A DNA stretch of 64,000 bases from the NCBI RefSeq assembly GCF_002335445.1, contig NZ_BDME01000007.1:46944-110943 (forward strand), written 5' to 3'. Below the pieces are notes generated by a model that saw only the letters and a program-made list of their open reading frames with translations, made no database searches and was not told the origin of the DNA. The translations under genes were made by a program, and so were the position numbers. Each line of letters starts with the position of its first letter. The stretch's first letter is position 1. Positions 1-64,000 of the stretch are shown one piece after another. The DNA comes from Lebetimonas natsushimae. GTDB lineage: Bacteria > Campylobacterota > Campylobacteria > Campylobacterales > Nautiliaceae.

Positions 1-115
1 CGGGAACACTGACTATTTCGGCTTTTGTTCCTATTTTATCAAAAGCGTTTTTCACACTTGCTAAATTTCCCATATTATAATCGACTATACCGATTTTGTA
101 TTTTCCTTTATCCAT
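1..115 (-). CDS. hisH: Imidazole glycerol phosphate synthase subunit HisH, N-terminal part
   Basis: The first 38 codons of a minus-strand gene that leaves the window at its left edge. The start reads MDKGKYKIGIVDYNMGNLAS, with the GIVDYNMGNL motif typical of the HisH class I glutamine amidotransferase N-terminus. HisH supplies ammonia to HisF in histidine biosynthesis in the cytoplasm. The ATG (113-115) is preceded by GGAG eight bases upstream, which overlaps the stop region of the preceding gene, so it is probably the distal gene of the maf/alaS run. The catalytic Cys-His-Glu triad would lie outside the window and cannot be checked. Confidence 0.85.
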   Translation of the reverse strand, partial: MDKGKYKIGIVDYNMGNLASVKNAFDKIGTKAEIVSVP

Positions 116-128
116 TATACATTCTCCA

Positions 129-1025
129 TTATTTTATATCTTTACCTACATTTTTCATATAATATGCAAGCGCAAATAAAAGCAACGTGACGGATATAAG
201 TAAAAGAGCCGCATATTTTAATTTTTCAGGTGCTACCATTGCGGATTTGAACACCATCATAAGCCCTTCAATGGCCAAAGCTATAATAATACTTCCCAAA
301 AATTTAATCATTGTTTTATGTATGGCGAAAGGATGTTCTTCTTTTTCTCCGACGACCTCTTCACTCATAATAGTTTTTACCAAATCAAAAATAGCAAGAG
401 AGAGGGTAATTAAAATAGTTGACTCAAACATTTTCTTAACATCTATATTACTGATGGTATAAGTAAAAAACATTTTAACCCCGTAATAAAAAAGAAGTAC
501 CACAATGGCAAACAAAGCTGCACTGAAAATGGCATAAATTACTTTATTGAAATTAATAAACCATACGTCGCCTCTTTCCTTGTGGATAAATTTTAAAATT
601 TTTTCAAGTGGAATATCTATAACAGCGACATACAGTAAATCACCCCTATCATTAAAAACGGGATACGCGGCGCTTATTACAATTTCTCCCCCTACCAGAC
701 TTGGATAAGGGTCTGTTATAATACATTTTTTCTCTTTTACGGCTTTATAAAAATATGTTCTGTTTGACTGGTTTAATTCAATATTTATTTCTTTAAATTT
801 ATTTTTATTTGTAATCATTTTACTTATCTGTTTGCCGTTTGCATCAAGAATATATGCAACATTTGCTTCGGGAAGCTCATTAATTATTCTAAGCAAACCT
901 TCATACACTACATCCACTCCGATATTTGGAAGTCTGTTTGGTATGTTTCTTTGCATTAAGTAACAAAAATATGCCCTGGCTTCTTTACGGATTTTCTGAA
1001 ATTCCTGAATTTCTTTTATATACAT
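129..1025 (-). CDS. PDC/Cache sensor-domain membrane protein of unknown role
   Basis: A 298-residue protein. Residues about 50-140 look like a PDC/Cache-type sensor fold: AYILDANGKQI, then TYFYKAVKEKK, a DPYPS segment and a strand pair ending LLYVAVIDIPLE. Four hydrophobic segments follow at about 161-189, 202-220, 241-259 and 270-290. No kinase, GGDEF or methyl-accepting domain is present, so signal output is not obvious. Unusually the sensor domain precedes the membrane part and there is no clear N-terminal signal anchor, which suggests a cytoplasmic sensor. Similar proteins occur in other epsilonproteobacteria without a firm function. It overlaps maf upstream by 10 bp and ends 13 bp before hisH. 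Confidence 0.6.
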   Translation of the reverse strand: MYIKEIQEFQKIRKEARAYFCYLMQRNIPNRLPNIGVDVVYEGLLRIINELPEANVAYILDANGKQISKMITNKNKFKEINIELNQSNRTYFYKAVKEKKCIITDPYPSLVGGEIVISAAYPVFNDRGDLLYVAVIDIPLEKILKFIHKERGDVWFINFNKVIYAIFSAALFAIVVLLFYYGVKMFFTYTISNIDVKKMFESTILITLSLAIFDLVKTIMSEEVVGEKEEHPFAIHKTMIKFLGSIIIALAIEGLMMVFKSAMVAPEKLKYAALLLISVTLLLFALAYYMKNVGKDIK

Positions 1026-1570
1026 TTTTCTTCCTTTAAAATATTAATCAACTCTTCTATACACAATCCCATGGCTGTAGATTCATAACCTTTTACATTT
1101 TTTATATATTTTTTGCAAAACCCTTCCACCATACATGCTCCGGCTTTCCCCTGCCATTCATTTGAATCTAAATATTTTTCTAAATCTGATTCATCAAATT
1201 CAAAAAACTCATATATAGTCTCATCACATCTTCCGTAAACCTTACCGTTGATTTTAACCCACATAGAAGTTATAATTTTTATCTCTTTTCCGCTTTGCGC
1301 TAAAAGCAATTTTTTGGCATCCTCACGTGATTTTGCCTTTCTTAGAATATTCTTACCGTCAGTTACCACAGTATCGGCTGTTATTATTTCATCATTAAAA
1401 CATTTAACACATTCTTTGAATTTTCCCCAGCTAGCATTTATTACAAATTCGTAAGGATCTGTAAAATTAAGTTTTTCTTCATCAAAATCACAGCTTTTCT
1501 GAATAAACTCAATCCCTGTTTTTTTTAATAATTCAGCCCTGGTGCTCGATGAAGAACAGAGTATAATCAT
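1016..1570 (-). CDS. maf: Maf-like nucleotide pyrophosphatase
   Basis: A 184-residue cytoplasmic protein with the Maf N-terminal signature SSSSTRAELLKKTGI (residues 5-19) and the ITADTVV motif near residue 65 that carries the catalytic acidic residue in the family. Maf proteins hydrolyse non-canonical or canonical NTPs to NMP and pyrophosphate and were first linked to septum formation. Length is normal for the family. It lies 14 bp after the histidine kinase gene and overlaps the next gene by 10 bp, so it is probably co-transcribed with them. The exact substrate class cannot be told from the sequence. Confidence 0.85.
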   Translation of the reverse strand: MIILCSSSSTRAELLKKTGIEFIQKSCDFDEEKLNFTDPYEFVINASWGKFKECVKCFNDEIITADTVVTDGKNILRKAKSREDAKKLLLAQSGKEIKIITSMWVKINGKVYGRCDETIYEFFEFDESDLEKYLDSNEWQGKAGACMVEGFCKKYIKNVKGYESTAMGLCIEELINILKEEKCI

Positions 1571-1584
1571 AAAAACCTTTTTAA

Positions 1585-3411
1585 TTAAAATTTTAACATA
1601 AAATGATATTCAAAAACATTTTTTGAATTTTGATAATAATGCATATATTTAATATTATATTTTTCACATATCTGTTTTACTATATTAAGTCCGATCCCCA
1701 GTCCTCTTTTATGAGTATGCTCTCTGTAATTTTTTTCAAAAATATTTTTTGAATCTTTTATCTTATCCCCTAGTGTTTCAAATTTCAATATATATTTATT
1801 TTTCTCTTTTTTTAAAGATATAAATATATCTTCGCCTTTTGAGTATTTAATTGAATTTGAAATATTATTATCAATAATTCTTTCAAGTTCTATTTTATTT
1901 ATAATAAAAAACAGATTATTATCAATCTCACAGATAAATTTTTTATTATGTGATTTTGCAATCCTGCCAAAAAAATCGATTCTCTCCTTTAAAACTTCTG
2001 AAACATCGATATTTTCAGGTTTATATTCAACAACATTATTAGAAGAAATATATGCCAAATCCTCATAAGAATTGCTAAGCATAGAAACAGCCGCATCTAT
2101 TTCATCTAAAATTTCCTCCTCATTGCAGGAATCCCTTAATAATTCTATATTTAACAAAATTACATTAAGGGGGGTTCTGATTTGATGAATGGTATCTACA
2201 ATAAAACGTCTGTTTAAATATAAAAGCTGTCTATTTTTATTTATTTCGTCGTTTAACTGTTTAAACAACATATTATAATTGCTTTTTAATTCAGCCAATT
2301 CCTTAATAAAAGAATCTTTCATCTGGCATTTTTTTCTTTCCTTAAATGCATTAACTAATAGATTGATATTTTTAATAAAATATTTTTTAGCAAAAAAATA
2401 AAAAAACAAAATAAAAAATGTAATCAAAATAAGAATTATCAAAAAATTTTCAAATAATTTTTTTTGTGATTGTTTTAAACTTGTCAAGTCAAAATCCATC
2501 TCTATTATTAACCTGTTGTCTTTATTGTTAACAATACCGTTAACTAATACAAACATTTTTAAACTGTTATCTTCCAGTTTATAAATAATATTATTATGCT
2601 TTTTAAAAATATTTATAATATAATCCATTATTTCTATACTGCTTTTTTTGGCAATATCTTTATCTTCACTGAAATACAATAAAAAATTTTTTGAAAATGC
2701 CCATATTTTATTTAAAGGTAATTTTTTATCAAATCTTTTTTCAAAATTGACAGGATAAATTAAATATTTACTAACTAAATATAATTTTAAATCCTTAATT
2801 GCAGGTTTTACAAAATGATATATTTCTTTTAATTTGGGATAAATATCCAAAACATAAGCCAGCTGAAGTAAATATTTTCCATCATATGAACGTGTTAAAT
2901 AATACTGTTTCAGATTTTTAGAAGCAACATCTAAATAAATAGGTGAAATATCTATTTTCTTTTTTTCATTAAAAACATCGTCTAAAATTTTTCTAAAAGC
3001 CGGAAATTTTCCCAAATCATATCCAATATCGGGAGTATATGTACCGTTTATTATTTTATAATTTCTGTCTATCTGAAAAATTTCATATTTTCCAATATCC
3101 AAAGTGGAATTTAAAATTTTGGAAGCTTTTTGTATATTAAATTTACCGTTTTTATAAAATCCATTTAACCTAAACGTATTTTTTATATTTATTTTTTCAT
3201 GTATTTTATAAATATAAAGGGATTTATCAAATATGTTTTTAAATTTGTCTTTTATAGTCAAAGCTTCTATTTTATGTTTATTTACAAAATTGTTAAATAA
3301 AATTTCTTTTGCTTTAAAATATTGAGCATACACTATTAAACTGATAATCAAAAAAAAGAAAAAGAAAAAGAAAAAAAGCAGTTCATTAATAGAAAATTTA
3401 TGCTTTAACAA
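1585..3411 (-). CDS. Membrane sensor histidine kinase
   Basis: A 608-residue kinase. An N-terminal membrane anchor (about 10-30) contains eight Phe in a row. A large periplasmic sensor region (about 35-325) follows, then a second membrane segment (about 330-352), a linker, and the kinase core. The H-box is VDTIHQIRTPLN, an N-box-like stretch is IIDNNISNSIKYS, and the G-box is RGLGIGLNIVKQI. The H-box has HQIRTP rather than the usual HELRTP. It overlaps the response regulator gene by 14 bp, so the two form a translationally coupled pair. The periplasmic ligand is unknown. The Phe run is encoded by a T/C homopolymer-rich tract (3350-3377), discussed as a finding. Confidence 0.85.
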   Translation of the reverse strand: MLKHKFSINELLFFFFFFFFLIISLIVYAQYFKAKEILFNNFVNKHKIEALTIKDKFKNIFDKSLYIYKIHEKINIKNTFRLNGFYKNGKFNIQKASKILNSTLDIGKYEIFQIDRNYKIINGTYTPDIGYDLGKFPAFRKILDDVFNEKKKIDISPIYLDVASKNLKQYYLTRSYDGKYLLQLAYVLDIYPKLKEIYHFVKPAIKDLKLYLVSKYLIYPVNFEKRFDKKLPLNKIWAFSKNFLLYFSEDKDIAKKSSIEIMDYIINIFKKHNNIIYKLEDNSLKMFVLVNGIVNNKDNRLIIEMDFDLTSLKQSQKKLFENFLIILILITFFILFFYFFAKKYFIKNINLLVNAFKERKKCQMKDSFIKELAELKSNYNMLFKQLNDEINKNRQLLYLNRRFIVDTIHQIRTPLNVILLNIELLRDSCNEEEILDEIDAAVSMLSNSYEDLAYISSNNVVEYKPENIDVSEVLKERIDFFGRIAKSHNKKFICEIDNNLFFIINKIELERIIDNNISNSIKYSKGEDIFISLKKEKNKYILKFETLGDKIKDSKNIFEKNYREHTHKRGLGIGLNIVKQICEKYNIKYMHYYQNSKNVFEYHFMLKF

Positions 3412-4057
3412 ATTTATACCCTATACCAACAACACTTACAATATATTTATTGTTTAATTTTGATTTTAATGAACTAACCAATTGTCTTAACGGATAATTT
3501 TCCTTTTTTTCACCTTCCCACACAAAATTTATAATTTCTTCTTTAGGAACAGTTCTGTTTAAATTGGTAATTAAAATATACAAAAGTCTTCTTTCTTTTT
3601 TTCTAAGATCAACTGGTTTATCATCAATAAATAGATCCATTGTACTTTTTATAAACCTTAGATTGTCAATGATAATTTCATCATCATTATTATTTTCTTT
3701 TTGTTTATTTAATAAATTCTTTATTCTAATTAAAAGTTCCTTTGCATGAAAAGGTTTTTTAATATATTCATTACATCCATGATTATATGCTTTTTCTATA
3801 TCTTCAATTTCAGCAGATGCTGTTATCATAATCACTATTGCATCAGGATTTTTATGCTTGATAAGTTTTAATAACTTATGCCCGTCAAGTTTCGGCAAAT
3901 TTATATCAAGCAAATAAACATCATAATCATTTTCTAAAATTTCATTAAAAGCCTCTTCTCCGTCACCAGTTATATTTACACTAAAATTATTTTTTTCTAA
4001 AACCTTTTTCAGGGCATTTGCCAAAGGTAAATCATCTTCCACTATTAATAAATTCAT
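3398..4057 (-). CDS. OmpR/PhoB-type response regulator
   Basis: A 219-residue two-domain regulator. The receiver domain (1-115) has the acidic pair EDD at 7-9, the phospho-acceptor in VYLLDINLP (Asp near 51), a Thr in IMITASAE and the Lys of EYIKKPF. The C-terminal winged-helix DNA-binding domain (about 125-219) ends VVGIGYKFVKA, typical of the OmpR family. It starts 16 bp after alaS with a strong GGAG-type site, and overlaps its partner kinase by 14 bp. Target genes cannot be inferred from the sequence. Confidence 0.9.
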   Translation of the reverse strand: MNLLIVEDDLPLANALKKVLEKNNFSVNITGDGEEAFNEILENDYDVYLLDINLPKLDGHKLLKLIKHKNPDAIVIMITASAEIEDIEKAYNHGCNEYIKKPFHAKELLIRIKNLLNKQKENNNDDEIIIDNLRFIKSTMDLFIDDKPVDLRKKERRLLYILITNLNRTVPKEEIINFVWEGEKKENYPLRQLVSSLKSKLNNKYIVSVVGIGYKFVKA

Positions 4058-4073
4058 CCCCCTTTTTCTCCTT

Positions 4074-6611
4074 TTATAAAAATTTTTCTTTTACTTTATT
4101 CATCATTTCATCTATTTTGCTTTCATCTTTTCCGCCGCCCTGTGCAAAGTCAGGTTTTCCACCGCCTTTCCCGCCAACGATAGGAGCAAATTCTTTGATA
4201 AGTTCACCTGCTTTAATTTCAGGTATTTTACTTACAGCCACAATAGAAACTTTACCATTGTTAACTCCAGCCAAAAATGCAACCAGATTATCAATTTTAC
4301 CTTTTAAGTCTGTTGCAATTTCCCTGAGATTTGCATTATCAATTCTTTCAATTACAAAATTGATACCGTTTTTTTCTATCGGTTTAATCTCTTTAACCGC
4401 CGCTTTTTGAAGAGTTTTAATTTCCTCTTTTAATTTTTTAATTTCCTCTTTTTGCTTTTCAATAAATGTTTTTATATCTTTTGCTTTATTTTCTGCCTTA
4501 ATTTCTTCCACTAAGTCTCTATAACCTTTTGCATATTTATATGCACTAAGCCCGGCAACCGCCTCAATTCTTCTAACACCTGCACTGACCCCGCTTTCTT
4601 TTGTTATATAAAAACTTCCGATTTCAGCCGTATTTTTTACGTGGATTCCACCGCAAAGCTCAACTGAAAAATCTCCAAATTTTACCACCCTTACAATATC
4701 GCCATATTTTTCACCAAAAAGAGCCATAGCCCCTAGTTTTTTAGCCTCATCAATTGGCATTTCGGCTACTTCGCCTTTAATTCCTCTTGCTATTACATTA
4801 TTTACCATTTCTTCTATTTTATCAAGTTCTTCTTTAGTAAGCGCTTTTGGATGGGTAAAGTCAAATCTAAGCCTGTTAGCTTCAACCAAACTTCCAGCCT
4901 GAGTTACATGTTCTCCCAATACTTTTCTAAGTGCTGCGTGAAGCAAGTGGGTAGCTGAGTGGTGTTTTGCAATTTCACGTCTCATTTCATCAACAATTGC
5001 CTCAACCTCATCGCCTATTTTTAGTTTTGCATCTTCCACTTTTGAGAGGTTTCTTTCATCAAATTTTTTAGTATCCACTACTTTTGCACAAATTTCATCG
5101 CCGCATTTAATAATACCTTTATCTCCTATTTGCCCTCCGCTTTCTGCATAGAAAGGAGTTTCTTCTAACATCACCCAGCCAGAACCGTTAAGTTCTTTTA
5201 CTTCATTAAATTCTTCATCAAAAAGGGCTTTTATTTTTGTTTTATGAGATGTTTTTTCATATCCTACAAATTTATTTGCCCCGTATTTTTCTAGGTCTTT
5301 AAGATTTATTTTTTTATCCCCGCTGCCTTTCCAATTAGCTCTAGCTCTTTCTTTTTGCTCGTTCATAAGTTTTTCAAAAGTTTCAATATCCACTCTTTTT
5401 CCAACTTCCCTTAACATATCCTGGGTTAAATCAAGAGGAAATCCGTATGTATCATAAAGTTTAAATGCAATTTCACCGCTGAATATATCGCCTGTTGTTT
5501 TGGCAAGTGCTTCTTTAAATAACTCCATTCCTTTATCAATAGTGGCAAAAAATCTCTCTTCTTCCATTTTCATAGCGTCTTTTACAGCTTCTTTTTTCTC
5601 AATCAGATATGGATACTGATGTCCCATTTGATTTACAAGGGTATCAACGATTTTATACATAAAAGGTTCTTTCATTCCGAGCATATAACCGTGTCTTACG
5701 CCCCTTCTTAAAATCCTCCTTAAAACGTATCCCCTGCCTTCCCTGTCAAATCTTACACCCTGGGCTAAAAGAAAAGTAACAGCTCTTATATGGTCTGCTA
5801 TAACCCTGTGAGATGCCCCTCTTTTATCTGTAAAATATTCTTTTCCAGTAATTTCTACAACCCTGTTTATTAAGGGTTTAAAAATAGAAGTTTCATAGTT
5901 GCTTGTAACCCCTTCTTTAATGGCAGTTATTCTCTCAAGCCCCATTCCTGTATCGATACTTGGTTTTGGAAGCGGCGTTAAATTTCCTTTTTCATCTCTA
6001 TTATACTGCATAAAAACCAAATTCCAGATTTCAAGAAATCTGTCCCCTTCTCCTCCTAAATAATCTTCGGGTGAATTAAACTTATCGGCTCCCTGGTCGT
6101 AATGTATCTCGCTGCATGGCCCGCATGGACCTGTATCTCCCATTTGCCAGAAATTGTCCTTATCCCCCATTTTTACAATTCTATCTTTACTAACATACTT
6201 TTCCCAAATTTTCCCGGCCTCATCATCGCTTTCGTGGATTGTAATCCAGAGTCTGTCCTTATCAAGTTTAAGAACTTCTGTCACAAATTCCCATGCATAT
6301 GCAATTGCCTCTTCTTTAAAATAATCCCCGAAAGAAAAGTTTCCAAGCATTTCAAAAAGCGTATGGTGACGGTTTGTATATCCTACATTTTCCAAGTCAT
6401 TGTGTTTTCCGCCGGCCCTCATACAAAGCTGGCTTGAACAAGCCCTAGGAGGCTCAGGGGCTGGTTTTTCCCCGGTAAAAATAGGTTTAAACTGAACCAT
6501 TCCCGCATTTGTAAAGAGCAAACTCGGATCATCCGGCACAAGCGGGGATGACGGATAAACCTTATGTCCCTTTTTTTCAAAAAAATCTAAAAATTCTTTT
6601 CTTATATCCAT
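4074..6611 (-). CDS. alaS: Alanyl-tRNA synthetase
   Basis: An 845-residue class II synthetase that charges tRNA-Ala. The catalytic N-terminus contains [19 protein letters not shown] and the [11 protein letters not shown] segment. The editing domain carries the zinc-ligand motif [12 protein letters not shown] and the second motif CGGIHVKNT. The C-terminal glycine-rich oligomerisation (DHHA1-type) region includes [16 protein letters not shown]. Length is close to the usual 850-880. It is the first gene of a minus-strand group running through the two-component system and maf; the linkage to a two-component system is not functionally meaningful as far as I can tell. An AAGG Shine-Dalgarno lies just before the ATG. 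Confidence 0.97.
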
Positions 6612-6700
6612 TAATGGCCTTTTTTGATAAAATTTTAACTAAAAAAAACAAAAAATGGAAAAATATTTTTAAATTAAAAATTTAAAGTGAAAAACAACAA

Positions 6701-7762
6701 ATGTATGAAAAAGAATTAAATATTTTAAAGAAAAAAAACCGACTCCGTAAAAGGAATCTTTATCCTGACAATATAACAGATTTGGCAAGTAACGATTATC
6801 TGGGACTTGCAGAAAATAAAAAAATTTTAGATAAAGCCTGCTCTAAAGCTAAAGAATTTAAATCACACTCAGCAAAAGCATCGATGCTTGTAAACGGCTA
6901 CCATAGGGCACATAGACTACTTGAAGACAAATTAAAAAATCTTAATAATTTTGAAGAGGCTTTAATTCTTGGCAGCGGATTTTTAGCAAATATGGCTTTG
7001 TTTGAACTTGGCAGAAAAGGTGATATTTTTTATGTGGATGAAGAATACCACGCAAGCGGAATAATCGGAAGCAAACTAACTGGTGCCGAAGTTAAATTTT
7101 TTAAACATAATGATTTTGAAAACTTAAAAAAAATCTCAGTTGATTATAAAAAGTACAATAGAGTTTTTACAGTGGTTGAGGGGATTTACTCTATGATGGG
7201 AGATAAGGTAAAAAAAGAAATAACAGATTACGCCCAGGAAATAGGACACCTGATAATAGACGAAGCCCACAGTGTAGGTGTAATTGGAAATAATTTAATG
7301 GGAATTACTGATGAATATAATTTAAATCCGAACAAAACCATAAAAATGGGAACTTTAGGAAAAGCACTTGGAAGTTACGGGGCTTATATTTTGGCAAAAA
7401 AAGAAGTAATTGAATTTTTACTTAATAAGGCAAGAAGTGTAATTTATACAACCGCCTTAAGCCCTGTCGATTCACTGATTGCATATTACGGTTTGGAAGA
7501 AATTGAAAATAACCTGAATTTGTTTAAAGAAAAAATCAAAAAAAGAAAAGAACTTTTTAACACTGATTCGCTTATAAAAATAATTCCTGCAAAAGACAAT
7601 GAAACACTGCTTCAAAAACAAAAAGAACTTTTAGAAAAAAATATTTTAATTGGCGCTATTCGCCCCCCAACAGTTAAGAATCCAATTTACAGGGTTATTT
7701 TAAGAGCGAATGTAAATCTTGATATAATTTCTAAAACTTTAAATTTTTTAGGAGATAAATGA
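6701..7762 (+). CDS. bioF: 8-amino-7-oxononanoate synthase-like PLP enzyme
   Basis: A 353-residue alpha-oxoamine synthase. Visible motifs are LASNDYLGLA, LILGSGFLANMAL, the PLP-contacting DEAHSVGVIG and the lysine loop MGTLGKALGSYGA that carries the Schiff-base Lys. The best fit is BioF, which condenses pimeloyl-thioester and alanine in biotin synthesis; bioB is 9 kb away in the same window. At 353 residues it is short for BioF (380-400) but the catalytic elements are present. Other alpha-oxoamine synthases (Kbl, serine palmitoyltransferase) are less likely. It overlaps the downstream PBP gene by 4 bp (ATGA). Confidence 0.8.
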   Translation: MYEKELNILKKKNRLRKRNLYPDNITDLASNDYLGLAENKKILDKACSKAKEFKSHSAKASMLVNGYHRAHRLLEDKLKNLNNFEEALILGSGFLANMALFELGRKGDIFYVDEEYHASGIIGSKLTGAEVKFFKHNDFENLKKISVDYKKYNRVFTVVEGIYSMMGDKVKKEITDYAQEIGHLIIDEAHSVGVIGNNLMGITDEYNLNPNKTIKMGTLGKALGSYGAYILAKKEVIEFLLNKARSVIYTTALSPVDSLIAYYGLEEIENNLNLFKEKIKKRKELFNTDSLIKIIPAKDNETLLQKQKELLEKNILIGAIRPPTVKNPIYRVILRANVNLDIISKTLNFLGDK

Positions 7763-9705
7763 TAAAAAAGATTTTTACCTTTTTTTTAATGATTTTAAGC
7801 TTAATTATTTTAGCTGGAATTGGATATTTATTTTATTTATATAATGATACAAGGTTTGTAGCTTCAAAAATCATTTATTACAATCCTCCAATTTCAGCCA
7901 GATTTTATGACAGAAACGGCAAACTTATTGATGTGAGATTTTCAAAACAAAACCGTTTCTATGTAAAATATAAAGATATACCGGGAAGAGTGATAGAAAC
8001 TTTAATCGCCACAGAAGACACTTCTTTTTTCGAACATGAAGGGATAAACATAAATGCCATTTTAAGGGCACTCATAAAAGATATAAAAGCAGGGAAAAAA
8101 GTTGAAGGAGCCTCCACAATAACACAGCAGTTAGTCAGGAATATTTATTTAAACAGAAAAAAAACACTAAAAAGAAAATTAAAAGAAATTATCATTTCCA
8201 TGAAAGTAGAACATATTTTAACCAAAGAACAAATTCTTGAGAGATATCTAAACCAGATTTATTTCGGTCACGGATACTATGGAATAGCCACAGCATCCTA
8301 TGGATATTTTCACAAAAAATTAAAAGATTTAAGTCTAAAAGAAATAGCAATGCTTATAGCCCTTCCTAAAGGTCCAAGCCTTTACGATCCGACCAAACAT
8401 TATGAACTCAATTTAAAAAGGGCAAATTCCATTGTCAAAAGAATGTATCTTCTTGGCTGGATTAATGCGGACGAATACAAACAAGCCATTTTAGCACATC
8501 CAAAAGTTTATAAATACATGATAGCCCCTGAAATTAAAAATTTAGTTGGATATGCGATAGATACTGCAATAAACAGACTCTCAAAACAATATCACAATTT
8601 ATTAAGTAGAGGATACGATATATATTTAACAATTGACTTAGATTATCAAAAAATAGCAAATAAAGCCCTTTTACAAAATCAAAAAAGACTATTACAGTTA
8701 AACCCGGAGCTTAATAAATCAAATTTAAATGGAGCGTTAATTAATATAAATCAAAAAACCGGGGAAGTTTTAGCTTTAATCGGGGGAGTTGATTATAAAA
8801 AAAGTAAATTCAACAGGGTAACCCAGTCTAAAAGAAGTGTTGGAAGCGCCATAAAGCCTTTTATTTATCAAATAGCCTTAAACATCGGTTATAATCCTGC
8901 AAGCCTTATTCCCGACATCAAAAGAACTTTTAAAATTCCAACCGATACACCAGAAGAAGACAAATACTGGAAACCAAAGAACTATGAAAAAAACACCCTA
9001 GGACTTATAACTTTAAGAGAAGCCCTCGTTCATTCAAGAAATCTTGCTACCATTAATCTTGTGTTATCAATAGGTCTTGATACTGTTTTAAAAGAACTTT
9101 ATAACCTCGGATTTAACAACCTTCCAAAAAATTTAAGTATAGCCCTAGGAAGTGTGGGTATTCCTATGTGGAATTTCGCCCAGAATTATACAATTATTAG
9201 CAATTACGGAACAAAAAGTTATTTACATATCGTAAAAAAAATAGTTATGCCAAAAGATGAAATGGTTATAAGAATGGAACCTAAATATGAATATATCGAA
9301 CCGGATTATCAGGCATATTTGATGATAGATATCCTAAAAGATGTTGTTAAAAAGGGAACAGGAAGAAACGCAAGAATAAACGGTATTGAAATAGCAGGAA
9401 AAACAGGAACCACCAATAATTATACAGATGCTTGGTTTTGCGGATTCACACCGGACAGTGAAACACTTGTCTGGTTTGGAAATGACGATTATACAAGTTT
9501 AGGCAAATCAATGACAGGGGGAAGGGTAAGCGCACCCGCATTTAAATATTTTTATCAAAATCTTTTAAAAATACACCCTGAACTGACTCGTCATTTCAAA
9601 AAACCAAAAAAAGTTAAAACTTTTATATTGCCAAACGGCAAAAAAGAGCTCTTCACCCCTCTTTCCCCTCCTCCAAAACAAACTTACGGAGTACCGGTTT
9701 TTTAA
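7759..9705 (+). CDS. Class A penicillin-binding protein (PBP1A type)
   Basis: A 648-residue bifunctional peptidoglycan synthase with a single N-terminal membrane anchor (about 5-27). The glycosyltransferase-51 domain shows EDTSFFEHEGI with the catalytic Glu, EGASTITQQLVRN and RYLNQIYFGHG. The transpeptidase domain has the SxxK motif in SVGSAIKPF, an SRN triad and KTGTTNNYTDAWF. It polymerises and cross-links murein in the periplasm. Translation is coupled to bioF by a 4-bp overlap, which looks like simple packing. Its last 53 bp overlap the convergent EamA gene. Confidence 0.93.
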   Translation: MIKKIFTFFLMILSLIILAGIGYLFYLYNDTRFVASKIIYYNPPISARFYDRNGKLIDVRFSKQNRFYVKYKDIPGRVIETLIATEDTSFFEHEGININAILRALIKDIKAGKKVEGASTITQQLVRNIYLNRKKTLKRKLKEIIISMKVEHILTKEQILERYLNQIYFGHGYYGIATASYGYFHKKLKDLSLKEIAMLIALPKGPSLYDPTKHYELNLKRANSIVKRMYLLGWINADEYKQAILAHPKVYKYMIAPEIKNLVGYAIDTAINRLSKQYHNLLSRGYDIYLTIDLDYQKIANKALLQNQKRLLQLNPELNKSNLNGALININQKTGEVLALIGGVDYKKSKFNRVTQSKRSVGSAIKPFIYQIALNIGYNPASLIPDIKRTFKIPTDTPEEDKYWKPKNYEKNTLGLITLREALVHSRNLATINLVLSIGLDTVLKELYNLGFNNLPKNLSIALGSVGIPMWNFAQNYTIISNYGTKSYLHIVKKIVMPKDEMVIRMEPKYEYIEPDYQAYLMIDILKDVVKKGTGRNARINGIEIAGKTGTTNNYTDAWFCGFTPDSETLVWFGNDDYTSLGKSMTGGRVSAPAFKYFYQNLLKIHPELTRHFKKPKKVKTFILPNGKKELFTPLSPPPKQTYGVPVF

Positions 9706-10537
9706 TCTCCCCCACACTCATAAAAACACCGGCAAAAAATACCAAAATCCCACCGATAATTTGATACACATTTGGCACCTGCCCCAAAACAATCCAGGCA
9801 AGCAATATTGCAAAAAACAAGTCAGAAAAAGCAATAATTGAAGCGGTTGTAACTTTTATATAATTAAGTGAATCATACCATAAAAAAAGCGCTATTGCTG
9901 TATGAACTATTCCGGTAATAGCAGAAACAATTACTGCCTCAGTAGTAAGATTAAAATCATTTATAAATAAAAATGGAAATGTTAAAAAAATGGATATAAA
10001 AACCTGCCAGGCGGTAACATCAATAGCTTTGTGATATTTTGTGGCAATTTTAGAAAAAAATCCCAAAAGCCCGTAAAACACCCCTGAAAAAATGGCAATT
10101 AAAACATACTTGTTTATTTCAATTTCACCTTTTACACTGAAAAGCACTCCTAAAAAAGCCAAAAATACTGCGATTATCAGGTTTTTTGTGAGTTTCTCCC
10201 TTAAAAAAATTACAGACAAAATAATAGTAAAAATAGGCCCCGTATAATACATAACAATCACAGTTGAAATGCTTATAAAATTTACCGCCCAAAAAAGAAA
10301 AATCCAGTTAAGACTAAGCATTACACCTGAGAGAAACACAGGCCAAAAAGGTTTTAATTTTAAAAGCTCTTTAAATCCGGTTTTTTTAATTGCAAAATAT
10401 AATAAAAATGGAAAGGCAAAAATAACCCTCAAAAACACAAAAACACCGCTTGGCAGGTGTGAGAGAATAGACATAATAGGAGTACTGCCCCATAAAAAAG
10501 CGGCAGTAAACATTTCAATTAAGCCTCTTTTTTTCAT
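9653..10537 (-). CDS. EamA/DMT-family transporter
   Basis: A 294-residue drug/metabolite transporter with about ten hydrophobic segments arranged as two EamA repeats (N-half with FLWGSTPIMSIL, C-half with ITGIVHTAIALFLWYDSL). Such proteins export amino acids, metabolites or toxic compounds; the substrate is unknown. It overlaps the upstream XRE-cupin regulator by 4 bp (start 10537, regulator stop 10534), so this regulator probably controls or co-varies with the exporter. The 3' end overlaps the convergent PBP gene by 53 bp. Confidence 0.85.
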   Translation of the reverse strand: MKKRGLIEMFTAAFLWGSTPIMSILSHLPSGVFVFLRVIFAFPFLLYFAIKKTGFKELLKLKPFWPVFLSGVMLSLNWIFLFWAVNFISISTVIVMYYTGPIFTIILSVIFLREKLTKNLIIAVFLAFLGVLFSVKGEIEINKYVLIAIFSGVFYGLLGFFSKIATKYHKAIDVTAWQVFISIFLTFPFLFINDFNLTTEAVIVSAITGIVHTAIALFLWYDSLNYIKVTTASIIAFSDLFFAILLAWIVLGQVPNVYQIIGGILVFFAGVFMSVGEIKKPVLRKFVLEEGKEG

Positions 10538-11547
10538 TTTTTAATCTTTACTTCGTATATTCCCCCATCTCTAAAAGTAGTGGCAAGTTTTTTAACTTCC
10601 ATTTTAATATTTTTTTCTCTTGCCTTATCTAAAAAGCTATCTAAATGAGTCAAATATTTTTTTCTCTCAAGCACTTCTATAAGCTCTTTAAATCCACTTT
10701 TTAAAATTAAGCTTTTAGCCAGATTAACTTCACCAATTAATGCAAGATACCTCTCAAAAATATGCTCTTCTTTGAATGCTGTAAAATGTAAAATTATGCT
10801 TCTATCTAACTCTTTTTGAGAATAAAAACTTGGCAGAAAATGATAAATCCCGTCTTTAAAATCCATTTCTTTAATTTCAAAAAATTTTAAATCCCTTTTT
10901 TTATAAATAAAAATACCGTTTTCGTTTTTAACCACATTTTCTGCGTCATATTTATCGTGTTTAGCAATAACCCTTACAACCTCAACCCCTGAATCTACTA
11001 AATTATTGAGTTCTTCATAAACATCCCTATCAAACACATCCACAAAAACATCTTCGCTAAAATATCTTTTTTTAGAATAATAAATGGTAACTATAAGCGT
11101 TGAATTATTTTTAGCAGCGTATAAATGAAAAGTATCGGCATCAAACTCAAACACCTCACCTTGATTCATCTCTTTTGGATTATCCACTCTTCCTACTGTT
11201 ACATTTCCTTTCAAAACAAAAATTTTTTCTTTTACTCCTGCAAAATGAGGTTTTGCTATATAGCTAGCGTTTTTTTTAAGATTCATTTTATAACTTTCAA
11301 ACTCCTCATTTTTTTCAATCAGCGTAACACTAACCCCTTCTTCCTTTATCTCCCCTTCACCTACAAGCTCGCCAAAAGGCACTCCCAAAATCTCAGCAAT
11401 AGCCCATATTGTTTTTATAGTAGGATTTGTTTTATTTTCTTCTATTTTAAAAAGAGTAGATTTTGCAATTCCGGCTTTTTTGGCAAGTTCGCTTAAATTT
11501 AGACCTTTGTTTTCTCTAAGAAACTTTATTTTTTCTCCAAGTGTCAT
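10534..11547 (-). CDS. XRE-cupin transcriptional regulator with extra C-terminal region
   Basis: A 337-residue protein. Residues 1-65 form a helix-turn-helix of the XRE type (LSELAKKAGIAKSTLFKIEE), followed by a cupin barrel (about 75-155) with VLKGNVTVG and DTFHLYAAKNNS. This is the HipB/PuuR-like one-component arrangement, usually sensing a small metabolite. About 180 further residues with no recognised domain follow, which is longer than the usual 180-200 residue members. It sits directly upstream of the EamA exporter with a 4-bp overlap, which suggests it regulates that exporter or itself. Confidence 0.8.
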   Translation of the reverse strand: MTLGEKIKFLRENKGLNLSELAKKAGIAKSTLFKIEENKTNPTIKTIWAIAEILGVPFGELVGEGEIKEEGVSVTLIEKNEEFESYKMNLKKNASYIAKPHFAGVKEKIFVLKGNVTVGRVDNPKEMNQGEVFEFDADTFHLYAAKNNSTLIVTIYYSKKRYFSEDVFVDVFDRDVYEELNNLVDSGVEVVRVIAKHDKYDAENVVKNENGIFIYKKRDLKFFEIKEMDFKDGIYHFLPSFYSQKELDRSIILHFTAFKEEHIFERYLALIGEVNLAKSLILKSGFKELIEVLERKKYLTHLDSFLDKAREKNIKMEVKKLATTFRDGGIYEVKIKK

Positions 11548-11571
11548 TTCAATCCTTTTTATTAAACTTAC

Positions 11572-12675
11572 TTATTTAATTCCCAATTTTTTACTATCCT
11601 TTAATTCATAATCATAAAATAAAGAAATCCATTCATACTCCATATAAATGTCATTATCAATTACTTTAATACAATCCTTTTTTAAAGTATAAGTTGAGGG
11701 ATTTATTCCAAAAAATGGTCCAAAAATTGAAATTATTATTTTAGAATTAATTGCATCAATTAAATTATTGCATTTATTGAGCATTTTTAAATAAACTCTT
11801 TTTGCGTTTTTTTCATCATTATCAATTAAATAAAGATTTATTAAAATAGCGCCTAAATTAAAATTATCACTACTTATAGAATGATTATATTTTACTTTTT
11901 CAAGTTCTTTTTTTGCTTTTTCTTTTTCAAAAATCACTTTATAATACAAAGAATTTTTCGGCAGATATTTACAATAATCCAAATGCCTTTTTAAATCTTC
12001 TAAATTTCTCCAATAAATATACATTAAACAAAGCTTTCCTTTTAAATACTCATTATCAAACTTTTCAAGCAGTCCCTCCAGAGTAAATTCTTCAAAACTA
12101 TCTATCTCTTTTTTACTAAACATATCCCATAATGTTATTTTGTAATGTTTAAAAAAATCTCTATCTAAATTTTTCCAATGTTTTTTAGCAAAAGCCTTTT
12201 TATCTTTTACAAAACAATCAAAAAATTTATATCTTTTAGAATTTGCAAGATCAATTAAATCAGGCTTTAAAAATTTAAGTTTGCAACTAGTTATATTCAT
12301 ATCCATCACAATGGATTTTAACACACTTTTTATATGAGATTTTTCATAAATTTTTTTAGCTGTTTCAAAATCACCCTCTTTTAAAGCCTTTTGAAATTTT
12401 TCTTTTTCTCTTAGTTCTTTTAACCTGCATTCTTTTACTATTTGATTAATATCATAAGGAGAAGGTGAGAAATATTTTCCGGTTTTTATAAAACTTACCA
12501 TATCTTTGAATCTATAAAATCTCATACCACAACAAATATAAGATTTAGTTTTAATTTTTTTATCACATATTTCATCATAAGCGGTAATAACTCTGTATTC
12601 ATACTTTTTTGAATTAAATTCAAAATATTTTGCATTTAAAAATAAAAATATAAACATAATTAAAAAAAATTTCAT
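11572..12675 (-). CDS. Exported protein of unknown function
   Basis: A 367-residue protein I do not recognise. The N-terminus MKFFLIMFIFLFLNAKYFEF is a likely signal peptide, so it is probably periplasmic. Several Cys occur (DEICDKK, YICCGMRFY, NITSCKL, KLCLMY), and the middle and C-terminal parts are Lys/Glu-rich helices that resemble TPR or Sel1-like solenoids (KALKEGDFETAKKIYEKS), though no repeat is clear. It is transcribed divergently from the decayed permease and lies 24 bp upstream of the XRE-cupin gene. Confidence 0.55.
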   Translation of the reverse strand: MKFFLIMFIFLFLNAKYFEFNSKKYEYRVITAYDEICDKKIKTKSYICCGMRFYRFKDMVSFIKTGKYFSPSPYDINQIVKECRLKELREKEKFQKALKEGDFETAKKIYEKSHIKSVLKSIVMDMNITSCKLKFLKPDLIDLANSKRYKFFDCFVKDKKAFAKKHWKNLDRDFFKHYKITLWDMFSKKEIDSFEEFTLEGLLEKFDNEYLKGKLCLMYIYWRNLEDLKRHLDYCKYLPKNSLYYKVIFEKEKAKKELEKVKYNHSISSDNFNLGAILINLYLIDNDEKNAKRVYLKMLNKCNNLIDAINSKIIISIFGPFFGINPSTYTLKKDCIKVIDNDIYMEYEWISLFYDYELKDSKKLGIK

Positions 12676-12745
12676 CTATTAACCTTTTTAAAGCCAAAAG
12701 AGTCTCATATAAATTTTTCTGTTTCTTTTAAGAAATTATAACAAA

Positions 12746-12785
12746 ATATTTGTTTCTTATTGACTAACACAAATAAAACAAATAT
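12746..12785. promoter_or_regulatory. Operator-like 10-bp perfect inverted repeat
   Basis: ATATTTGTTT at 12746-12755 and its exact complement AAACAAATAT at 12776-12785, 30 bp centre to centre (about three helical turns). The dyad brackets the -35 element and overlaps the -10 element of the permease promoter, so a dimeric or tetrameric repressor is a plausible reader. Which regulator is unknown; the nearby XRE-cupin protein is one candidate. Confidence 0.5.
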
Positions 12786-12788
12786 AAT
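12760..12788 (+). promoter_or_regulatory. Sigma-70 promoter of the decayed permease
   Basis: TTGACT (12760-12765), a 17-bp spacer and TATAAT (12783-12788) match the sigma-70 consensus in 11 of 12 positions. The predicted start of transcription is about 12795, very close to the ATG at 12806. Confidence 0.7.
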
Positions 12789-12805
12789 TTTAAAAAAGGT
12801 ATTTG

Positions 12806-13934
12806 ATGAATTTAATTCAGGGAATTGCCACAATTATAATCACACTTCTTGGAAGTGAAGTATTTATTGTCCCAGCAATCAGTGCAACATACAGCGGATG
12901 GGCTTCATTATTTGTATGGTTTTTAATGGCATTTATGATTTTACCGGTAGCTTTTGTATTTGGAAAACTTGGAAAAATATATCCAAGTGCAGGAGAAAGT
13001 GCAACATTTGTGGGTGCGGCTTTCGAGAAAAAATTTGAAAAAGCAACATCTTTTTTATACCTCTCCATAATACCTATCGGTCCACCGGTTGTAATAATTA
13101 CTGCGGCATCATACCTTGCAGGAGCATTTGGACAAAAATATCTTATTGATTTTATTGTTTTTGCAACCATAATAATTCTAACATTAAATCTTTTATCACT
13201 AAATATTTCATCAAATATAAATATCTTTATTACATTTACAATAACAGCCATTATCATCTGCTTTTTTATATATGCACTTTTTCAAAATTACCACATCACA
13301 AACCACAAATTACATATCATTAAAACTTTCGCAATTGTGTTTTGGTGTTTTGTAGGAATAGAAGCATTAAGCCATATATCACACGAATTTAAAAAAGAAA
13401 ATGATTTTTTTAAAGCGGTAATTATAGGAATAACAACAGTTGCATTTTTATATATGGCCGTAACTTTTGCGGTTTTGGTATTCAACGCATACGGCAATGA
13501 ATCAAAAAACCTCCGCTCTCTTGTAATAATTGCATCAAAAATCATACCTTATACAGACAAATTAATAGCATTTATCGCTTTTAGCATATGCATAATGGTC
13601 CTGAATTTATATGTTGCAGCTCTCACTCGTCTGGCAACCACTCTGAATATAAGGCTTTAAAAAAGCTCTTTTTATTATTGTGGGAATAATTTTTATTGTT
13701 AGTGTTTTGAAATTTAAACTCAATTTCAAAATAGATCTGCTTATCACCTACGCAAACGGATTTTTGTATTAATCTATTTTTTTAGTTTCGCTGTCGGCAT
13801 TAAAAATTTTAAAAAACAAAATATCTTTTTTTGCCGTTGTTTCAATGAGCTTAATTATATTTACAATAGGATTTGATATGATTTATGCAGCAGTAACTTT
13901 TTTGATATTTATAATTTTACAAAGCAACGACTAA
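12806..13934 (+). pseudogene. Decayed APC-family amino-acid permease (YjeH-like)
   Basis: The first 284 codons (to a stop at 13658-13660) read as an APC transporter: LLGSEVFIVPAISATYSG, GKIYPSAGESATF and VFWCFVGIEALSHIS, with about eight membrane segments. The homology then breaks. After the stop, another frame reads KKALFIIVGIIFIVSVLKFK and ITYANGFLY followed by an in-frame TAA; later sequence LKILKNKISFFAVVSMSLII continues to a final TAA at 13932-13934. At least two frameshifts are needed to restore a normal 380-400 residue permease. The promoter and a good AAAGG site are still intact. The final stop lies in the first bases of the repeat element at 13929. Sequencing error in homopolymers is the main alternative. 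Confidence 0.75.
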
Positions 13935-14114
13935 ATATACACTTCAAAAATAAAAATATTACAGCTCAATGCTTCATTTTGCTAAAGCATCACTCAAATT
14001 TTACTAAAAATTGCAAACGCAAGCGCCCTAACGGGTCAAGTGCAATTTTTTTAACGTAAAAATTTCGTTAACTTCCGCTACGCTGTAATATTTTTACTTT
14101 TCCGTTATTTAGTC
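13929..14114 (-). repeat. Terminal-inverted-repeat element, short copy (copy 1)
   Basis: A 186-bp element. Its ends are exact inverted repeats: GACTAAATA at the left outer edge and TATTTAGTC at the right, followed further in by TAAAAATATTACAGC on each side (15 of 15 matching). The interior shares TTGCAATTTTTAGTAAAATT and TTAACGAAATTTTT-type hairpins with copies at 35009 and 35930, but lacks the roughly 85-bp hairpin-rich middle of those copies. It contains no ORF. Orientation is opposite to the other two copies. Confidence 0.75.
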
Positions 14115-14126
14115 AAAATCTTTTAC

Positions 14127-14150
14127 AAAAAAAGAGGTTTAAAAAACCTC
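14127..14150 (-). terminator. Rho-independent terminator of gltX
   Basis: On the minus strand, GAGGTTTTTTAAACCTC forms a 7-bp stem followed directly by seven T. The gltX stop codon TAA (14139-14141) lies in the stem-loop itself, so coding sequence and terminator overlap. Confidence 0.8.
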
Positions 14151-15524
14151 AAAACTCGCAAGTAATTTGCCTATTCTTTTAATTACCTCTTTTTGTCCTA
14201 AAACACTTAGCATTGCAGCAAGGTCAATTCCTTTGGTATCCCCTACCATTGCAATACGAAGCGGAGGCATAAGTTCTCTAGGTTTAATTTGTTTTTTTTC
14301 TAAAAATTCATGCATTACATCATGCCAGTCTGTTGGAAGTTTTGGATTTTTATCTTCTAAAAACACCACAAATTCCCTTAAGTTGGCTAAAACTTCATCT
14401 TTTAAAAATTTTTTAACCGCTTTTTCATTATATTCGCTTGGGGCATTTAATATTTTTTCAATCTCTAAAGCCATCTCTTTTAGGGTTTTTACCCTCTCTT
14501 TAAGTTCATCTATTAAAATCTCTTTTCTATCATGATTTACTATATCAACTCCAAAATCATCTCTAAGCAGTTTTTCTATTCTTTCATTTGAAGAATTTTT
14601 AATATAATGGCTATTTAACCAATCAAGCTTTTCTTTATTAAACCTACTAGGCGCTTTATTTATATCTTTTGGGTCAAACAGATTTATCATCTCTTCTATA
14701 GAAAAAATTTCCTGGTCCCCATAAGACCATCCAAGACGCACTAAAAAGTTAAGCAAAGCTTCCGGAAGATATCCTTCTCTTTTGTATTCCATTACATCCA
14801 CAGCACCGTCACGCTTGCTCATTTTACCGCCTTTTTCATTATGAATCATAGGCACATGGTAAAATTTAGGCACATCCCAACCAAAAGCTTTATAAATCAA
14901 AATCTGTTTAAATGTATTTCTTAAATGGTCATCACCTCTTATGATATCAGTCATCCCCATTTCATGGTCGTCAATCACCACTACAAAATTATATGTAGGG
15001 GTCCCGTCACTCCTTGCTATAACAAAATCATCAATCTCCTTTGCTTCTACACACTGCAATCCCTTAACACCGTCTTCAAAACAGATTTTACCTTCAAGTG
15101 GTGCTTTAAATCTTATTACATAAGGTTTGTCAAGTTCACCTTTAAAATCTCTGTATTTTCTGATATCAATAGGAGGAGTTTCACCTTTCATTCTTGCATT
15201 TCTGATTGTTTCAAGCTCTTCTTTTGTCAGATAACATTTATAGGCAAGTCCTTTTTCTAAAAGCTCATTTATATATTTTTTATAAATATCAAATCTTTCA
15301 CTCTGAAACACCACCTCATCGTCATAATTTAAATTAACCCAGTGAAATGCTTTAATTATCGCATCAACTGCTTCCTTTTTGTTTCTGCTTAAATCTGTAT
15401 CTTCAATTCTAAGTCTGAATTTTCCATTATTTTTTCTGGCCCAAAGCCAGTTAAATAGTGCAGTCCTAAGTCCTCCGATATGGAGATATCCCGTAGGAGA
15501 TGGCGCAAATCTTGTAACAACCAT
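14139..15524 (-). CDS. gltX: Glutamyl-tRNA synthetase
   Basis: A 461-residue class I synthetase. The HIGH-type motif is in PSPTGYLHIGGLRTALFN near the N-terminus, and the KMSKR signature is in GGKMSKRDGAV near residue 240. It charges tRNA-Glu. Campylobacterota usually carry two GltX copies and no GlnRS, one of them charging tRNA-Gln for later amidation; I cannot tell which paralogue this is. The gene ends in a terminator that overlaps its stop codon. It lies 94 bp downstream of the antiporter gene, with an AT-rich repeat between them. Confidence 0.95.
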   Translation of the reverse strand: MVVTRFAPSPTGYLHIGGLRTALFNWLWARKNNGKFRLRIEDTDLSRNKKEAVDAIIKAFHWVNLNYDDEVVFQSERFDIYKKYINELLEKGLAYKCYLTKEELETIRNARMKGETPPIDIRKYRDFKGELDKPYVIRFKAPLEGKICFEDGVKGLQCVEAKEIDDFVIARSDGTPTYNFVVVIDDHEMGMTDIIRGDDHLRNTFKQILIYKAFGWDVPKFYHVPMIHNEKGGKMSKRDGAVDVMEYKREGYLPEALLNFLVRLGWSYGDQEIFSIEEMINLFDPKDINKAPSRFNKEKLDWLNSHYIKNSSNERIEKLLRDDFGVDIVNHDRKEILIDELKERVKTLKEMALEIEKILNAPSEYNEKAVKKFLKDEVLANLREFVVFLEDKNPKLPTDWHDVMHEFLEKKQIKPRELMPPLRIAMVGDTKGIDLAAMLSVLGQKEVIKRIGKLLASFEVF

Positions 15525-15561
15525 TATTTTCCTTTTTTATGGAATTATACCAACTCTTATT

Positions 15562-15642
15562 AATGGAAAATGTATAATGAAGAATGGAAAATTACAATTA
15601 ATCTTTTTAAATTATCCATTATCCATTTTTCATTATCAATTT
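15562..15642. repeat. Heptad-like AT-rich repeat (GATAATG/AAAAATGG family), inverted pair
   Basis: AATGGAAAATG...GAATGGAAAATTAC on the left faces ATTATCCATTATCCATTTTT CATTATCAATTT on the right, giving an imperfect inverted pair built from the units AATGGAT, AATGAAA and AATTGAT. The right arm forms the last codons and the stop of the antiporter gene. The same units recur at 34403, 34972 and 42888. Confidence 0.6.
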
Positions 15643-16764
15643 ATTCAACATTTTCACCCCAACCATCACAATAATAACCTCAAGTACAGCCGCCACAACA
15701 AGAACATTATACCAATAACTGCTTATTGTATGATTCTGATATGCAAGGGAAGCAACTGCAATCATTAATGTAAGTGGCATTGCAAGAGATATTCCAAAAA
15801 GAATGCTTTTTAATTTTAATATTTTGTAAAAAACAGCTGATGCCAATATCCTTATTAAAATCATTAAAAATACAATTAATAAACTGTCTATCAGCATTTT
15901 AAAAGAAAGAAGTTTTATATCAAGGCTAGATCCTACATGCACAAAAAATATGGTAATCAAAAATCCAAATCCAAAAGGAGAGAGTTTATGTTCAAGTGAT
16001 TTATTGTGTTCAAAAAATGTTTTTAAAAAAACTCCGACAACAAATGCACCCAAAACCACATCTATACCGATTTTATGCAACAGCACAATAACTATGAAAA
16101 ATAGACTTATTGCAATTCTCACATCCTGATGATATTTGTCAATTCCCGGCATTAAATAAAATTTAATCTCAGGAAACCACCAGAAAAGTGTCCTCATTAT
16201 AAAAAACAAGAATACCAGACCTATCAACACCAATACCAAAATGGAAAAATTTATAAAAAATTCAGGGCTTAATCCAAACTCAAAATATCCGCTAAGAAGT
16301 GTTAAAACTATAATGGAAATAACCTCCGCAATAACCCCTACTTTCATGGTAAGTTCAAGCCAATCAGTCTTGCCGATTTCCTGCTGAAGTGATAAAATAA
16401 GCCCTACGGATACTAAAGGAAAAATTACTATAAAAAACTTACTGTAATGAAAAAAATGGACTAAAATAAAACTTAAAATATAAATAAGCAGCAAAAAAAT
16501 AACAGCATATATAAAAACTCTTTTTTCCAGATTAAACATTTCTTTTAAATTAATCTCCATACCGGCTAGAAGCATTAAATATAAAAACCCTGTTTCTGCC
16601 AACAAATTAAAAAGTTCATTTTCAGGCAAAAACCCCATAAACCCAAAAATCGCTCCTAAAATAATTTCAACAGCAGAAATGGGAAAACGAAAAAAGTTAC
16701 TGATAAACGGTGAAAAAAGAAGAATCAGTGAAATTGTGATTATTAAAGTAAATTCAGCATGCAT
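15619..16764 (-). CDS. Kef/CPA2-type cation:proton antiporter
   Basis: A membrane protein of about 381 residues with 11-12 hydrophobic segments, including PISAVEIILGAIFGFMGF near the N-terminus and VVLGAFVVGVFLK, typical of the Na/H exchanger (KefB-like, CPA2) family. No C-terminal TrkA-N/RCK domain is present, so it is the bare membrane unit. I chose the ATG at 16762-16764; a TTG two codons upstream is also possible. It overlaps bioB by about 11 bp. The C-terminus NKLIMKNG and its stop codon are encoded by the dispersed AT-rich repeat, so the natural end may once have been different. Confidence 0.8.
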   Translation of the reverse strand: MHAEFTLIITISLILLFSPFISNFFRFPISAVEIILGAIFGFMGFLPENELFNLLAETGFLYLMLLAGMEINLKEMFNLEKRVFIYAVIFLLLIYILSFILVHFFHYSKFFIVIFPLVSVGLILSLQQEIGKTDWLELTMKVGVIAEVISIIVLTLLSGYFEFGLSPEFFINFSILVLVLIGLVFLFFIMRTLFWWFPEIKFYLMPGIDKYHQDVRIAISLFFIVIVLLHKIGIDVVLGAFVVGVFLKTFFEHNKSLEHKLSPFGFGFLITIFFVHVGSSLDIKLLSFKMLIDSLLIVFLMILIRILASAVFYKILKLKSILFGISLAMPLTLMIAVASLAYQNHTISSYWYNVLVVAAVLEVIIVMVGVKMLNKLIMKNG

Positions 16765-17584
16765 CAGCAATCTCTATATTATAATTTTTTAATATTTCTA
16801 TATCCCTGTCCGGCCTTTCACCTCTTGTAGTCAAATAATCCCCAATTACAATAGAATTTGCCCCGGCTCTAATTCCTTCAATCCAATCTTCACCAAACAC
16901 AATTTCCCTGCCTCCAGCCATCATTACAATAGAATTTGGAAAAGTAGCTCTTATTTTTTTAATAATATTAATGGCAAATTTTTTATTATGTGTAGCTTTT
17001 AAAGGGAGTTTCTCATTTTCTATAAAAAAATTTATAGGTATTCCATCAGGATTTAGCTTTTTTAATGAATTAATTAAACTCTCCCTATCCTTTTCACTCT
17101 CACCCATCCCAAAAATTCCACCCGTGCATAGTTTTAGTCCCACCGATTTTATATTTTCACATGTAATAAATCTTTCATCCCAGCTGTGGGATGAACAGAT
17201 TTGAGGATAAAATTCCTGGCTTGTTTCAAGATTGTGATTATAAATCTTAACACCGCAGTTTTTAAGCTGTATCAAAGCTTCTTTTGTTGCTGTTCCGTTA
17301 CAGGCAATAAGGGTAATATCTACTTCTTTGAGTATTGCTTTACTGGCACGGCATACATATTCAAGTGTTTTATCATCAAGACCTTTCCCGCTTGTTACCA
17401 GACAAAAACCGGCAGCTTTATTTTTTTTTGCAAGTTTTGCTTCATTGACTATAGTTTCAATACTTTTTTCTTTAAACCTTTTTATATCAGCACCCCATCT
17501 GACACTTTGTGTACAAAATTTACAATCCTCCTTGCAGGCCCCGCTTCTGATATTGGAAATTGCACATAAAAATACTTTATTCAT
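16754..17584 (-). CDS. bioB: Biotin synthase
   Basis: A 276-residue radical-SAM enzyme that inserts sulfur into dethiobiotin. The [4Fe-4S] SAM cluster motif is CKEDCKFCTQ (CxxxCxxC) close to the N-terminus, preceded by AISNIRSGA. Further BioB features are TLIACNGT, VKIYNHNLETS, CTGGIFGMGE and VMMAGGRE. It is shorter than E. coli BioB (346) but this short form is usual in epsilonproteobacteria. AGAAGG precedes the ATG. It is divergent from tRNA-Lys by 31 bp and overlaps the antiporter gene downstream. A BioF-like gene lies at 6701. Confidence 0.93.
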   Translation of the reverse strand: MNKVFLCAISNIRSGACKEDCKFCTQSVRWGADIKRFKEKSIETIVNEAKLAKKNKAAGFCLVTSGKGLDDKTLEYVCRASKAILKEVDITLIACNGTATKEALIQLKNCGVKIYNHNLETSQEFYPQICSSHSWDERFITCENIKSVGLKLCTGGIFGMGESEKDRESLINSLKKLNPDGIPINFFIENEKLPLKATHNKKFAINIIKKIRATFPNSIVMMAGGREIVFGEDWIEGIRAGANSIVIGDYLTTRGERPDRDIEILKNYNIEIADAC

Positions 17585-17600
17585 AAACCTTCTTTTTTGA

Positions 17601-17606
17601 TATAAT
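17601..17606 (+). promoter_or_regulatory. -10 element of tRNA-Lys
   Basis: TATAAT preceded by TGA, an extended -10 (TGATATAAT), ten bases before the tRNA 5' end. No good -35 is seen. The same TG-N-TATAAT form recurs at many promoters in this window. Confidence 0.55.
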
Positions 17607-17615
17607 TATACCAAA

Positions 17616-17688
17616 GACCCGTTAGCTCAACTGGCAGAGCATCGGACTCTTAATCCGAGGGTTGTGGGTTCGACTCCCACACGGGTCA
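17616..17688 (+). tRNA. tRNA-Lys (anticodon CUU)
   Basis: Seven-bp acceptor GACCCGT/ACGGGTC, D-arm AGCTCAACTGGCAGAGC, anticodon stem TCGGA/TCCGA with loop CTCTTAA (anticodon CTT), and T-arm GTGGGTTCGACTCCCAC; discriminator A at 17688. CCA is not encoded. The 3' end coincides with the stop codon of the convergent DUF389 gene (TCA at 17686-17688 is TGA on the minus strand). Confidence 0.95.
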
Positions 17689-18711
17689 CTTTTTTAAATA
17701 ATATATATTACTCTCCTGAAACAGTCTTTTTTTTACTAAAATTTTCTTTTCTGCAAAAATAGCAAATATCAAAATAACAATTAATATCATCCATAAAATT
17801 ATGGCTTTTATCCTATGCTCTTTTGCCTTTTTTTCTTCCCACCATTTTCTAGGTTTAACCCCCTGAAACAAAAAAGTTAAAACACCGGCGAGATTTAAAC
17901 TTGCAAAGTTCGCCAAAAACAGTAAAAAACTTCCAGTTGCATATAATAAAAAACCATTAGAAACCAAAAGTCCTGTATTTACAAGAGGCGGTAAAAGCGA
18001 AATTGCTACCATTACACCCACAAGCCCCATCATCTGACCCGTGGTAAAAGCCAAAGTCCCGGCAATTCCTGATGCAAAAGCTATAATCAAATCAGGATAA
18101 TTTACAGCAATTCTGCTTTTTATTTCAAAATTATTTACATCAATATGTAAAAAAAATCCGAGTGCCATCGATAAAAGCAAAGCTATAATGCACCCGATTA
18201 AAAACGCCATAACACCTTTTTTTTCAAGTTCTATATCCCCCAAAACGGTTGCAAAAGAGACTGCAATATTCGGAGCAAGCAGAGGGGCTATAACCATTGC
18301 CCCGATTATAATCGTACCGCTGTTTTTATACAAACCGAAGGCCGCAATTATGGTTGAGAGAATAATCATAGTTATAAAAATATAATTAATTTCTATTGAT
18401 GAAACAATAGCGTTATAAAGTTCAGGAATACTGACCCTTATATGCTTTGTTTTTGAAGTCTCTTCAGAGAGTGGCACTGTTGTTTTAACATCAATGCTTA
18501 CAATTCTGAATCTTTCATCTTTTGAAAATTTTCTTGAAAGTTTATTGATAAGCTCTTCAGAAAGCGTGGCATCCACCAAAATTTTAAAAATAACCTTATT
18601 CTCAAAAATTTCTTCCCGCCAAAAATCAACAACAGTTTCTTTAGAAAGCAAATTTTGAATATCTTCTTTTTTTTCTTTAGGTAAAACCGCTTCTATTAAC
18701 CTTAATTCCAT
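17686..18711 (-). CDS. DUF389 / TIGR00341-family membrane protein
   Basis: A 341-residue protein. An N-terminal soluble alpha-beta domain (1-100) is followed by DUF389: about six membrane segments including GLYKNSGTIIIGAMVIAPLL and the stretch ISLLPPLVNTGLLVSNG. Family members are annotated as conserved hydrophobic proteins of unknown function. The stop codon is provided by the last three bases of the convergent tRNA-Lys gene, so the two cannot diverge independently. A promoter with TG-C-TATAAT lies just upstream (18740-18748). Confidence 0.8.
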   Translation of the reverse strand: MELRLIEAVLPKEKKEDIQNLLSKETVVDFWREEIFENKVIFKILVDATLSEELINKLSRKFSKDERFRIVSIDVKTTVPLSEETSKTKHIRVSIPELYNAIVSSIEINYIFITMIILSTIIAAFGLYKNSGTIIIGAMVIAPLLAPNIAVSFATVLGDIELEKKGVMAFLIGCIIALLLSMALGFFLHIDVNNFEIKSRIAVNYPDLIIAFASGIAGTLAFTTGQMMGLVGVMVAISLLPPLVNTGLLVSNGFLLYATGSFLLFLANFASLNLAGVLTFLFQGVKPRKWWEEKKAKEHRIKAIILWMILIVILIFAIFAEKKILVKKRLFQESNIYYLKK

Positions 18712-18739
18712 AATTTTTCTTTTTAATTATTTTTAATTA

Positions 18740-18748
18740 ATTATAGCA
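18740..18748 (-). promoter_or_regulatory. Extended -10 promoter of the DUF389 gene
   Basis: TGCTATAAT on the minus strand, between the HNH gene stop and the DUF389 start. No clear -35. Confidence 0.45.
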
Positions 18749-19843
18749 TTAAATCGTAAAAGCCGGATAACCGAGTTTATTAATTAAAAAATCACATTTT
18801 TTCTTTAATTCTCCAATATATTCAGTTTCATTATCATATAAACCCAATGCGATCTGTATTTGAGAATCAAAATTTTTAAACTCTTTTTTATAAATATACC
18901 AATAATTCAAAATTCTATCTTTTGAATTTTCAATTAATCTAGGAGATGGTATTTTATCTCTTTTTTTATTATTTATCTCCGGCATAGCAGGTAACAAATT
19001 CCAGTAATCGTTATTCATAAAAACCGAAAAAGGCAATAAATGGTCCACATCAAACTTTTTTATTTTTTTACCGCTCCATATACAATAAACTTCTTTATTC
19101 TTAAAAATTTTTTGAATTTCAGATGTATCTCTTATAACAGTATCAATATTATGAGTTAAAATTTCCTTAATATCCTCAATATAAGAAAATTTATTTATCC
19201 TGTTTAACAACTCTTCCCACCTGAAAATTATAGTATTTAGACCATAAAAATTATCTCCCAAATATTTCAAAATTTTATAAATTTTTTTATCTATTGAAAA
19301 ATAACCAAAATTTTTAAAATTTTTTCTCTCAAAATTTCTTTTCGGTTTTTCTATATCTTTAAAAAACTGATATTTTTCATCTCCCATATATTTCATCGGA
19401 TTGTTATAAATCAGTTTTCTAAGTTCTCTAAACAACAAACTAATATCTAATTCGAAACTAAAATATTTTTTATAAATATTGGCATATATACATTTCCAGT
19501 CTTTTTCATTACAAAAGCCAAACTCTTCAAAAAGTTTTTTATATAATACATCAACAGAATTATTTAAAACCATTTTTTTACTTCTGTGTTGATTAATACC
19601 CAAATATTCAAAAGGGATATAATAAAAAAACCACTCTTCCACCACAAAATAAAACGGTATTTTTACTTTATCATTTTCCGTTTCAATATGATGGTCATAT
19701 TTTTTTATAACCTGGATTATCGATTTTAAAAGTGCAAGTTTATAACTGCTCTCAAGTGTATCTCTTTCAATAATTTTATTTATTTCAATAACCGCATCTA
19801 AATCAAGATTATTCATTGTTTTTGATAAAGAATATTTTTCCAT
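18749..19843 (-). CDS. HNH-family endonuclease
   Basis: A 364-residue protein with a C-terminal HNH nuclease core: C254xWSGKK, then FDVDHLLPFSVF with the catalytic His near 268, the central Asn in WNLLPAMPEI, and NNKKRD. The N-terminal 240 residues are helical and aromatic-rich (EEWFFYYIPFEYLG) and may bind a partner or nucleic acid. The 5' end overlaps the methyltransferase gene by 31 bp. An in-frame ATG at 19814-19816 makes an exact ATGA overlap with the methyltransferase stop and is an equally good start. Neither start has a strong Shine-Dalgarno. The coupling suggests a two-gene module, possibly modification and cleavage of nucleic acid. Confidence 0.75.
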   Translation of the reverse strand: MEKYSLSKTMNNLDLDAVIEINKIIERDTLESSYKLALLKSIIQVIKKYDHHIETENDKVKIPFYFVVEEWFFYYIPFEYLGINQHRSKKMVLNNSVDVLYKKLFEEFGFCNEKDWKCIYANIYKKYFSFELDISLLFRELRKLIYNNPMKYMGDEKYQFFKDIEKPKRNFERKNFKNFGYFSIDKKIYKILKYLGDNFYGLNTIIFRWEELLNRINKFSYIEDIKEILTHNIDTVIRDTSEIQKIFKNKEVYCIWSGKKIKKFDVDHLLPFSVFMNNDYWNLLPAMPEINNKKRDKIPSPRLIENSKDRILNYWYIYKKEFKNFDSQIQIALGLYDNETEYIGELKKKCDFLINKLGYPAFTI

Positions 19844-20394
19844 TTTATATTTCTGTTTAATGAATCAGTAGTTAAGATTTCATTTTGCTTGTAAATATTA
19901 TATTTTCTAAAAAAATCTTCTAACAGATTCTCATCCACTTCATAAAAATCCCTCTCTTTATCATCCCTTTTTCCCAATGAAAAACTTATAAAAACCCTGC
20001 CTCCCGGTTTTAATCTGTCAGAAATATTTTTTATTAATTTTTCATAAAAAGAGATTGGCAAATGCATAATTACAGCAATGGAATAGATAAAATCAAATTT
20101 TTTATCTATATTTATTTCGGGAAGAATTGAGACCTTAAAATTATCGCTTTCAAATCTATGTTTTACAAATTCAACAAATTTCTTACTTCCGTCAATTCCG
20201 TATAAATTTTTATATCCGTTTTTAAACAGAAAATTAAGCTCCCTTCCGCTTCCAAATCCAAGTTCAAGGATAAAATCATCTTTTTTGACATTATTTAAAA
20301 TAATTTTATGAATAAAATCCAAATTTGCTTTTTCATATCTATCAACTAATTTATCAAAATTTTTCTCATAATATTCAAGAGTTTTGTTTTTCAA
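19813..20394 (-). CDS. Class I SAM-dependent methyltransferase
   Basis: A 193-residue Rossmann-fold methyltransferase. Motif I is ILELGFGSGRELNFLF, followed by the acidic strand end LYGIDGSKKFVEFV and the post-motif FDFIYSIAVIMHLP. C-terminally it has LKPGGRVFISFS. No DNA-methyltransferase motif IV (NPPY/DPPY) is visible, so a small-molecule, protein or RNA substrate is as likely as DNA. It overlaps the upstream phosphodiesterase gene by 4 bp and the downstream HNH nuclease by 3-31 bp. Confidence 0.8.
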   Translation of the reverse strand: MKNKTLEYYEKNFDKLVDRYEKANLDFIHKIILNNVKKDDFILELGFGSGRELNFLFKNGYKNLYGIDGSKKFVEFVKHRFESDNFKVSILPEINIDKKFDFIYSIAVIMHLPISFYEKLIKNISDRLKPGGRVFISFSLGKRDDKERDFYEVDENLLEDFFRKYNIYKQNEILTTDSLNRNIKWKNILYQKQ

Positions 20395-20903
20395 TATACA
20401 AATTCCTTGACCTTACTTTTCCAATTATCTTCACCTATTTTTCTGTAATAAAACGTTACAATATATTTGTTTGGTTCAATATCCAGACTCATACATGTAG
20501 AAAATCCGTGGTCTCTTGCACACGCTTCCCCGGGATTGAGTATTAAATTTTTACCGTTAAAACTTATATCAACATCGTGAGTATGCCCGTAAACAATAAT
20601 ATCGGTATCAAGAGGAAAAATATATTTTGGATAATGCATAAGTTTCCATGTTTTATTTGCCAACTTAAAATAATACGGTTCTGTTACAAGATTGTATTTA
20701 TCTACGACTGAATATAAATGATGGTCATTATTTCCAAGGACCGCCACATATCTTATTTTTTCCTCTAAATATTCTAAAACTTCCTCTCTTACAACATCCC
20801 CGGCATGGACAATAAATTCAACACCTTGATTTAAAAGGAGGTCTATTGCTTTTTTAGCCCTACCCGCTTTTTTATGTGTATCAGAAATAATTCCTACTCT
20901 CAA
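20391..20903 (-). CDS. YfcE/MJ0936-type metallophosphoesterase
   Basis: A 170-residue calcineurin-like phosphodiesterase. The metal-binding motifs appear in order: ISDTHKKAG (DxH), VHAGDVV (GD), VLGNNDHH (GNxD/H) and VYGHTHDVD (GHTH). Family members hydrolyse phosphodiesters in the cytoplasm; the natural substrate is often unknown. It overlaps topA by 4 bp upstream and the methyltransferase by 4 bp downstream, giving a tightly coupled topA-MPE-MTase-HNH series. Confidence 0.88.
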   Translation of the reverse strand: MRVGIISDTHKKAGRAKKAIDLLLNQGVEFIVHAGDVVREEVLEYLEEKIRYVAVLGNNDHHLYSVVDKYNLVTEPYYFKLANKTWKLMHYPKYIFPLDTDIIVYGHTHDVDISFNGKNLILNPGEACARDHGFSTCMSLDIEPNKYIVTFYYRKIGEDNWKSKVKEFVY

Positions 20904-23077
20904 ATTTCTTTCCTTGTTTTACATTTTATACATTCAAGTACTTCTTTTCCCCTGTAAGTCCTTTTAGCCATTATATATCCGCATTCAGGGCATTTTTCAT
21001 TAGTCGGTCTGTATTTTGAAATAAAATTACACTCTGGATAATTGCTGCATCCGTAAAATTCACCTCTTCTTGATTTTCTTTTTACAATGTCCCCACCGCA
21101 TTCAGGACATTTAACGTCTTCAAGCACTTCAGGCTCGTTTAAAGGTTTGGTGTTTTTACACTCAGGATAATTGCTGCATGCCAAAAATTCACCGTTTTTA
21201 CCTCTTTTAACAACCATATCGGCTCCGCATTTATCACATTTTACATCCACCTTTTTTTCTTCTTTTTCTTCAATAGGTCTTGTATATTTGCATTTTGGAT
21301 AAGAGCTGCATGCAATAAATTCCCCGAATCTTCCTTTTCTAATTACTAAAGGAGCCCCGCACTGAGGACAGGTTTCATCAATAGGTTTTGCTATTTTTTG
21401 AGATGGAATTTCTTTATATCCTTTATCTATAAGTTGCATAAAAGGACCATAAAATTCTTTTAACATCTCCTGCCACTCTTTTTTACCAACAGCAATTTTA
21501 TCTAACATCTCTTCCATATTTGCTGTAAAATTGGCATCTACAATATTGGGAAAGTATCTCTCAAGCGTTTCAATCACATTAAAAGCAATTTCCGTTGGAT
21601 GAAGTTTTTTTTCTTTAACCTCTACATAGTTTCTGTTTTGCAAAAGTGTAATGGTTGGTGCATAAGTTGAAGGCCTGCCGATTCCGAGAGATTCAAGTTT
21701 TTTAATTAAACTAGCCTCCGTATATCTCTCAGGAGGTTTTGTAAAGTGCTGAGTCGCTTTAATATCCTCCGGTTTTAACTTTTCACCCTCACTGAATTCA
21801 GGCAGTAATTCATCGGCACTAGGCTTCCCGTAAACTTTATAAAATCCGTCAAACACTAACTTTTTGCCGCTTATTTTAAATTCACCTTTTTCATTTGTAA
21901 GATAAATGTTTTGAGTTTCATACTGAGCATCTTTCATTTGACTTGCCAAAAATCTGTTATAAATCAATGTATAAAGTTTCAATTCGTCTTTGCTCAAATA
22001 ATTCTTCAAATCCTCTGGAGTCAGTCTCACATCAACCGGCCTTATCGCCTCGTGCGCTTCCTGAGCTGCTGATGATTTAGTTTTATATGTTTTAGGCTCT
22101 GCATAATTTTCGCCGATATTTTCCTTTATAAACTTAACTGCCGCTTCCTGGGCCTCTTTTGCAATATTTAAACTGTCAGTCCTCATATATGTAATAATCC
22201 CTGTTTCACCTACTGGTGTTTTCACACCTTCATATAGTTTTTGGGCAATCTGCATTGTTTTTCTAGGAGAAAACCCTAGCTCGCTGCTTGCTACCTGCTG
22301 AAGTGTTGAAGTCATAAAAGGAGCAGGGGATTTTATTTTTGTTTTTTTCTTTTCTATTTTACTGACGGTATACTCAAGAGGTTTTAATTCATTTACAATA
22401 CTCTCGGCCTCATCTTTTGTCTTAATATCAAACTTTTCAAGTTTTTTACCGTTATATTTGATTAAACTGCCCTCTTTTTTCTTAAAAATCCCTTCTATGC
22501 TCCAGTATTCCTGAGGTTTAAATTCTCTAATTTCTCTTTCCCTGTCAACAACAAGCTTAAGGGCTGCACTTTGAACCCTACCGGCACTAAGTCCTTTTTG
22601 AATTTTTTTATTAAGAAGGGGTGAGAGTTTATAACCAACAATCCTATCAAGCAGTCTTCTGGCCTGCTGGGCATTTACCCTGTTTAAATCAAGTTTTCTG
22701 GGATTATTTAAAGCGTTTTTGATAGCGGTTTTTGTAATTTCATGAAATACAATTCTCGGAAGTTCTTCCGGTTTTTTACCGATTACATTTGCAATGTGGT
22801 AGCCTATTGCCTCTCCCTCTCTGTCTTCATCAGTGGCAATATAAACAGTCTCGGCTTTCTTCGCTTTTTCTTTAAGCTCTTTTGCAATTGATTGGTGATC
22901 TTTTGTAACGCGGTATTGAGGAATAAATTTATCATCTTCTATTTTTATACCAAATGAAGTTTTAGGCAAATCCCTTATATGCCCTTTACTTGCAACTACA
23001 TCATAATCCCTGCCCAAAAAATTTTTAATTGTTTTTGCTTTTGCGGGAGATTCAACTATTATTAATTTTTTACTCAC
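20900..23077 (-). CDS. topA: DNA topoisomerase I
   Basis: A 725-residue type IA topoisomerase that relaxes negative supercoils. The Toprim domain starts LIIVESPAKAKTI and has the DEDREGEAIGYHIA acidic triad; the catalytic Tyr is in GIITYMRTDSLNIA. Four C-terminal C4 zinc ribbons follow (CPQCG, CDKCG, CPECGG, CPECGY), each of the first three with an E-F-x-x-C-S-x-Y-P-x-C repeat. Length is typical for the class. The Shine-Dalgarno AAGG sits in the 3' arm of a small hairpin (23082-23096) next to the ATG, which may temper translation. Confidence 0.96.
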   Translation of the reverse strand: MSKKLIIVESPAKAKTIKNFLGRDYDVVASKGHIRDLPKTSFGIKIEDDKFIPQYRVTKDHQSIAKELKEKAKKAETVYIATDEDREGEAIGYHIANVIGKKPEELPRIVFHEITKTAIKNALNNPRKLDLNRVNAQQARRLLDRIVGYKLSPLLNKKIQKGLSAGRVQSAALKLVVDREREIREFKPQEYWSIEGIFKKKEGSLIKYNGKKLEKFDIKTKDEAESIVNELKPLEYTVSKIEKKKTKIKSPAPFMTSTLQQVASSELGFSPRKTMQIAQKLYEGVKTPVGETGIITYMRTDSLNIAKEAQEAAVKFIKENIGENYAEPKTYKTKSSAAQEAHEAIRPVDVRLTPEDLKNYLSKDELKLYTLIYNRFLASQMKDAQYETQNIYLTNEKGEFKISGKKLVFDGFYKVYGKPSADELLPEFSEGEKLKPEDIKATQHFTKPPERYTEASLIKKLESLGIGRPSTYAPTITLLQNRNYVEVKEKKLHPTEIAFNVIETLERYFPNIVDANFTANMEEMLDKIAVGKKEWQEMLKEFYGPFMQLIDKGYKEIPSQKIAKPIDETCPQCGAPLVIRKGRFGEFIACSSYPKCKYTRPIEEKEEKKVDVKCDKCGADMVVKRGKNGEFLACSNYPECKNTKPLNEPEVLEDVKCPECGGDIVKRKSRRGEFYGCSNYPECNFISKYRPTNEKCPECGYIMAKRTYRGKEVLECIKCKTRKEI

Positions 23078-23081
23078 ATAA

Positions 23082-23096
23082 GGCCTTTTTTAGGCC
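23082..23096 (-). promoter_or_regulatory. Small hairpin over the topA ribosome binding site
   Basis: GGCCT (82-86), loop TTTTT, AGGCC (92-96): a perfect 5-bp stem. Read on the minus strand, its 3' arm contains the AAGG of the topA Shine-Dalgarno, four bases before the ATG. It is short and may be chance. Confidence 0.35.
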
Positions 23097-23128
23097 GTAT
23101 TATATTTATGAAAGAAAAAAAAGTCAAA

Positions 23129-23875
23129 TTATCGATTTTCTTTTAAAGAAAAAAATCCTATAGTAATAAAAATCCAGCCGATAAAAATAATTACAAAACC
23201 AACCAAAACGATTGATAAAATACTTCCTATAAAAATAAGATTACCGCCAATTGAAAAGAGTTTCTCATTTGTTATTTTAAATATAGAATTAAAACTTTTT
23301 TTATAAAACAAGGAACTAATAATTCCCAAAATATATACTATAACTCCTATTGCTACTACAATTAACCAACTTGAATCCATTTCATAAGAGTAATTTTCAC
23401 TTTCCGCCAAAATGGCAATAAAAATAGTTATTATAAAAAATAAAAATAAAAAATAATTGATTAAATATAATATTGAACCGATAATAAAATTTTTAAATGC
23501 TTTTTCTTCCTTTTTATATTCACTTAACTGTTTAATAGCAATAGCTATTAAAATAAATCCCACAATACTTAAAAGAAAAGAAAAAGCCGGACCTATATGA
23601 GGAACAGGGGAAACAAAACCGGCAATTAATAATAAAACACCCCCTATGCCCCCGAATGTTCTAATGTTTTCAGACATTTTTATATCATTTTTTTGTATTA
23701 AATAAATTCCCGCCGCTTTACCGTCTTCACTTACCTCAAAATCAACTACATCGTTTTTTTGGGGAGGGGTCTGCTCTTTCCATTCTTTTATTTCAAATTC
23801 ATATCTTTTTCCGTCATCCCCGCTTATTATTCCTCTTCCTTCCTGTAAATTAAAATCTAATACTTTCCCTCTCAT
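23129..23875 (-). CDS. Cold-shock-like domain fused to a DUF996-like membrane domain
   Basis: A 248-residue protein. Residues 1-58 form a small beta domain (GKVLDFNLQEGRGIISGDDG) like cold-shock/OB folds that bind RNA or DNA. Residues 80-245 hold about six membrane segments of DUF996 type. The N-terminal 58 residues match those of the neighbouring TM2 protein at all but residue 2 (R/K), and the DNA is almost identical, so the two genes share a recent duplication. It follows the TM2 gene by 3 bp. Function is unknown; the N-terminal domain should be cytoplasmic. Confidence 0.7.
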   Translation of the reverse strand: MRGKVLDFNLQEGRGIISGDDGKRYEFEIKEWKEQTPPQKNDVVDFEVSEDGKAAGIYLIQKNDIKMSENIRTFGGIGGVLLLIAGFVSPVPHIGPAFSFLLSIVGFILIAIAIKQLSEYKKEEKAFKNFIIGSILYLINYFLFLFFIITIFIAILAESENYSYEMDSSWLIVVAIGVIVYILGIISSLFYKKSFNSIFKITNEKLFSIGGNLIFIGSILSIVLVGFVIIFIGWIFITIGFFSLKENR

Positions 23876-23876
23876 C
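23701..23876. repeat. Duplicated 5' gene segment, copy B
   Basis: About 175 bp that encode the first 58 codons of the DUF996 protein. It matches 24157-24332 base for base at an offset of 456 except for one visible substitution near the start codon (CTCTCAT against CTTTCAT). Confidence 0.9.
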
Positions 23877-23878
23877 TG

Positions 23879-24331
23879 TTAAAACCAACATTTTTTATTT
23901 TTAACATATGTTTCTTCAAATTCCTTATCAGATTTAAATATGTAAATTAAAGATTCAATAAATGCAATTACCGCTATTATAAAAGAAGGTATTCCGGCCA
24001 ATATAAAACCTAAAAGAAAAATAACCAACATTATGATACCTTCTTTAGTACATCCCAAATAAAATTTATGTACTCCGAATCCTCCTAAGAAAAACGCTAA
24101 TAAAAATGCAACAATTTTACTTTTTTCACCTGATACATTAGAATTGTCAGAATCATAATAAATTCCCGCCGCTTTACCGTCTTCACTTACCTCAAAATCA
24201 ACTACATCGTTTTTTTGGGGAGGGGTCTGCTCTTTCCATTCTTTTATTTCAAATTCATATCTTTTTCCGTCATCCCCGCTTATTATTCCTCTTCCTTCCT
24301 GTAAATTAAAATCTAATACTTTCCCTTTCAT
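23879..24331 (-). CDS. Cold-shock-like domain fused to a TM2 domain
   Basis: A 150-residue protein. Residues 1-58 are the duplicated cold-shock-like beta domain. A linker (DSDNSNVSGEKS) leads to a TM2 domain of two membrane segments with the conserved core LGGFGVHKFYLGCTKEG. TM2 proteins are membrane proteins of poorly known function. AAAGGAGA precedes the ATG. It lies 54 bp after nspC and 3 bp before the DUF996 paralogue. The pair shows domain shuffling in place: one soluble module on two different membrane anchors. Confidence 0.8.
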   Translation of the reverse strand: MKGKVLDFNLQEGRGIISGDDGKRYEFEIKEWKEQTPPQKNDVVDFEVSEDGKAAGIYYDSDNSNVSGEKSKIVAFLLAFFLGGFGVHKFYLGCTKEGIIMLVIFLLGFILAGIPSFIIAVIAFIESLIYIFKSDKEFEETYVKNKKCWF

Positions 24332-24332
24332 C
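24157..24332. repeat. Duplicated 5' gene segment, copy A
   Basis: The partner of 23701-23876, covering the first 58 codons of the TM2 protein. Identity at silent positions indicates a recent duplication or ongoing gene conversion. Confidence 0.9.
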
Positions 24333-24385
24333 TCTTTCTCCTTTAATTTTTTTATTTTGTATTGTATTAATTTTTTATTAAAAAA

Positions 24386-25498
24386 TCAACTCAATCTGTC
24401 CCTGAAATCTTCATAATGAAATTCACGGGATACAAAAAAGCTTCCGTCTTTTCTTTTTATTACAATACTCGGTAGTTTTACCCCGTTAAATGCAGTATTT
24501 TTCACATAAGTGTAAATCGCCATATCCTCAAAAATAATCCTATCTCCGACTTTAAGAGATTCATCAAAACTGTAATCTCCTATTACATCACCGGCCAAAC
24601 AGGTTACTCCCCCCAATCTGTAAGTATATTTTTTCTCTCCCGATTTTCCGGCATTTCTGACTTCCGGACGATAAGGCATTGCTAATACATCTGGCATATG
24701 TGCTTCTGCTGAGGTATCAAGAATTGCTATTTTCATTCCGTTATCTATAATATCAAGAACTTCAGCCTCTAAATATCCGGCATTCAGTCCCACAGCTTCA
24801 CCCGGTTCGAGATAAACATCTTTAATATTTGGATAACGGCTTTTAAATTCTTTAATAATTTTAATTAAATTTTCTACATTATATTCAGCTCTTGTAATAT
24901 GATGGCCCCCTCCAAAATTGACCCATTCCATATCTTTTAAATATTCTCCAAAATTTTTTTCAAATCCTTCAAGTGTCCTCTCAAGCGCAGTGTCTAATTG
25001 TTCGCAAAGTGCGTGAAAATGAAGTCCGCTTACATTTTTAAGTTTATCGGCCCTGAAATTTTCTTTTGTAATACCAAGACGGCTGAAAGGGGCGCAAGGG
25101 TCATATAATGCTACAGGGGCAGATGATACTCCAGGATTTACCCTAAGACCTATTAATGCCTTATCTTTAACCCTATTTTCAAATCTCTCAAGCTGATTAA
25201 ATGAATTAAATACAACAGTGTGGGAAATCTCGGCAATTTCATCAATTTCATCATCTTTATATGCGGGTGAATACGTATGTACCTCCCACGGTTTCATATT
25301 TCCAAGCTTTGCTTCCCAAAGCCCGCTTGCAGTAGCACCGCTTAAATATTTCTCAAGCAAATCAAAAGTAGACCAGGCAGCATAACCTTTCAGGGCAACT
25401 AAAATTTTACAACCGGCTTGTTTTTGAAGATTGTCAAGAATTTGTAGATTTTTTTCTAATTTTTCTTCTTCTATTACATATGCAGGAGTTTTTATCAT
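24386..25498 (-). CDS. nspC: Carboxynorspermidine decarboxylase
   Basis: A 370-residue fold-type III PLP enzyme that makes norspermidine or spermidine by decarboxylating the carboxy-intermediate. The PLP Lys is in ILVALKGYAAW (K37). Other family features are SGLWEAKLG, LRVNPGVSSAP, the FHALCEQ segment and WVNFGGGHHI. This alternative polyamine route is common in Campylobacterota. The dehydrogenase partner (Lys1-like) is not in the window. The start codon directly follows an 11-12 bp hairpin that contains the Shine-Dalgarno, so translation may be conditionally controlled. Confidence 0.93.
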   Translation of the reverse strand: MIKTPAYVIEEEKLEKNLQILDNLQKQAGCKILVALKGYAAWSTFDLLEKYLSGATASGLWEAKLGNMKPWEVHTYSPAYKDDEIDEIAEISHTVVFNSFNQLERFENRVKDKALIGLRVNPGVSSAPVALYDPCAPFSRLGITKENFRADKLKNVSGLHFHALCEQLDTALERTLEGFEKNFGEYLKDMEWVNFGGGHHITRAEYNVENLIKIIKEFKSRYPNIKDVYLEPGEAVGLNAGYLEAEVLDIIDNGMKIAILDTSAEAHMPDVLAMPYRPEVRNAGKSGEKKYTYRLGGVTCLAGDVIGDYSFDESLKVGDRIIFEDMAIYTYVKNTAFNGVKLPSIVIKRKDGSFFVSREFHYEDFRDRLS

Positions 25499-25528
25499 GC
25501 TACAATTCCTTTTTTTAGGAATTGTAGC
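25499..25528 (-). promoter_or_regulatory. RBS-sequestering hairpin upstream of nspC
   Basis: A perfect 11-bp stem (25499-25509 with 25518-25528; 12 bp if the A of the ATG pairs) and an 8-base loop. On the minus strand it reads GCTACAATTCC, loop TAAAAAAA, GGAATTGTAGC, then ATG. The AAAGGA Shine-Dalgarno lies at the loop-stem junction and is half buried. No T-run follows, so it is not a terminator on either strand. Confidence 0.65.
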
Positions 25529-25537
25529 AAAAAGAGA

Positions 25538-25987
25538 TTAAAGAGTTAAATCTAAAATTTTGCTTGCTTTTTTAATATCTTCACTTGACGGTTTTCTCTC
25601 AGCTCCAAGCTCTTTTAACACTCTTGCAATAATTAGCATTAATGCCCCGATATATTCAGGAAGTTTTGCTTCAAGATCTGCTGAAATCGGATATTTTAAT
25701 GGCGGAATTTTTTCTAGATATGCTAAAACATCCTGTAAATCCACTACTTCTTCAAGTTCTCTAAATTGTCTAAGAGATTCTTCAAAACCTTTTGTTACAG
25801 GCATATCAGGTTCCATAATAACATCTCTTCCATTATATCCAGCTTTTTCAACTGCAACTAAAAGCATATCGTGAAATTTTTTCTCAACTATATCGAGTAT
25901 TTCATCTGCTTTTGATTTATCTAAATCCACTCCAGCAGCTTTTCTAAATATTGCTTCTAATTTTTTAAATCCCACTACTCTTGCCAT
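25538..25987 (-). CDS. DUF1931 histone-fold protein
   Basis: A 149-residue protein matching DUF1931, whose Aquifex member (Aq_328) has two histone folds in one chain. Residues 1-70 hold the first fold (GFKKLEAIFRKAAGVDLDKS...ILDIVEKKFHDMLL, with a strand-like NGRDVIMEPDMPVT) and 75-149 the second (PLKYPISADLEAKLPEYIGA...SSEDIKKASKILDL). It probably binds DNA or forms a chromatin-like particle, though this is inference. It has a perfect consensus promoter and a strong AAGGAGAGG site, both consistent with high expression, and is followed 39 bp later by nspC. Linking a histone-like protein to a polyamine enzyme is suggestive, since both affect DNA compaction. Confidence 0.85.
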   Translation of the reverse strand: MARVVGFKKLEAIFRKAAGVDLDKSKADEILDIVEKKFHDMLLVAVEKAGYNGRDVIMEPDMPVTKGFEESLRQFRELEEVVDLQDVLAYLEKIPPLKYPISADLEAKLPEYIGALMLIIARVLKELGAERKPSSEDIKKASKILDLTL

Positions 25988-26010
25988 TTCCTCTCCTTAA
26001 GTTTTTTATA

Positions 26011-26039
26011 ATTATATCATTTGAGTATTCACTTGTCAA
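26011..26039 (-). promoter_or_regulatory. Consensus sigma-70 promoter of the histone-fold gene
   Basis: Minus-strand TTGACA (26034-26039), a 17-bp spacer and TATAAT (26011-26016), with an extended TGA before the -10. All 12 hexamer positions match consensus, rare for a natural promoter. It lies between the moeA stop and the DUF1931 gene. Confidence 0.8.
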
Positions 26040-26048
26040 GTTTTTTTA

Positions 26049-27239
26049 TTAAAAGAATTTAATAATCTTAACTTTACTTCCTGCTTTTAATTCATACAGC
26101 CCCTCGTCAAGCCACATTAAAGCTTTTGTATTTATCAGATTAGTGAGTATCCCGCTACTTCCACTTTTTTTACCTCTTGTATCGACAACATATTCTCCAT
26201 TTTCAAAGCTCAAATTTACAGCAACAAATTGTGTTTTTTTGAAAACTTTTTTAAAATTATCTCTAAGAGTTGCTGTTAAAAACTCGATTGATTGTTTGTT
26301 TTCAAATGCATCAGCAATAGGCACAACATACAAAAGAAACGTTACAAACGAACTGTATGGAAATCCTGGAAGTGAAACGATATATTTACCGCCTGCCTTT
26401 GCCACCATTATCCATTGACCCGGTTTTATATTTACCCCGTGAAACAATACATCAAATTCACCAGTTATTTCTTTTACAAAATCAAAATCTCCCACACTTA
26501 CTCCCCCTGTTGTAACCACAATATCACTTGAATTAAGGGCATTTAAAATTTTATTTTTTATTTCATCCCTTTTATCCCCTGCTATTCCCAAATTTTTTAC
26601 ATCATAACCAAAACTTCTAGCAAGAGCAGTCAAAGTATAATTGTTTGAACTTCTGATCTGCCCCATTTTAACCTCATCGTTAATATCCGCTATTTCTTCT
26701 CCTGTTGCAAGAACTGAAATAATAGGCTTTTGAGTTACATAAACGCAGCTTTTTCCAAGAGATGCCAAAACGCCTATTTCACCGGCATTAATTAAAGTTC
26801 CTTCTTTAATCAAAACTTCTCCCTCTTTGAAATCTTCCCCGACAGGCCTTACCGAATAACCTCTTTCAACTTTTTCCTTTACTATTAACTTATCCCCTCT
26901 AACTTCTACATTTTCAATAGGCACCAATGTATCGCTGCCTTCCGGCATAAATGAGCCTGTAAAAGTTTTAACAGCTTCACCTGAATTTATTTTATTAAAT
27001 TCAAAACTTCCAGCGGGATTTCTACCTATTATTTTTATCTCTTTATCCATATCTTCATATTTAATAGCATATCCATCCATTGAAGCTGTAGGCATATACG
27101 GATTATTGTATTTTGCAACAATATCTTCGGCTAACACCCTATTTAGGGCAGTATCCAAAAATACTTTTTCAGAATCTTTATTACCAGGTAAATTTTCTTT
27201 TAAAATTTGTTGAGACTCTTCAAAACTTATATGAGCCAT
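26049..27239 (-). CDS. moeA: Molybdopterin molybdenumtransferase
   Basis: A 396-residue MoeA protein that inserts molybdate (or tungstate) into adenylylated molybdopterin. Motifs: TASMDGYAIKYEDM near the N-terminus, GQIRSSNNYTL, VVTTGGVSVGDFDFVKE and LPGFPYSSF, then the C-terminal beta domain. The thermophile-like setting would allow tungsten as the metal. It is grouped with moaE and moaD (gaps of 74 and 41 bp), all on the minus strand with moaD first. Confidence 0.93.
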   Translation of the reverse strand: MAHISFEESQQILKENLPGNKDSEKVFLDTALNRVLAEDIVAKYNNPYMPTASMDGYAIKYEDMDKEIKIIGRNPAGSFEFNKINSGEAVKTFTGSFMPEGSDTLVPIENVEVRGDKLIVKEKVERGYSVRPVGEDFKEGEVLIKEGTLINAGEIGVLASLGKSCVYVTQKPIISVLATGEEIADINDEVKMGQIRSSNNYTLTALARSFGYDVKNLGIAGDKRDEIKNKILNALNSSDIVVTTGGVSVGDFDFVKEITGEFDVLFHGVNIKPGQWIMVAKAGGKYIVSLPGFPYSSFVTFLLYVVPIADAFENKQSIEFLTATLRDNFKKVFKKTQFVAVNLSFENGEYVVDTRGKKSGSSGILTNLINTKALMWLDEGLYELKAGSKVKIIKFF

Positions 27240-27313
27240 TTTCTCTCCTTCTTATATTTTTCACTTTTAACTTTTCATTCTTAATTTTCAAATCTCCATA
27301 TTTCATTGTACAT

Positions 27314-27742
27314 TTATTTAAGTATTCCCGCCTGCGGCAGAGGTTTTGCCCTATCTTCAGCAAAAATTCTTTTACCATCTATCAAATCATATTTCCAAAT
27401 AGGGGCATTCGCTTTAAAATCCTCTACAAACTCTTCAAGATATTTAAACCCTTCACGTCTGTGTTTTGTAAAAACCGCACATAAAAAACTGGTCTCCCCC
27501 ACTTTTACATCACCAAAACTATGAGCCATCTTTATTTTTGCATCAGGTAATTCATTCCATTTTTTAAACCATTCATTAAGAAGGGGCAGATATAAATCAA
27601 AACTAAGCCCCTCAATCCCGTTATCAGGTCTCACTATTCCGATAAAAGGAATCATAGCCCCATAGCCTTCAAGCTTAAAATCCTCATACCACCTCTCAAG
27701 TGTTTCAATTACAGGAATTCCGCCTTTAAAAATCTCAACCAT
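27314..27742 (-). CDS. moaE: Molybdopterin synthase catalytic subunit
   Basis: A 142-residue MoaE. With thiocarboxylated MoaD it converts precursor Z to molybdopterin. Visible motifs are GAMIPFIGIVRPDN and AVFTKHRREGFKYLEEFV. I use the ATG at 27740-27742 because AAAGGA lies four bases upstream; a longer reading from 27763 adds seven residues without a ribosome site. It follows moaD by 41 bp. Confidence 0.9.
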   Translation of the reverse strand: MVEIFKGGIPVIETLERWYEDFKLEGYGAMIPFIGIVRPDNGIEGLSFDLYLPLLNEWFKKWNELPDAKIKMAHSFGDVKVGETSFLCAVFTKHRREGFKYLEEFVEDFKANAPIWKYDLIDGKRIFAEDRAKPLPQAGILK

Positions 27743-27783
27743 TTTATTCCTTTCACTTTTCACTTTTCATTTTTAACTTACTT

Positions 27784-28005
27784 TTACCCTCCACAAACCG
27801 GCGGGAGCAATACCACATGGTCCCCGTCTTTTAAAGGAGTATCAAGAGAATCAATTATTTTGTCATTTACCGCTATTGCCAAACTTTCCAGCCAATCTTC
27901 AAGTTCTGGTATTTTATGCAGTTCATCTTTTAACTCTCTTACACTTTTTACATCAAACTCTTTTTTATCTATTTGAATAGGTCCTAAAAATTCAACTGTT
28001 ACCAT
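27784..28005 (-). CDS. moaD: Molybdopterin synthase sulfur carrier subunit
   Basis: A 73-residue ubiquitin-like sulfur carrier. It ends LPPVCGG, with the C-terminal Gly-Gly that is adenylylated and thiocarboxylated. GDHVVLLPP is the typical last strand. First gene of the moaD-moaE-moeA set, divergent from mqnA by 38 bp. Confidence 0.92.
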   Translation of the reverse strand: MVTVEFLGPIQIDKKEFDVKSVRELKDELHKIPELEDWLESLAIAVNDKIIDSLDTPLKDGDHVVLLPPVCGG

Positions 28006-28043
28006 TTATATCCTTTATGCTAAAATTTCAAAAAAAGGCTGTT

Positions 28044-28682
28044 ATGAAAATAGGTCATATTAATTACTTAAACCTTTTACCATTTTACCAATTTTTGAAA
28101 AAAAAGAATATCCCAATAATAAAAGGCGTTCCATCAAACATAAATAAATTATACAAAAAAAGGATTATTGATGCCGCTTTTATATCTTCAATTAAAGGTA
28201 AAAACGAAAAATGCTTCAACGCTGGAATTGCTGTAAAGAGAAAAGTTAAAACAGTCCTTTTATGTCCCGGCGAAGGATTTGACAGCGAAAGCGACACATC
28301 CAATATGTTAAAAAATATTTTGAATTTAAAAGGTCAGGTTGTAATAGGAGATAAAGCGTTTAAACAAAAAAACTGCATAGATCTAGCTGAAGTCTGGTAT
28401 GAAAAATACAAACTTCCTTTTGTTTTTGCCACATTTTGCGCAAATAAAAATTTTAAACAATACGAAAAACTTATAAATGAATTTTTAAGAAAAAAACAAA
28501 AAGTCCCTTACTTAACTATTAAAAAATATGCTAAAAAACTCGGAATTTCAACAAAAGAGGCAAAAAATTATTTGGACAATATTATTTATTACCGCCTTGG
28601 ATGGAGAGAAAAAAAGGCATTAAAACTTTTTTGGAGAAAATCGGATGAATATTTACGAAATAAAAAATCTGCCAGAAATTGA
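28044..28682 (+). CDS. mqnA: Chorismate dehydratase, futalosine menaquinone pathway
   Basis: A 212-residue MqnA (DUF178) protein beginning MKIGHINYLNLLPFYQFL. MqnA dehydrates chorismate to 3-enolpyruvyl-benzoate, the first committed step of the futalosine pathway used by Campylobacterota. I chose the ATG at 28044 because the family starts at this motif and AAGG lies five bases upstream. It is shorter than the usual 230-270 residues, but the substrate-binding-protein-like fold elements seem present. The 3' end overlaps the cupin gene by 38 bp. Confidence 0.85.
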   Translation: MKIGHINYLNLLPFYQFLKKKNIPIIKGVPSNINKLYKKRIIDAAFISSIKGKNEKCFNAGIAVKRKVKTVLLCPGEGFDSESDTSNMLKNILNLKGQVVIGDKAFKQKNCIDLAEVWYEKYKLPFVFATFCANKNFKQYEKLINEFLRKKQKVPYLTIKKYAKKLGISTKEAKNYLDNIIYYRLGWREKKALKLFWRKSDEYLRNKKSARN

Positions 28683-28944
28683 TTCGGAAATTTTTGAAAC
28701 GCTTTTAAAGTACAAAAATGTAGAAATTAAAAAAATAATTTCAAATACACTAAAAACTCCCCAGACTTTCATTCAAAAAGAGGATGAATTTGTAGTTTTA
28801 TTAAAAGGCTGTGCAAAAATAGAAATAAATGGAGAGATTAAAAAGCTAAAAAGCGGAGATACACTTTTTATTCCGGCAAATACACCCCATACACTTTTAA
28901 AAACTAAAAAAATCGCTATCTGGCTTGCCGTGCATATTTATTAA
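28645..28944 (+). CDS. Small cupin-domain protein
   Basis: A 99-residue single cupin barrel. FVVLLKGCAKIEINGEIKKL is cupin motif 1 (without the usual pair of His) and GDTLFIPANTPHTLL is motif 2 with one His. The loss of motif-1 His suggests weak or no metal binding. Function unknown. It overlaps mqnA by 38 bp in a different frame and converges with the gene at 28941 (4-bp overlap). Confidence 0.75.
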   Translation: MNIYEIKNLPEIDSEIFETLLKYKNVEIKKIISNTLKTPQTFIQKEDEFVVLLKGCAKIEINGEIKKLKSGDTLFIPANTPHTLLKTKKIAIWLAVHIY

Positions 28945-29330
28945 TTTTTCAATTTCTCAATAGCTTCACTTAAATCGCTAAGAGGCAAAAGTTCCCCGTT
29001 TTCCACGGTATACCACTCCCTTTTATCAAATTTACCGCCTTCTTGCAGCCTGCATTCAATCACATCACCTTCATTCAGTTCAATATCCCATGAAGTTTTG
29101 TAATATTTTTTCTTTTTACACCACTCTTTACCGTTATCGAGAAAAAATTCCCTCTCAATCCTGTCATCTACAAGATATAGTTTTGCAATGTAAGCCGGTC
29201 CATGTTTTGCAGGATTAAAGCATTTTGGGGTTTTAAAAGAAAACCAATAACTTTTTCTTTTTTTTATCTCCGCTTTTACTTCTTCTAAAAGCTCTTTTAA
29301 TTCACTTAGTGATAATTTGCTCAGGTTCAT
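28941..29330 (-). CDS. Conserved-looking small protein of unknown function
   Basis: A 129-residue soluble protein I do not recognise. A charged N-terminal helix (LSLSELKELLEEVKAEIKKR) precedes a beta-rich region with several Trp/Tyr (SYWFSF, YKTSWDIELNEGDVIECRL). It begins inside the end of the agmatine-deiminase-like gene (29-bp overlap), so it is probably expressed with it. Confidence 0.55.
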   Translation of the reverse strand: MNLSKLSLSELKELLEEVKAEIKKRKSYWFSFKTPKCFNPAKHGPAYIAKLYLVDDRIEREFFLDNGKEWCKKKKYYKTSWDIELNEGDVIECRLQEGGKFDKREWYTVENGELLPLSDLSEAIEKLKN

Positions 29331-30273
29331 TAAAATACTCTTTACTTATACAGTGAATACTCCCGTGCTGTCTTATCAGCACATTTGCATTTATAGGAAT
29401 TATTTCCCTCTCGGGAAAAATTTCACAAAACAAATCATAAACATACTTATCTTTTTTATCTTCATACACAGGAAGCAATACAGCATTATTTATTATTAAA
29501 AAATTGGCATAAGTTGCAGGAAGTCTCTCCCCTTCATAAATTTTGGGGGACGGGAGAGGCAGGGGAATTAAATTAAATTTTGTTTTTTTAAGTTCTTTTT
29601 CCATTTTTTTGAGTTCTTCATAATGTATATCATTTTTATCTTCACACTTGCAGTAAACTATTGTATCTTTATTTACAAATCTTGCCAATGTATCAATATG
29701 AGAATCCGTATCATCACCTTCTAAAAATCCGTGATTTAACCATATTATCTCTTTTACAAAAAGTTCACTTTTTAAAAATTTTTCTATTTCCTCTTTACTC
29801 ATAGGATAATTTCTGTTTTCTTCTAAAAGACACTGGGTTGTAGTAAGCAAAATTTCCCCGTTTGTATCTATACTTCCACCTTCAAGCACAAAATTATAAC
29901 TTTTATGTAATTTAAAAATCTTTCTGCTTATTAAATTATCATAATTGCTAGGAAATTTTAAACCCCAGCCGTTAAATTTAAAATCAAGCAGTTTCACTTC
30001 TCCGTCTATTTTTACACTTATTGCCCCAAAATCCCTGGTCCATGTGTCATTGTTTTTAACTTTTTTAAATATAAAATTTTTATGTTTCAGATGCTTTATT
30101 GTATTTTCATCTTCATAACAAATCAAAACCTTTTGATACCCCGCAATCGCATAAGCTGTTTCAGTGAAAGTTTCAACAGCTTCTTTTAAACAGCATTCCC
30201 AGTCTGTATTTTTATGGGGAAACACAAGCTGTACAAACTCCTGTTTTTCCCACTCAGGCACTAAGCAGTTCAT
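29302..30273 (-). CDS. Agmatine deiminase-like enzyme (PPAD family)
   Basis: A 323-residue guanidino-modifying enzyme of the Porphyromonas-type peptidylarginine/agmatine deiminase family. Motifs: NDTWTRDFGAI, LEGGSIDTNGEILLTT, HGFLEGDDTDSHIDTLARF and the catalytic Cys in HGSIHCIS near the C-terminus. The likely reaction is agmatine to N-carbamoylputrescine in polyamine synthesis or agmatine use. It overlaps an APC permease gene by 4 bp, which suggests uptake or exchange of the substrate or product. Confidence 0.85.
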   Translation of the reverse strand: MNCLVPEWEKQEFVQLVFPHKNTDWECCLKEAVETFTETAYAIAGYQKVLICYEDENTIKHLKHKNFIFKKVKNNDTWTRDFGAISVKIDGEVKLLDFKFNGWGLKFPSNYDNLISRKIFKLHKSYNFVLEGGSIDTNGEILLTTTQCLLEENRNYPMSKEEIEKFLKSELFVKEIIWLNHGFLEGDDTDSHIDTLARFVNKDTIVYCKCEDKNDIHYEELKKMEKELKKTKFNLIPLPLPSPKIYEGERLPATYANFLIINNAVLLPVYEDKKDKYVYDLFCEIFPEREIIPINANVLIRQHGSIHCISKEYFNEPEQIITK

Positions 30274-31859
30274 AGTTTTTTATTCTCTTTCGGTAATTTA
30301 TTTTTTTGAGCTTTATTAAAAACTTTAATATTAAAAGGACTGTATGAGGGTAAATTCAAATCTTTTTCTATTTTTTCCACAACACTGTTTATTTTTTCTT
30401 TATTTTCATCGGAAAACAGATAAAAATTTACATGTCCCGCTTTAGATTTATCGGAGGAAAGATATTTGCCCACAAGATAAATTTCAGAATCCGAAATATT
30501 GTTTTTAATGGAAGATGAAATTTTATCAATATATTTTTCAGCGTTTTTTAACAGATTTTCCCTTTCTTCTAATTTTATATCAATAGTTTCTTTAAGCCTT
30601 GTATCTGTAAAAACCCTATAACCGACTTCAAATAAAAAAGTCAAAACAAGTACTACAAATGATGAAGCCAGCGAATCAGGGTTAGTTTTTAAATTATAAA
30701 TAATAAGTGTAATAATCGAAATCAAACAGAGCAAAAAGCCAAATAGAGAAATTAAAGGATTTGAATCGGTATATTTTGATAACTTAAAATTGGCTAAATT
30801 AACAAAGGCAAATACTATTAAAAACCCCAAACTCCCTGCAATTGATATATTTTCTAAATTAAAGGTAAGAGAAAAAATTATTGTAAGTATCGCTAAAATT
30901 AAAAGACCTTCTGTTCCGTGATTCCATATATTTTTAGTTAAATTTTTAGGAAGTGCTCCAAATTTTGCAACCAGATAGCTGACTCTGGCACTTCCGTATA
31001 AAGTCGCATTAATAGCGGATGAAGTAGATAAAAGAGCGGCAATCCCTATAAGGGTAAATCCTGCTTTTCCCAAAAAAGGTTCAGCTGCAACAGCCAACAC
31101 ATAATCCTGATATTTTTTCACATCTTCATAAGTAACATTTGCAACCGTTACAATACTTACCAATACATAAATGAAAATAGTGGTTGAAACAGCCCAATAA
31201 AACGCTTTAGGAAGAGTTCTTTCAGGATCCTCCACATCCTGGGCCGTATTTGCGATTAGTTCAAACCCCTCATACGCCACAAATATTATAAGTCCGCCTG
31301 TCATAATATTTAATAAACTCTCCCATTGCTCAGGAGATAATTTTGAAAAATTCCCCGTTAAAAATCCAAGCATTGAAAAAAGAAGTAAGATTCCGACTTT
31401 TATAAATACCATTATATCTTCAGCTTTACCGCTTACATACGCCCCCAAAAAATTAAGAATTGTAAAAAAAGAAATTACAATAACTATAAATATTTTTTTT
31501 GCAAGAGCTACTTCTCCTCCTATAAAAAGAGCCGATGCATAACTTCCAAATGCGTAGGAATAAAGGGAAAGCATTATAATATAAGAAGCAAGCAAAAGAG
31601 TATTTAAATAACCTGTAAAAAGATTGTTTTTAAAAGCCCTCACTAAAAATTCAACGGTCCCGCCTTCTGAGGGAAAACGCACTGAAAGCTTCGCATATGA
31701 ATAAGATGTAACCAAAGCGATAAAACCAGCAAATAGAAAAGAAACGGGTGCAGCACCTTTTGCAAGAAGAATGGTAAGACCCAAAACGGCAAAAATACCG
31801 CCTCCTATCATTCCCCCCACACCGATAGAATACGCTTCCCAAAATCCTATTTTTTTCAT
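30270..31859 (-). CDS. APC-family amino-acid/polyamine permease
   Basis: A 529-residue transporter with 12 predicted membrane segments in residues 1-410 and a cytoplasmic tail of about 120 residues. The N-terminus [19 protein letters not shown] is the APC signature, and [20 protein letters not shown] resembles the TM6/linker region. Overlaps of 4 bp on each side couple it to uppP and to the agmatine-deiminase-like gene. By context agmatine or putrescine is a plausible substrate. This is intact, unlike the permease at 12806. Confidence 0.85.
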
Positions 31860-32635
31860 GCAATAAATCCTATATGAATAAGATAAAGAAGTGCAAACCC
31901 AAAAACAATTCTGTAAATTCCAAAAGGAATAAGAGTATATTTTTCAACAAACCTTAAAAACCATTTAACCGCAATATATGCAGAAATAAAGCTTATTATA
32001 AATCCAACGGCTAAAACTATCCCGTTTTGGTTTTTAAAATTATGGATATTTTTTAAAAACTCATATCCGCTTGCGGCAAACATTGTAGGAATTGCAAGCA
32101 AAAAACTGAAATCCGCCGCCGTTTTTCTAGTAAGTCCCCCCAGCATTCCGCCTACAATCGTAGCCCCGCTTCTACTGGTGCCCGGAATCAAAGCAAACAC
32201 CTGAAAAACCCCTATTATAAACGCCTGCTTGAAATTTACTTTTTCTACCTCGTTTATTTTATTTTCTTCATTGTATAGTTTCTCAACTATAAAAAAAACA
32301 ATACCGCCTATAATAAACATCCAGGCAACGGTTGTAACGGTAAAAAGTTCTTTTATCTGATGCCTTAACAAAAATCCGATAACTGCAAGGGGTAAAAATG
32401 CCAAAATTACTTTTTTCCATAATTCAAACTCTTTAAAATTGATTTTATTAAGATAAATCATAACAATAGCAAGAGTCGCCCCTAATTGAATAATAACTTC
32501 AAATGCAACATTGTTAAGAGTCTGTTTTAGACCAAGAAGAGTTGAAACTATAATCATATGGGCTGTGGAAGAGATAGGTAAAAACTCAGTAATCCCTTCT
32601 ACCGTCCCTAAAATTACGCTGTCAATTATATTCAT
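31856..32635 (-). CDS. uppP: Undecaprenyl-diphosphatase
   Basis: A 259-residue membrane phosphatase (BacA type) that recycles undecaprenyl pyrophosphate for cell-wall synthesis. The two signature motifs are [15 protein letters not shown] near the N-terminus and [13 protein letters not shown]. About eight membrane segments. It sits 20 bp after leuC and overlaps the permease by 4 bp. Confidence 0.95.
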
Positions 32636-32655
32636 TTATAACCTTAATTTTTAAC

Positions 32656-33936
32656 TTAGTCTATTTCCCTTGGATCGGCAATTTTTCCTGCAATCGCACT
32701 TGCAGCCGCCACTGCTGAGTTACTTAGATACACTTCGGAATTTCTGCTTCCCATTCTTCCACGGAAGTTTCTGTTTGTGGTGGCAACCGCTCTTTCACCA
32801 TCACCCAAAATTCCCATATATCCTCCAAGACATGCGCCACAGGTCGGATTTGCCACAACAGCACCCGCATCAATTAAAGTATCAATAATTCCCTCGTGTT
32901 CCGCCTGTTTATAAATTCTCTGAGTTGCCGGAGTCACAATTAGTCTGACTCTTCTATGGACTCTTTTCCCTTTTAGAATATTTGCCGCAGTTCTAAGGTC
33001 ACTTAAAGTTCCGTTTGTACAGCTTCCTATATATACCTGATGAATTTCAATATCATCTTTTACCGCTTCGCTTATCGGTTTTCCGTTGCTTGGCAGAAAC
33101 GGATAAGCTACAAGCGGTTCAAGTTTGCTAACATCAATTTCTATAGTTTTGGCATATTTGGCATCAGGGTCTGAATAGTGGATTTTCGGCTCAGCACGCA
33201 AAGGATTGTATTTTTTAACTTCTTCCAAAAACACCTCCGTAATCTTATCATAAGCGATAATTCCGTTTTTTGCACCGGCCTCAATCGCCATATTGCACAA
33301 ACTCATCCTGTCATCCATTGGAAGTTCCTCAATTGTATCGCCTGTAAATTCAAGCGCTTTGTATAATGCACCATCAACACCTATTCTTCTGATTAGCTCA
33401 AGTATCAAATCTTTACCGTAAACATGCTCTCCTCTTTTACCAGTGAAAACTACTTTAATGCTTTCAGGAATTTTAAACCAGCTTTTCCCGGTAATCATAC
33501 AAAAAGCGATATCGGTACTTCCCATCCCTGTGGAAAATGCCCCGAGCGCCCCGTGGGTGCATGTGTGGCTATCAGCCCCGATTATTACATCCCCAGGAAT
33601 TACAAGCCCTTTTTCAGGTAAAAGTCTATGTTCAATTCCCATATCTTTTTCATCAAAAAAGTTTTTTAAATCATGCTCATAAGCAAAATCCCTGTTGATT
33701 TTTGCCTGGTTTGCACTTGCTATATCTTTTGGGGGAATAAAATGGTCAAGCACTATTGCAAAATTATCAGGTTTTGCAAGTTTTTTTGCCCCGCTTTCTT
33801 TAAATGCCCTAATTGAAATAGGGGTAGTAATATCATTTCCTATTGTCATATCTACATCACACATAATAATTTCACCGGGTTTTACTTCCCTTCCAATGTG
33901 TTCCGCAAAAATTTTTTCAGTAATGGTCATAGGCAT
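32656..33936 (-). CDS. leuC: 3-isopropylmalate dehydratase large subunit
   Basis: A 426-residue aconitase-superfamily subunit. The [4Fe-4S] ligands are the Cys of IGSCTNG and the pair in NPTCGACLGGY; DSHTCTHGALGAF and RNFRGRMGS are substrate or fold motifs. The length and sequence fit the HacA/LeuC2 type seen in archaea and deep-branching bacteria, so a homoaconitase role cannot be fully excluded. With IlvD (37570) it supports branched-chain amino-acid synthesis. First gene of the leuC-uppP-APC-deiminase run. Confidence 0.9.
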   Translation of the reverse strand: MPMTITEKIFAEHIGREVKPGEIIMCDVDMTIGNDITTPISIRAFKESGAKKLAKPDNFAIVLDHFIPPKDIASANQAKINRDFAYEHDLKNFFDEKDMGIEHRLLPEKGLVIPGDVIIGADSHTCTHGALGAFSTGMGSTDIAFCMITGKSWFKIPESIKVVFTGKRGEHVYGKDLILELIRRIGVDGALYKALEFTGDTIEELPMDDRMSLCNMAIEAGAKNGIIAYDKITEVFLEEVKKYNPLRAEPKIHYSDPDAKYAKTIEIDVSKLEPLVAYPFLPSNGKPISEAVKDDIEIHQVYIGSCTNGTLSDLRTAANILKGKRVHRRVRLIVTPATQRIYKQAEHEGIIDTLIDAGAVVANPTCGACLGGYMGILGDGERAVATTNRNFRGRMGSRNSEVYLSNSAVAAASAIAGKIADPREID

Positions 33937-34012
33937 TTTAATCCTTTTTTATTGGAATTATAACCAAAATCAATAAGCGAAAAATGAAAAATGAAAAGTG
34001 AAAAGTTTTTGT

Positions 34013-34018
34013 TATAAT
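34013..34018 (+). promoter_or_regulatory. -10 element upstream of the DUF2905 gene
   Basis: TATAAT preceded by TGT (TGTTATAAT, extended -10), 24 bases before the ATG. No clear -35; the upstream region is repeat-like GAAAAATGAAAAATG sequence. Confidence 0.5.
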
Positions 34019-34041
34019 ATAAAAAATGAAAAAGGCTTTTA

Positions 34042-34251
34042 ATGGCTAAAATTTTTATTTTTATTGGCATAATTTTTATAATAATCGGGCTTATTTTATA
34101 TTTTTTTAAAGATTTTCCGCTTTTTCACCTGCCTGGCGATATTGTAATTCAAAAAGAAAATTTCACTTTTTATTTTCCTATAACTTCGTCAATTTTAATT
34201 TCAGTTGTTTTAAGCGCTGTTTTTTATATCATATCAAGGATTATGCATTGA
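34042..34251 (+). CDS. DUF2905 small membrane protein
   Basis: A 69-residue protein with two membrane helices separated by the DUF2905 signature LPGDIVIQKENFTFYFPITS. Function unknown; the family is widespread and often sits beside housekeeping genes. Its TGA overlaps the TTG start of the next gene. Confidence 0.85.
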   Translation: MAKIFIFIGIIFIIIGLILYFFKDFPLFHLPGDIVIQKENFTFYFPITSSILISVVLSAVFYIISRIMH

Positions 34252-34718
34252 GACTTTTTATCGCCACTCCCGTAAATTTACCGGTTTATCAGGCAATAAA
34301 AAACGATTTTAAAGACATTATCGACGGTAAATGGGTGGAAGGGTGGAATTTGCATTTAACGCATAAATTCATAGGGGAGGACAACCCGGAAAAATACAAA
34401 ACAAAATTGAAAATTGATAATGGAAAATGGAAAATTAAAGGAATGGGCTTATTAAACGGAAAAATTCTATATTTGAAAACCGACATGGATGATAGGGTTA
34501 ATAAAGAAATAAATGAAAAATTTAACCTTACAGACAATAAACCGTTTTTACCACATATAACACTCTGCAGGATTAAAAATATAAAAAATCAAGACAAATT
34601 AAATGAAAAAATAAAAAAATGGCAAAATATTGATTTTGTTGTACCTCTTGAAGTATATCTTTACAAATCAACCCTTACAAAAAAAGGCCCGGTTTATGAA
34701 AAAATTTACAAATACTAA
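34248..34718 (+). CDS. thpR: RNA 2',3'-cyclic phosphodiesterase
   Basis: A 156-residue member of the 2H phosphoesterase (LigT-like) family. The two HxTx motifs are HLTH (residues about 36-39) and HITL (about 104-107). It opens 2',3'-cyclic phosphates to 2'-phosphates in RNA, and can ligate tRNA halves in the reverse sense. Start is TTG overlapping the preceding TGA. Residues about 52-64 (KLKIDNGKWKIKG) are encoded by the AT-rich dispersed repeat, so this part is probably an inserted loop. An RNA ligase gene lies 5 kb away. Confidence 0.85.
   Translation: MRLFIATPVNLPVYQAIKNDFKDIIDGKWVEGWNLHLTHKFIGEDNPEKYKTKLKIDNGKWKIKGMGLLNGKILYLKTDMDDRVNKEINEKFNLTDNKPFLPHITLCRIKNIKNQDKLNEKIKKWQNIDFVVPLEVYLYKSTLTKKGPVYEKIYKY
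34403..34440. repeat. AT-rich repeat inside the thpR coding region
   Basis: AAATTGAAAATTGATAATGG followed by AAAATGGAAAATTAAAG. It has the same units as the intergenic repeats at 15562, 34972 and 42888, but stays open in the thpR frame. Confidence 0.6.
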
Positions 34719-34974
34719 AGCTGTGGCCCTAAAATATAAGGTTTACGAAGAAAACGTACCAAAAGTTATTGCAAAAGGAACTGGGGAAATCGCAAAAAAA
34801 ATTATACAAAAAGCAAAAAAATTTGATGTACCCCTTTTTCAAAATGAAGAGCTTGTTAATACACTTTTAAATGTACAAGTAAATGAAGAAATACCTCCTA
34901 AAATGTATGAGGCGGTTGTGGAAGTTTTTATCTGGCTGTATAATCTTGAAGAAAGAGCCCAACTTAGTAAATGA
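34696..34974 (+). CDS. FlhB C-terminal-domain-like protein
   Basis: A 92-residue stand-alone version of the cytoplasmic FlhB/YscU domain: AVALKYKVYEENVPKVIAKG and FDVPLFQNEELVNTLL match the tail of FlhB. The autocleavage NPTH motif that precedes this in real FlhB is replaced by TNTKA, so self-cleavage is not expected. Such FhlB-like proteins occur with flagellar genes and may modulate export; the role is unproven. I use the ATG at 34696 (AAGG upstream); a longer reading adds a non-homologous N-terminus. Overlaps thpR by 23 bp. Confidence 0.75.
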   Translation: MKKFTNTKAVALKYKVYEENVPKVIAKGTGEIAKKIIQKAKKFDVPLFQNEELVNTLLNVQVNEEIPPKMYEAVVEVFIWLYNLEERAQLSK

Positions 34975-35000
34975 ATAATGAAAAATGGATAATGCAAAAT
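34972..35000. repeat. AT-rich repeat, partial unit
   Basis: AATGAATAATGAAAAATGGATAATGC starting in the stop region of the FlhB-like gene. It belongs to the same family as 15562 and 42888. Confidence 0.5.
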
Positions 35001-35008
35001 ATGACATT

Positions 35009-35280
35009 GACTAAAAATAACAAAAAAGTAAAAATATTACAGCATAGCGGAATTTAACGAAATTTTCGCGTTAAAAAAATTGCATTTAACCCGTAAGGGT
35101 TGCAGGCGTATGAAGTGCAAATTTGCACAAATTCATCGCCGTACGAGCCTAAAAACGACAAGCAGTTGTCGTTTGTTTAACAGCTCTCCTGTTTGCAATT
35201 TTTAGCAAAATTTAGTGGTGCATAGCAAAATGAAGCTCGAAGCTATAATATTTTTATCTTTGAAGTATCTATTTAGTTAG
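35009..35280 (+). repeat. Terminal-inverted-repeat element, long copy (copy 2)
   Basis: About 272 bp. Outer ends GACTAAAAATAAC and TATTTAGTTAG; inner TAAAAATATTACAGC and GCTATAATATTTTTA form a 15-bp arm with one G-U type mismatch. Inside, in order, stem-loops: CGAAATTTTCG; AACCC GTAA GGGTT; GGCGTATGAA ... TTCATCGCC enclosing GTGCAAATTTGCAC; AACGACAA GCAG TTGTCGTT; AACAG CTCTC CTGTT. It has no ORF. It fills most of the 377-bp gap between the FlhB-like and AMMECR1 genes. Confidence 0.8.
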
Positions 35281-35298
35281 TATTGTAAATAATTTAAG

Positions 35299-35327
35299 TT
35301 GATTAAACTAAACTTTTATGATATAAT
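35299..35327 (+). promoter_or_regulatory. Promoter of the AMMECR1 gene
   Basis: TTGATT (35299-35304), 17-bp spacer, TATAAT (35322-35327) with an extended TGA. A strong AGGAGGGG ribosome site follows before the ATG at 35352. Confidence 0.65.
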
Positions 35328-35351
35328 TAATAAAAGTTTAAGGAGGGGAAA

Positions 35352-35921
35352 ATGGAAAATTTAAAAATTTTGCCAAAACTCGCAAGGCTTTCAATTTTGG
35401 AAGAATTTGAAGGTAAAAAATTAATTGATAAGGATGAATGGATAGAAAAATATCCGTTTTTGGCTGAAAAAAGAGCCTGTTTTGTAACTTTAAAGAAAAA
35501 AAATATGCCAAGAGGAAGTAATCTCAGAGGTTGTATAGGTTCAATCCTGCCATACAGACCGTTAATTGAGGATGTTATAGAAAATGCAAAAGCGGCAGCC
35601 TTTGGAGACCCTAGATTTGAACCGTTAAGACCTGAAGAATTTGACGAAATAGAAATAGAAGTCAGTGTTCTTACAATTCCTGAAAAACTTGAATATGAAG
35701 ATGTAAATGATTTAAGACAAAAAATAAGACCGGGTGTTGACGGGGTAATACTTCAGCTTGCAAACCATCAGGCGACTTTTCTGCCAAGCGTGTGGGAGGA
35801 ACTTCCTAATTTTGATCTGTTTTTTGCACATCTTTGCCTAAAAGCCGGCCTTGCGGGAGACTGCTTACAGTATCATCCGGTAATTTATACATATCAGGCA
35901 ATAGAAGTTAAAGAGGATTAA
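35352..35921 (+). CDS. AMMECR1-domain protein (AmrA)
   Basis: A 189-residue AMMECR1 domain protein with the invariant LRGCIGSI motif (about residues 58-65), AAFGDPRFEPL and YTYQAIEV at the end. In many bacteria and archaea it is one part of the three-gene AmmeMemoRadiSam set with a Memo and a radical-SAM protein; neither partner is here. Function is not settled. It has its own promoter and is flanked by two same-orientation copies of the small repeat element. Confidence 0.9.
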   Translation: MENLKILPKLARLSILEEFEGKKLIDKDEWIEKYPFLAEKRACFVTLKKKNMPRGSNLRGCIGSILPYRPLIEDVIENAKAAAFGDPRFEPLRPEEFDEIEIEVSVLTIPEKLEYEDVNDLRQKIRPGVDGVILQLANHQATFLPSVWEELPNFDLFFAHLCLKAGLAGDCLQYHPVIYTYQAIEVKED

Positions 35922-35929
35922 TATTATTT

Positions 35930-36197
35930 AATTAATAACGAAAAAGAAAAAATATTACAGTGTTACGAAATTTAACGAAAATTTTGCGTTAAAAAATTCA
36001 TTTAACCCATAAGGGATGCAGGCGTATAAAGTGCAAATTTGCACAAATTCATCGCCGTGCGAGCCTAAAAACGACAAGCAGTTGTCGTTTTTTTTAACAG
36101 CTCTCCTGTTTGCAATTTTTAGCAAAATTTGAGTGATGCATAGCAAAATAAAGCTCGAAACTGCAATATTTTTATCTTTGAAGTATATATTTAATTA
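35930..36197 (+). repeat. Terminal-inverted-repeat element, long copy (copy 3)
   Basis: About 268 bp, in the same orientation as copy 2 and clearly homologous along its length, with small changes (AACCCATAAGGGAT, TTAACGAAAATTTTGCGTTAA, AACGACAAGCAGTTGTCGTT). Inner arms are AAAAATATTACAG and CTGCAATATTTTTA. Outer ends are less conserved (AATTAATAACG and ATATTTAATTATT). No ORF. It occupies the gap between the AMMECR1 gene and the gene at 36254. Confidence 0.8.
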
Positions 36198-36253
36198 TTG
36201 TCAAAAGATTAATTTTTTTTCTTTTTCGCCGATTTAAAATAAAAAGGCAATAA

Positions 36254-36757
36254 ATGTTCAGTATTGACAGATATGGATTAAATTCTGCAAGTTTAAATCT
36301 CTCATTTACCACAAGCAGCGGCGATAAAATAGATTTGAGTTTAAAAGATTCAATTGAAGCAAGTTCAAGTTTTAAAAAGAATAGAGGCTTAATTTCTGAA
36401 GAATTCACCCTAAAACACACTTTTGAATACAAATTCCATTATGAAGGGAACGGACTTGATAAAAATGATATAAAAGAAATAAAAGAAGCTCTTAAAAAAG
36501 CGAAACCTTTAATTGAAAAATTTTTAAAAGAAAAAAATTCAAATGAAAAAGTTATGACAAACATTGCCCATTCTATTAAATCATTTTTGCCTAAACCAAA
36601 AAATATTAATCACGAAAATGCAATAAAAAATAAAACAGTAGATGTTTTTGATAAAATTTTAAAACAGATTAAAGCAACCTTTGAAGAAACAGAGAAGGCA
36701 AAAAAATTATTTGATAAAATATTTAATAATGATAACAATTTTGATTTATTTGTATAA
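36254..36757 (+). CDS. Protein of unknown function
   Basis: A 167-residue soluble protein I cannot assign. A polar N-terminus with beta character (SIDRYGLNSASLNLSFTTSS) is followed by a long charged helical region (DIKEIKEALKKAKPLIEKFL) and a C-terminal helix. No signal peptide or membrane segment. AAGG is placed before the ATG. It converges with the Gate-domain gene, overlapping by 12 bp. Confidence 0.5.
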   Translation: MFSIDRYGLNSASLNLSFTTSSGDKIDLSLKDSIEASSSFKKNRGLISEEFTLKHTFEYKFHYEGNGLDKNDIKEIKEALKKAKPLIEKFLKEKNSNEKVMTNIAHSIKSFLPKPKNINHENAIKNKTVDVFDKILKQIKATFEETEKAKKLFDKIFNNDNNFDLFV

Positions 36758-37570
36758 TCTAACAACCAAATAAGAAATTATTATTGCCAAAATTAATCTA
36801 ATAGAAATAAGTATCCATATACTTGCTCCAAATATTGCAAAAAGTGCAGTATCTTCAATAACAGAATGGCATATCATTAAAAATGTACCAATAAAAATTA
36901 TCTCCTTTCTTGATAGTTTTTCTTTTTCTTTAATTAAAATCCCGGCTCCGTACGTAATACCGAGAATAAGCCCTGTCAATATAGAAAAATGGGCACTTAT
37001 ATTTTTATTTTTAAAAAATTTTGTCTTTATAAAATCCATAAAAACTATAATTACTGAAATTAAAATAATAATTTTTAAAGCAAGAACCGAAGCGTTATAA
37101 ACAGAATGTGAAAGCATATCAAAAAAACTGTTATAATGATTTATTTCCATACTTTTTAAAACAGTTTCGCCATTCAAATTAAAATTAAAAAGTTTAAAAA
37201 TATAAACGGCCAAAATTCCCCCTGTTATTCTTAGTATTGTAGAATACCAGACAGAAATACCAAGTTTTTTCATTATTGCATTTTCAACAGGCAAGGCATG
37301 TGCTATACCCATAAAAAGTCCAAGCATTGTCCATTCATAAGGAGTCAAATTAAGAGGAGCCGCAAATGCAATCCCGGCATAAATATTAAAAAGCATTCCG
37401 GCAGCCAGACTCAAAGCCAGCTTTTCATCAAATCCCAAAATATAAGTAAAAGGTTCAAATAAAAAAGAAATATGCTCCAAAATATGAAAATAGATTAAAA
37501 TATCTGCTAAAAGATAAAAGGGAATAACCAGCTTTAGAATAACTAAAGCCGTGTTTATTATGTTTTTCAC
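36746..37570 (-). CDS. Nucleoside-recognition (Gate) domain membrane protein
   Basis: A 274-residue membrane protein with about eight hydrophobic segments. Two related halves (AAGMLFNIYAGIAFAAPL and IFIGTFLMICHSVIEDTALF) resemble the Gate domain of nucleoside transporters and spore-maturation proteins. Substrate unknown. Its ATG shares one base with the ilvD stop (TAATG), so it is translated after ilvD. Confidence 0.75.
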   Translation of the reverse strand: MKNIINTALVILKLVIPFYLLADILIYFHILEHISFLFEPFTYILGFDEKLALSLAAGMLFNIYAGIAFAAPLNLTPYEWTMLGLFMGIAHALPVENAIMKKLGISVWYSTILRITGGILAVYIFKLFNFNLNGETVLKSMEINHYNSFFDMLSHSVYNASVLALKIIILISVIIVFMDFIKTKFFKNKNISAHFSILTGLILGITYGAGILIKEKEKLSRKEIIFIGTFLMICHSVIEDTALFAIFGASIWILISIRLILAIIISYLVVRLYK

Positions 37571-39258
37571 TAATCAGCTTTAAGAATAGCTCCATTTGAG
37601 GCATTTGTTACAAGAGCTCTATATTGTTTTAGCCAACGACCAGGTACATCTTTTTTAATTGGAGTAAATTCTTTTTTTCTTTTTTCAATTTCTTCATCGC
37701 TTAATTTCACATTTATGGAAAAATTATCCGCATCAATTTCTATAATATCGCCGTCTTTAAGCAAACCTATCATTCCACCCTCAGCCGCTTCCGGACTCAC
37801 ATGTCCGATACTAAGACCTCTTGTAGCACCTGAGAATCTACCATCAGTAATAAGTGCCACTTTATCTCCAAGTCCCATTCCCATAATTAAACTTGTAGGA
37901 GCTAGCATTTCCTGCATTCCAGGCCCGCCTTTTGGTCCCTCATATCTAATAACTACAACATCGCCTTCTTTTACTTTTCCTCCGACAATTCCATCAATTG
38001 CCTCTTGTTGTGAATTAAAGCAAACCGCTTTCCCTGTAAATTTTCTGCTTCCCACAATTCCTGCAGTTTTAATTACGCATCCCTCCTCTGCAAGATTACC
38101 GAATAAAATAGCAAGCCCTCCGACTTCGCTGTATGGATGTTCCACAGGTTTGATTACAGAATAATCAAGAACCTCGGCATCTTTAATTCTCTCAGCTACA
38201 GTTCCCCCCTCAATTACAGGGTTGTCAAGATAAAGCGCTACATCACTTCTTTTACTAATCTCTTTCATAACGGCACTTATCCCACCGGCTCTATTTATAT
38301 CTTCCATATGAACAGTTTGAAGTGAAGGAGAAATTTTTGCAATATGACTTACATGTTTTGCTATTTCATTAATTTTTGCCAAATCAAAATCAACCCCTGC
38401 TTCTTTTGCAATTGCCATCATATGAAGCACAGTATTTGTACTTCCGCCCATTGCCATATCAACTACAAATGCGTTATGAACTGCTTTTTCATTTATAATG
38501 TTTTTAATTCTGTACTGTTCATAAAGTTTTTCATCTTTTGCGATTTCACAGATTCTTCTTGCAGCTTTTCTAAGTAACTCTTCCCTCTCAGGTGTCAAAG
38601 CCAAAACAGTCCCGTTTCCTTTTAGCGCAATACCCATTGCTTCCATCAATGTATTCATGGAATTTGCCGTAAACATACCAGAACAGCTTCCACCGCCAGG
38701 ACATGCGTTGCATTCCAATTCATATAAAGTATTTTCGTCAATTTCACCTTTTTCAAATTTACCAAGACCTTCAAATACAGTAGCTAAATCAATCGGGGTT
38801 CCGTCTTTCATATGTCCTGCCCTCATTGGACCGCCTGTTACCACGATTGTAGGCACATTTACCCTGAGTGCTCCCATAATCATACCGGGAGTTATTTTAT
38901 CACAGTTTGGAATACAGATAAGTGCATCAAATTTATGGGCATTCATCATTGTTTCAACACTGTTTGCAATAATTTCTCTACTTGGCAGAGAATAAAGCAT
39001 ACCATCATGCCCCATTGCAATACCATCATCCACACCGATTGTATTAAATTCAAAAGGCACGCATCCGTTTTTTCTAATTTCATCTTTTACAATTTCCGCA
39101 TATTTATTTAAAAAGAAGTGTCCCGGTACCACCTCCACAAAAGAGTTTGCAACCGCAATAAAAGGTTTGTCAAAATCTTCATCTTTAAGACCTGTAGCTC
39201 TAAACAAACTTCTGTGAGGCGCTCTATGCCATCCTTTTTTTACTTCATCACTTCTCAT
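37570..39258 (-). CDS. ilvD: Dihydroxy-acid dehydratase
   Basis: A 562-residue IlvD for valine/isoleucine synthesis. Fe-S and catalytic features: [34 protein letters not shown] and [17 protein letters not shown] use the ATG at 39256-39258, preceded by AAAGGA five bases upstream and giving the family start [16 protein letters not shown]; a longer reading adds ten residues ([10 protein letters not shown]) from poly-A-rich sequence without a ribosome site. Complements leuC nearby. Confidence 0.95.
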
Positions 39259-39317
39259 TTTTTTCCTTTTTTTGCTGTATTTTAGCACTTTAAAACAAAA
39301 AAAGCAAAAACAAAATT

Positions 39318-39326
39318 TGATATAAT
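39318..39326 (+). promoter_or_regulatory. Extended -10 upstream of the RNA ligase gene
   Basis: TGATATAAT, 22 bases before the ATG at 39349; AAAAAAGG follows as ribosome site. No good -35. Confidence 0.5.
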
Positions 39327-39348
39327 AACACTAAAAAAGGTTTAGTTA

Positions 39349-40410
39349 ATGTTTGACATACCAAGCATGGATGAATGTAATTATATTATTAAAAATTCGA
39401 AACAATTTTTTAGAAAAGATTTAGAATTTTTAAATAATAAAATTTCAATTTATCATTATAAACAGGGGAATTATGAAGAATTTGAAAAATTTAAAGCGTA
39501 TGAACTAAGAAGCCTTACATTTGTAGAAAATACACGCTTTCTTGGAATTCACAAATTTTTTGAATTAAATCAGGCCCCGGGCTTTATGTATGATGATGTA
39601 AAAAACAAAAAAATAATAAAAATTACGGAAAAAATAGACGGGACTTTTATCCAACCGGTATTAATTGAGGGGGAAATTTATTTTAAAACAAAACTTAATT
39701 TTGATTCATATCAGGCTAAAAGATGCAATGAAATTTTAAAAGAAAACAAAAAACTAAAAGAATTTATTATTAAAACATTTAAAAAGGGGAAAATCCCTTT
39801 CTTTGAATATTTTTCTCCAAAAACACAGGTTGTAATGGATTATAAAGAAGAACTGCTATATTTAACTCAGATAAGGGATTTAAAAACAGGAAAATATGAA
39901 CTTAATTTTGAAAAAGAAGCTGAAAATTACGGAATTAAAACTCCGAAAATTTTTAATTATTCATTTGAAAAATTATTAAACTTAGCCAAAACAAAAGAAG
40001 ATGTTGAAGGATGGGTGGTGATTTTTGAAGATATGCAGTTTTTAAAATTAAAAACCCAAAGTTATTTAAAAAAACACAAACTGCTTGGAAAAATAGAGCC
40101 CCATAATATTATTTATGCAATTTTAAATAATAAAGCAAACGAATATAAAAATATTTTAAATAAAGAGAGTGAAAAATACCAATATTTCACTGAAATTGAA
40201 AATAAATTTTTAAAAAAATACAATTCTTTAAAAAAAGATTTAAAAAAAGCCTTGAAACTGACTAAAAAAGAATTTAAAAAAGAATTAGCCAACCATCCTT
40301 ATTATGAGCTTCTTGCAACCTGCAAGAAAAAAGGGGAAGACTTTTTTGATGAATGGATAAAACAGCACACAGCAAGACTCAAGGGGGCAAAAAAATTTCT
40401 GGATTTATGA
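39349..40410 (+). CDS. T4 RnlA (Rnl1)-type RNA ligase
   Basis: A 353-residue nucleotidyltransferase. Motif I is KITEKIDGTF with Lys95 as the expected AMP-accepting residue (KxDG). Upstream LRSLTF (Arg54) and HKFFELNQAPGF match the T4 Rnl1 segments ECRGIMF and EKFFNLNENPF. Motif III is FFEYFSP (151-157), IV is VEGWVV (219-224) and V is FLKLKTQSY. The C-terminal third is helical, as in T4 Rnl1. It joins 5'-phosphate and 3'-OH RNA ends, for example after anticodon cleavage. Monocistronic, with its own promoter; no Pnkp partner is adjacent. Last 6 bp overlap the convergent ABC gene. Confidence 0.85.
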   Translation: MFDIPSMDECNYIIKNSKQFFRKDLEFLNNKISIYHYKQGNYEEFEKFKAYELRSLTFVENTRFLGIHKFFELNQAPGFMYDDVKNKKIIKITEKIDGTFIQPVLIEGEIYFKTKLNFDSYQAKRCNEILKENKKLKEFIIKTFKKGKIPFFEYFSPKTQVVMDYKEELLYLTQIRDLKTGKYELNFEKEAENYGIKTPKIFNYSFEKLLNLAKTKEDVEGWVVIFEDMQFLKLKTQSYLKKHKLLGKIEPHNIIYAILNNKANEYKNILNKESEKYQYFTEIENKFLKKYNSLKKDLKKALKLTKKEFKKELANHPYYELLATCKKKGEDFFDEWIKQHTARLKGAKKFLDL

Positions 40411-42099
40411 TATTTTTAAGATTTTCCTATTCTTAACCATCAAAATTTCATTCGCTTTTGCAATAGTTTCAGCCCTGTGGGCAATAATAATTGAAGTTCT
40501 GGATTTCAGAAAATCTTCAATATTTTTAAATACCCTGTCTTCTGTATCTATATCAAGGGCTGAAGTTGATTCATCCAAAATTACGACTTTCGGTTTAAAT
40601 AAAAGTGCCCTTGCAATTGCAACCCTCTGTCTTTCTCCACCGCTCAGTTTTACTCCGTTTTTGCCTATATAAGTATCAAGACCGTCTGGAAGTTTTTCCA
40701 CTACTTTCACGAGTTCCGCTTTTTTTAAAGCCTCCATTATCTCTTTTTCAGTGAAATTTTCGCCAAGAGTCAGATTAAAGTACAAAGTATCATTAAAAAG
40801 CTTGGTTTCCTGCAAAATCAAAGCAACATGATTTCTTATTTCATTTAGTCCTATTTCCCTGAAACTGACCCCATTATATAAAATAACCCCCTTATCAACC
40901 ACCAAAAGCCCTGCAATAAGCTTTGCAAACGTTGTTTTTCCCCCACCGCTTGCACCAATTAACGCAGTAATTTTAAAAGGCTCTATTTTTACATTCACAT
41001 CTTCTAAAATCCATTCATCTTTATATTTAAAATATAAATTTTTAGTTTCAATCTCCACTTCTTTATTAAAAGGATTTTTCTTATGGGGGTAAATCGGTTC
41101 TTTTTTAAGCTCAAAGAGTTTATTTATTCTCTCAAGTGCAGCCTTTGCACTGAAAAATGAATATTGAATATTTATAATCTCCTGTATAGGGGTCATCATA
41201 AACCAGAGATAACTGAAAACTGCTATCATCATACCGATACTGAGATTATCATATGCAACCGCCAAAATTCCGGCGGCTCTGAAAACTTCATAACCAATCA
41301 AAAACATTAAAAAACTGACTTTATTAAAAGCTTCGCTTTTGTAACTAAACTCAAATGATTTTTCTTTAAGTTCCTGCGCTAATAAAAACAGCCTTTTAAA
41401 GAAAAAACTTTCTTTATTATATGCTTTTATCTGATCAAATAGTTCTAATGTCTCAATTAACGCTTCCTGAAAAATAGAAATAGTTTTATTTTGAGAAAGT
41501 TTATATTTTTTAACTTTTCTGGCCAGCTTTCCTGAAAGAACTACCACAAAAGGATTAAGCAAAAGTATAAAAAGCCCAAGTTTTAAATTAATACTAAGCA
41601 ATACTATTGCAACTCCAATTAACGTCAAAAAAGAGATAACAAATTTTGAAACGGATTTTATTAAAAATTCTTCAACCGTATTCACATCGCTTATAAGCCT
41701 GCTTGCAATATCCCCCGTTTTTAAATTTTCGTATTCATTAAGAGATATTCTTTTTAGATGTTCAATCACCCTGATTCTTATTTTATAGGTTATATCTTTT
41801 GTTATTTTTTCAAAAAAATAAGTTTGGGAAACATTTAACAAAATAAACAGACCCCTTAAAGCAATAACTACACTTAAGGTAACTGCCACATAACAAAAAG
41901 CACTGCAATTTCCAAAAATAAAGTTAATAAAATCTATCCACCGTCCGCCTTTATTTAACAACACCTCATCTATGAGCAAAGGCATTAAAAGTGGAATAGG
42001 TATAGAAATAATGGTGGCAATTAGTGCTATAATTTGAGCGGTTATAAATTCTTTTTTGTATTTTTGTATTTCTTTTAAAAGTTTTTTAAAAGTGAGCAA
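40405..42099 (-). CDS. ABC exporter, fused permease and ATPase (MsbA type)
   Basis: A 564-residue half-transporter. Six membrane segments in residues about 15-310 are followed by the ATPase domain: Walker A GASGGGKTTFAKL, signature LSGGERQRVAIARALL, Walker B VVILDESTSALD and the H-loop in IIIAHRAETI. Substrate might be lipid, peptide or drug; MsbA-like lipid export is one option but no context fixes it. Divergent from the GDPD gene by 25 bp. Confidence 0.9.
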   Translation of the reverse strand: MLTFKKLLKEIQKYKKEFITAQIIALIATIISIPIPLLMPLLIDEVLLNKGGRWIDFINFIFGNCSAFCYVAVTLSVVIALRGLFILLNVSQTYFFEKITKDITYKIRIRVIEHLKRISLNEYENLKTGDIASRLISDVNTVEEFLIKSVSKFVISFLTLIGVAIVLLSINLKLGLFILLLNPFVVVLSGKLARKVKKYKLSQNKTISIFQEALIETLELFDQIKAYNKESFFFKRLFLLAQELKEKSFEFSYKSEAFNKVSFLMFLIGYEVFRAAGILAVAYDNLSIGMMIAVFSYLWFMMTPIQEIINIQYSFFSAKAALERINKLFELKKEPIYPHKKNPFNKEVEIETKNLYFKYKDEWILEDVNVKIEPFKITALIGASGGGKTTFAKLIAGLLVVDKGVILYNGVSFREIGLNEIRNHVALILQETKLFNDTLYFNLTLGENFTEKEIMEALKKAELVKVVEKLPDGLDTYIGKNGVKLSGGERQRVAIARALLFKPKVVILDESTSALDIDTEDRVFKNIEDFLKSRTSIIIAHRAETIAKANEILMVKNRKILKIS

Positions 42100-42124
42100 T
42101 CCAAACCTTTTTTAAGGAATTATA

Positions 42125-42850
42125 ATGAATTTTTTCGACAATTTCGATAAACCCCATATAATCGGCGCCCACAGAGGTTACAGCGCAAAATACCCGGAAA
42201 ACACCCTCACCGCATTTAAAAATGCAAAAGCCGATTTTATAGAATTTGATGTGACCCTTACAAAAGACAATGAAATAGTTGTAATTCATGATGACACGAT
42301 AGACAGAACCACAAACGGAGAAGGAAAAGTAAATAATTTTACATTAAAAGAATTAAAAAATTTCACTATTTACCCAAATGAAAAAATACCGACCCTTGAA
42401 GAAACTTTAACTTTATGCAAAGAAATAAATATGCCTGTAAATATTGAACTTAAAAAAGTGTTTAAAAATGAAAAAATTTTTTTGGAAAAAGTATTAAAAA
42501 CAGTAAAAAAATTTAAATTAGAAAATAAAGTTTTAATTTCTAGTTTTGAGCACAGTTATTTAAATTTTTTTAAAGAAAACACTATATCCATTGCCGCTCT
42601 TTTTGACAAACCTTTTGAAATAGATTATCTAAAAATATTAAATATTAATTCCGTTCATATTTCAAAAAAAATAGCCACAAAAAAATTTTTAAAAAAATTA
42701 AAAGATTACAGAGTTTTAGTTTATACAGTAAATTCTAAAAAAGAAGCCGACAAATTGTTTTCAACGGGAGTTTACGGAATTTTCAGCGATTATGGAGAAT
42801 TGGTGGAGACAACGGGACTCGAACCCGTGACCCCTACGCTGCCAGCGTAG
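42125..42850 (+). CDS. Glycerophosphodiester phosphodiesterase
   Basis: A 241-residue GDPD. Catalytic motifs: IGAHRGYSAKYPENTLTAF (HR and EN), FIEFDVTLTKD (ED) and VIHDDTIDRTT (second His). It hydrolyses deacylated phospholipids to glycerol-3-phosphate. The family core ends about GIFSDYGEL; the last 15 codons (ETTGLEPVTPTLPA) are the antisense of tRNA-Ala, so the reading frame runs 50 bp into the tRNA gene before its stop at 42848-42850. No signal peptide, so a cytoplasmic form. Confidence 0.9.
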   Translation: MNFFDNFDKPHIIGAHRGYSAKYPENTLTAFKNAKADFIEFDVTLTKDNEIVVIHDDTIDRTTNGEGKVNNFTLKELKNFTIYPNEKIPTLEETLTLCKEINMPVNIELKKVFKNEKIFLEKVLKTVKKFKLENKVLISSFEHSYLNFFKENTISIAALFDKPFEIDYLKILNINSVHISKKIATKKFLKKLKDYRVLVYTVNSKKEADKLFSTGVYGIFSDYGELVETTGLEPVTPTLPA

Positions 42851-42876
42851 TGCTCTACCAGCTGAGCTATGTCCCC
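42801..42876 (-). tRNA. tRNA-Ala (anticodon GGC)
   Basis: Minus strand: acceptor GGGGACA/TGTCTCC (one G-U), D-arm AGCTCAGCTGGTAGAGC, anticodon stem CTACG/CGTAG with loop CTGGCAG, T-arm ACGGGTTCGAGTCCCGT, discriminator A and encoded CCA (42801-42803). The first 50 bp are also the 3' coding end of the GDPD gene on the other strand. Confidence 0.96.
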
Positions 42877-42887
42877 ATATTTAATGT

Positions 42888-42960
42888 AAAATTGAAAATA
42901 TATAATGGATAATTTTATTTCTTATTTAATTATCCATTTTTAATTTTTCATTATCAATTA
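42888..42960. repeat. AT-rich repeat, inverted pair
   Basis: AATGGATAATT (42904-42914) and its exact complement AATTATCCATT (42928-42938) form an 11-bp stem inside a longer stretch with the units AAAATTG, GATAATG and AAAATGG. The right arm encodes the end of ThiD2 and its stop. Confidence 0.65.
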
Positions 42961-43339
42961 AAGAAAGTATTTCTTTTTCGTAATTATACAATAAATATCT
43001 TGCTTTTTTAAATTTTTCTGAAAGATTAACATCCATTAATTTAAAAATTTCCTCTAAAACCCTTGCACTTTCCTGAGCTCTTTTTAAATTAGAAATGATA
43101 ATATCTTTCAAATCTCCTCTTGTCAATTCGTCCTTTATGGATTTTTTTAAAATATCTTTTATTGAATCTCTGTATTTTAAATATTTTTCATATTCTGGAA
43201 GTTTAATATGTCTGAGTTCTTTGAGCTTAAAAGCAAGAGGAGAAGAAAATTCATATCTTAAAATATCTTCTACTACCCTGATACCTTCTTTAAATCTGTT
43301 TATATTTGCATCTATTGTTCGATATAAATTATTCTTCAT
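42926..43339 (-). CDS. ThiD2-like HMP-phosphate kinase
   Basis: A 137-residue stand-alone ThiD2 domain: TIDANINRFKEGIRVVEDIL at the start and LTRGDLKDIIISNLKRAQES, ARVLEEIFKLMD later. The ThiD2 family phosphorylates HMP-phosphate in thiamin synthesis and is often fused to ThiE; older annotations call it thiamin-phosphate pyrophosphorylase. thiG is 7.5 kb away. The C-terminus SLIDNEKLKMDN comes from the AT-rich repeat, so it is probably not part of the native fold. The start overlaps the Bax-inhibitor gene by 11 bp. Confidence 0.8.
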   Translation of the reverse strand: MKNNLYRTIDANINRFKEGIRVVEDILRYEFSSPLAFKLKELRHIKLPEYEKYLKYRDSIKDILKKSIKDELTRGDLKDIIISNLKRAQESARVLEEIFKLMDVNLSEKFKKARYLLYNYEKEILSLIDNEKLKMDN

Positions 43340-44060
43340 TATTTAAAAAGCCTAAAATTTGAAGAAGTGAAATAAATAGATTTAGAAAATCTAAATAAAG
43401 AGCAACTGCGGCTTCAATTTCACTGCTTACATTTCCTCTTATGATATTTTGAGTATCAAATAAAATAAACATACTAAATAACACCGCCCCCACTGATGCG
43501 ATAATTAACTGAAGCATCGGCAAATGTAAAAAAATATTTGCAATACTTGCAACAATTAAGACAATTAATGTAATAAAAAGCATTTTACCCATTGTAGTGA
43601 AATCTTTTTTTGTATTCATTGCAAAAATTGTCAAAGCACCAAATGCTACAGCTGTAAGTCCAAACGCCTCACCGATTACATATCCCATATTTCTGGCGAC
43701 AAAAACAGCTAAAGTCGGGGCAAGAGTAAATCCTGTCATAAAAGTAAATGCAAATAAAAGCACTAGATTAAGCGGTGTTTTGTCTTTTGCTGCAAATAAT
43801 CCAAAAAGCAAAATAAATTCAAGTATTACCGCACCCCAGTATGTAAATGTAAGTCCTCCTGTCACAGGATTAATCATATTACTTACAAAGCCCATTCCAA
43901 CATAAGCACCTACCGCCCCGGCAATCAAACTGCCAGCCAATAATTGATATGTTTTTTTAACAAATACATTAATATTTTCTATTGAATGAGAATTATATGC
44001 TTCATTTGTATAAGTTTTATTTACATATGAATTTTTGAAATCATTAGAACTAAATTTCAT
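43329..44060 (-). CDS. Bax inhibitor-1/YccA-family membrane protein
   Basis: A 243-residue protein with a polar N-terminus (about 30 residues) and seven membrane segments, beginning VKKTYQLLAGSLIAGAVGAY. The pore Asp pair expected near the C-terminus is suggested by LYLDFLNLFISLLQILG. The family includes calcium-leak channels and interacts with FtsH in bacteria. It is 52 bp after the PflB-like gene. Confidence 0.9.
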   Translation of the reverse strand: MKFSSNDFKNSYVNKTYTNEAYNSHSIENINVFVKKTYQLLAGSLIAGAVGAYVGMGFVSNMINPVTGGLTFTYWGAVILEFILLFGLFAAKDKTPLNLVLLFAFTFMTGFTLAPTLAVFVARNMGYVIGEAFGLTAVAFGALTIFAMNTKKDFTTMGKMLFITLIVLIVASIANIFLHLPMLQLIIASVGAVLFSMFILFDTQNIIRGNVSSEIEAAVALYLDFLNLFISLLQILGFLNNEE

Positions 44061-44112
44061 TTTACCTCCTCAGGTTTTTTATTTTATAAGATTTTATTAT
44101 AATAAAATGAAT

Positions 44113-46299
44113 TTAGTATGAATTGGGAGATTTGATATTAAAATCAAAATATTTACTTTCAAATCCATCAGGAATTTTAGAATACTGTATTCTTGCGGCC
44201 CTTAAATTATTGGCTTCCTGCCAAAGCAGTCCCAAACCATATCTCGCCTCGTAAAATGAAGGATTTTTGAGTTTGGCAAGTTCCATTAAAGCCACCGCAT
44301 TTGAATGATGACCCGCACCTATTGCCGAAACAGCCGCCTGATAGAGAGTAAACGGATCTTCAACTTTTTTATTGTTTATCAAATCATTATATATTATATA
44401 TGCCTCTTCAAAATGTTTGGTATATAAATTAGAAAAAGCAAATCTTTTCAGTACCGGGATAATGTCAAAATTTTCAGTTTTAGCTTTTTTTTCTAAATCA
44501 AATCTTACTTTGTTTAAAAGTCCTGAAATTTTAGTAAATTCAAAATACCAGTCCCTTACAATTTTTGCCCCGTAATAAAAATCATTCATATTCCAGTTTT
44601 TTTCCAAAAAGAGACTCTGAAAATTAAGAGCTAATTTTTTTACATCCAAATCTTTATTTTCTGCGTAAAAATACAAAAGATTTGCAACAATATCCCTGTT
44701 AAACATACTTTTTAATTTTAAAGCCTCGTCCAAATAATCTTTATTTAATACGGCTTTAGAAGTTAATTTTGCTAAAATCCAAATAGGATTTGATTTCTCA
44801 CTTTTCTCAATAAATGCTGCCATTCCCACGGTATTATCTGTAATTAGAGAGACAAGACCATATTCTAAAATAGTTTTATCATTCAAATCTTCTTTGATGG
44901 AAGCTAAAAGTTTATCATCATTTTTTCCAAGTTTTTGAATAGCCATTAATGCATAAATACCGCTTAACATATCAGAAGGATTCAGATGATATGCCCTTAA
45001 AAAATGAAAATATGCGTTTTTATATTCACCGAGCTGAGCATAAGTCAGGGCCAGATTATAATGCAGAATATAAGAAGTGTCTCTTTTTTTTATTAATTGT
45101 TTAAATTGTTTATTTGCCAAATATATATGTCCGTTTAAAGCCAGTTTTATGGCTTTTGAAATTTTTATATTAAGACCTGAATAAACGGCACTTTTTGAAA
45201 GATATGAATGTGACTCTTCAATAGCGCCTATCGGAATTCCGGCAATTCCCTTTTTTAAATATGCAATAGTCTGATTCAGACTGTAAACTTTATACGGGGC
45301 GAAATAAAAAAACAGATCATAAAAATCGCTTTTTTTCTTTAAAAAGCTTTCTTTAAATTCTCTCTGGGCAATCTTTATATCAAAAAGACTAGGTTTTAAA
45401 TAAATTTTAATTGGATAAATATTATTTTCTTCAAATTTTTTTAAAATAATTGATGCCTCTTTAAAGTTTGAAAGTTTTAAATCAACTAATGAAAGTGCAA
45501 ACTGAGCCTCTTTTCTGTCTGATTTGGATAAATAATTTTTTGCTAAAGAAAATTCTCCAATTTCGGCTAAATCCATTCCTTTATAAAAAGGATTTTGTTC
45601 AATCTCCTGGGCTTTTACAAAATTGTTATAATATTCATAAATAGCGCTTAAAAGCTCTTTTGATTTATCTTTATAAGGCGTATCAATGTTTAAAGCAAAA
45701 CCGGCTTCTTTTTCATAACCCATATAATACATTACAAGCGCATAATAATAAGGATAACTCTTGGAATTGGCAATTTCAGGCAGGGTAATATATGCAAGAT
45801 TTATATAATAATCAAAAAGTTTTTTATTTTTCAGTTTTAATGCACAGACCGCAGCATTTATGGCACTTACAACTCTGTTTTCTTTATTGCTAATTGCTTT
45901 TTGAAAATATTCCAACGCTTTTTTATATTTTTTTTCTTTCATTTTAATAACGCCGAGATTATAATATGAAAGAGATTCGGAAAAAACTGAAATTTTGTTT
46001 AAAAGCTGGAGTGCTTTTTCTTTCTGTCCGTTTTTATAAAGAATGGCGGCTTTTTTTATAATTGCCTGAAGTGTGTCTTTTTGAATATGTTTTTTTTCCA
46101 ATTTTTTGGCAATTTCTGTGATTTCTTTATTTTCTATATTTGAAGATTCTTTTTTCTTTTTTATAACTGCAAAAACAAGTACCAACAGTAAAATTAAAGC
46201 AATTAAAAGAAGAATTATGATAATTAAAAAAAGTTTATTTTTCTTTTTATCGTTATTTTCATCTTCTTCAATTACAATAACATTTTCTTCTTCAGCCAC
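44113..46299 (-). CDS. pflB: PflB-like TPR protein of the flagellar motor
   Basis: A 728-residue protein. An acidic cytoplasmic N-terminus (MAEEENVIVIEEDENNDKK) precedes a single strong membrane helix (about 23-47), and the rest is a periplasmic helical solenoid of TPR-like repeats (AILYKNGQKEKALQLLNK, YNLGVIKMKEKKYKKALEYF, LHYNLALTYAQLGEYKNAYF). Location immediately downstream of serS matches the Campylobacter jejuni gene order (serS then pflB), where PflB is a component of the motor disk needed for stator function. The name rests on architecture and synteny rather than alignment. Confidence 0.7.
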   Translation of the reverse strand: MAEEENVIVIEEDENNDKKKNKLFLIIIILLLIALILLLVLVFAVIKKKKESSNIENKEITEIAKKLEKKHIQKDTLQAIIKKAAILYKNGQKEKALQLLNKISVFSESLSYYNLGVIKMKEKKYKKALEYFQKAISNKENRVVSAINAAVCALKLKNKKLFDYYINLAYITLPEIANSKSYPYYYALVMYYMGYEKEAGFALNIDTPYKDKSKELLSAIYEYYNNFVKAQEIEQNPFYKGMDLAEIGEFSLAKNYLSKSDRKEAQFALSLVDLKLSNFKEASIILKKFEENNIYPIKIYLKPSLFDIKIAQREFKESFLKKKSDFYDLFFYFAPYKVYSLNQTIAYLKKGIAGIPIGAIEESHSYLSKSAVYSGLNIKISKAIKLALNGHIYLANKQFKQLIKKRDTSYILHYNLALTYAQLGEYKNAYFHFLRAYHLNPSDMLSGIYALMAIQKLGKNDDKLLASIKEDLNDKTILEYGLVSLITDNTVGMAAFIEKSEKSNPIWILAKLTSKAVLNKDYLDEALKLKSMFNRDIVANLLYFYAENKDLDVKKLALNFQSLFLEKNWNMNDFYYGAKIVRDWYFEFTKISGLLNKVRFDLEKKAKTENFDIIPVLKRFAFSNLYTKHFEEAYIIYNDLINNKKVEDPFTLYQAAVSAIGAGHHSNAVALMELAKLKNPSFYEARYGLGLLWQEANNLRAARIQYSKIPDGFESKYFDFNIKSPNSY

Positions 46300-46312
46300 C
46301 CATTGCCTTTAT

Positions 46313-47569
<1,257 letters not shown>

Positions 47570-47599
47570 TTAACTTATTATTAATTTGTTATTTTTTGT

Positions 47600-47605
47600 T
47601 ATAAT
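47600..47605 (+). promoter_or_regulatory. -10 element upstream of the ABC binding-protein gene
   Basis: TATAAT with preceding TGT (extended -10); the ribosome site AAGGAGG is near consensus, in keeping with high expression of a binding protein. Confidence 0.55.
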
Positions 47606-47636
47606 TAAAAGAATTTTAACATAAAAAGGAGGATAA

Positions 47637-48776
47637 ATGAAAAAAATTATGGCGATAGGGCTTAGTGCATTAGTTGCTTCAACACTTTTTGCAAAAGAAA
47701 TTAAAGTAGGTGTGCTTCAACCTTTAACTGGACCGATTGCAAGTTTCGGTCAAAAAACACTTGATGGAATAAAACTTATTCATTCAAAATACAGCAAACT
47801 GCCAAATGGAGACACAATTAAACTCGTAATTGTAGATAACCAATTTGACAAAGTTCAGACTGTAAACGGTTACAAAAGACTTGCTAGTGGTGAAAAAGTT
47901 ATTGCAATTGAAGGACCTCTTGCATCATCAATGGCACTTTCTATTAAAAGATTTGCCGGAGCTACTAAAACTCCTACTGTAACTCAAATTGCAACAAACC
48001 CAAGAGTTACAAAAGGAAGTAAATATATAACAAGGGCTTGTTTTACAGACGATTTTCAAGGAACAGTTGCCGCAAAATATGCTCTAAAACATGGGCTTAA
48101 AAATGCTGTAATTGTATTTGACATGAAACAGGATTATTCAGTAGGTCTTGCAAAAGCGTTTGAAAAAGCTTATAAACAAGGTGGAGGAAAAGTTCTTAAA
48201 AAATTATTTATAAATTCAGGTGACAAAGATTTCAACGCTCAAGTAGCACAAATTAAAAGATTAAATCCTGCATTTATTTATACACCAATTTATGCACCGG
48301 AAGAAGGACTATTCTTAAGACAATTAAGAGCTGCTGGAGTAAAATCTCCTGTAATGGGTGGAGATGGTATTGCAGATCCAGGACTTTTAATGAAACTTGC
48401 CGGAAAAGCGGCAAATGGTGTAATGTATACAGACCATTTTGACCCTGCAAAAGCTCCAACTAAATTATCTGAAGAATTTATTAAAGAATTCAAAACTAAA
48501 TACGGAAGACTTCCAAGTGCATTTGCGGCAACCGGAGCTGACGGTTATCTATTAATTTACAATGGAATTAAAGAATGCGACACTCCTGCAAACACTAAAA
48601 ACTTCCTTCAATTCAAACAATGTGTAAATAATGCAATCAGACACACTAAAAACCTTGAAGCGGTAACAGGAAAACTTACAATTGATCCTAAAACAGGAAA
48701 CCCTGTAAACAAACCGGCCGTTGTAGAACAAATTGTTGACGGTAAAACAGTGTTTAAAGAATTAGTACAACCTTAA
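47637..48776 (+). CDS. Branched-chain amino-acid-type ABC substrate-binding protein
   Basis: A 379-residue periplasmic binding protein. Signal peptide MKKIMAIGLSALVASTLFA (cleavage near 19-20), mature part beginning KEIKVGVLQPLTGPIASFGQ, then VAAKYALKHGLKNAVIVFD and FAATGADGYLLIYNGI, typical LivK/LivJ. The ligand could be a branched-chain amino acid, an amide or urea; not determinable. A weak terminator and a long inverted repeat separate it from the permease genes. Confidence 0.88.
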   Translation: MKKIMAIGLSALVASTLFAKEIKVGVLQPLTGPIASFGQKTLDGIKLIHSKYSKLPNGDTIKLVIVDNQFDKVQTVNGYKRLASGEKVIAIEGPLASSMALSIKRFAGATKTPTVTQIATNPRVTKGSKYITRACFTDDFQGTVAAKYALKHGLKNAVIVFDMKQDYSVGLAKAFEKAYKQGGGKVLKKLFINSGDKDFNAQVAQIKRLNPAFIYTPIYAPEEGLFLRQLRAAGVKSPVMGGDGIADPGLLMKLAGKAANGVMYTDHFDPAKAPTKLSEEFIKEFKTKYGRLPSAFAATGADGYLLIYNGIKECDTPANTKNFLQFKQCVNNAIRHTKNLEAVTGKLTIDPKTGNPVNKPAVVEQIVDGKTVFKELVQP

Positions 48777-48781
48777 TTTTT

Positions 48782-48800
48782 ATCCCTTTTTGGGATTTTT
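48782..48800 (+). terminator. Partial terminator after the binding-protein gene
   Basis: ATCCC, loop TTTTT, GGGAT and a T-run (48782-48800), five bases past the stop codon. The short stem suggests attenuation rather than full termination, giving more binding protein than permease. Confidence 0.55.
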
Positions 48801-48810
48801 CATTAATAAT

Positions 48811-48880
48811 AATGCATAATAAAAAATGATAAATAATCTGTTTTTTATCTCTGACAATCCGTCATTTTTTATTATGCATT
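48811..48880 (+). promoter_or_regulatory. 19-bp perfect inverted repeat before livH
   Basis: The stretch 48811-48829 (AATGCATAATAAAAAATGA) is exactly complementary to 48862-48880, with a 32-base loop. It is located between the binding protein and permease genes, just before a TGTTATAAT promoter element (48881-48889). Confidence 0.6.
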
Positions 48881-48883
48881 TGT

Positions 48884-48889
48884 TATAAT
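48884..48889 (+). promoter_or_regulatory. -10 element of livH
   Basis: TATAAT preceded by TGT, an extended -10, 29 bases before the ATG at 48918. The inverted repeat ends next to it. Confidence 0.5.
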
Positions 48890-48917
48890 TAGGGCAATCT
48901 TTATAAAAGGAAATAAA

Positions 48918-49832
48918 ATGAGCATTAGTTTTATTTTACAGCAGATAATAAACGGATTTTCACTCGGGAGTATGTATGCTTTAATTGCTATTGGATACAC
49001 ATTGGTATATGGTGTTTTAAGATTAATTAACTTCGCTCACGGCGACATTATGATGGTCGGAGCATTTATGGCCTTTATTTTTTTCAAAATACTTGGACTA
49101 AATTTTTATGTAGCTGTCACTTTATCTATAATAGTAACTGCTATTGTGGGAATACTCACATATGTAACCGCATATAAACCTTTACTTGATAAAGGGGCTC
49201 CTAAAATTTCATTATTGATTACTGCAATCGGTATTTCATTTTTTCTTGAAAGTCTTTTTAATGTAATAGCTAATCAATATCTCGGTGGTACATATCAGGC
49301 TTTTTATTTCCCAAAATGGTTCTCTAAAATCATTCATATAGATTCAATCACTATTCCTGTTTTAACATTAATAGTTCCTATTATGACAATTTTACTTTTA
49401 TTGCTTGTATTATGGATTTTATATAAAACAAAAATAGGAATTGCCATCAGGGCAATAGCTTTTGATATAAATACAGTTAAATTAATGGGGGCTGATGCGA
49501 ACAAAATTATTGCTTTTGTATTTGCTCTTGGCTCTGCACTTGCGGCAATAGGTGGAATTTCCTATGCTATGGCGTATCCGAGTATCGATCCATACATGGG
49601 TATGCTGGTAGGACTTAAAGCATTTGCAGCTGCAGTTGTCGGAGGTATCGGAAGTGTAACAGGTGCTGTAATCGGAGGATTTATTCTAGGGTTTGCCGAA
49701 GTTGCTATTCCCGGATTTTTCCCGGAACTTGGAGGCTGGAAAGACGCATTTGCATTTATTTTCCTAATTTTTGTATTATTGTTTAAACCAACCGGAATTA
49801 TGGGAATAGATTTTGAAAGACAAAGGTTTTAA
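48918..49832 (+). CDS. Branched-chain-type ABC permease, LivH family
   Basis: A 304-residue inner-membrane permease with about eight segments. LYALIAIGYTLVYGVLRLIN and FAHGDIMMVGAF are the LivH N-terminal motifs, and KAFAAAVVGGIGSVTGAVIGG is the ATPase-coupling region. It pairs with LivM; the next gene starts one base after its stop region. Confidence 0.9.
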   Translation: MSISFILQQIINGFSLGSMYALIAIGYTLVYGVLRLINFAHGDIMMVGAFMAFIFFKILGLNFYVAVTLSIIVTAIVGILTYVTAYKPLLDKGAPKISLLITAIGISFFLESLFNVIANQYLGGTYQAFYFPKWFSKIIHIDSITIPVLTLIVPIMTILLLLLVLWILYKTKIGIAIRAIAFDINTVKLMGADANKIIAFVFALGSALAAIGGISYAMAYPSIDPYMGMLVGLKAFAAAVVGGIGSVTGAVIGGFILGFAEVAIPGFFPELGGWKDAFAFIFLIFVLLFKPTGIMGIDFERQRF

Positions 49833-49833
49833 T

Positions 49834-50868
49834 ATGAAAAATTTGACACCTGCAAAATATTTTACATTAATAGGAATTGTGACACTAATATTTATAGGAT
49901 TTTTATACGTTTCACCAAAAATATTCAGTGACTACACTACCACAGTTTTGGGAAATGTATATATTTTTATAATTTTAGCAATTAGCTATAACCTTATAAA
50001 CGGAGTTACCGGTCAGTTTTCATTAGAGCCAAACGGATTTGTGGCGATCGGTGCTTATGTTACCGCTTTGCTTATGCTAAGCCCCGATATAAAAGCAGAT
50101 ATGTATATGATAGCGGATCCTCTCCCAATAATCAGAGACATTTATCTGCCAAATCCTTTTTTAGCTTTAATAATAAGCGGAATTGTTTCGGCTCTTGTGG
50201 CTTTAACCCTTGCATTCCCCGTATTTAGGGTAAGAGGGGATTATTTGGCAATCGTAACACTGGGATTTGGTTTTATTATTAGAATTTTCTTAATCAACAA
50301 CCCGTCTATTTCAAACGGTTCTATGGGACTTGATTCTATCCCGGGATTTGCAAGTTATTTCTGGATAGGTGTTGTTTGCTTAATTACCGTAATTCTGGTA
50401 TATAATATTGTTTATTCTAAACACGGCCGGGCAATGAAAGCGGTAAGAGACGATGAAGATGCTGCCCTTGCCATGGGGATTAATACTTTTAAAACAAAAA
50501 CCATCGCTTTTATGACAAGTGCATTTTTTGAAGGGGTTGGTGGAGGACTTCTGGCAAGTTCGATAGGATCAATCAGTCCTGACCAGTTTACGTTTATGCT
50601 TACATTCCAATTACTGATTATTATCGTTTTAGGCGGACTTGGAAGTATGAGCGGAGCAATTATTGGAACACTGCTTTTAATAGGTGGTATGGAAGTACTA
50701 AGACCGCTTGATGATGCAAACTGGCAATTGGGGCCGGTTCATGGAATCCCTGGTCTTAGAATGGTTGTATTTAGTTTAATATTACTTTTAATTATGCTTT
50801 TTGCAAGACGTGGTATTTTAGGGGATAAAGAAATTTGGGATTATATAAAAATAAGGAGAAATAAATGA
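49834..50868 (+). CDS. Branched-chain-type ABC permease, LivM family
   Basis: A 344-residue permease with about nine to ten segments. [20 protein letters not shown] and [19 protein letters not shown] ([18 protein letters not shown]) are LivM signatures, and [15 protein letters not shown] is the coupling region. I use the ATG at 49834 (AAAGG upstream) since the longer reading starts at a TTG inside livH. The usual ATPase genes livG and livF do not follow; thiG does, with a 4-bp overlap. Confidence 0.9.
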
Positions 50869-51644
50869 GCGATATTTTAAAAATAGGTAAATACGAATTT
50901 ACAAGCAGACTAATAGTAGGAAGCGGAAAATATCCGGATTTTAAAACTACAAGAGATGCGACTCTTGCAAGCGGGGCTGAAATGATTACAGTTGCGGTCA
51001 GAAGAGTAAATATACTCGACCCGAATGAAGAGAATCTACTCGATTATTTTAAAGATACAGACGTAAAAATTCTGCCAAACTCTGCAGGATGCACAACAGC
51101 GGAAGAAGCTATAACATTGTTTAGACTGGTAAAAGAAGCCACAGGAATTGATATTATTAAACTTGAAATCATTGGGGATACTGCAAAAACACTTTATCCT
51201 GATGTAATGGAAACTTTAAAAGCATGTGAAACTTTGGCAAAAGAAGATTTTACTGTAATGGCTTATACAAATGACGATCCAATCATGGCAAAAAGGCTTG
51301 AAAATGCCGGAGCTGCCGCAGTAATGCCTCTTGCTGCACCAATTGGAAGCGGTCTTGGAATTCAAAACAGATATAATGTTGTATTTATAAAAGACGCTGT
51401 AAATGTACCTGTAATTGTAGATGCGGGGATTGGAACTGCAAGCGACGCCGCAGTTGCAATGGAACTTGGAGCAGATGGTGTTTTGACAAATACAGCTATT
51501 GCCAAGGCTTCCAATCCAATTGCTATGGCTGAGGCTATGAAACATGCTGTAATTGCAGGAAGAATGGCTTATAAGGCAGGCAGAATTCCGAAAAAACCTT
51601 ATGCAACTGCCTCTTCACCTCTTGAAGGGCTTATCGAATTTTGA
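50865..51644 (+). CDS. thiG: Thiazole synthase
   Basis: A 259-residue TIM-barrel enzyme that forms the thiazole of thiamin from DXP, a glycine imine and ThiS thiocarboxylate. Motifs: [27 protein letters not shown], the Schiff-base Lys in IIKLEIIGD, and [20 protein letters not shown]. The partners thiS, thiF and thiH are not here. It is coupled to the ABC permease gene by a 4-bp overlap, which is unusual for thiG. Confidence 0.95.
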
Positions 51645-52417
51645 ATCTATTAAAATATTCCTTTCTTTTTTTTCTTTTTATTTATATTTTCTCTTGTATT
51701 TACCTTTATTTTATGCAAGATAAAAAAATATTTAACAGAATTTGGGCCAAACCTTATGAACCGCGTATTGCAAAAAAAATTTATTTTACAACAAGCGACA
51801 GAATTAAACTTGAAGGTGCAATCACAAAAAATGGCGAAAACTTACCTTTAGTTTTATATTTCAGCGGAAATGCAAATAATGCCGTTGAATTTTTAGATAA
51901 AATCGCTTCTAAAATAAAAAATTTTAATTTCATAGGATTTAATTATCCTGGATACGCCGGAAGTGAAGGTAAACCTTGTGAAAAATGTATTGAAAAATAC
52001 GCTCTTGAAATATTTGATAAATACAAACCGGATATAATAATAGGGAGAAGCTTAGGAACTGCCGTTGCTAGTTATGTGGCAAGCAAAAGAAAAGTTAAAG
52101 GCATCATTTTAATTACTCCGTTTGACAGCATTGAAAATATTGCAAAAAAGAGATATCCTATTTTTCCAATCTCATTGCTTTTAAAACATAAATTTAAAGA
52201 AGCCAAATTTATATCACAAACAGATGCCCCTGTAATTATTATAGCTCTCAAAAATGACGACATGATTCCAAACACGTCTCTTCAAAATTTATTGAAAAAT
52301 ATTAAAAATCTTAAAAAAATTATTTATATAGATGGGGTAAAACACGGTTTTATTTATGAACATCCTGATATAACTAATATTTTAATAAATGCTCTATCCT
52401 CTTTTTATAAAATTTAA
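51641..52417 (+). CDS. Membrane-anchored alpha/beta hydrolase
   Basis: A 258-residue protein. A hydrophobic N-terminus (about 5-25) is followed by an alpha/beta-hydrolase domain with the nucleophile elbow GRSLGT, an oxyanion loop FSGNANNA, the acid in [11 protein letters not shown] and a C-terminal catalytic His in [10 protein letters not shown]. Related to Bem46/ABHD13-like hydrolases. Start is TTG overlapping the thiG stop (TTGA). Substrate unknown; 24-bp convergent overlap with the next gene. Confidence 0.8.
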
Positions 52418-54454
52418 CATATTTATTTTTAACAAATCCATTTTAGGAAGTTGTATTTTATATTTAAAACTTTCAGTTAAAATTTTATAATTTAATAAAT
52501 TTACCGATTTTCTTGAAAAATTAATTTTTCTTAAACGTTCTAAATCTAGTCTATCATTATCAAAATAAACTTGTACATAATTGTTTACAGATAATTCCAA
52601 CTTGGTTTTGGAATCAGTAATTATATATCCGATAGACCTAATTGGCTGTTTTAATGAAAGTGGAAATTTACAATAAGAATATAAAGCATTGCTACCTGTT
52701 ATTTTACGGTAATTAATTAAAACGGTTTTTATAGATTTATCATTTTCAAAAATTTTTTTAGCTTTTTCAAAGGAATCTAGAGGCATTGCAGGTATTTTTA
52801 TTTTCTTTGGTTTATATTCACCATAGCCTCCCGCAGATAAAATTCTATCTACCACATCAGCACAATTGAATTTTATTTTATCCCATTTTATTTTTTTTAA
52901 TTTAAATTCATTTTCTATTTCAATAATTTCTTTTAACATTAAATTAATTTTTTCATTAGAAATTCCTTGTACCCTTAATCCAATTGTCTCTCTGCCATAA
53001 GCCATACCATACGTATTTGTATGAATTTGTGAAGGGGAAAACGGTAAAACCCCATACAAATATTCACTTAAACTTATATGCTGTAAAAAATTAGAATCAA
53101 CTTCAGGGTTTGCAATATAATTAGCACTGTAAACAGTTTTATTTATACGTATTGCGATATGACCGAAAGGATTTTCCCATATAATCCTCTGTGGAATTAT
53201 CGAAGTGGAATATGAAAGTAGTATTTCTATATCTGATGGGTATATATTATCTAATTTGGACAGAATAACATGTATATTTCTTACAGGTTTACCATATTCC
53301 GCCCCGAAATCTGTGGGTAATATCTCTTTTTTTTCATTCAATAGAAAATCGACAATTTTATCCTCATTAAAATTTTTTCTAAATTTTTCCTGGGCTTTAT
53401 ACATTTTTTCTTTTTCTTCCTCAGAAGATAAAATAGATTTCACATACTTACCTGTATCATTGATATTATCAGAGAGTTTTGCAACTCCCAAACGTTTTAA
53501 AAAAAGAGCATTTTTTTTCTCATGTCCAGCAATTACATTTAAAAGAATTAAAGGAATTCCTACTTTAATAGCCTCTATTGGCGTAACTCCTCCCGCTTTC
53601 GTAATTAAAACATTACTAAAAGACATTATTCCCATCAATTCACTATGAGGTATTAATCCCAGAATTTTTAATTTTATATTTTTAGATAAATTACATTTAT
53701 ATCCTTCTAATTTCAACTGTTGAATTTTGTTTTTTCCACATACTGCTATTATCTGCATTGGAAAATCACAAATTTCAACAATGTTTTTTATTAATTCAAC
53801 ATAATTTCCAACACCTTCTTTCCCGGAAATAATTAATACAGTAGGCAAAGTTTCATCTAATTTATATTTATTTATAATTTTTTTTATCGAAGTTTTTTCA
53901 ATATTTACAGGAATACCGGTTGTTTCTATTTTTGTGTTAGGGATATTTGAAAGAAGCCACATATTTTCTAATTTGTTATGCCCTAAAAAAGTTTTATCTA
54001 TCCTTTTAGATATACGTGGAAAATATCCTTTGAAAAAATCCGTGTGCAGCCATCCAATCTTGATTCCTTTTAAATAACCTTTTTCCCTTAACATTGCAAG
54101 AATTTGTGCAGACCCGTAATGGGTAGCCAAAATGGAATCAGGGGACATTTCATTTATAAATTTTAAAACTTTTTTTTCTGGATAATCATTAGGTAATGAC
54201 AAAAAATCTGTACCTATACCTTTTTTTATAAAATTAAAAAATATTAAATCAAAAAATTTATTTGTATTTCCCGCAATATACCAATATAATTTTTCATCTA
54301 TTTTACGCCACAAAGGATTCATAAAATCTCTTATGTCTTTTAAAACAACAACAGTATCAGGATTTTTTTTTAAAATAAATTCTTTTACCGCTAATGCAGC
54401 GCTAATATGCCCATACCCGATAGAAGAATAAAATATAAGTATCTTTTTTTTCAT
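52394..54454 (-). CDS. MGDG synthase-like GT28 glycosyltransferase fused to a DUF4105-like domain
   Basis: A 686-residue protein. Residues 1-375 are a processive lipid glycosyltransferase: SSIGYGHISAALAV (His16) is the MGDG-synthase-type N-terminus and TKAGGVTPIEAIKVGIP the donor-binding GT28 motif. Residues 390-560 form a second module: NPFGHIAIRINKTVY (His432) and FNCADVVDRIL (Cys531), the order GH...NC of DUF4105 and permuted NlpC/P60-like cysteine enzymes. About 120 further residues are unassigned. There is no signal peptide, so it is probably a peripheral cytoplasmic membrane enzyme. It may transfer sugar to diacylglycerol and also handle an acyl or peptide bond. I do not know a described enzyme with this exact architecture. 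Confidence 0.75.
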   Translation of the reverse strand: MKKKILIFYSSIGYGHISAALAVKEFILKKNPDTVVVLKDIRDFMNPLWRKIDEKLYWYIAGNTNKFFDLIFFNFIKKGIGTDFLSLPNDYPEKKVLKFINEMSPDSILATHYGSAQILAMLREKGYLKGIKIGWLHTDFFKGYFPRISKRIDKTFLGHNKLENMWLLSNIPNTKIETTGIPVNIEKTSIKKIINKYKLDETLPTVLIISGKEGVGNYVELIKNIVEICDFPMQIIAVCGKNKIQQLKLEGYKCNLSKNIKLKILGLIPHSELMGIMSFSNVLITKAGGVTPIEAIKVGIPLILLNVIAGHEKKNALFLKRLGVAKLSDNINDTGKYVKSILSSEEEKEKMYKAQEKFRKNFNEDKIVDFLLNEKKEILPTDFGAEYGKPVRNIHVILSKLDNIYPSDIEILLSYSTSIIPQRIIWENPFGHIAIRINKTVYSANYIANPEVDSNFLQHISLSEYLYGVLPFSPSQIHTNTYGMAYGRETIGLRVQGISNEKINLMLKEIIEIENEFKLKKIKWDKIKFNCADVVDRILSAGGYGEYKPKKIKIPAMPLDSFEKAKKIFENDKSIKTVLINYRKITGSNALYSYCKFPLSLKQPIRSIGYIITDSKTKLELSVNNYVQVYFDNDRLDLERLRKINFSRKSVNLLNYKILTESFKYKIQLPKMDLLKINMLNFIKRG

Positions 54455-54579
54455 AAAAACCTTTTAGTAAATACTGATTCATTGATATTATTATATCTAA
54501 TTTCAAATAATTTTTAAAAATGCTTGTACTTATTCAATTTTTATTTGACATATTCTCTTAAAAAACACAAGGAAAAATA

Positions 54580-54606
54580 ATGAAATCCCATTTAGAAGCT
54601 ATTTAA
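54580..54606 (+). other. Eight-codon ORF with strong ribosome site beside the tRNA cluster
   Basis: ATG AAA TCC CAT TTA GAA GCT ATT TAA, preceded by AAGGAAAAATA. A TTGACA lies at 54545-54550 but no -10 at the right distance. It may be a leader peptide or the residue of a gene lost at the tRNA locus. The 171-bp gap (54455-54625) holds nothing else I can see. Confidence 0.25.
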
Positions 54607-54625
54607 ATTTAGAAGATTATCAAAA

Positions 54626-54715
<90 letters not shown>

Positions 54716-54746
54716 AGACATTATTAAGATAGTTGATTTTTATAAG

Positions 54747-54834
54747 TGGTGCCCGGGGCCGGACTTGAACCGGCACGGGAAAAACTCCCGAGGGATTTTA
54801 AGTCCCTTGCGTCTACCATTTCCGCCACCCGGGC
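54747..54834 (-). tRNA. tRNA-Leu (anticodon UAA)
   Basis: Minus strand: acceptor GCCCGGG/CCCGGGC, anticodon stem GGGA/TCCC with loop CTTAAAA, long variable arm (CGGGAGTTTTTCCCG), T-arm GCCGGTTCAAGTCCGGC, discriminator A and encoded CCA. Confidence 0.95.
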
Positions 54835-54876
54835 AATGTGAGAGGAATTATAGTAAATTTAAAAAACAAAGTCAAG

Positions 54877-54951
54877 TGGAGGCGCCACCCGGATTCGAAC
54901 CGGGGATCAGGGCTTTGCAGGCCCCTGCCTTAGCCACTTGGCTATGGCGCC
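54877..54951 (-). tRNA. tRNA-Cys (anticodon GCA)
   Basis: Minus strand: acceptor GGCGCCA/TGGCGCC, anticodon loop CTGCAAA, T-arm CCCGGTTCGAATCCGGG, discriminator U and encoded CCA. Confidence 0.95.
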
Positions 54952-54954
54952 GAC

Positions 54955-55031
54955 TGGAGCGGGCTACGGGACTCGAACCCGCGACCTCCACCTTGGCAAG
55001 GTGGCGCTCTAGCCAACTGAGCTAAGCCCGC
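54955..55031 (-). tRNA. tRNA-Gly (anticodon GCC)
   Basis: Minus strand: acceptor GCGGGCT/AGCCCGC, anticodon stem CCACC/GGTGG with loop TTGCCAA, T-arm GCGGGTTCGAGTCCCGT, encoded CCA. It is first in the transcription order Gly-Cys-Leu-Ser; only 3 bp separate it from tRNA-Cys. Confidence 0.95.
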
Positions 55032-55075
55032 TTAGGGACTGAAATTATATAAAAAAAAGAAAAAAAAAGCAAGAA

Positions 55076-56650
55076 TTAAATTTTAGGACCTGCTTTTTCG
55101 TATTCTTTTCCTTCTTTTACATCTTCATATCTTTTAAAGTTTTCAATAAACATTTGAGCCAATTTTCTAAGTTGTTTATCATATGCCTCTTTGTCAGCCC
55201 AGGTATTTCTTGGATTTAAAACTTCTGTGTTCACTCCCGGAAGTTCTTTTGGAATTGCTAAATCAAACACTGGTAAAATTTCAAATTCGGCGTTTTCAAT
55301 GCTTCCATCAAGAATTGCATTAATACATGCTCTTGTATCTTTGATACTCATTCTTTTACCTACACCATAAGGTCCACCTGTCCAACCTGTGTTCACCAAA
55401 TAAACATTAACTCCGTGTTTATCGATTTTTTCTCCAAGAAGTTTTGCATAAACAGTTGGATGAAGCGGTAAGAAAGGCTCACCAAAACATGCGCTAAATG
55501 TTGCAACCGGTTCTGTAATTCCTCTCTCAGTTCCAGCAACTTTTGCAGTATACCCGCTTAGGAAATAATACATTGCCTGTTCTTTTGTAAGTTTGCTTAC
55601 AGGCGGCAACACACCGAAAGCATCAGCACTTAAAAAGATAATATTTTTAGGATGTCCGCCCCTAAGTGTACATTCATGATTCTCAATATGTTCTATCGGA
55701 TAGCTTACTCTTGTATTTTCTGTTTTTGAACTGTCGGTAAAATCTACTTCTCCATTTTCTAAAACTTTTACATTTTCAAGTAATGCATTTCTTTTAATAG
55801 CATTGTAAATTTCAGGTTCACTGTTTTTGTCAAGATTTATAACTTTTGCATAACATCCGCCTTCAAAGTTAAATACACCTTCATCATCCCATCCATGTTC
55901 ATCATCACCTATAAGTTTTCTATTTGGATCCGTTGAAAGCGTAGTTTTTCCAGTACCAGAAAGTCCAAAAAATAATGCTACATCACCTTTTTCTCCTACA
56001 TTTGCAGAACAGTGCATTGAAAGTTTACCCTCAAGCGGCAGCCAATAATTCATCATAGTAAATATTCCTTTTTTAAGCTCACCGCCATATAGTGTACCTG
56101 TCATTACAGCTTTGTTTTCTTCAATATTAAATGCAACAAAAATATCACTATTTAAATTATTTTCTTTCCATTTAGGATATCTTGCTTCCCCTGCTACTAA
56201 AAATGTAAAATCAGGTTTAAAATTTTTTAATTCCTCTTCAGAAGGCAGTATAAACATATTCATTACAAAATGTGCCTGCCATGCTATTGGTGTTACAAAT
56301 CTGATAGCCCTTCTACTGCTTTTACTGGCGCCTACAAATACATCAATAACATAAATTTCATTTTTTTTATTTAATTCTTCTTTGGTAAAAGCTTCTAAAT
56401 TTTTAAAAGTTTCAAGAGTTATTGGATGATTAATCTCCCCCCATGCAATATACTGTTCACTCGGCGGCTGTTTTACAAAAAATTTATCATTCGGACTTCT
56501 TCCTGTAAATTCGCCCGTATCAACAGCTGTCGCCCCACTTTTAGTTAAAACAACTTCACCTTTTTTTAAAGTATCTTCAATTATTTTATCATAACTTGGA
56601 TTATGAATAATTGTTTTATTACTGGTATCAATACCTTCTAAATTTAACAT
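55076..56650 (-). CDS. pckA: Phosphoenolpyruvate carboxykinase (ATP)
   Basis: A 524-residue PckA converting oxaloacetate and ATP to PEP and CO2. Motifs: [31 protein letters not shown], the P-loop [11 protein letters not shown], the metal site [10 protein letters not shown] and [15 protein letters not shown]. Length is normal. In an autotroph or chemolithotroph it would support gluconeogenesis. It has an own promoter (56686-56694) and ends 44 bp before the tRNA cluster. Confidence 0.96.
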
Positions 56651-56685
56651 AACATTCTCCTAATAAGTGTGGTTTACGGATTGTA

Positions 56686-56694
56686 ATTATAACA
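56686..56694 (-). promoter_or_regulatory. Extended -10 promoter of pckA
   Basis: Minus-strand TGTTATAAT with TATAAT at 56686-56691, 35 bases before the ATG. AGGAGA is the ribosome site. Confidence 0.55.
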
Positions 56695-56718
56695 AAAATG
56701 AAGAAAAAAAAGAGGAGA

Positions 56719-56931
56719 TTAAAGGTCTTCTTCTAGACCTGTTTTTTTAAGCGTAAATTCTACAAATTTGTATCCTATAATAATTAAAACAGGCCACATA
56801 AAAAATAGAATAGTACCCCATGTTGTGTTTATATGTTGCGCTTCTGGATTAATACCATTTGGTAATAATTTATCAGAAGCGAAAAGAAAAGAAGTAAATA
56901 AAACTGTAATTAATGCTATAAATTTTTTCAT
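56719..56931 (-). CDS. Small exported or membrane protein of the cytochrome bd operon
   Basis: A 70-residue protein. MKKFIALITVLFTSFLFASD looks like a signal peptide or first helix, and residues 38-57 (GTILFFMWPVLIIIGYKFVE) form a membrane helix, followed by a charged tail. Located 9 bp after cydB, it fits the position of CydX-type small subunits, though CydX is normally about 35 residues with no signal peptide. A role in oxidase assembly or stability is inferred only from context. Confidence 0.6.
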   Translation of the reverse strand: MKKFIALITVLFTSFLFASDKLLPNGINPEAQHINTTWGTILFFMWPVLIIIGYKFVEFTLKKTGLEEDL

Positions 56932-56940
56932 ATCCGCTCC

Positions 56941-58137
56941 TTAATATGCGTGAGATTCTGGATCCTGAATTTCTTCAATAGTAATAGGACCACTTTTTTT
57001 CATTTGATACCAAACATAAATAATGTATCCTAAAACAAATGGTACAGCAACACTAACCCATGCCATAACTTCAAGAGTATATTTACTACCTGAGCTGTTT
57101 TGAATAGTTAAACTGCTCTGTAAGTCCGCATAGCTTGGATAAAACGGTGTACCATTAAGCCCTGCAATAACAAATACAATAATCCCGATTAATACAATCC
57201 CTAAACCTGCTGGCCAAATACCTTTTGTTGAACCTTTAATCCCTTGGAAAATACCAATTACAAAAAGTACTACACCTACTAAGAATAAAATCAAAGGAAT
57301 TGCTGCAAATGCAAGTAAATTCTGTAAATATTTACCATCTACTAATGTTACTTTTCCAGCTGGGTCATGTATATCGTAAGAATATCCTTTCATTGTTAAA
57401 AGACCAAAAAGTACTATACCTAAAGATATTAATAACAATACAAAACATCTTTTTAAAATTCCTCTTAATCTTTCATGAACAGCTGCAAATTCGTTTTGAT
57501 CTAAATCGTTCATTAACCATAAAGCACCTAAAATTCTTGCTGCAGTAAATAAAACCACACCCAATGCCAAGTTAAACCAAGCACCATGTTTGAAATCAAT
57601 CGCAGCTTCAAGACCTCTTAAATTAAACCCGTCAGCCGCTGTACCCCAATGAAGTACTCTTGTAACAGGATCATATGTAAAATTACTTCCTGTAAAGAAA
57701 GTTCCAACCGCTGCTCCAACTAAAATCATTGTAACAATACCGTTAAAATATAAGAATAATTTGTAAGTATTTTTACCAATTAAGTTATTTGGTCTATTCA
57801 TATATTCATATGAAACTGCTTGAAGTACGAATCCAAAAAGAATTAACATCCATACCCAATAAGCTCCACCAAAACTAACTGAATAAAACAATGGGAATGC
57901 TGCATATAAAGCACCACCAAAAAGAACCAATGTTGTAAATGTTAGTTCCCATTTTCTACCAAGAGAGTTTACAATACCTCTCTCTTCCATTTCATCTTTA
58001 GCAACATGCATTAAACTTTGTCCACCTTGAACAAATGTCATAAATAAGAAAAGTCCTCCTAAAACCGCGACAATAATCCAAAAATATACTTGTAAATAAA
58101 AGTGTGTCGCGTCCACTGTAATTGGTGCCCAAGTCAT
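56941..58137 (-). CDS. cydB: Cytochrome bd ubiquinol oxidase subunit II
   Basis: A 398-residue integral membrane protein with about nine segments, starting with FYLQVYFWIIVAVLGGLFLF. Contains the family feature RILGALWLMNDLD and the C-terminal SVAVPFVLGYIIYVWYQM. With CydA it forms the oxygen-reducing quinol oxidase, here probably oxidising menaquinol. Its ATG overlaps the cydA stop by one base (TAATG). Confidence 0.9.
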   Translation of the reverse strand: MTWAPITVDATHFYLQVYFWIIVAVLGGLFLFMTFVQGGQSLMHVAKDEMEERGIVNSLGRKWELTFTTLVLFGGALYAAFPLFYSVSFGGAYWVWMLILFGFVLQAVSYEYMNRPNNLIGKNTYKLFLYFNGIVTMILVGAAVGTFFTGSNFTYDPVTRVLHWGTAADGFNLRGLEAAIDFKHGAWFNLALGVVLFTAARILGALWLMNDLDQNEFAAVHERLRGILKRCFVLLLISLGIVLFGLLTMKGYSYDIHDPAGKVTLVDGKYLQNLLAFAAIPLILFLVGVVLFVIGIFQGIKGSTKGIWPAGLGIVLIGIIVFVIAGLNGTPFYPSYADLQSSLTIQNSSGSKYTLEVMAWVSVAVPFVLGYIIYVWYQMKKSGPITIEEIQDPESHAY

Positions 58138-59708
58138 TAGTGCGCTCCTTTTGGTCCTGATTTAACGACCGTAAATAGGATTTTAAGTTCAGCAATACCT
58201 AAAATAACGAATGCTGCTAAGAATAAGAAAAATGTTGCCTGAACATTTTGCAAAGCAATAGGTGTTGCTGAAATTTTTGTTGGTAACAATCCAAATACTG
58301 TCCAAGGTTGTCTTCCAACTTCTGCTGTAATCCAACCAAAGCTTGTTGCAATCCATGGTAGTGGTACTGAAAGTACCGCCAATTTTTGAAGTAAAGCATT
58401 ATTTTCAAATGTACCTTTAAGAATAGCAATATAAGCCCATGCAAATAGAATAATGAACCAGAATCCTAAAGCAACCATAATATGGAATGAATAAAACACA
58501 GGTGATACTGGTGGATAAATTTTTGTCGGATCTTCAAGATATCCGTATCCCATTAAATCTGCTTTTGTAACTGTCCATCCGTCAACTGTTGCAACTGGTG
58601 CATAAAAATCTGCTTTAGCTTTTTCCATTGCAGCTTTATCACCTTTAGCTTTTGCAGCATGATAAGCTTTTAAATCTTCAATCGCTTCTTTACCTACTTG
58701 ATGTAATTTTGCAAAAGACCAAATTCCGTATGCAGGATTTCCATTAACTAAATCTTTTAATCCTGGAACAAATGCATCTGAAGATCTTTTTCCAAGAAGT
58801 GATAAAAGTCCTGGAAGTTCAATTTTAAAACTCCATGTTTCTTCATTTGAACTTACATTTCTTGCATCTACATCTTTTGGAATTCCTATAGCTACAATAG
58901 GTGCGCCTTTTTCACCAACGTAAAGTCCTTCTGCTGAAGCTATTTTAGTTGGTTGAGTATTAGCAACTTCATAAGCATGTTCATCACCTATTACTACAAC
59001 AAAAATTGAAGTTACTAAACCAAATGCTGCTGCGACTGCAGCTGATTTTTTAGCAAATTCAACATGTTTTTTTCTAAGTAAATAAAATGCTGAAATACCA
59101 AGTACAAACACAGAAGCAAGGGTATAACCGGCACTTACAACATGTAAGAATTTAACCTGAGCAACCGGTTGAGTAATTAATGCCCAGAAATTAGTCATTT
59201 CAGCTCTTGCATTATCTAGTGAAAATCTTAAAAATTCACTGCTTGGATGTTGCATAAATCCGTTTGCAATTAAAATCCAAAGTGCTGAAAGATTAGATCC
59301 GATAGCAAGTAACCAAGATGATGCTAAGTGAACACCTTTGCTAACTCTTTTCCATCCGAAGAAAGAAATTGCAGCAAATGTCGCTTCCATAAAGAATGCA
59401 ACAATACCTTCAACTGCAAGAGGTGCTCCAAATAAGTCACCTACAACCCATGAATAAGTAGACCAGTTAGTCCCAAATTCAAACTCGTGAATAATACCTG
59501 TTGATAACCCTAAAGCAAAGTTAATTCCAAAAATAGTTTGCCAAAATTGTGTAATATTTTTCCATTCTTCTTTGCCCGTTTTTACATAAATAGTTTCAAA
59601 AAATGCCACTAAAAATGACATACCTAAAGTAAACGGTACAAAGAAAAAGTGGAATATTGCAGTCATTGCGAACTGGGCTCTCGCCCATTCTAACATTGCA
59701 TAATCCAT
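58137..59708 (-). CDS. cydA: Cytochrome bd ubiquinol oxidase subunit I
   Basis: A 523-residue subunit with nine segments. The N-terminus RAQFAMTAIFHFFFVPFTLG holds the haem b595-ligand His (residue about 20); GDEHAYEVANTQPTKIASAE is the conserved segment at the start of the Q-loop; GRQPWTVFGLLPT is the later signature. The Q-loop appears extended with an inserted Lys/Ala-rich stretch (about residues 345-370). Provides high-affinity oxygen reduction without proton pumping. Part of DUF4492-cydA-cydB-small protein operon. Confidence 0.95.
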   Translation of the reverse strand: MDYAMLEWARAQFAMTAIFHFFFVPFTLGMSFLVAFFETIYVKTGKEEWKNITQFWQTIFGINFALGLSTGIIHEFEFGTNWSTYSWVVGDLFGAPLAVEGIVAFFMEATFAAISFFGWKRVSKGVHLASSWLLAIGSNLSALWILIANGFMQHPSSEFLRFSLDNARAEMTNFWALITQPVAQVKFLHVVSAGYTLASVFVLGISAFYLLRKKHVEFAKKSAAVAAAFGLVTSIFVVVIGDEHAYEVANTQPTKIASAEGLYVGEKGAPIVAIGIPKDVDARNVSSNEETWSFKIELPGLLSLLGKRSSDAFVPGLKDLVNGNPAYGIWSFAKLHQVGKEAIEDLKAYHAAKAKGDKAAMEKAKADFYAPVATVDGWTVTKADLMGYGYLEDPTKIYPPVSPVFYSFHIMVALGFWFIILFAWAYIAILKGTFENNALLQKLAVLSVPLPWIATSFGWITAEVGRQPWTVFGLLPTKISATPIALQNVQATFFLFLAAFVILGIAELKILFTVVKSGPKGAH

Positions 59709-59709
59709 T

Positions 59710-59934
59710 CTATTCCTCCTTTTTTTGCTTTGTAATTTTTGTAAGCTGATTTACATATAAATTTGCTTTTCCTTTCTCCCCTTTTATTTTTGAATCAACA
59801 GTGGGGAAAAAGAAAACTTTCAGCACTACAAAAATTACAACAAGTTTGATAATAATTATGACCCAGAGTTTTTTCCCCAGGTCCGACAGGTTTTTAAACC
59901 CGTCTATGTAAAAAAACAAGATGCGTTTAAACAT
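59710..59934 (-). CDS. DUF4492 small membrane protein of the cyd operon
   Basis: A 74-residue protein with one membrane helix (about 23-45, LWVIIIIKLVVIFVVLKVFF) and a charged C-terminal tail. DUF4492 proteins typically precede cydA in Bacteroidetes and epsilonproteobacteria, as here (1-bp gap), suggesting a role in oxidase assembly. First gene after a consensus promoter. Confidence 0.85.
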   Translation of the reverse strand: MFKRILFFYIDGFKNLSDLGKKLWVIIIIKLVVIFVVLKVFFFPTVDSKIKGEKGKANLYVNQLTKITKQKKEE

Positions 59935-59960
59935 AAAGCCCTCCTTCGAGGCTAATAAAA

Positions 59961-59989
59961 ATTATAAATCAAAAAATAAATCGTGTCAA
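59961..59989 (-). promoter_or_regulatory. Consensus sigma-70 promoter of the cyd operon
   Basis: Minus-strand TTGACA (59984-59989), 17-bp spacer, TATAAT (59961-59966): a full 12-of-12 match. No obvious operator dyad overlaps it, suggesting strong near-constitutive expression of cytochrome bd. Confidence 0.8.
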
Positions 59990-60105
59990 TAGTTTTTAAT
60001 AAAAATTTAATAAAATTTCAAACAAAAATACTCTTTTTATACAAATGAATCTTCAGTCAACAACCTGATTGTAAATTTTATTAAAAAGAAAAAAAGAAAG
60101 AAGAG

Positions 60106-60471
60106 TTATTCGCTAACAATGACTTCTTTTGCTTCACTCTCCCAAAGACCGTGTTTTGTGCAGTAAGACATAGCTGTAAGTTTTAATTTAGATTTTGTAG
60201 GCACAATGTAAAAATCTACTTGAACTTTTTCACACTGCCCACCAGCATAGTTTGGAGTCAAATTAGTTTGCGCAAGTAACACTTCCCCATCCCATAACTG
60301 AACATATGCGATATAATGGTCGGCGTCAGCGGGATGACATAAATCTTGACCTACTTTTACTGTAACTTTAAACGGTTCACCTTTTTTTGCATTATCTTCA
60401 CAGATAACAAATGGCGCGTGCTTATTTACCAAATCTTTTGATAAATCGTCTACTTGATGAATTTTTGGCAT
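60106..60471 (-). CDS. Class II superoxide reductase (neelaredoxin type)
   Basis: A 121-residue single-domain protein reducing superoxide to peroxide. The iron ligands appear at the expected spacing: His18 (VNKHAPF), His46 and His52 (LCHPADADHYI), Cys104 and His107 (SYCTKHGLW). No N-terminal desulforedoxin domain, so class II. Cys45 replaces the usual Pro or Val before the His-Pro. Own extended -10 promoter at 60503-60508. Placed next to the cytochrome bd operon, forming an oxygen-defence locus. Confidence 0.88.
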   Translation of the reverse strand: MPKIHQVDDLSKDLVNKHAPFVICEDNAKKGEPFKVTVKVGQDLCHPADADHYIAYVQLWDGEVLLAQTNLTPNYAGGQCEKVQVDFYIVPTKSKLKLTAMSYCTKHGLWESEAKEVIVSE

Positions 60472-60502
60472 TTTGCCCTCCTTTTGTTAAAATTTGTAAT
60501 AA

Positions 60503-60508
60503 ATTATA
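60503..60508 (-). promoter_or_regulatory. -10 element of the superoxide reductase gene
   Basis: Minus-strand TGTTATAAT (TATAAT 60503-60508), followed by AAAGGAGG before the ATG at 60471. Confidence 0.55.
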
Positions 60509-60575
60509 ACACAAAAAATAAAAAAAGACAAAATTAGTATTTTATTACTTAAAAAAAATTATCGAAGGCTACTTA

Positions 60576-61007
60576 ATGAAACAAGTTGATATCTATACAG
60601 ACGGAAGTTCACTTGGAAACCCTGGACCTGGCGGATGGTGTGCAATTTTAAGATATAAAAATCATGAAAAAATAATAAGCGGGGGAGAAAGTTTAACTAC
60701 AAACAATAAAATGGAATTAAAAGCGGTAATTGAAGCTTTAAAATTACTAAAAGAACCTTGTATAATAAATTTATATTCCGACTCCACTTATGTATTAAAA
60801 GGTATTGAAAATTGGCTTGAAGGATGGATTAAAAAAAATTTTAAAAATGTAAAAAATAAAGAAATGTGGCAGGAATTATACCAACTAAAACAAAATCATA
60901 TTATAAAAACCAATTGGATAAAAGGGCACTCAGGCCATAGGGAAAATGAAATTTGTGATAAAATTGCAAAAGAGGAAGCTGAAAAAAGGAAAATTAATGC
61001 TAATTAG
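60576..61007 (+). CDS. rnhA: Ribonuclease HI
   Basis: A 143-residue RNase H that degrades RNA in RNA:DNA hybrids. Catalytic residues are seen in IYTDGSSLGNPGPGGW (Asp), NNKMELKAVIEAL (Glu), LYSDSTYVLKGIENW (Asp) and GHSGHRENEICD (His, Asp). First gene of the rnhA-HDOD-rnc-aroC set conserved in Campylobacterota. Confidence 0.95.
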   Translation: MKQVDIYTDGSSLGNPGPGGWCAILRYKNHEKIISGGESLTTNNKMELKAVIEALKLLKEPCIINLYSDSTYVLKGIENWLEGWIKKNFKNVKNKEMWQELYQLKQNHIIKTNWIKGHSGHRENEICDKIAKEEAEKRKINAN

Positions 61008-61773
61008 CAAAGATGAAATCAAAAAATACTTAGATAATATACCTCCTATTCCAAAATATGCATTTGAATGTTTAAATGCTCTTAAAATTGGTGATTTAAA
61101 AAAAGCAGCTGATGCGGCTGAAAATGATTTGATATTAAAAAAACAGATAGAAAAAATAGTAAATTCTGCTGCATTTTCACTCCGAAACAAGGTAGATAAT
61201 ACTCTCCAATTATTTACTTTGCTTGGTTTGGAAAATGTTAGAGCAATAGTCTATTCATATTTAGTTTCATTACTGCAACCAAAAGAATGGAAAATATTTA
61301 AATTAGACTTTGGTGAATTTCAAAAAGATTTTTTAAATTATTATAAAAAATTTGCCTCATTGGAATTTGGTCAAGAAACTTACAAAAAATATTCTGAAAT
61401 CGGAGCAATAATTCCGGCAAGTGTTTGTGTTTGCGACAGCCTCCTTGGAGATAAAAAAGAAAAACTAAATATTATATTAAACTCGGCCCCATTGGAATAT
61501 GGAACACTACTTAAAAGATTAACGGGAGAGAGTTTATTTGGTATAGCTGCAACAATTGCGGAACTTTGGGAACTTGAGAAAGAAAAATGCGAAATAATAA
61601 AAAAAAGCGAATGTGAAATTTGTGACAATCCAATTTCAGCTTTGACTCATTTTATTTTTTTCTATTTGGTAAGCAAACCAACTTTTATGGATTTAAATTC
61701 TTTAATTGAATTTAATCCAAAATGTATTGAATATATACCTAAAACATACGAAAGGATAAATAATGATAGCTGA
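60997..61773 (+). CDS. HDOD-like domain protein
   Basis: A 258-residue cytoplasmic protein. The first 120 residues ([53 protein letters not shown]) follow the HDOD pattern of degenerate HD domains used in signalling. No second output domain. I use the ATG at 60997 (AAGGA upstream); a longer frame runs through rnhA. The gene overlaps rnhA by 11 bp and rnc by 11 bp. Role unknown. Confidence 0.75.
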
Positions 61774-62446
61774 AGAACTGCAAAAGAGCTTGGGATATCA
61801 GTTTAAAAATGAAAAATTGATAACCGAGGCTCTTACCCACAGAAGTTACTCAAAAGATTTTAATAACGAAAGACTGGAATTCTTAGGCGATGCCGTAATG
61901 GATTTAATAGTAGGAGAATATCTTTTTTTTCTTTTTCCTGAGGCTGAAGAAGGATTTTTATCAAAACTAAGGGCTGCTCTTGTAAATGAGGAATCTTTTA
62001 CAAAACTTGCAAAAAAACTAGATTTAGGAAAGTATCTAAAACTTTCTAATGCAGAAGAAAACAACGGAGGTAGGGAAAAACCTTCTATTATCTCAAGCGC
62101 ATTTGAAGCGTTAATAGGAGCACTCTATTTGGAAGCAGGATTTGATAAAACCAAAGAAATTGCACTTAATCTGTTAAAAAAAGTATATCCCGAAATCAAT
62201 CCCGATGAATTACTTAAAGACTATAAAACAAATCTTCAGGAAATTACTCAGGCATATTTCGGGGAAGTCCCTGAATACAGGGTTATAAATACTACCGGAC
62301 CGGACCATAAAAAACAGTTTGAAATAGCAGTATATATTCAGGGAAAAAAATATGCAAGTGCAAAAGGTAAAAGTAAAAAAGTAGCCCAGCAGGAAGGTGC
62401 TAAAAAAACTATTGAAATCTTAAAAAAAGAACTTAATTTAAAATAA
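61763..62446 (+). CDS. rnc: Ribonuclease III
   Basis: A 227-residue double-strand-specific endonuclease for rRNA and mRNA processing. The catalytic signature is [20 protein letters not shown], followed by [17 protein letters not shown]; the C-terminal dsRNA-binding domain (about 155-225) has [20 protein letters not shown] and [16 protein letters not shown]. Ten bp before aroC. Confidence 0.96.
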
Positions 62447-62456
62447 AAGGAAATTC

Positions 62457-63530
62457 ATGTATAACAGTTTTGGAGAAATCTTCAGATTTACAACTTTTGG
62501 AGAATCCCACGGAAAAGCAATAGGGGTTGTAATTGACGGGGTTCCTGCGGGAGTTGATTTTGACGAAGAATTTTTAATTCAGGAGCTAAAAAGAAGAAGG
62601 CCCGGACAAAACAGATTTGCAACCCAGAGAAAAGAAGATGATTTTCCTGAAGTTTTAAGCGGTGTGTTTGAGGGAAAAACAACAGGCACCCCTATTTCAA
62701 TAGTAATTTTCAATAAAGACCAAAAAAGCAAAGACTATTCAAATATAAAAGATATATTCCGTCCGGGACATGCTGATTTTACATATTTTAATAAATACGG
62801 AATAAGGGATTACAGAGGTGGAGGAAGAAGCTCTGCCAGGGAAACTGCAGCAAGAGTTGCTGCCGGAGCTGTTGCAAAAATGATATTAAAAGAATTCAAT
62901 ATTGAAATAGAAGCTGGAATTGTTGAAATTGGGGGAATAAGAGCACAAAATTTGGATTTTGATTTTGCAAAAAACTCCCCTATTTTAGCACTTGATAAAG
63001 AAAAAGAAAAAATATGGATGGATTTGATTGATGAAGCAAGAAAAAGTCATGATTCCCTTGGAGGAGTTGTAAAACTTAAAATAAAAAACGCTCCAATTGG
63101 ACTTGGAGAACCAATTTATTACAAACTGGATAACATTATGGCAAGTGCAATGATAAGCATTAATGCTGTAAAAGGTGTTTATATTGGAAATACAAATGCC
63201 CATAAGTTAAAAGGCAGTGAAAATAATGACCAAATTGGCAAAAACGGGTTTCTAAGCAACAATTCAGGCGGAGTTTTAGGCGGTATCAGTAACGGAGAAG
63301 ATATTGAACTTGAAATTTATTTTAAACCAACCCCTTCTATTTTTCAAACACAAAAATCAATAGATATTAAAGGTAATGAAGTAGAAGTAAACTTAAAAGG
63401 AAGACACGACCCAATTGTAGCAATAAGAGGGGCTGTAGTTGCTGAATCAATGGCTGCCTGTGTAATTGCTGATATGCTTATGTTAAATGCCACAAGAAAA
63501 ATTGAAAATCTTAAAAAAATTTATTTTTAA
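62457..63530 (+). CDS. aroC: Chorismate synthase
   Basis: A 357-residue FMN-dependent enzyme making chorismate from EPSP. Motifs: [20 protein letters not shown] (signature 1), [37 protein letters not shown] (signature 2) and [19 protein letters not shown] (signature 3). Chorismate feeds MqnA, whose gene is also in this window. Last gene before a roughly 390-bp AT-rich stretch leading to the rRNA operon. Confidence 0.97.
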
Positions 63531-63925
63531 TCATTACACATATGAATATTCAGGATTTTATAAAAGAGAAGCTACGTAAAACTCCCCTGCAATACATTGG
63601 GTAAATTTTTTAATAAGAATTATAGTTAACGTTAATTTTTTTCTCTTTTGAAATAATTCAAACTTTCCTAATTATAATAAGTCTTTTAACAAATAAAAAT
63701 GTTTTAATAACGTTTGTTTTCTAAAATATTTAATAAACACTTCAGTTTTTCCTAAACATTTAAAAAAGTTTAACCAAATAGATTTAATTTAGTAAAACAA
63801 AAATTAAATTGAAAAATAATTTAAAAACCAAACAATAAAATAAAAAAGTTTAAAAACAGATAAAAATAAAAAAATGTAGATATTAGCGCCAGACACCTTT
63901 AATTAATAATAAAGTTAACATATAA
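63531..63925. other. AT-rich intergenic region before 5S rRNA
   Basis: About 395 bp with no convincing gene, tRNA or clear terminator. It contains a 20-codon ORF (63542-63604, MNIQDFIKEKLRKTPLQYIG) without a ribosome site and many A/T runs. The part close to the 5S may carry the transcription end of the rRNA operon, but I see no GC stem with T-run. Confidence 0.5.
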
Positions 63926-63926
63926 A

Positions 63927-64000
63927 AGCTTAGCGGGGACCTACTTTCCCACACCCGAAAGGTGCAGTATCATCAGCGCTGGAGGGCTTAACTTCCTGGT
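63927..64000 (-). rRNA. 5S rRNA, 3' part
   Basis: The minus strand reads ACCAGGAAGTTAAGCCCTCC, then AGCGCTGATGATACTGCA, a hairpin CACCTTTCGGGTG, and GGGAAAGTAGGTCCCCGCT. These match the conserved 3' two thirds of bacterial 5S rRNA. The 5' part is beyond the right edge; the exact 3' end (about 63927-63931) is estimated. The operon (23S, 16S) should continue to the right. Confidence 0.93.

Follow-up and report, generated by a model that had tools for sequence, protein, structure and literature searches.

Hairpin MITEs of the Correia/NEMIS and ERIC types are 100-200 bp long, carry inverted ends and can be folded over much of their length, and in this they resemble the element described here, whose ends and family are different. 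REP repeats are described in one study as palindromes with a foot tag, which may sit inside other palindromes, which in two species mostly lie at most 20 bp from gene 3' ends when placed between convergent genes, and which often supply the stop codon (PMC3733652). Their tag is given as GT[AG]G in a second account (PMC3686654), and some subclasses of TnpA-Y1 are without REPs according to a third (PMC6006769).

The window, by which we mean the whole 64,000-nucleotide stretch of DNA that was analysed, contains an element that recalls both kinds of repeat. We consider it probable that its copies 2 and 3 belong, as long forms, to a MITE family of the Nautiliaceae that has IS1-type ends and was likely mobilised in trans by an IS1 transposase, and that they carry an independently spread, REP-like module predicted to form a hairpin at transcript 3' ends. 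The build would be nested, with an IS1-type shell outside and the REP-like module in its loop, stacking layers of selfish or regulatory DNA within 280 bp; the IS1 transposase as the mover, the role at transcript ends and whatever moved the module are the parts that we infer. What surprises us most is the nesting of a phylum-wide module and the swapping of ends around a conserved core.

Copies 2 and 3 are real: their aligned pieces are 86-98% identical (90% over query positions 7-270), and, as the initial annotation had seen, they are homologous and lie in direct orientation, one on each side of the AMMECR1 gene. The borders proposed there (35009-35280 and 35930-36197) were in the right place but, owing to decay of the outer ends, fell short by a few bases; those given in Table 1 come from reading the flanks by eye. 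Among the hairpins listed at the time, AACGACAA-GCAG-TTGTCGTT and AACAG-CTCTC-CTGTT recur exactly in both copies, GGCGTAT..GTGCAAATTTGCAC..TTCATCGCC is present in both with one change in copy 3, and AACCC-GTAA-GGGTT is exact in copy 2 but replaced by AACCCATAAGGGAT in copy 3. AACAG-CTCTC-CTGTT forms in most MITE-borne copies; its CTGTT arm is missing in the Helicobacter and Nautiliaceae CRISPR copies. The statement that the element contains no ORF holds in that it is non-coding, with one mechanical 63-aa ORF on the minus strand of copy 3. Where three copies had been counted, the genome has 12 loci, six short (about 170-200 bp; C6:36883, C7:60873, which is copy 1 of the window, C1:315726, C1:572136, C2:164458 and C2:384844) and six long (up to about 280 bp; C7:81953, C7:82877, C1:442712, C2:434532, C1:446709 and C1:779851), a count for which neighbouring match pieces were joined by hand and weaker fragments left out. 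Searching this genome with copy 2 returned copy 3 at E = 2.5e-98 and near-full copies elsewhere at 7.6e-72 and 5.5e-55; the long copy at C1:779851 has the same interior with a different core around it. At E<=0.001, 17 of the 21 family genomes, own included, gave matches, some through the interior or weak pieces only. A separate direct repeat of 180 nt lies at 23701-23880 and 24157-24336 of the window (99% identity, 456 bp apart).

Table 1. Coordinates of the element copies, their parts and the neighbouring gene (positions are those of the window)
Feature	Position	Strand	Remarks
Copy 1, short form, without module	13923..14120	-	
8-bp target duplication of copy 1, TTTTACAA	13915..13922 and 14121..14128	none	identical pair
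Copy 2, long form (MITE shell that holds the module)	35003..35284	+	flanks CAAAATAT / GTAAATAA alike at 5/8 (decayed duplication)
Left end of copy 2, GACATTGACTAAAAA (family form GGYACTGACTAAATA)	35003..35017	+	
Right end of copy 2, inverted partner	35270..35284	-	
Structured module, copy 2	35102..35194	+	covariance model E=3.6e-23 (G000:C7:82045-82137); copy 2 itself belongs to the alignment behind the model
Hairpin H1 of module, copy 2	35105..35140	+	
GCAG hairpin AACGACAA-GCAG-TTGTCGTT, copy 2	35154..35173	+	fold with flanks -10.1 kcal/mol
Promoter-like TTGATT-17-TATAAT between copy 2 and AMMECR1	35299..35327	+	consensus match only; 5 found vs 6.8 expected in shuffles
AMMECR1 gene between copies 2 and 3	35352..35921	+	name as in the initial annotation
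Copy 3, long form	35920..36202	+	flanks AGAGGATT (35912-35919) and AAAAGATT (36203-36210), alike at 6/8
Structured module, copy 3	36018..36111	+	covariance model E=6.2e-22 (G000:C7:82961-83054); copy 3 itself belongs to the alignment behind the model
Hairpin H1 of module, copy 3	36021..36056	+	
GCAG hairpin, copy 3, then T-rich tract	36070..36089	+	fold with flanks -11.3 kcal/mol

The shell has the marks of a MITE, being short and non-coding, with terminal inverted repeats and a target duplication of fixed length. Its aligned copies share a hairpin core, from (A)TAACGAAAAAGTAAAAATATKACAGC... to ...GCTGTAATATTTTTATCTTTGTAGTTA, that bears two unrelated sets of ends. TIR A, GGYACTGACTAAATA, is found on core copies of the window's genome (G000), G010, G011, G012, G013 and G016, and the pattern GRYAYTGACTAAATR derived from it matches in 16 of 21 family genomes, with 0 matches to the reversed control pattern; TIR B, CAGGGCTGTTTCAYGCTGA, was detected by pattern in G005, G006 and G019 and in a decayed form in G003. 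Within the window, the 8-bp duplication is perfect at copy 1 and partial at copies 2 and 3 (Table 1). A script that compares flanks, with randomly paired flanks as the control, found a match at 7-8 of 8 positions in 6 of 12 TIR A copies of this core with both ends recognised (G0f, G0j, G16k, G16n, G16o and G13d; control 0.8% of pairs), and at 9-10 of 10 positions in 8 of 13 TIR B copies (control 0.0%), the 13 including five without duplication (G19d, G19e, G19f, G5a and G5b). A second core with TIR A, of about 150 bp, has perfect 8-bp duplications in 9 of 18 copies, L140 and L141 among them, which are probably one stretch on two contigs. A clear duplication is missing in the remaining copies, i.e. 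in 6/12, 5/13 and 9/18, respectively. The inner core has outlasted a swap of the outer ends, and 8 of its 44 pairs show a double change, whereby the changes in the inner stem are common to eight copies of one genome and may represent one event. Since the family to which the ends lead, IS1, is already known, we read the shell as an IS1-type MITE and not as a new kind of transposon.

Several individual loci deserve mention here. Perfect 8-bp duplications around the second core with TIR A are seen at L141, L142, L148, L151, L158, L160, L167 and L170, and a relative of this core (L080:1960-2230) also contains the module. L079 and L084-L089 of G019 combine the same hairpin core with the unrelated ends CAGGGCTGTTTCAYGCTGA and 10-bp duplications. 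The TIR B copies without a 10-bp duplication (L082 and L083 of G019, L039 and L052 of G005) have common flanks, CCTCAAAC or CATCTCAAAC on the left and CTTTTTGCC.. on the right, as if the whole unit sat in yet another repeat.

As to the mover, we looked for genes at 15 loci that have a lone TIR A. In G001, a 107-aa fragment with a match to the IS1 DDE domain (PF03400 E=0.0031, NF033558 E=0.0013, both below curated cut-offs) has a stop codon that shares bases with an exact GGCACTGACTAAATA, and in G010, an exact GGCACTGACTAAATA stands ahead of a helix-turn-helix N-terminus that resembles IS1 transposase (NF033558 E=2.7e-6, below cut-off; HTH_38 over the same part). Six places in G001 further harbour an intact IS1-family element of 684 bp; its ends are GGCACTGACCTAAAA, of which 12 of 15 positions agree with the MITE ends GGCACTGACTAAATA, and its 8-bp duplications, judged by eye, are perfect at the five distinct sites. 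An intact IS1 element with exact GGCACTGACTAAATA ends was not found in the 21 family genomes, of which two have PF03400 at E<=0.001 (G001, and G020 with a weak match). With IS1-family insertion sequences and their MITEs, the shell has in common the ends GGCACTGAC.., as in the 684-bp element of G001, the 8-bp duplications and the relics that abut exact ends; it differs in that no coding capacity was seen and that its core also occurs with other ends and 10-bp duplications. The MITEs would, in our reading, likely be moved in trans by an IS1-family transposase. IS1595, another candidate, was rejected, as PF12762 was found in 0 of 21 family genomes.

At the AMMECR1 locus, copy 2 lies between the stop codon of the upstream gene and a promoter-like sequence leading into AMMECR1, and copy 3, as bordered here, begins at the AMMECR1 stop codon. 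In the family, 20 of the 21 genomes, own included, yielded a relative of AMMECR1; elements adjoin it in G000 (long copies on both sides) and in G016 (a short copy upstream) only, and the other 18 loci, some of them cut by contig ends, gave no BLAST match of more than 31 bases to the element. Downstream of AMMECR1, the sister genome G016 is free of elements; upstream of it, none is present in G015 and G017, whose upstream gene is of the same kind. The short copy of G016 is nearer to AMMECR1 than copy 2 is, and we do not claim that the two are the same insertion. In G013 and G015, a long and a short copy stand in the same flanks; the interior has therefore been gained or lost at a fixed site.

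This extra interior of the long copies is a module of about 93 positions, in which a hairpin H1 and GTGC are followed by GAGCC-TAAAA-stem-GCAG-stem-TTTNTTAAC-GGCTC-TCC. The query stretch from about 125-136 to 181 matches alone in G001, G013 and G019, at CRISPR arrays, and a scan of genome_contigs, which may leave out records of the window's own or nearest genomes, with the pattern GAGCCTAAAAN7GCAGN7TTTN{1,3}TTAACRGCTC returned six stretches; three Nautiliaceae genomes account for four of them, and Helicobacter sp. 11S02596-1 for the other two. The stems of the Helicobacter modules have other letters and keep their pairing. A first covariance model, built from 18 sequences, had 17 double-changed cells, compared to 3.8 in shuffles. 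Among 397 sampled Campylobacterota genomes, the covariance search found the module in 67 at E<=1e-5, spanning 33 genera, and in 89 at E<=0.1 (39 of 68 genera), of which up to 40 could be chance at face value, so that the strict 67 were used. In the alignment of 86 matches (78 distinct), 89.8% of the cells pair, against 28-50% in slid versions, and 394 cells are double-changed, against 118 in shuffles (sd 10.7; reached in 0 of 500), figures that lean towards structure because the alignment was fitted to the model. Double changes occur in 21 of 22 pairs, while the outermost helix is only 53% paired; the GCAG hairpin, the one best supported by covariation, has a helix with 98.4% pairing in the 78 distinct sequences. 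The GCAG loop is present in 79 of the 86 rows, the 5' internal loop reads TAAAA in 50 and TACAA in 22, and the module ends in CTCC (46) or CTCA (18).

Rfam returned only tRNAs at gathering score for the window and nothing at threshold for L073-L076, L175 and L176, where a sub-threshold match to rivX (26.8 of 100 bits, E=0.0038) overlaps one G001 copy; blastn of plasmid and phage collections with one 106-base module query gave no match, the strict module pattern gave 0 in viral contigs, and no description of the module was found in the open literature searched. The two proposals of the initial annotation apply to different layers. A MITE moved by an absent transposase describes the shell well (8-bp duplications, no element downstream of AMMECR1 in G016, IS1-type ends and no match for the IS1 transposase, PF03400, in the window's genome) but leaves out the interior, a separate module; a structured RNA repeat describes this interior, which is structured, phylum-wide and present at other kinds of sites, but not the whole element. 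Two outcomes had been named there as speaking against the proposals: the match to a known IS or MITE family is found in part, as the ends do point to IS1, and the prospect of three chance-like copies without covariation was not borne out, there being more than three copies with covarying stems.

The six covariance matches of the window's genome all lie within its six long copies, and genomes have up to 11 matches. Elsewhere, the module lies beside tRNA genes whose 3' part is duplicated (25 bp at L222 and L223, 21 bp at L233, 27 bp at L204 and at least 40 bp, the longest length tested, at L224), within CRISPR repeats (L235 and L227) and at two gene starts (L193 and L226), with tRNA and gene identities assigned by eye. 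One G001 copy at a CRISPR array has the repeat piece CCCCTTAACGGG on both sides. Flanking repeats of at least 15 bp were detected at 12 of 79 sites, while a control word placed 300 bp further along gave them at 1 of 79 (Fisher p=0.002); nine of the 12 are left after discounting L073 (the array itself), L218 (low complexity) and L213 (a neighbouring copy), and some are related loci (L233/L204 and L235/L227, each pair from one genus). The 79 sites are the 86 rows minus seven, namely one MITE-borne copy, two repeats of the same place and four extra or weak matches. We considered whether the CRISPR-borne module might be a leader and rejected this, since by eye an AT-rich stretch with the usual look of a leader, common to two G001 arrays, lies on the opposite side, which places the module at the trailer end there. 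In the CRISPR region of G001, five module matches (L073, L074) lie near a reverse transcriptase domain and near ORFs that, by their appearance, presumably encode Cas1 and Cas2, and L074 has two GCAG- or GTAG-looped hairpins with different stems in a row.

For a test of gene neighbours, 63 copies were retained (79 minus 16 in short loci, CRISPR loci or as second copies), of which 10 lay inside a called ORF and 4 were without a neighbour on one side. The 49 classed copies comprise 16 in convergent, 28 in tandem and 5 in divergent gaps, compared to 14, 67 and 27 control gaps (Fisher p=0.008 and 0.034). In 18 of the 49, from 13 genomes and all 18 in one orientation, the stop codon of the facing gene falls -18 to +4 bp from the module 3' end; cases in one genome or genus are not independent. 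It falls at -10 to +4 in 13 of the 18, and in the other 5 the coding sequence extends 12-18 bases into the module; the pattern may therefore owe something to stop codons that lie within the module. At L207 and L210, two short loci outside the neighbour count, the module also follows just after a stop codon, in both cases of a gene that we take, by eye, to end in the C-terminus of GroEL. Modules that sit in MITE loops do not lie at gene ends. The preference for gene ends is consistent with the predicted role as a hairpin on transcript 3' ends. A consensus terminator scan did not list the module hairpin, perhaps because the A-tract pairs with the T-tract. If the module does end transcripts, it would help to define operons at these sites, and AMMECR1 would be a single-gene unit here.

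In several respects, the module is built and placed like a REP/BIME: an imperfect palindrome with a foot tag, beside stop codons, downstream of coding regions and commoner between convergent or co-directed genes, and sometimes inside other palindromes (compare PMC3733652). Read on the other strand, GGAG- or TGAG-AGCC...GGCT has a similar look, but the tag is GGAG in 46 and TGAG in 18 of 86 rows and does not conform to the GT[AG]G given in PMC3686654. Moreover, the module consists of two hairpins over about 93 positions, where a REP spans 20-40 bp, no RAYT was seen beside it, it has target duplications at tRNA genes, and its matches do not exceed 11 per genome. By analogy, it may work like a REP, which is less than showing it to be one. 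That it is a true REP, mobilised by a RAYT (TnpA-REP, a Y1 transposase), would be in line with this REP-like anatomy and placement (PMC3733652), and Y1_Tnp is indeed found in 48 of 89 module genomes vs 76 of 308 others (p=5e-7; at E<=1e-5, 35/67 vs 89/330, p=8e-5). By genus, however, this link is weak (26/39 vs 13/29, p=0.087), and 41 of the 89 module genomes are without a Y1_Tnp match. A cognate RAYT flanked by modules was found neither in the RAYT region of G000 nor at 19 other Y1 loci (BLAST of the module and the elements, best E 0.013), and among the matches listed, in the 24 genomes that have modules as well as Y1 genes, the two come no closer to each other than 9.4 kb. Y1 transposition is not known to leave target duplications. 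Together with the deviating tag, this makes a true REP unlikely. Neither REP/RAYT nor IS1 accounts well for the duplications at tRNA genes.

Other explanations can be weighed as well. For an ordinary bidirectional intrinsic terminator kept by vertical descent, one would cite the A-tract, stem and T-tract and the 18 copies at a facing stop codon, all in one orientation; the constant GCAG loop and the internal loop nevertheless exceed what a terminator needs, and insertion into tRNA and CRISPR repeats with a duplicated target, together with up to 11 matches per genome, speaks of spread, so that we regard this explanation as decidedly unlikely. A SINE-like retroposon, copied by reverse transcriptase, would account for a 3' end that appears constant by eye while the 5' extent varies and for the duplications of at least 15 bp at 12 of 79 sites, and reverse transcriptase genes do lie 2.1-2.4 kb from module copies in CRISPR or CRISPR-like loci of G031, G048 and G387, which belong to one genus. 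Across genomes, RVT_1 shows no clear link to the module (21/89 vs 59/308 others, p=0.37; 19/67 strict genomes vs 61/330, p=0.09), and 68 of the 89 module genomes are without an RVT_1 match; we hold retroposition to be highly improbable. It is similarly hard to believe that the whole 280-bp unit is a single structured regulatory RNA gene, duplicated around AMMECR1 and not mobile. The strong covariation of the module, the lesser one of the MITE core (8/44 pairs) and the conservation of this core across genera would suit such a gene, but copies occur at unrelated sites with 8- or 10-bp duplications, short copies are without the interior, the outer ends are swapped around a retained core, and the downstream element is missing in G016; we thus hold this to be very unlikely.

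Beyond the nested arrangement of an IS1-type MITE shell and a REP-like module, which we prefer, it is conceivable, if doubtful, that the interior represents a mobile, structured and so far undescribed element that belongs to Campylobacterota as a whole. It would insert where transcription units have their 3' ends (at tRNA genes, CRISPR arrays and stop codons), make long target duplications there, depend on neither a DDE enzyme nor a RAYT nor reverse transcription, and ride in MITEs to spread. If the module does move by a novel route, the duplicated tRNA ends would provide a direct handle on its mechanism. The module provides a motif that can be checked throughout the phylum Campylobacterota, be it at CRISPR arrays, at tRNA ends or at stop codons. 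At L231 and L232 of G068, a genome of another family, it sits in a loop with the arms AAAAAAGTGCGCTCAACCCCGAAGGGG..CGTTCGCACTTTTTA, similar to the Nautiliaceae MITE core. In family f8, it is accompanied by another structured repeat, GAGCGAGGG..hairpins..CTGGTTTACCTT (L239-L242 of G271 and G387), which by eye resembles the 5' half of the CRISPR-borne copy of G001.
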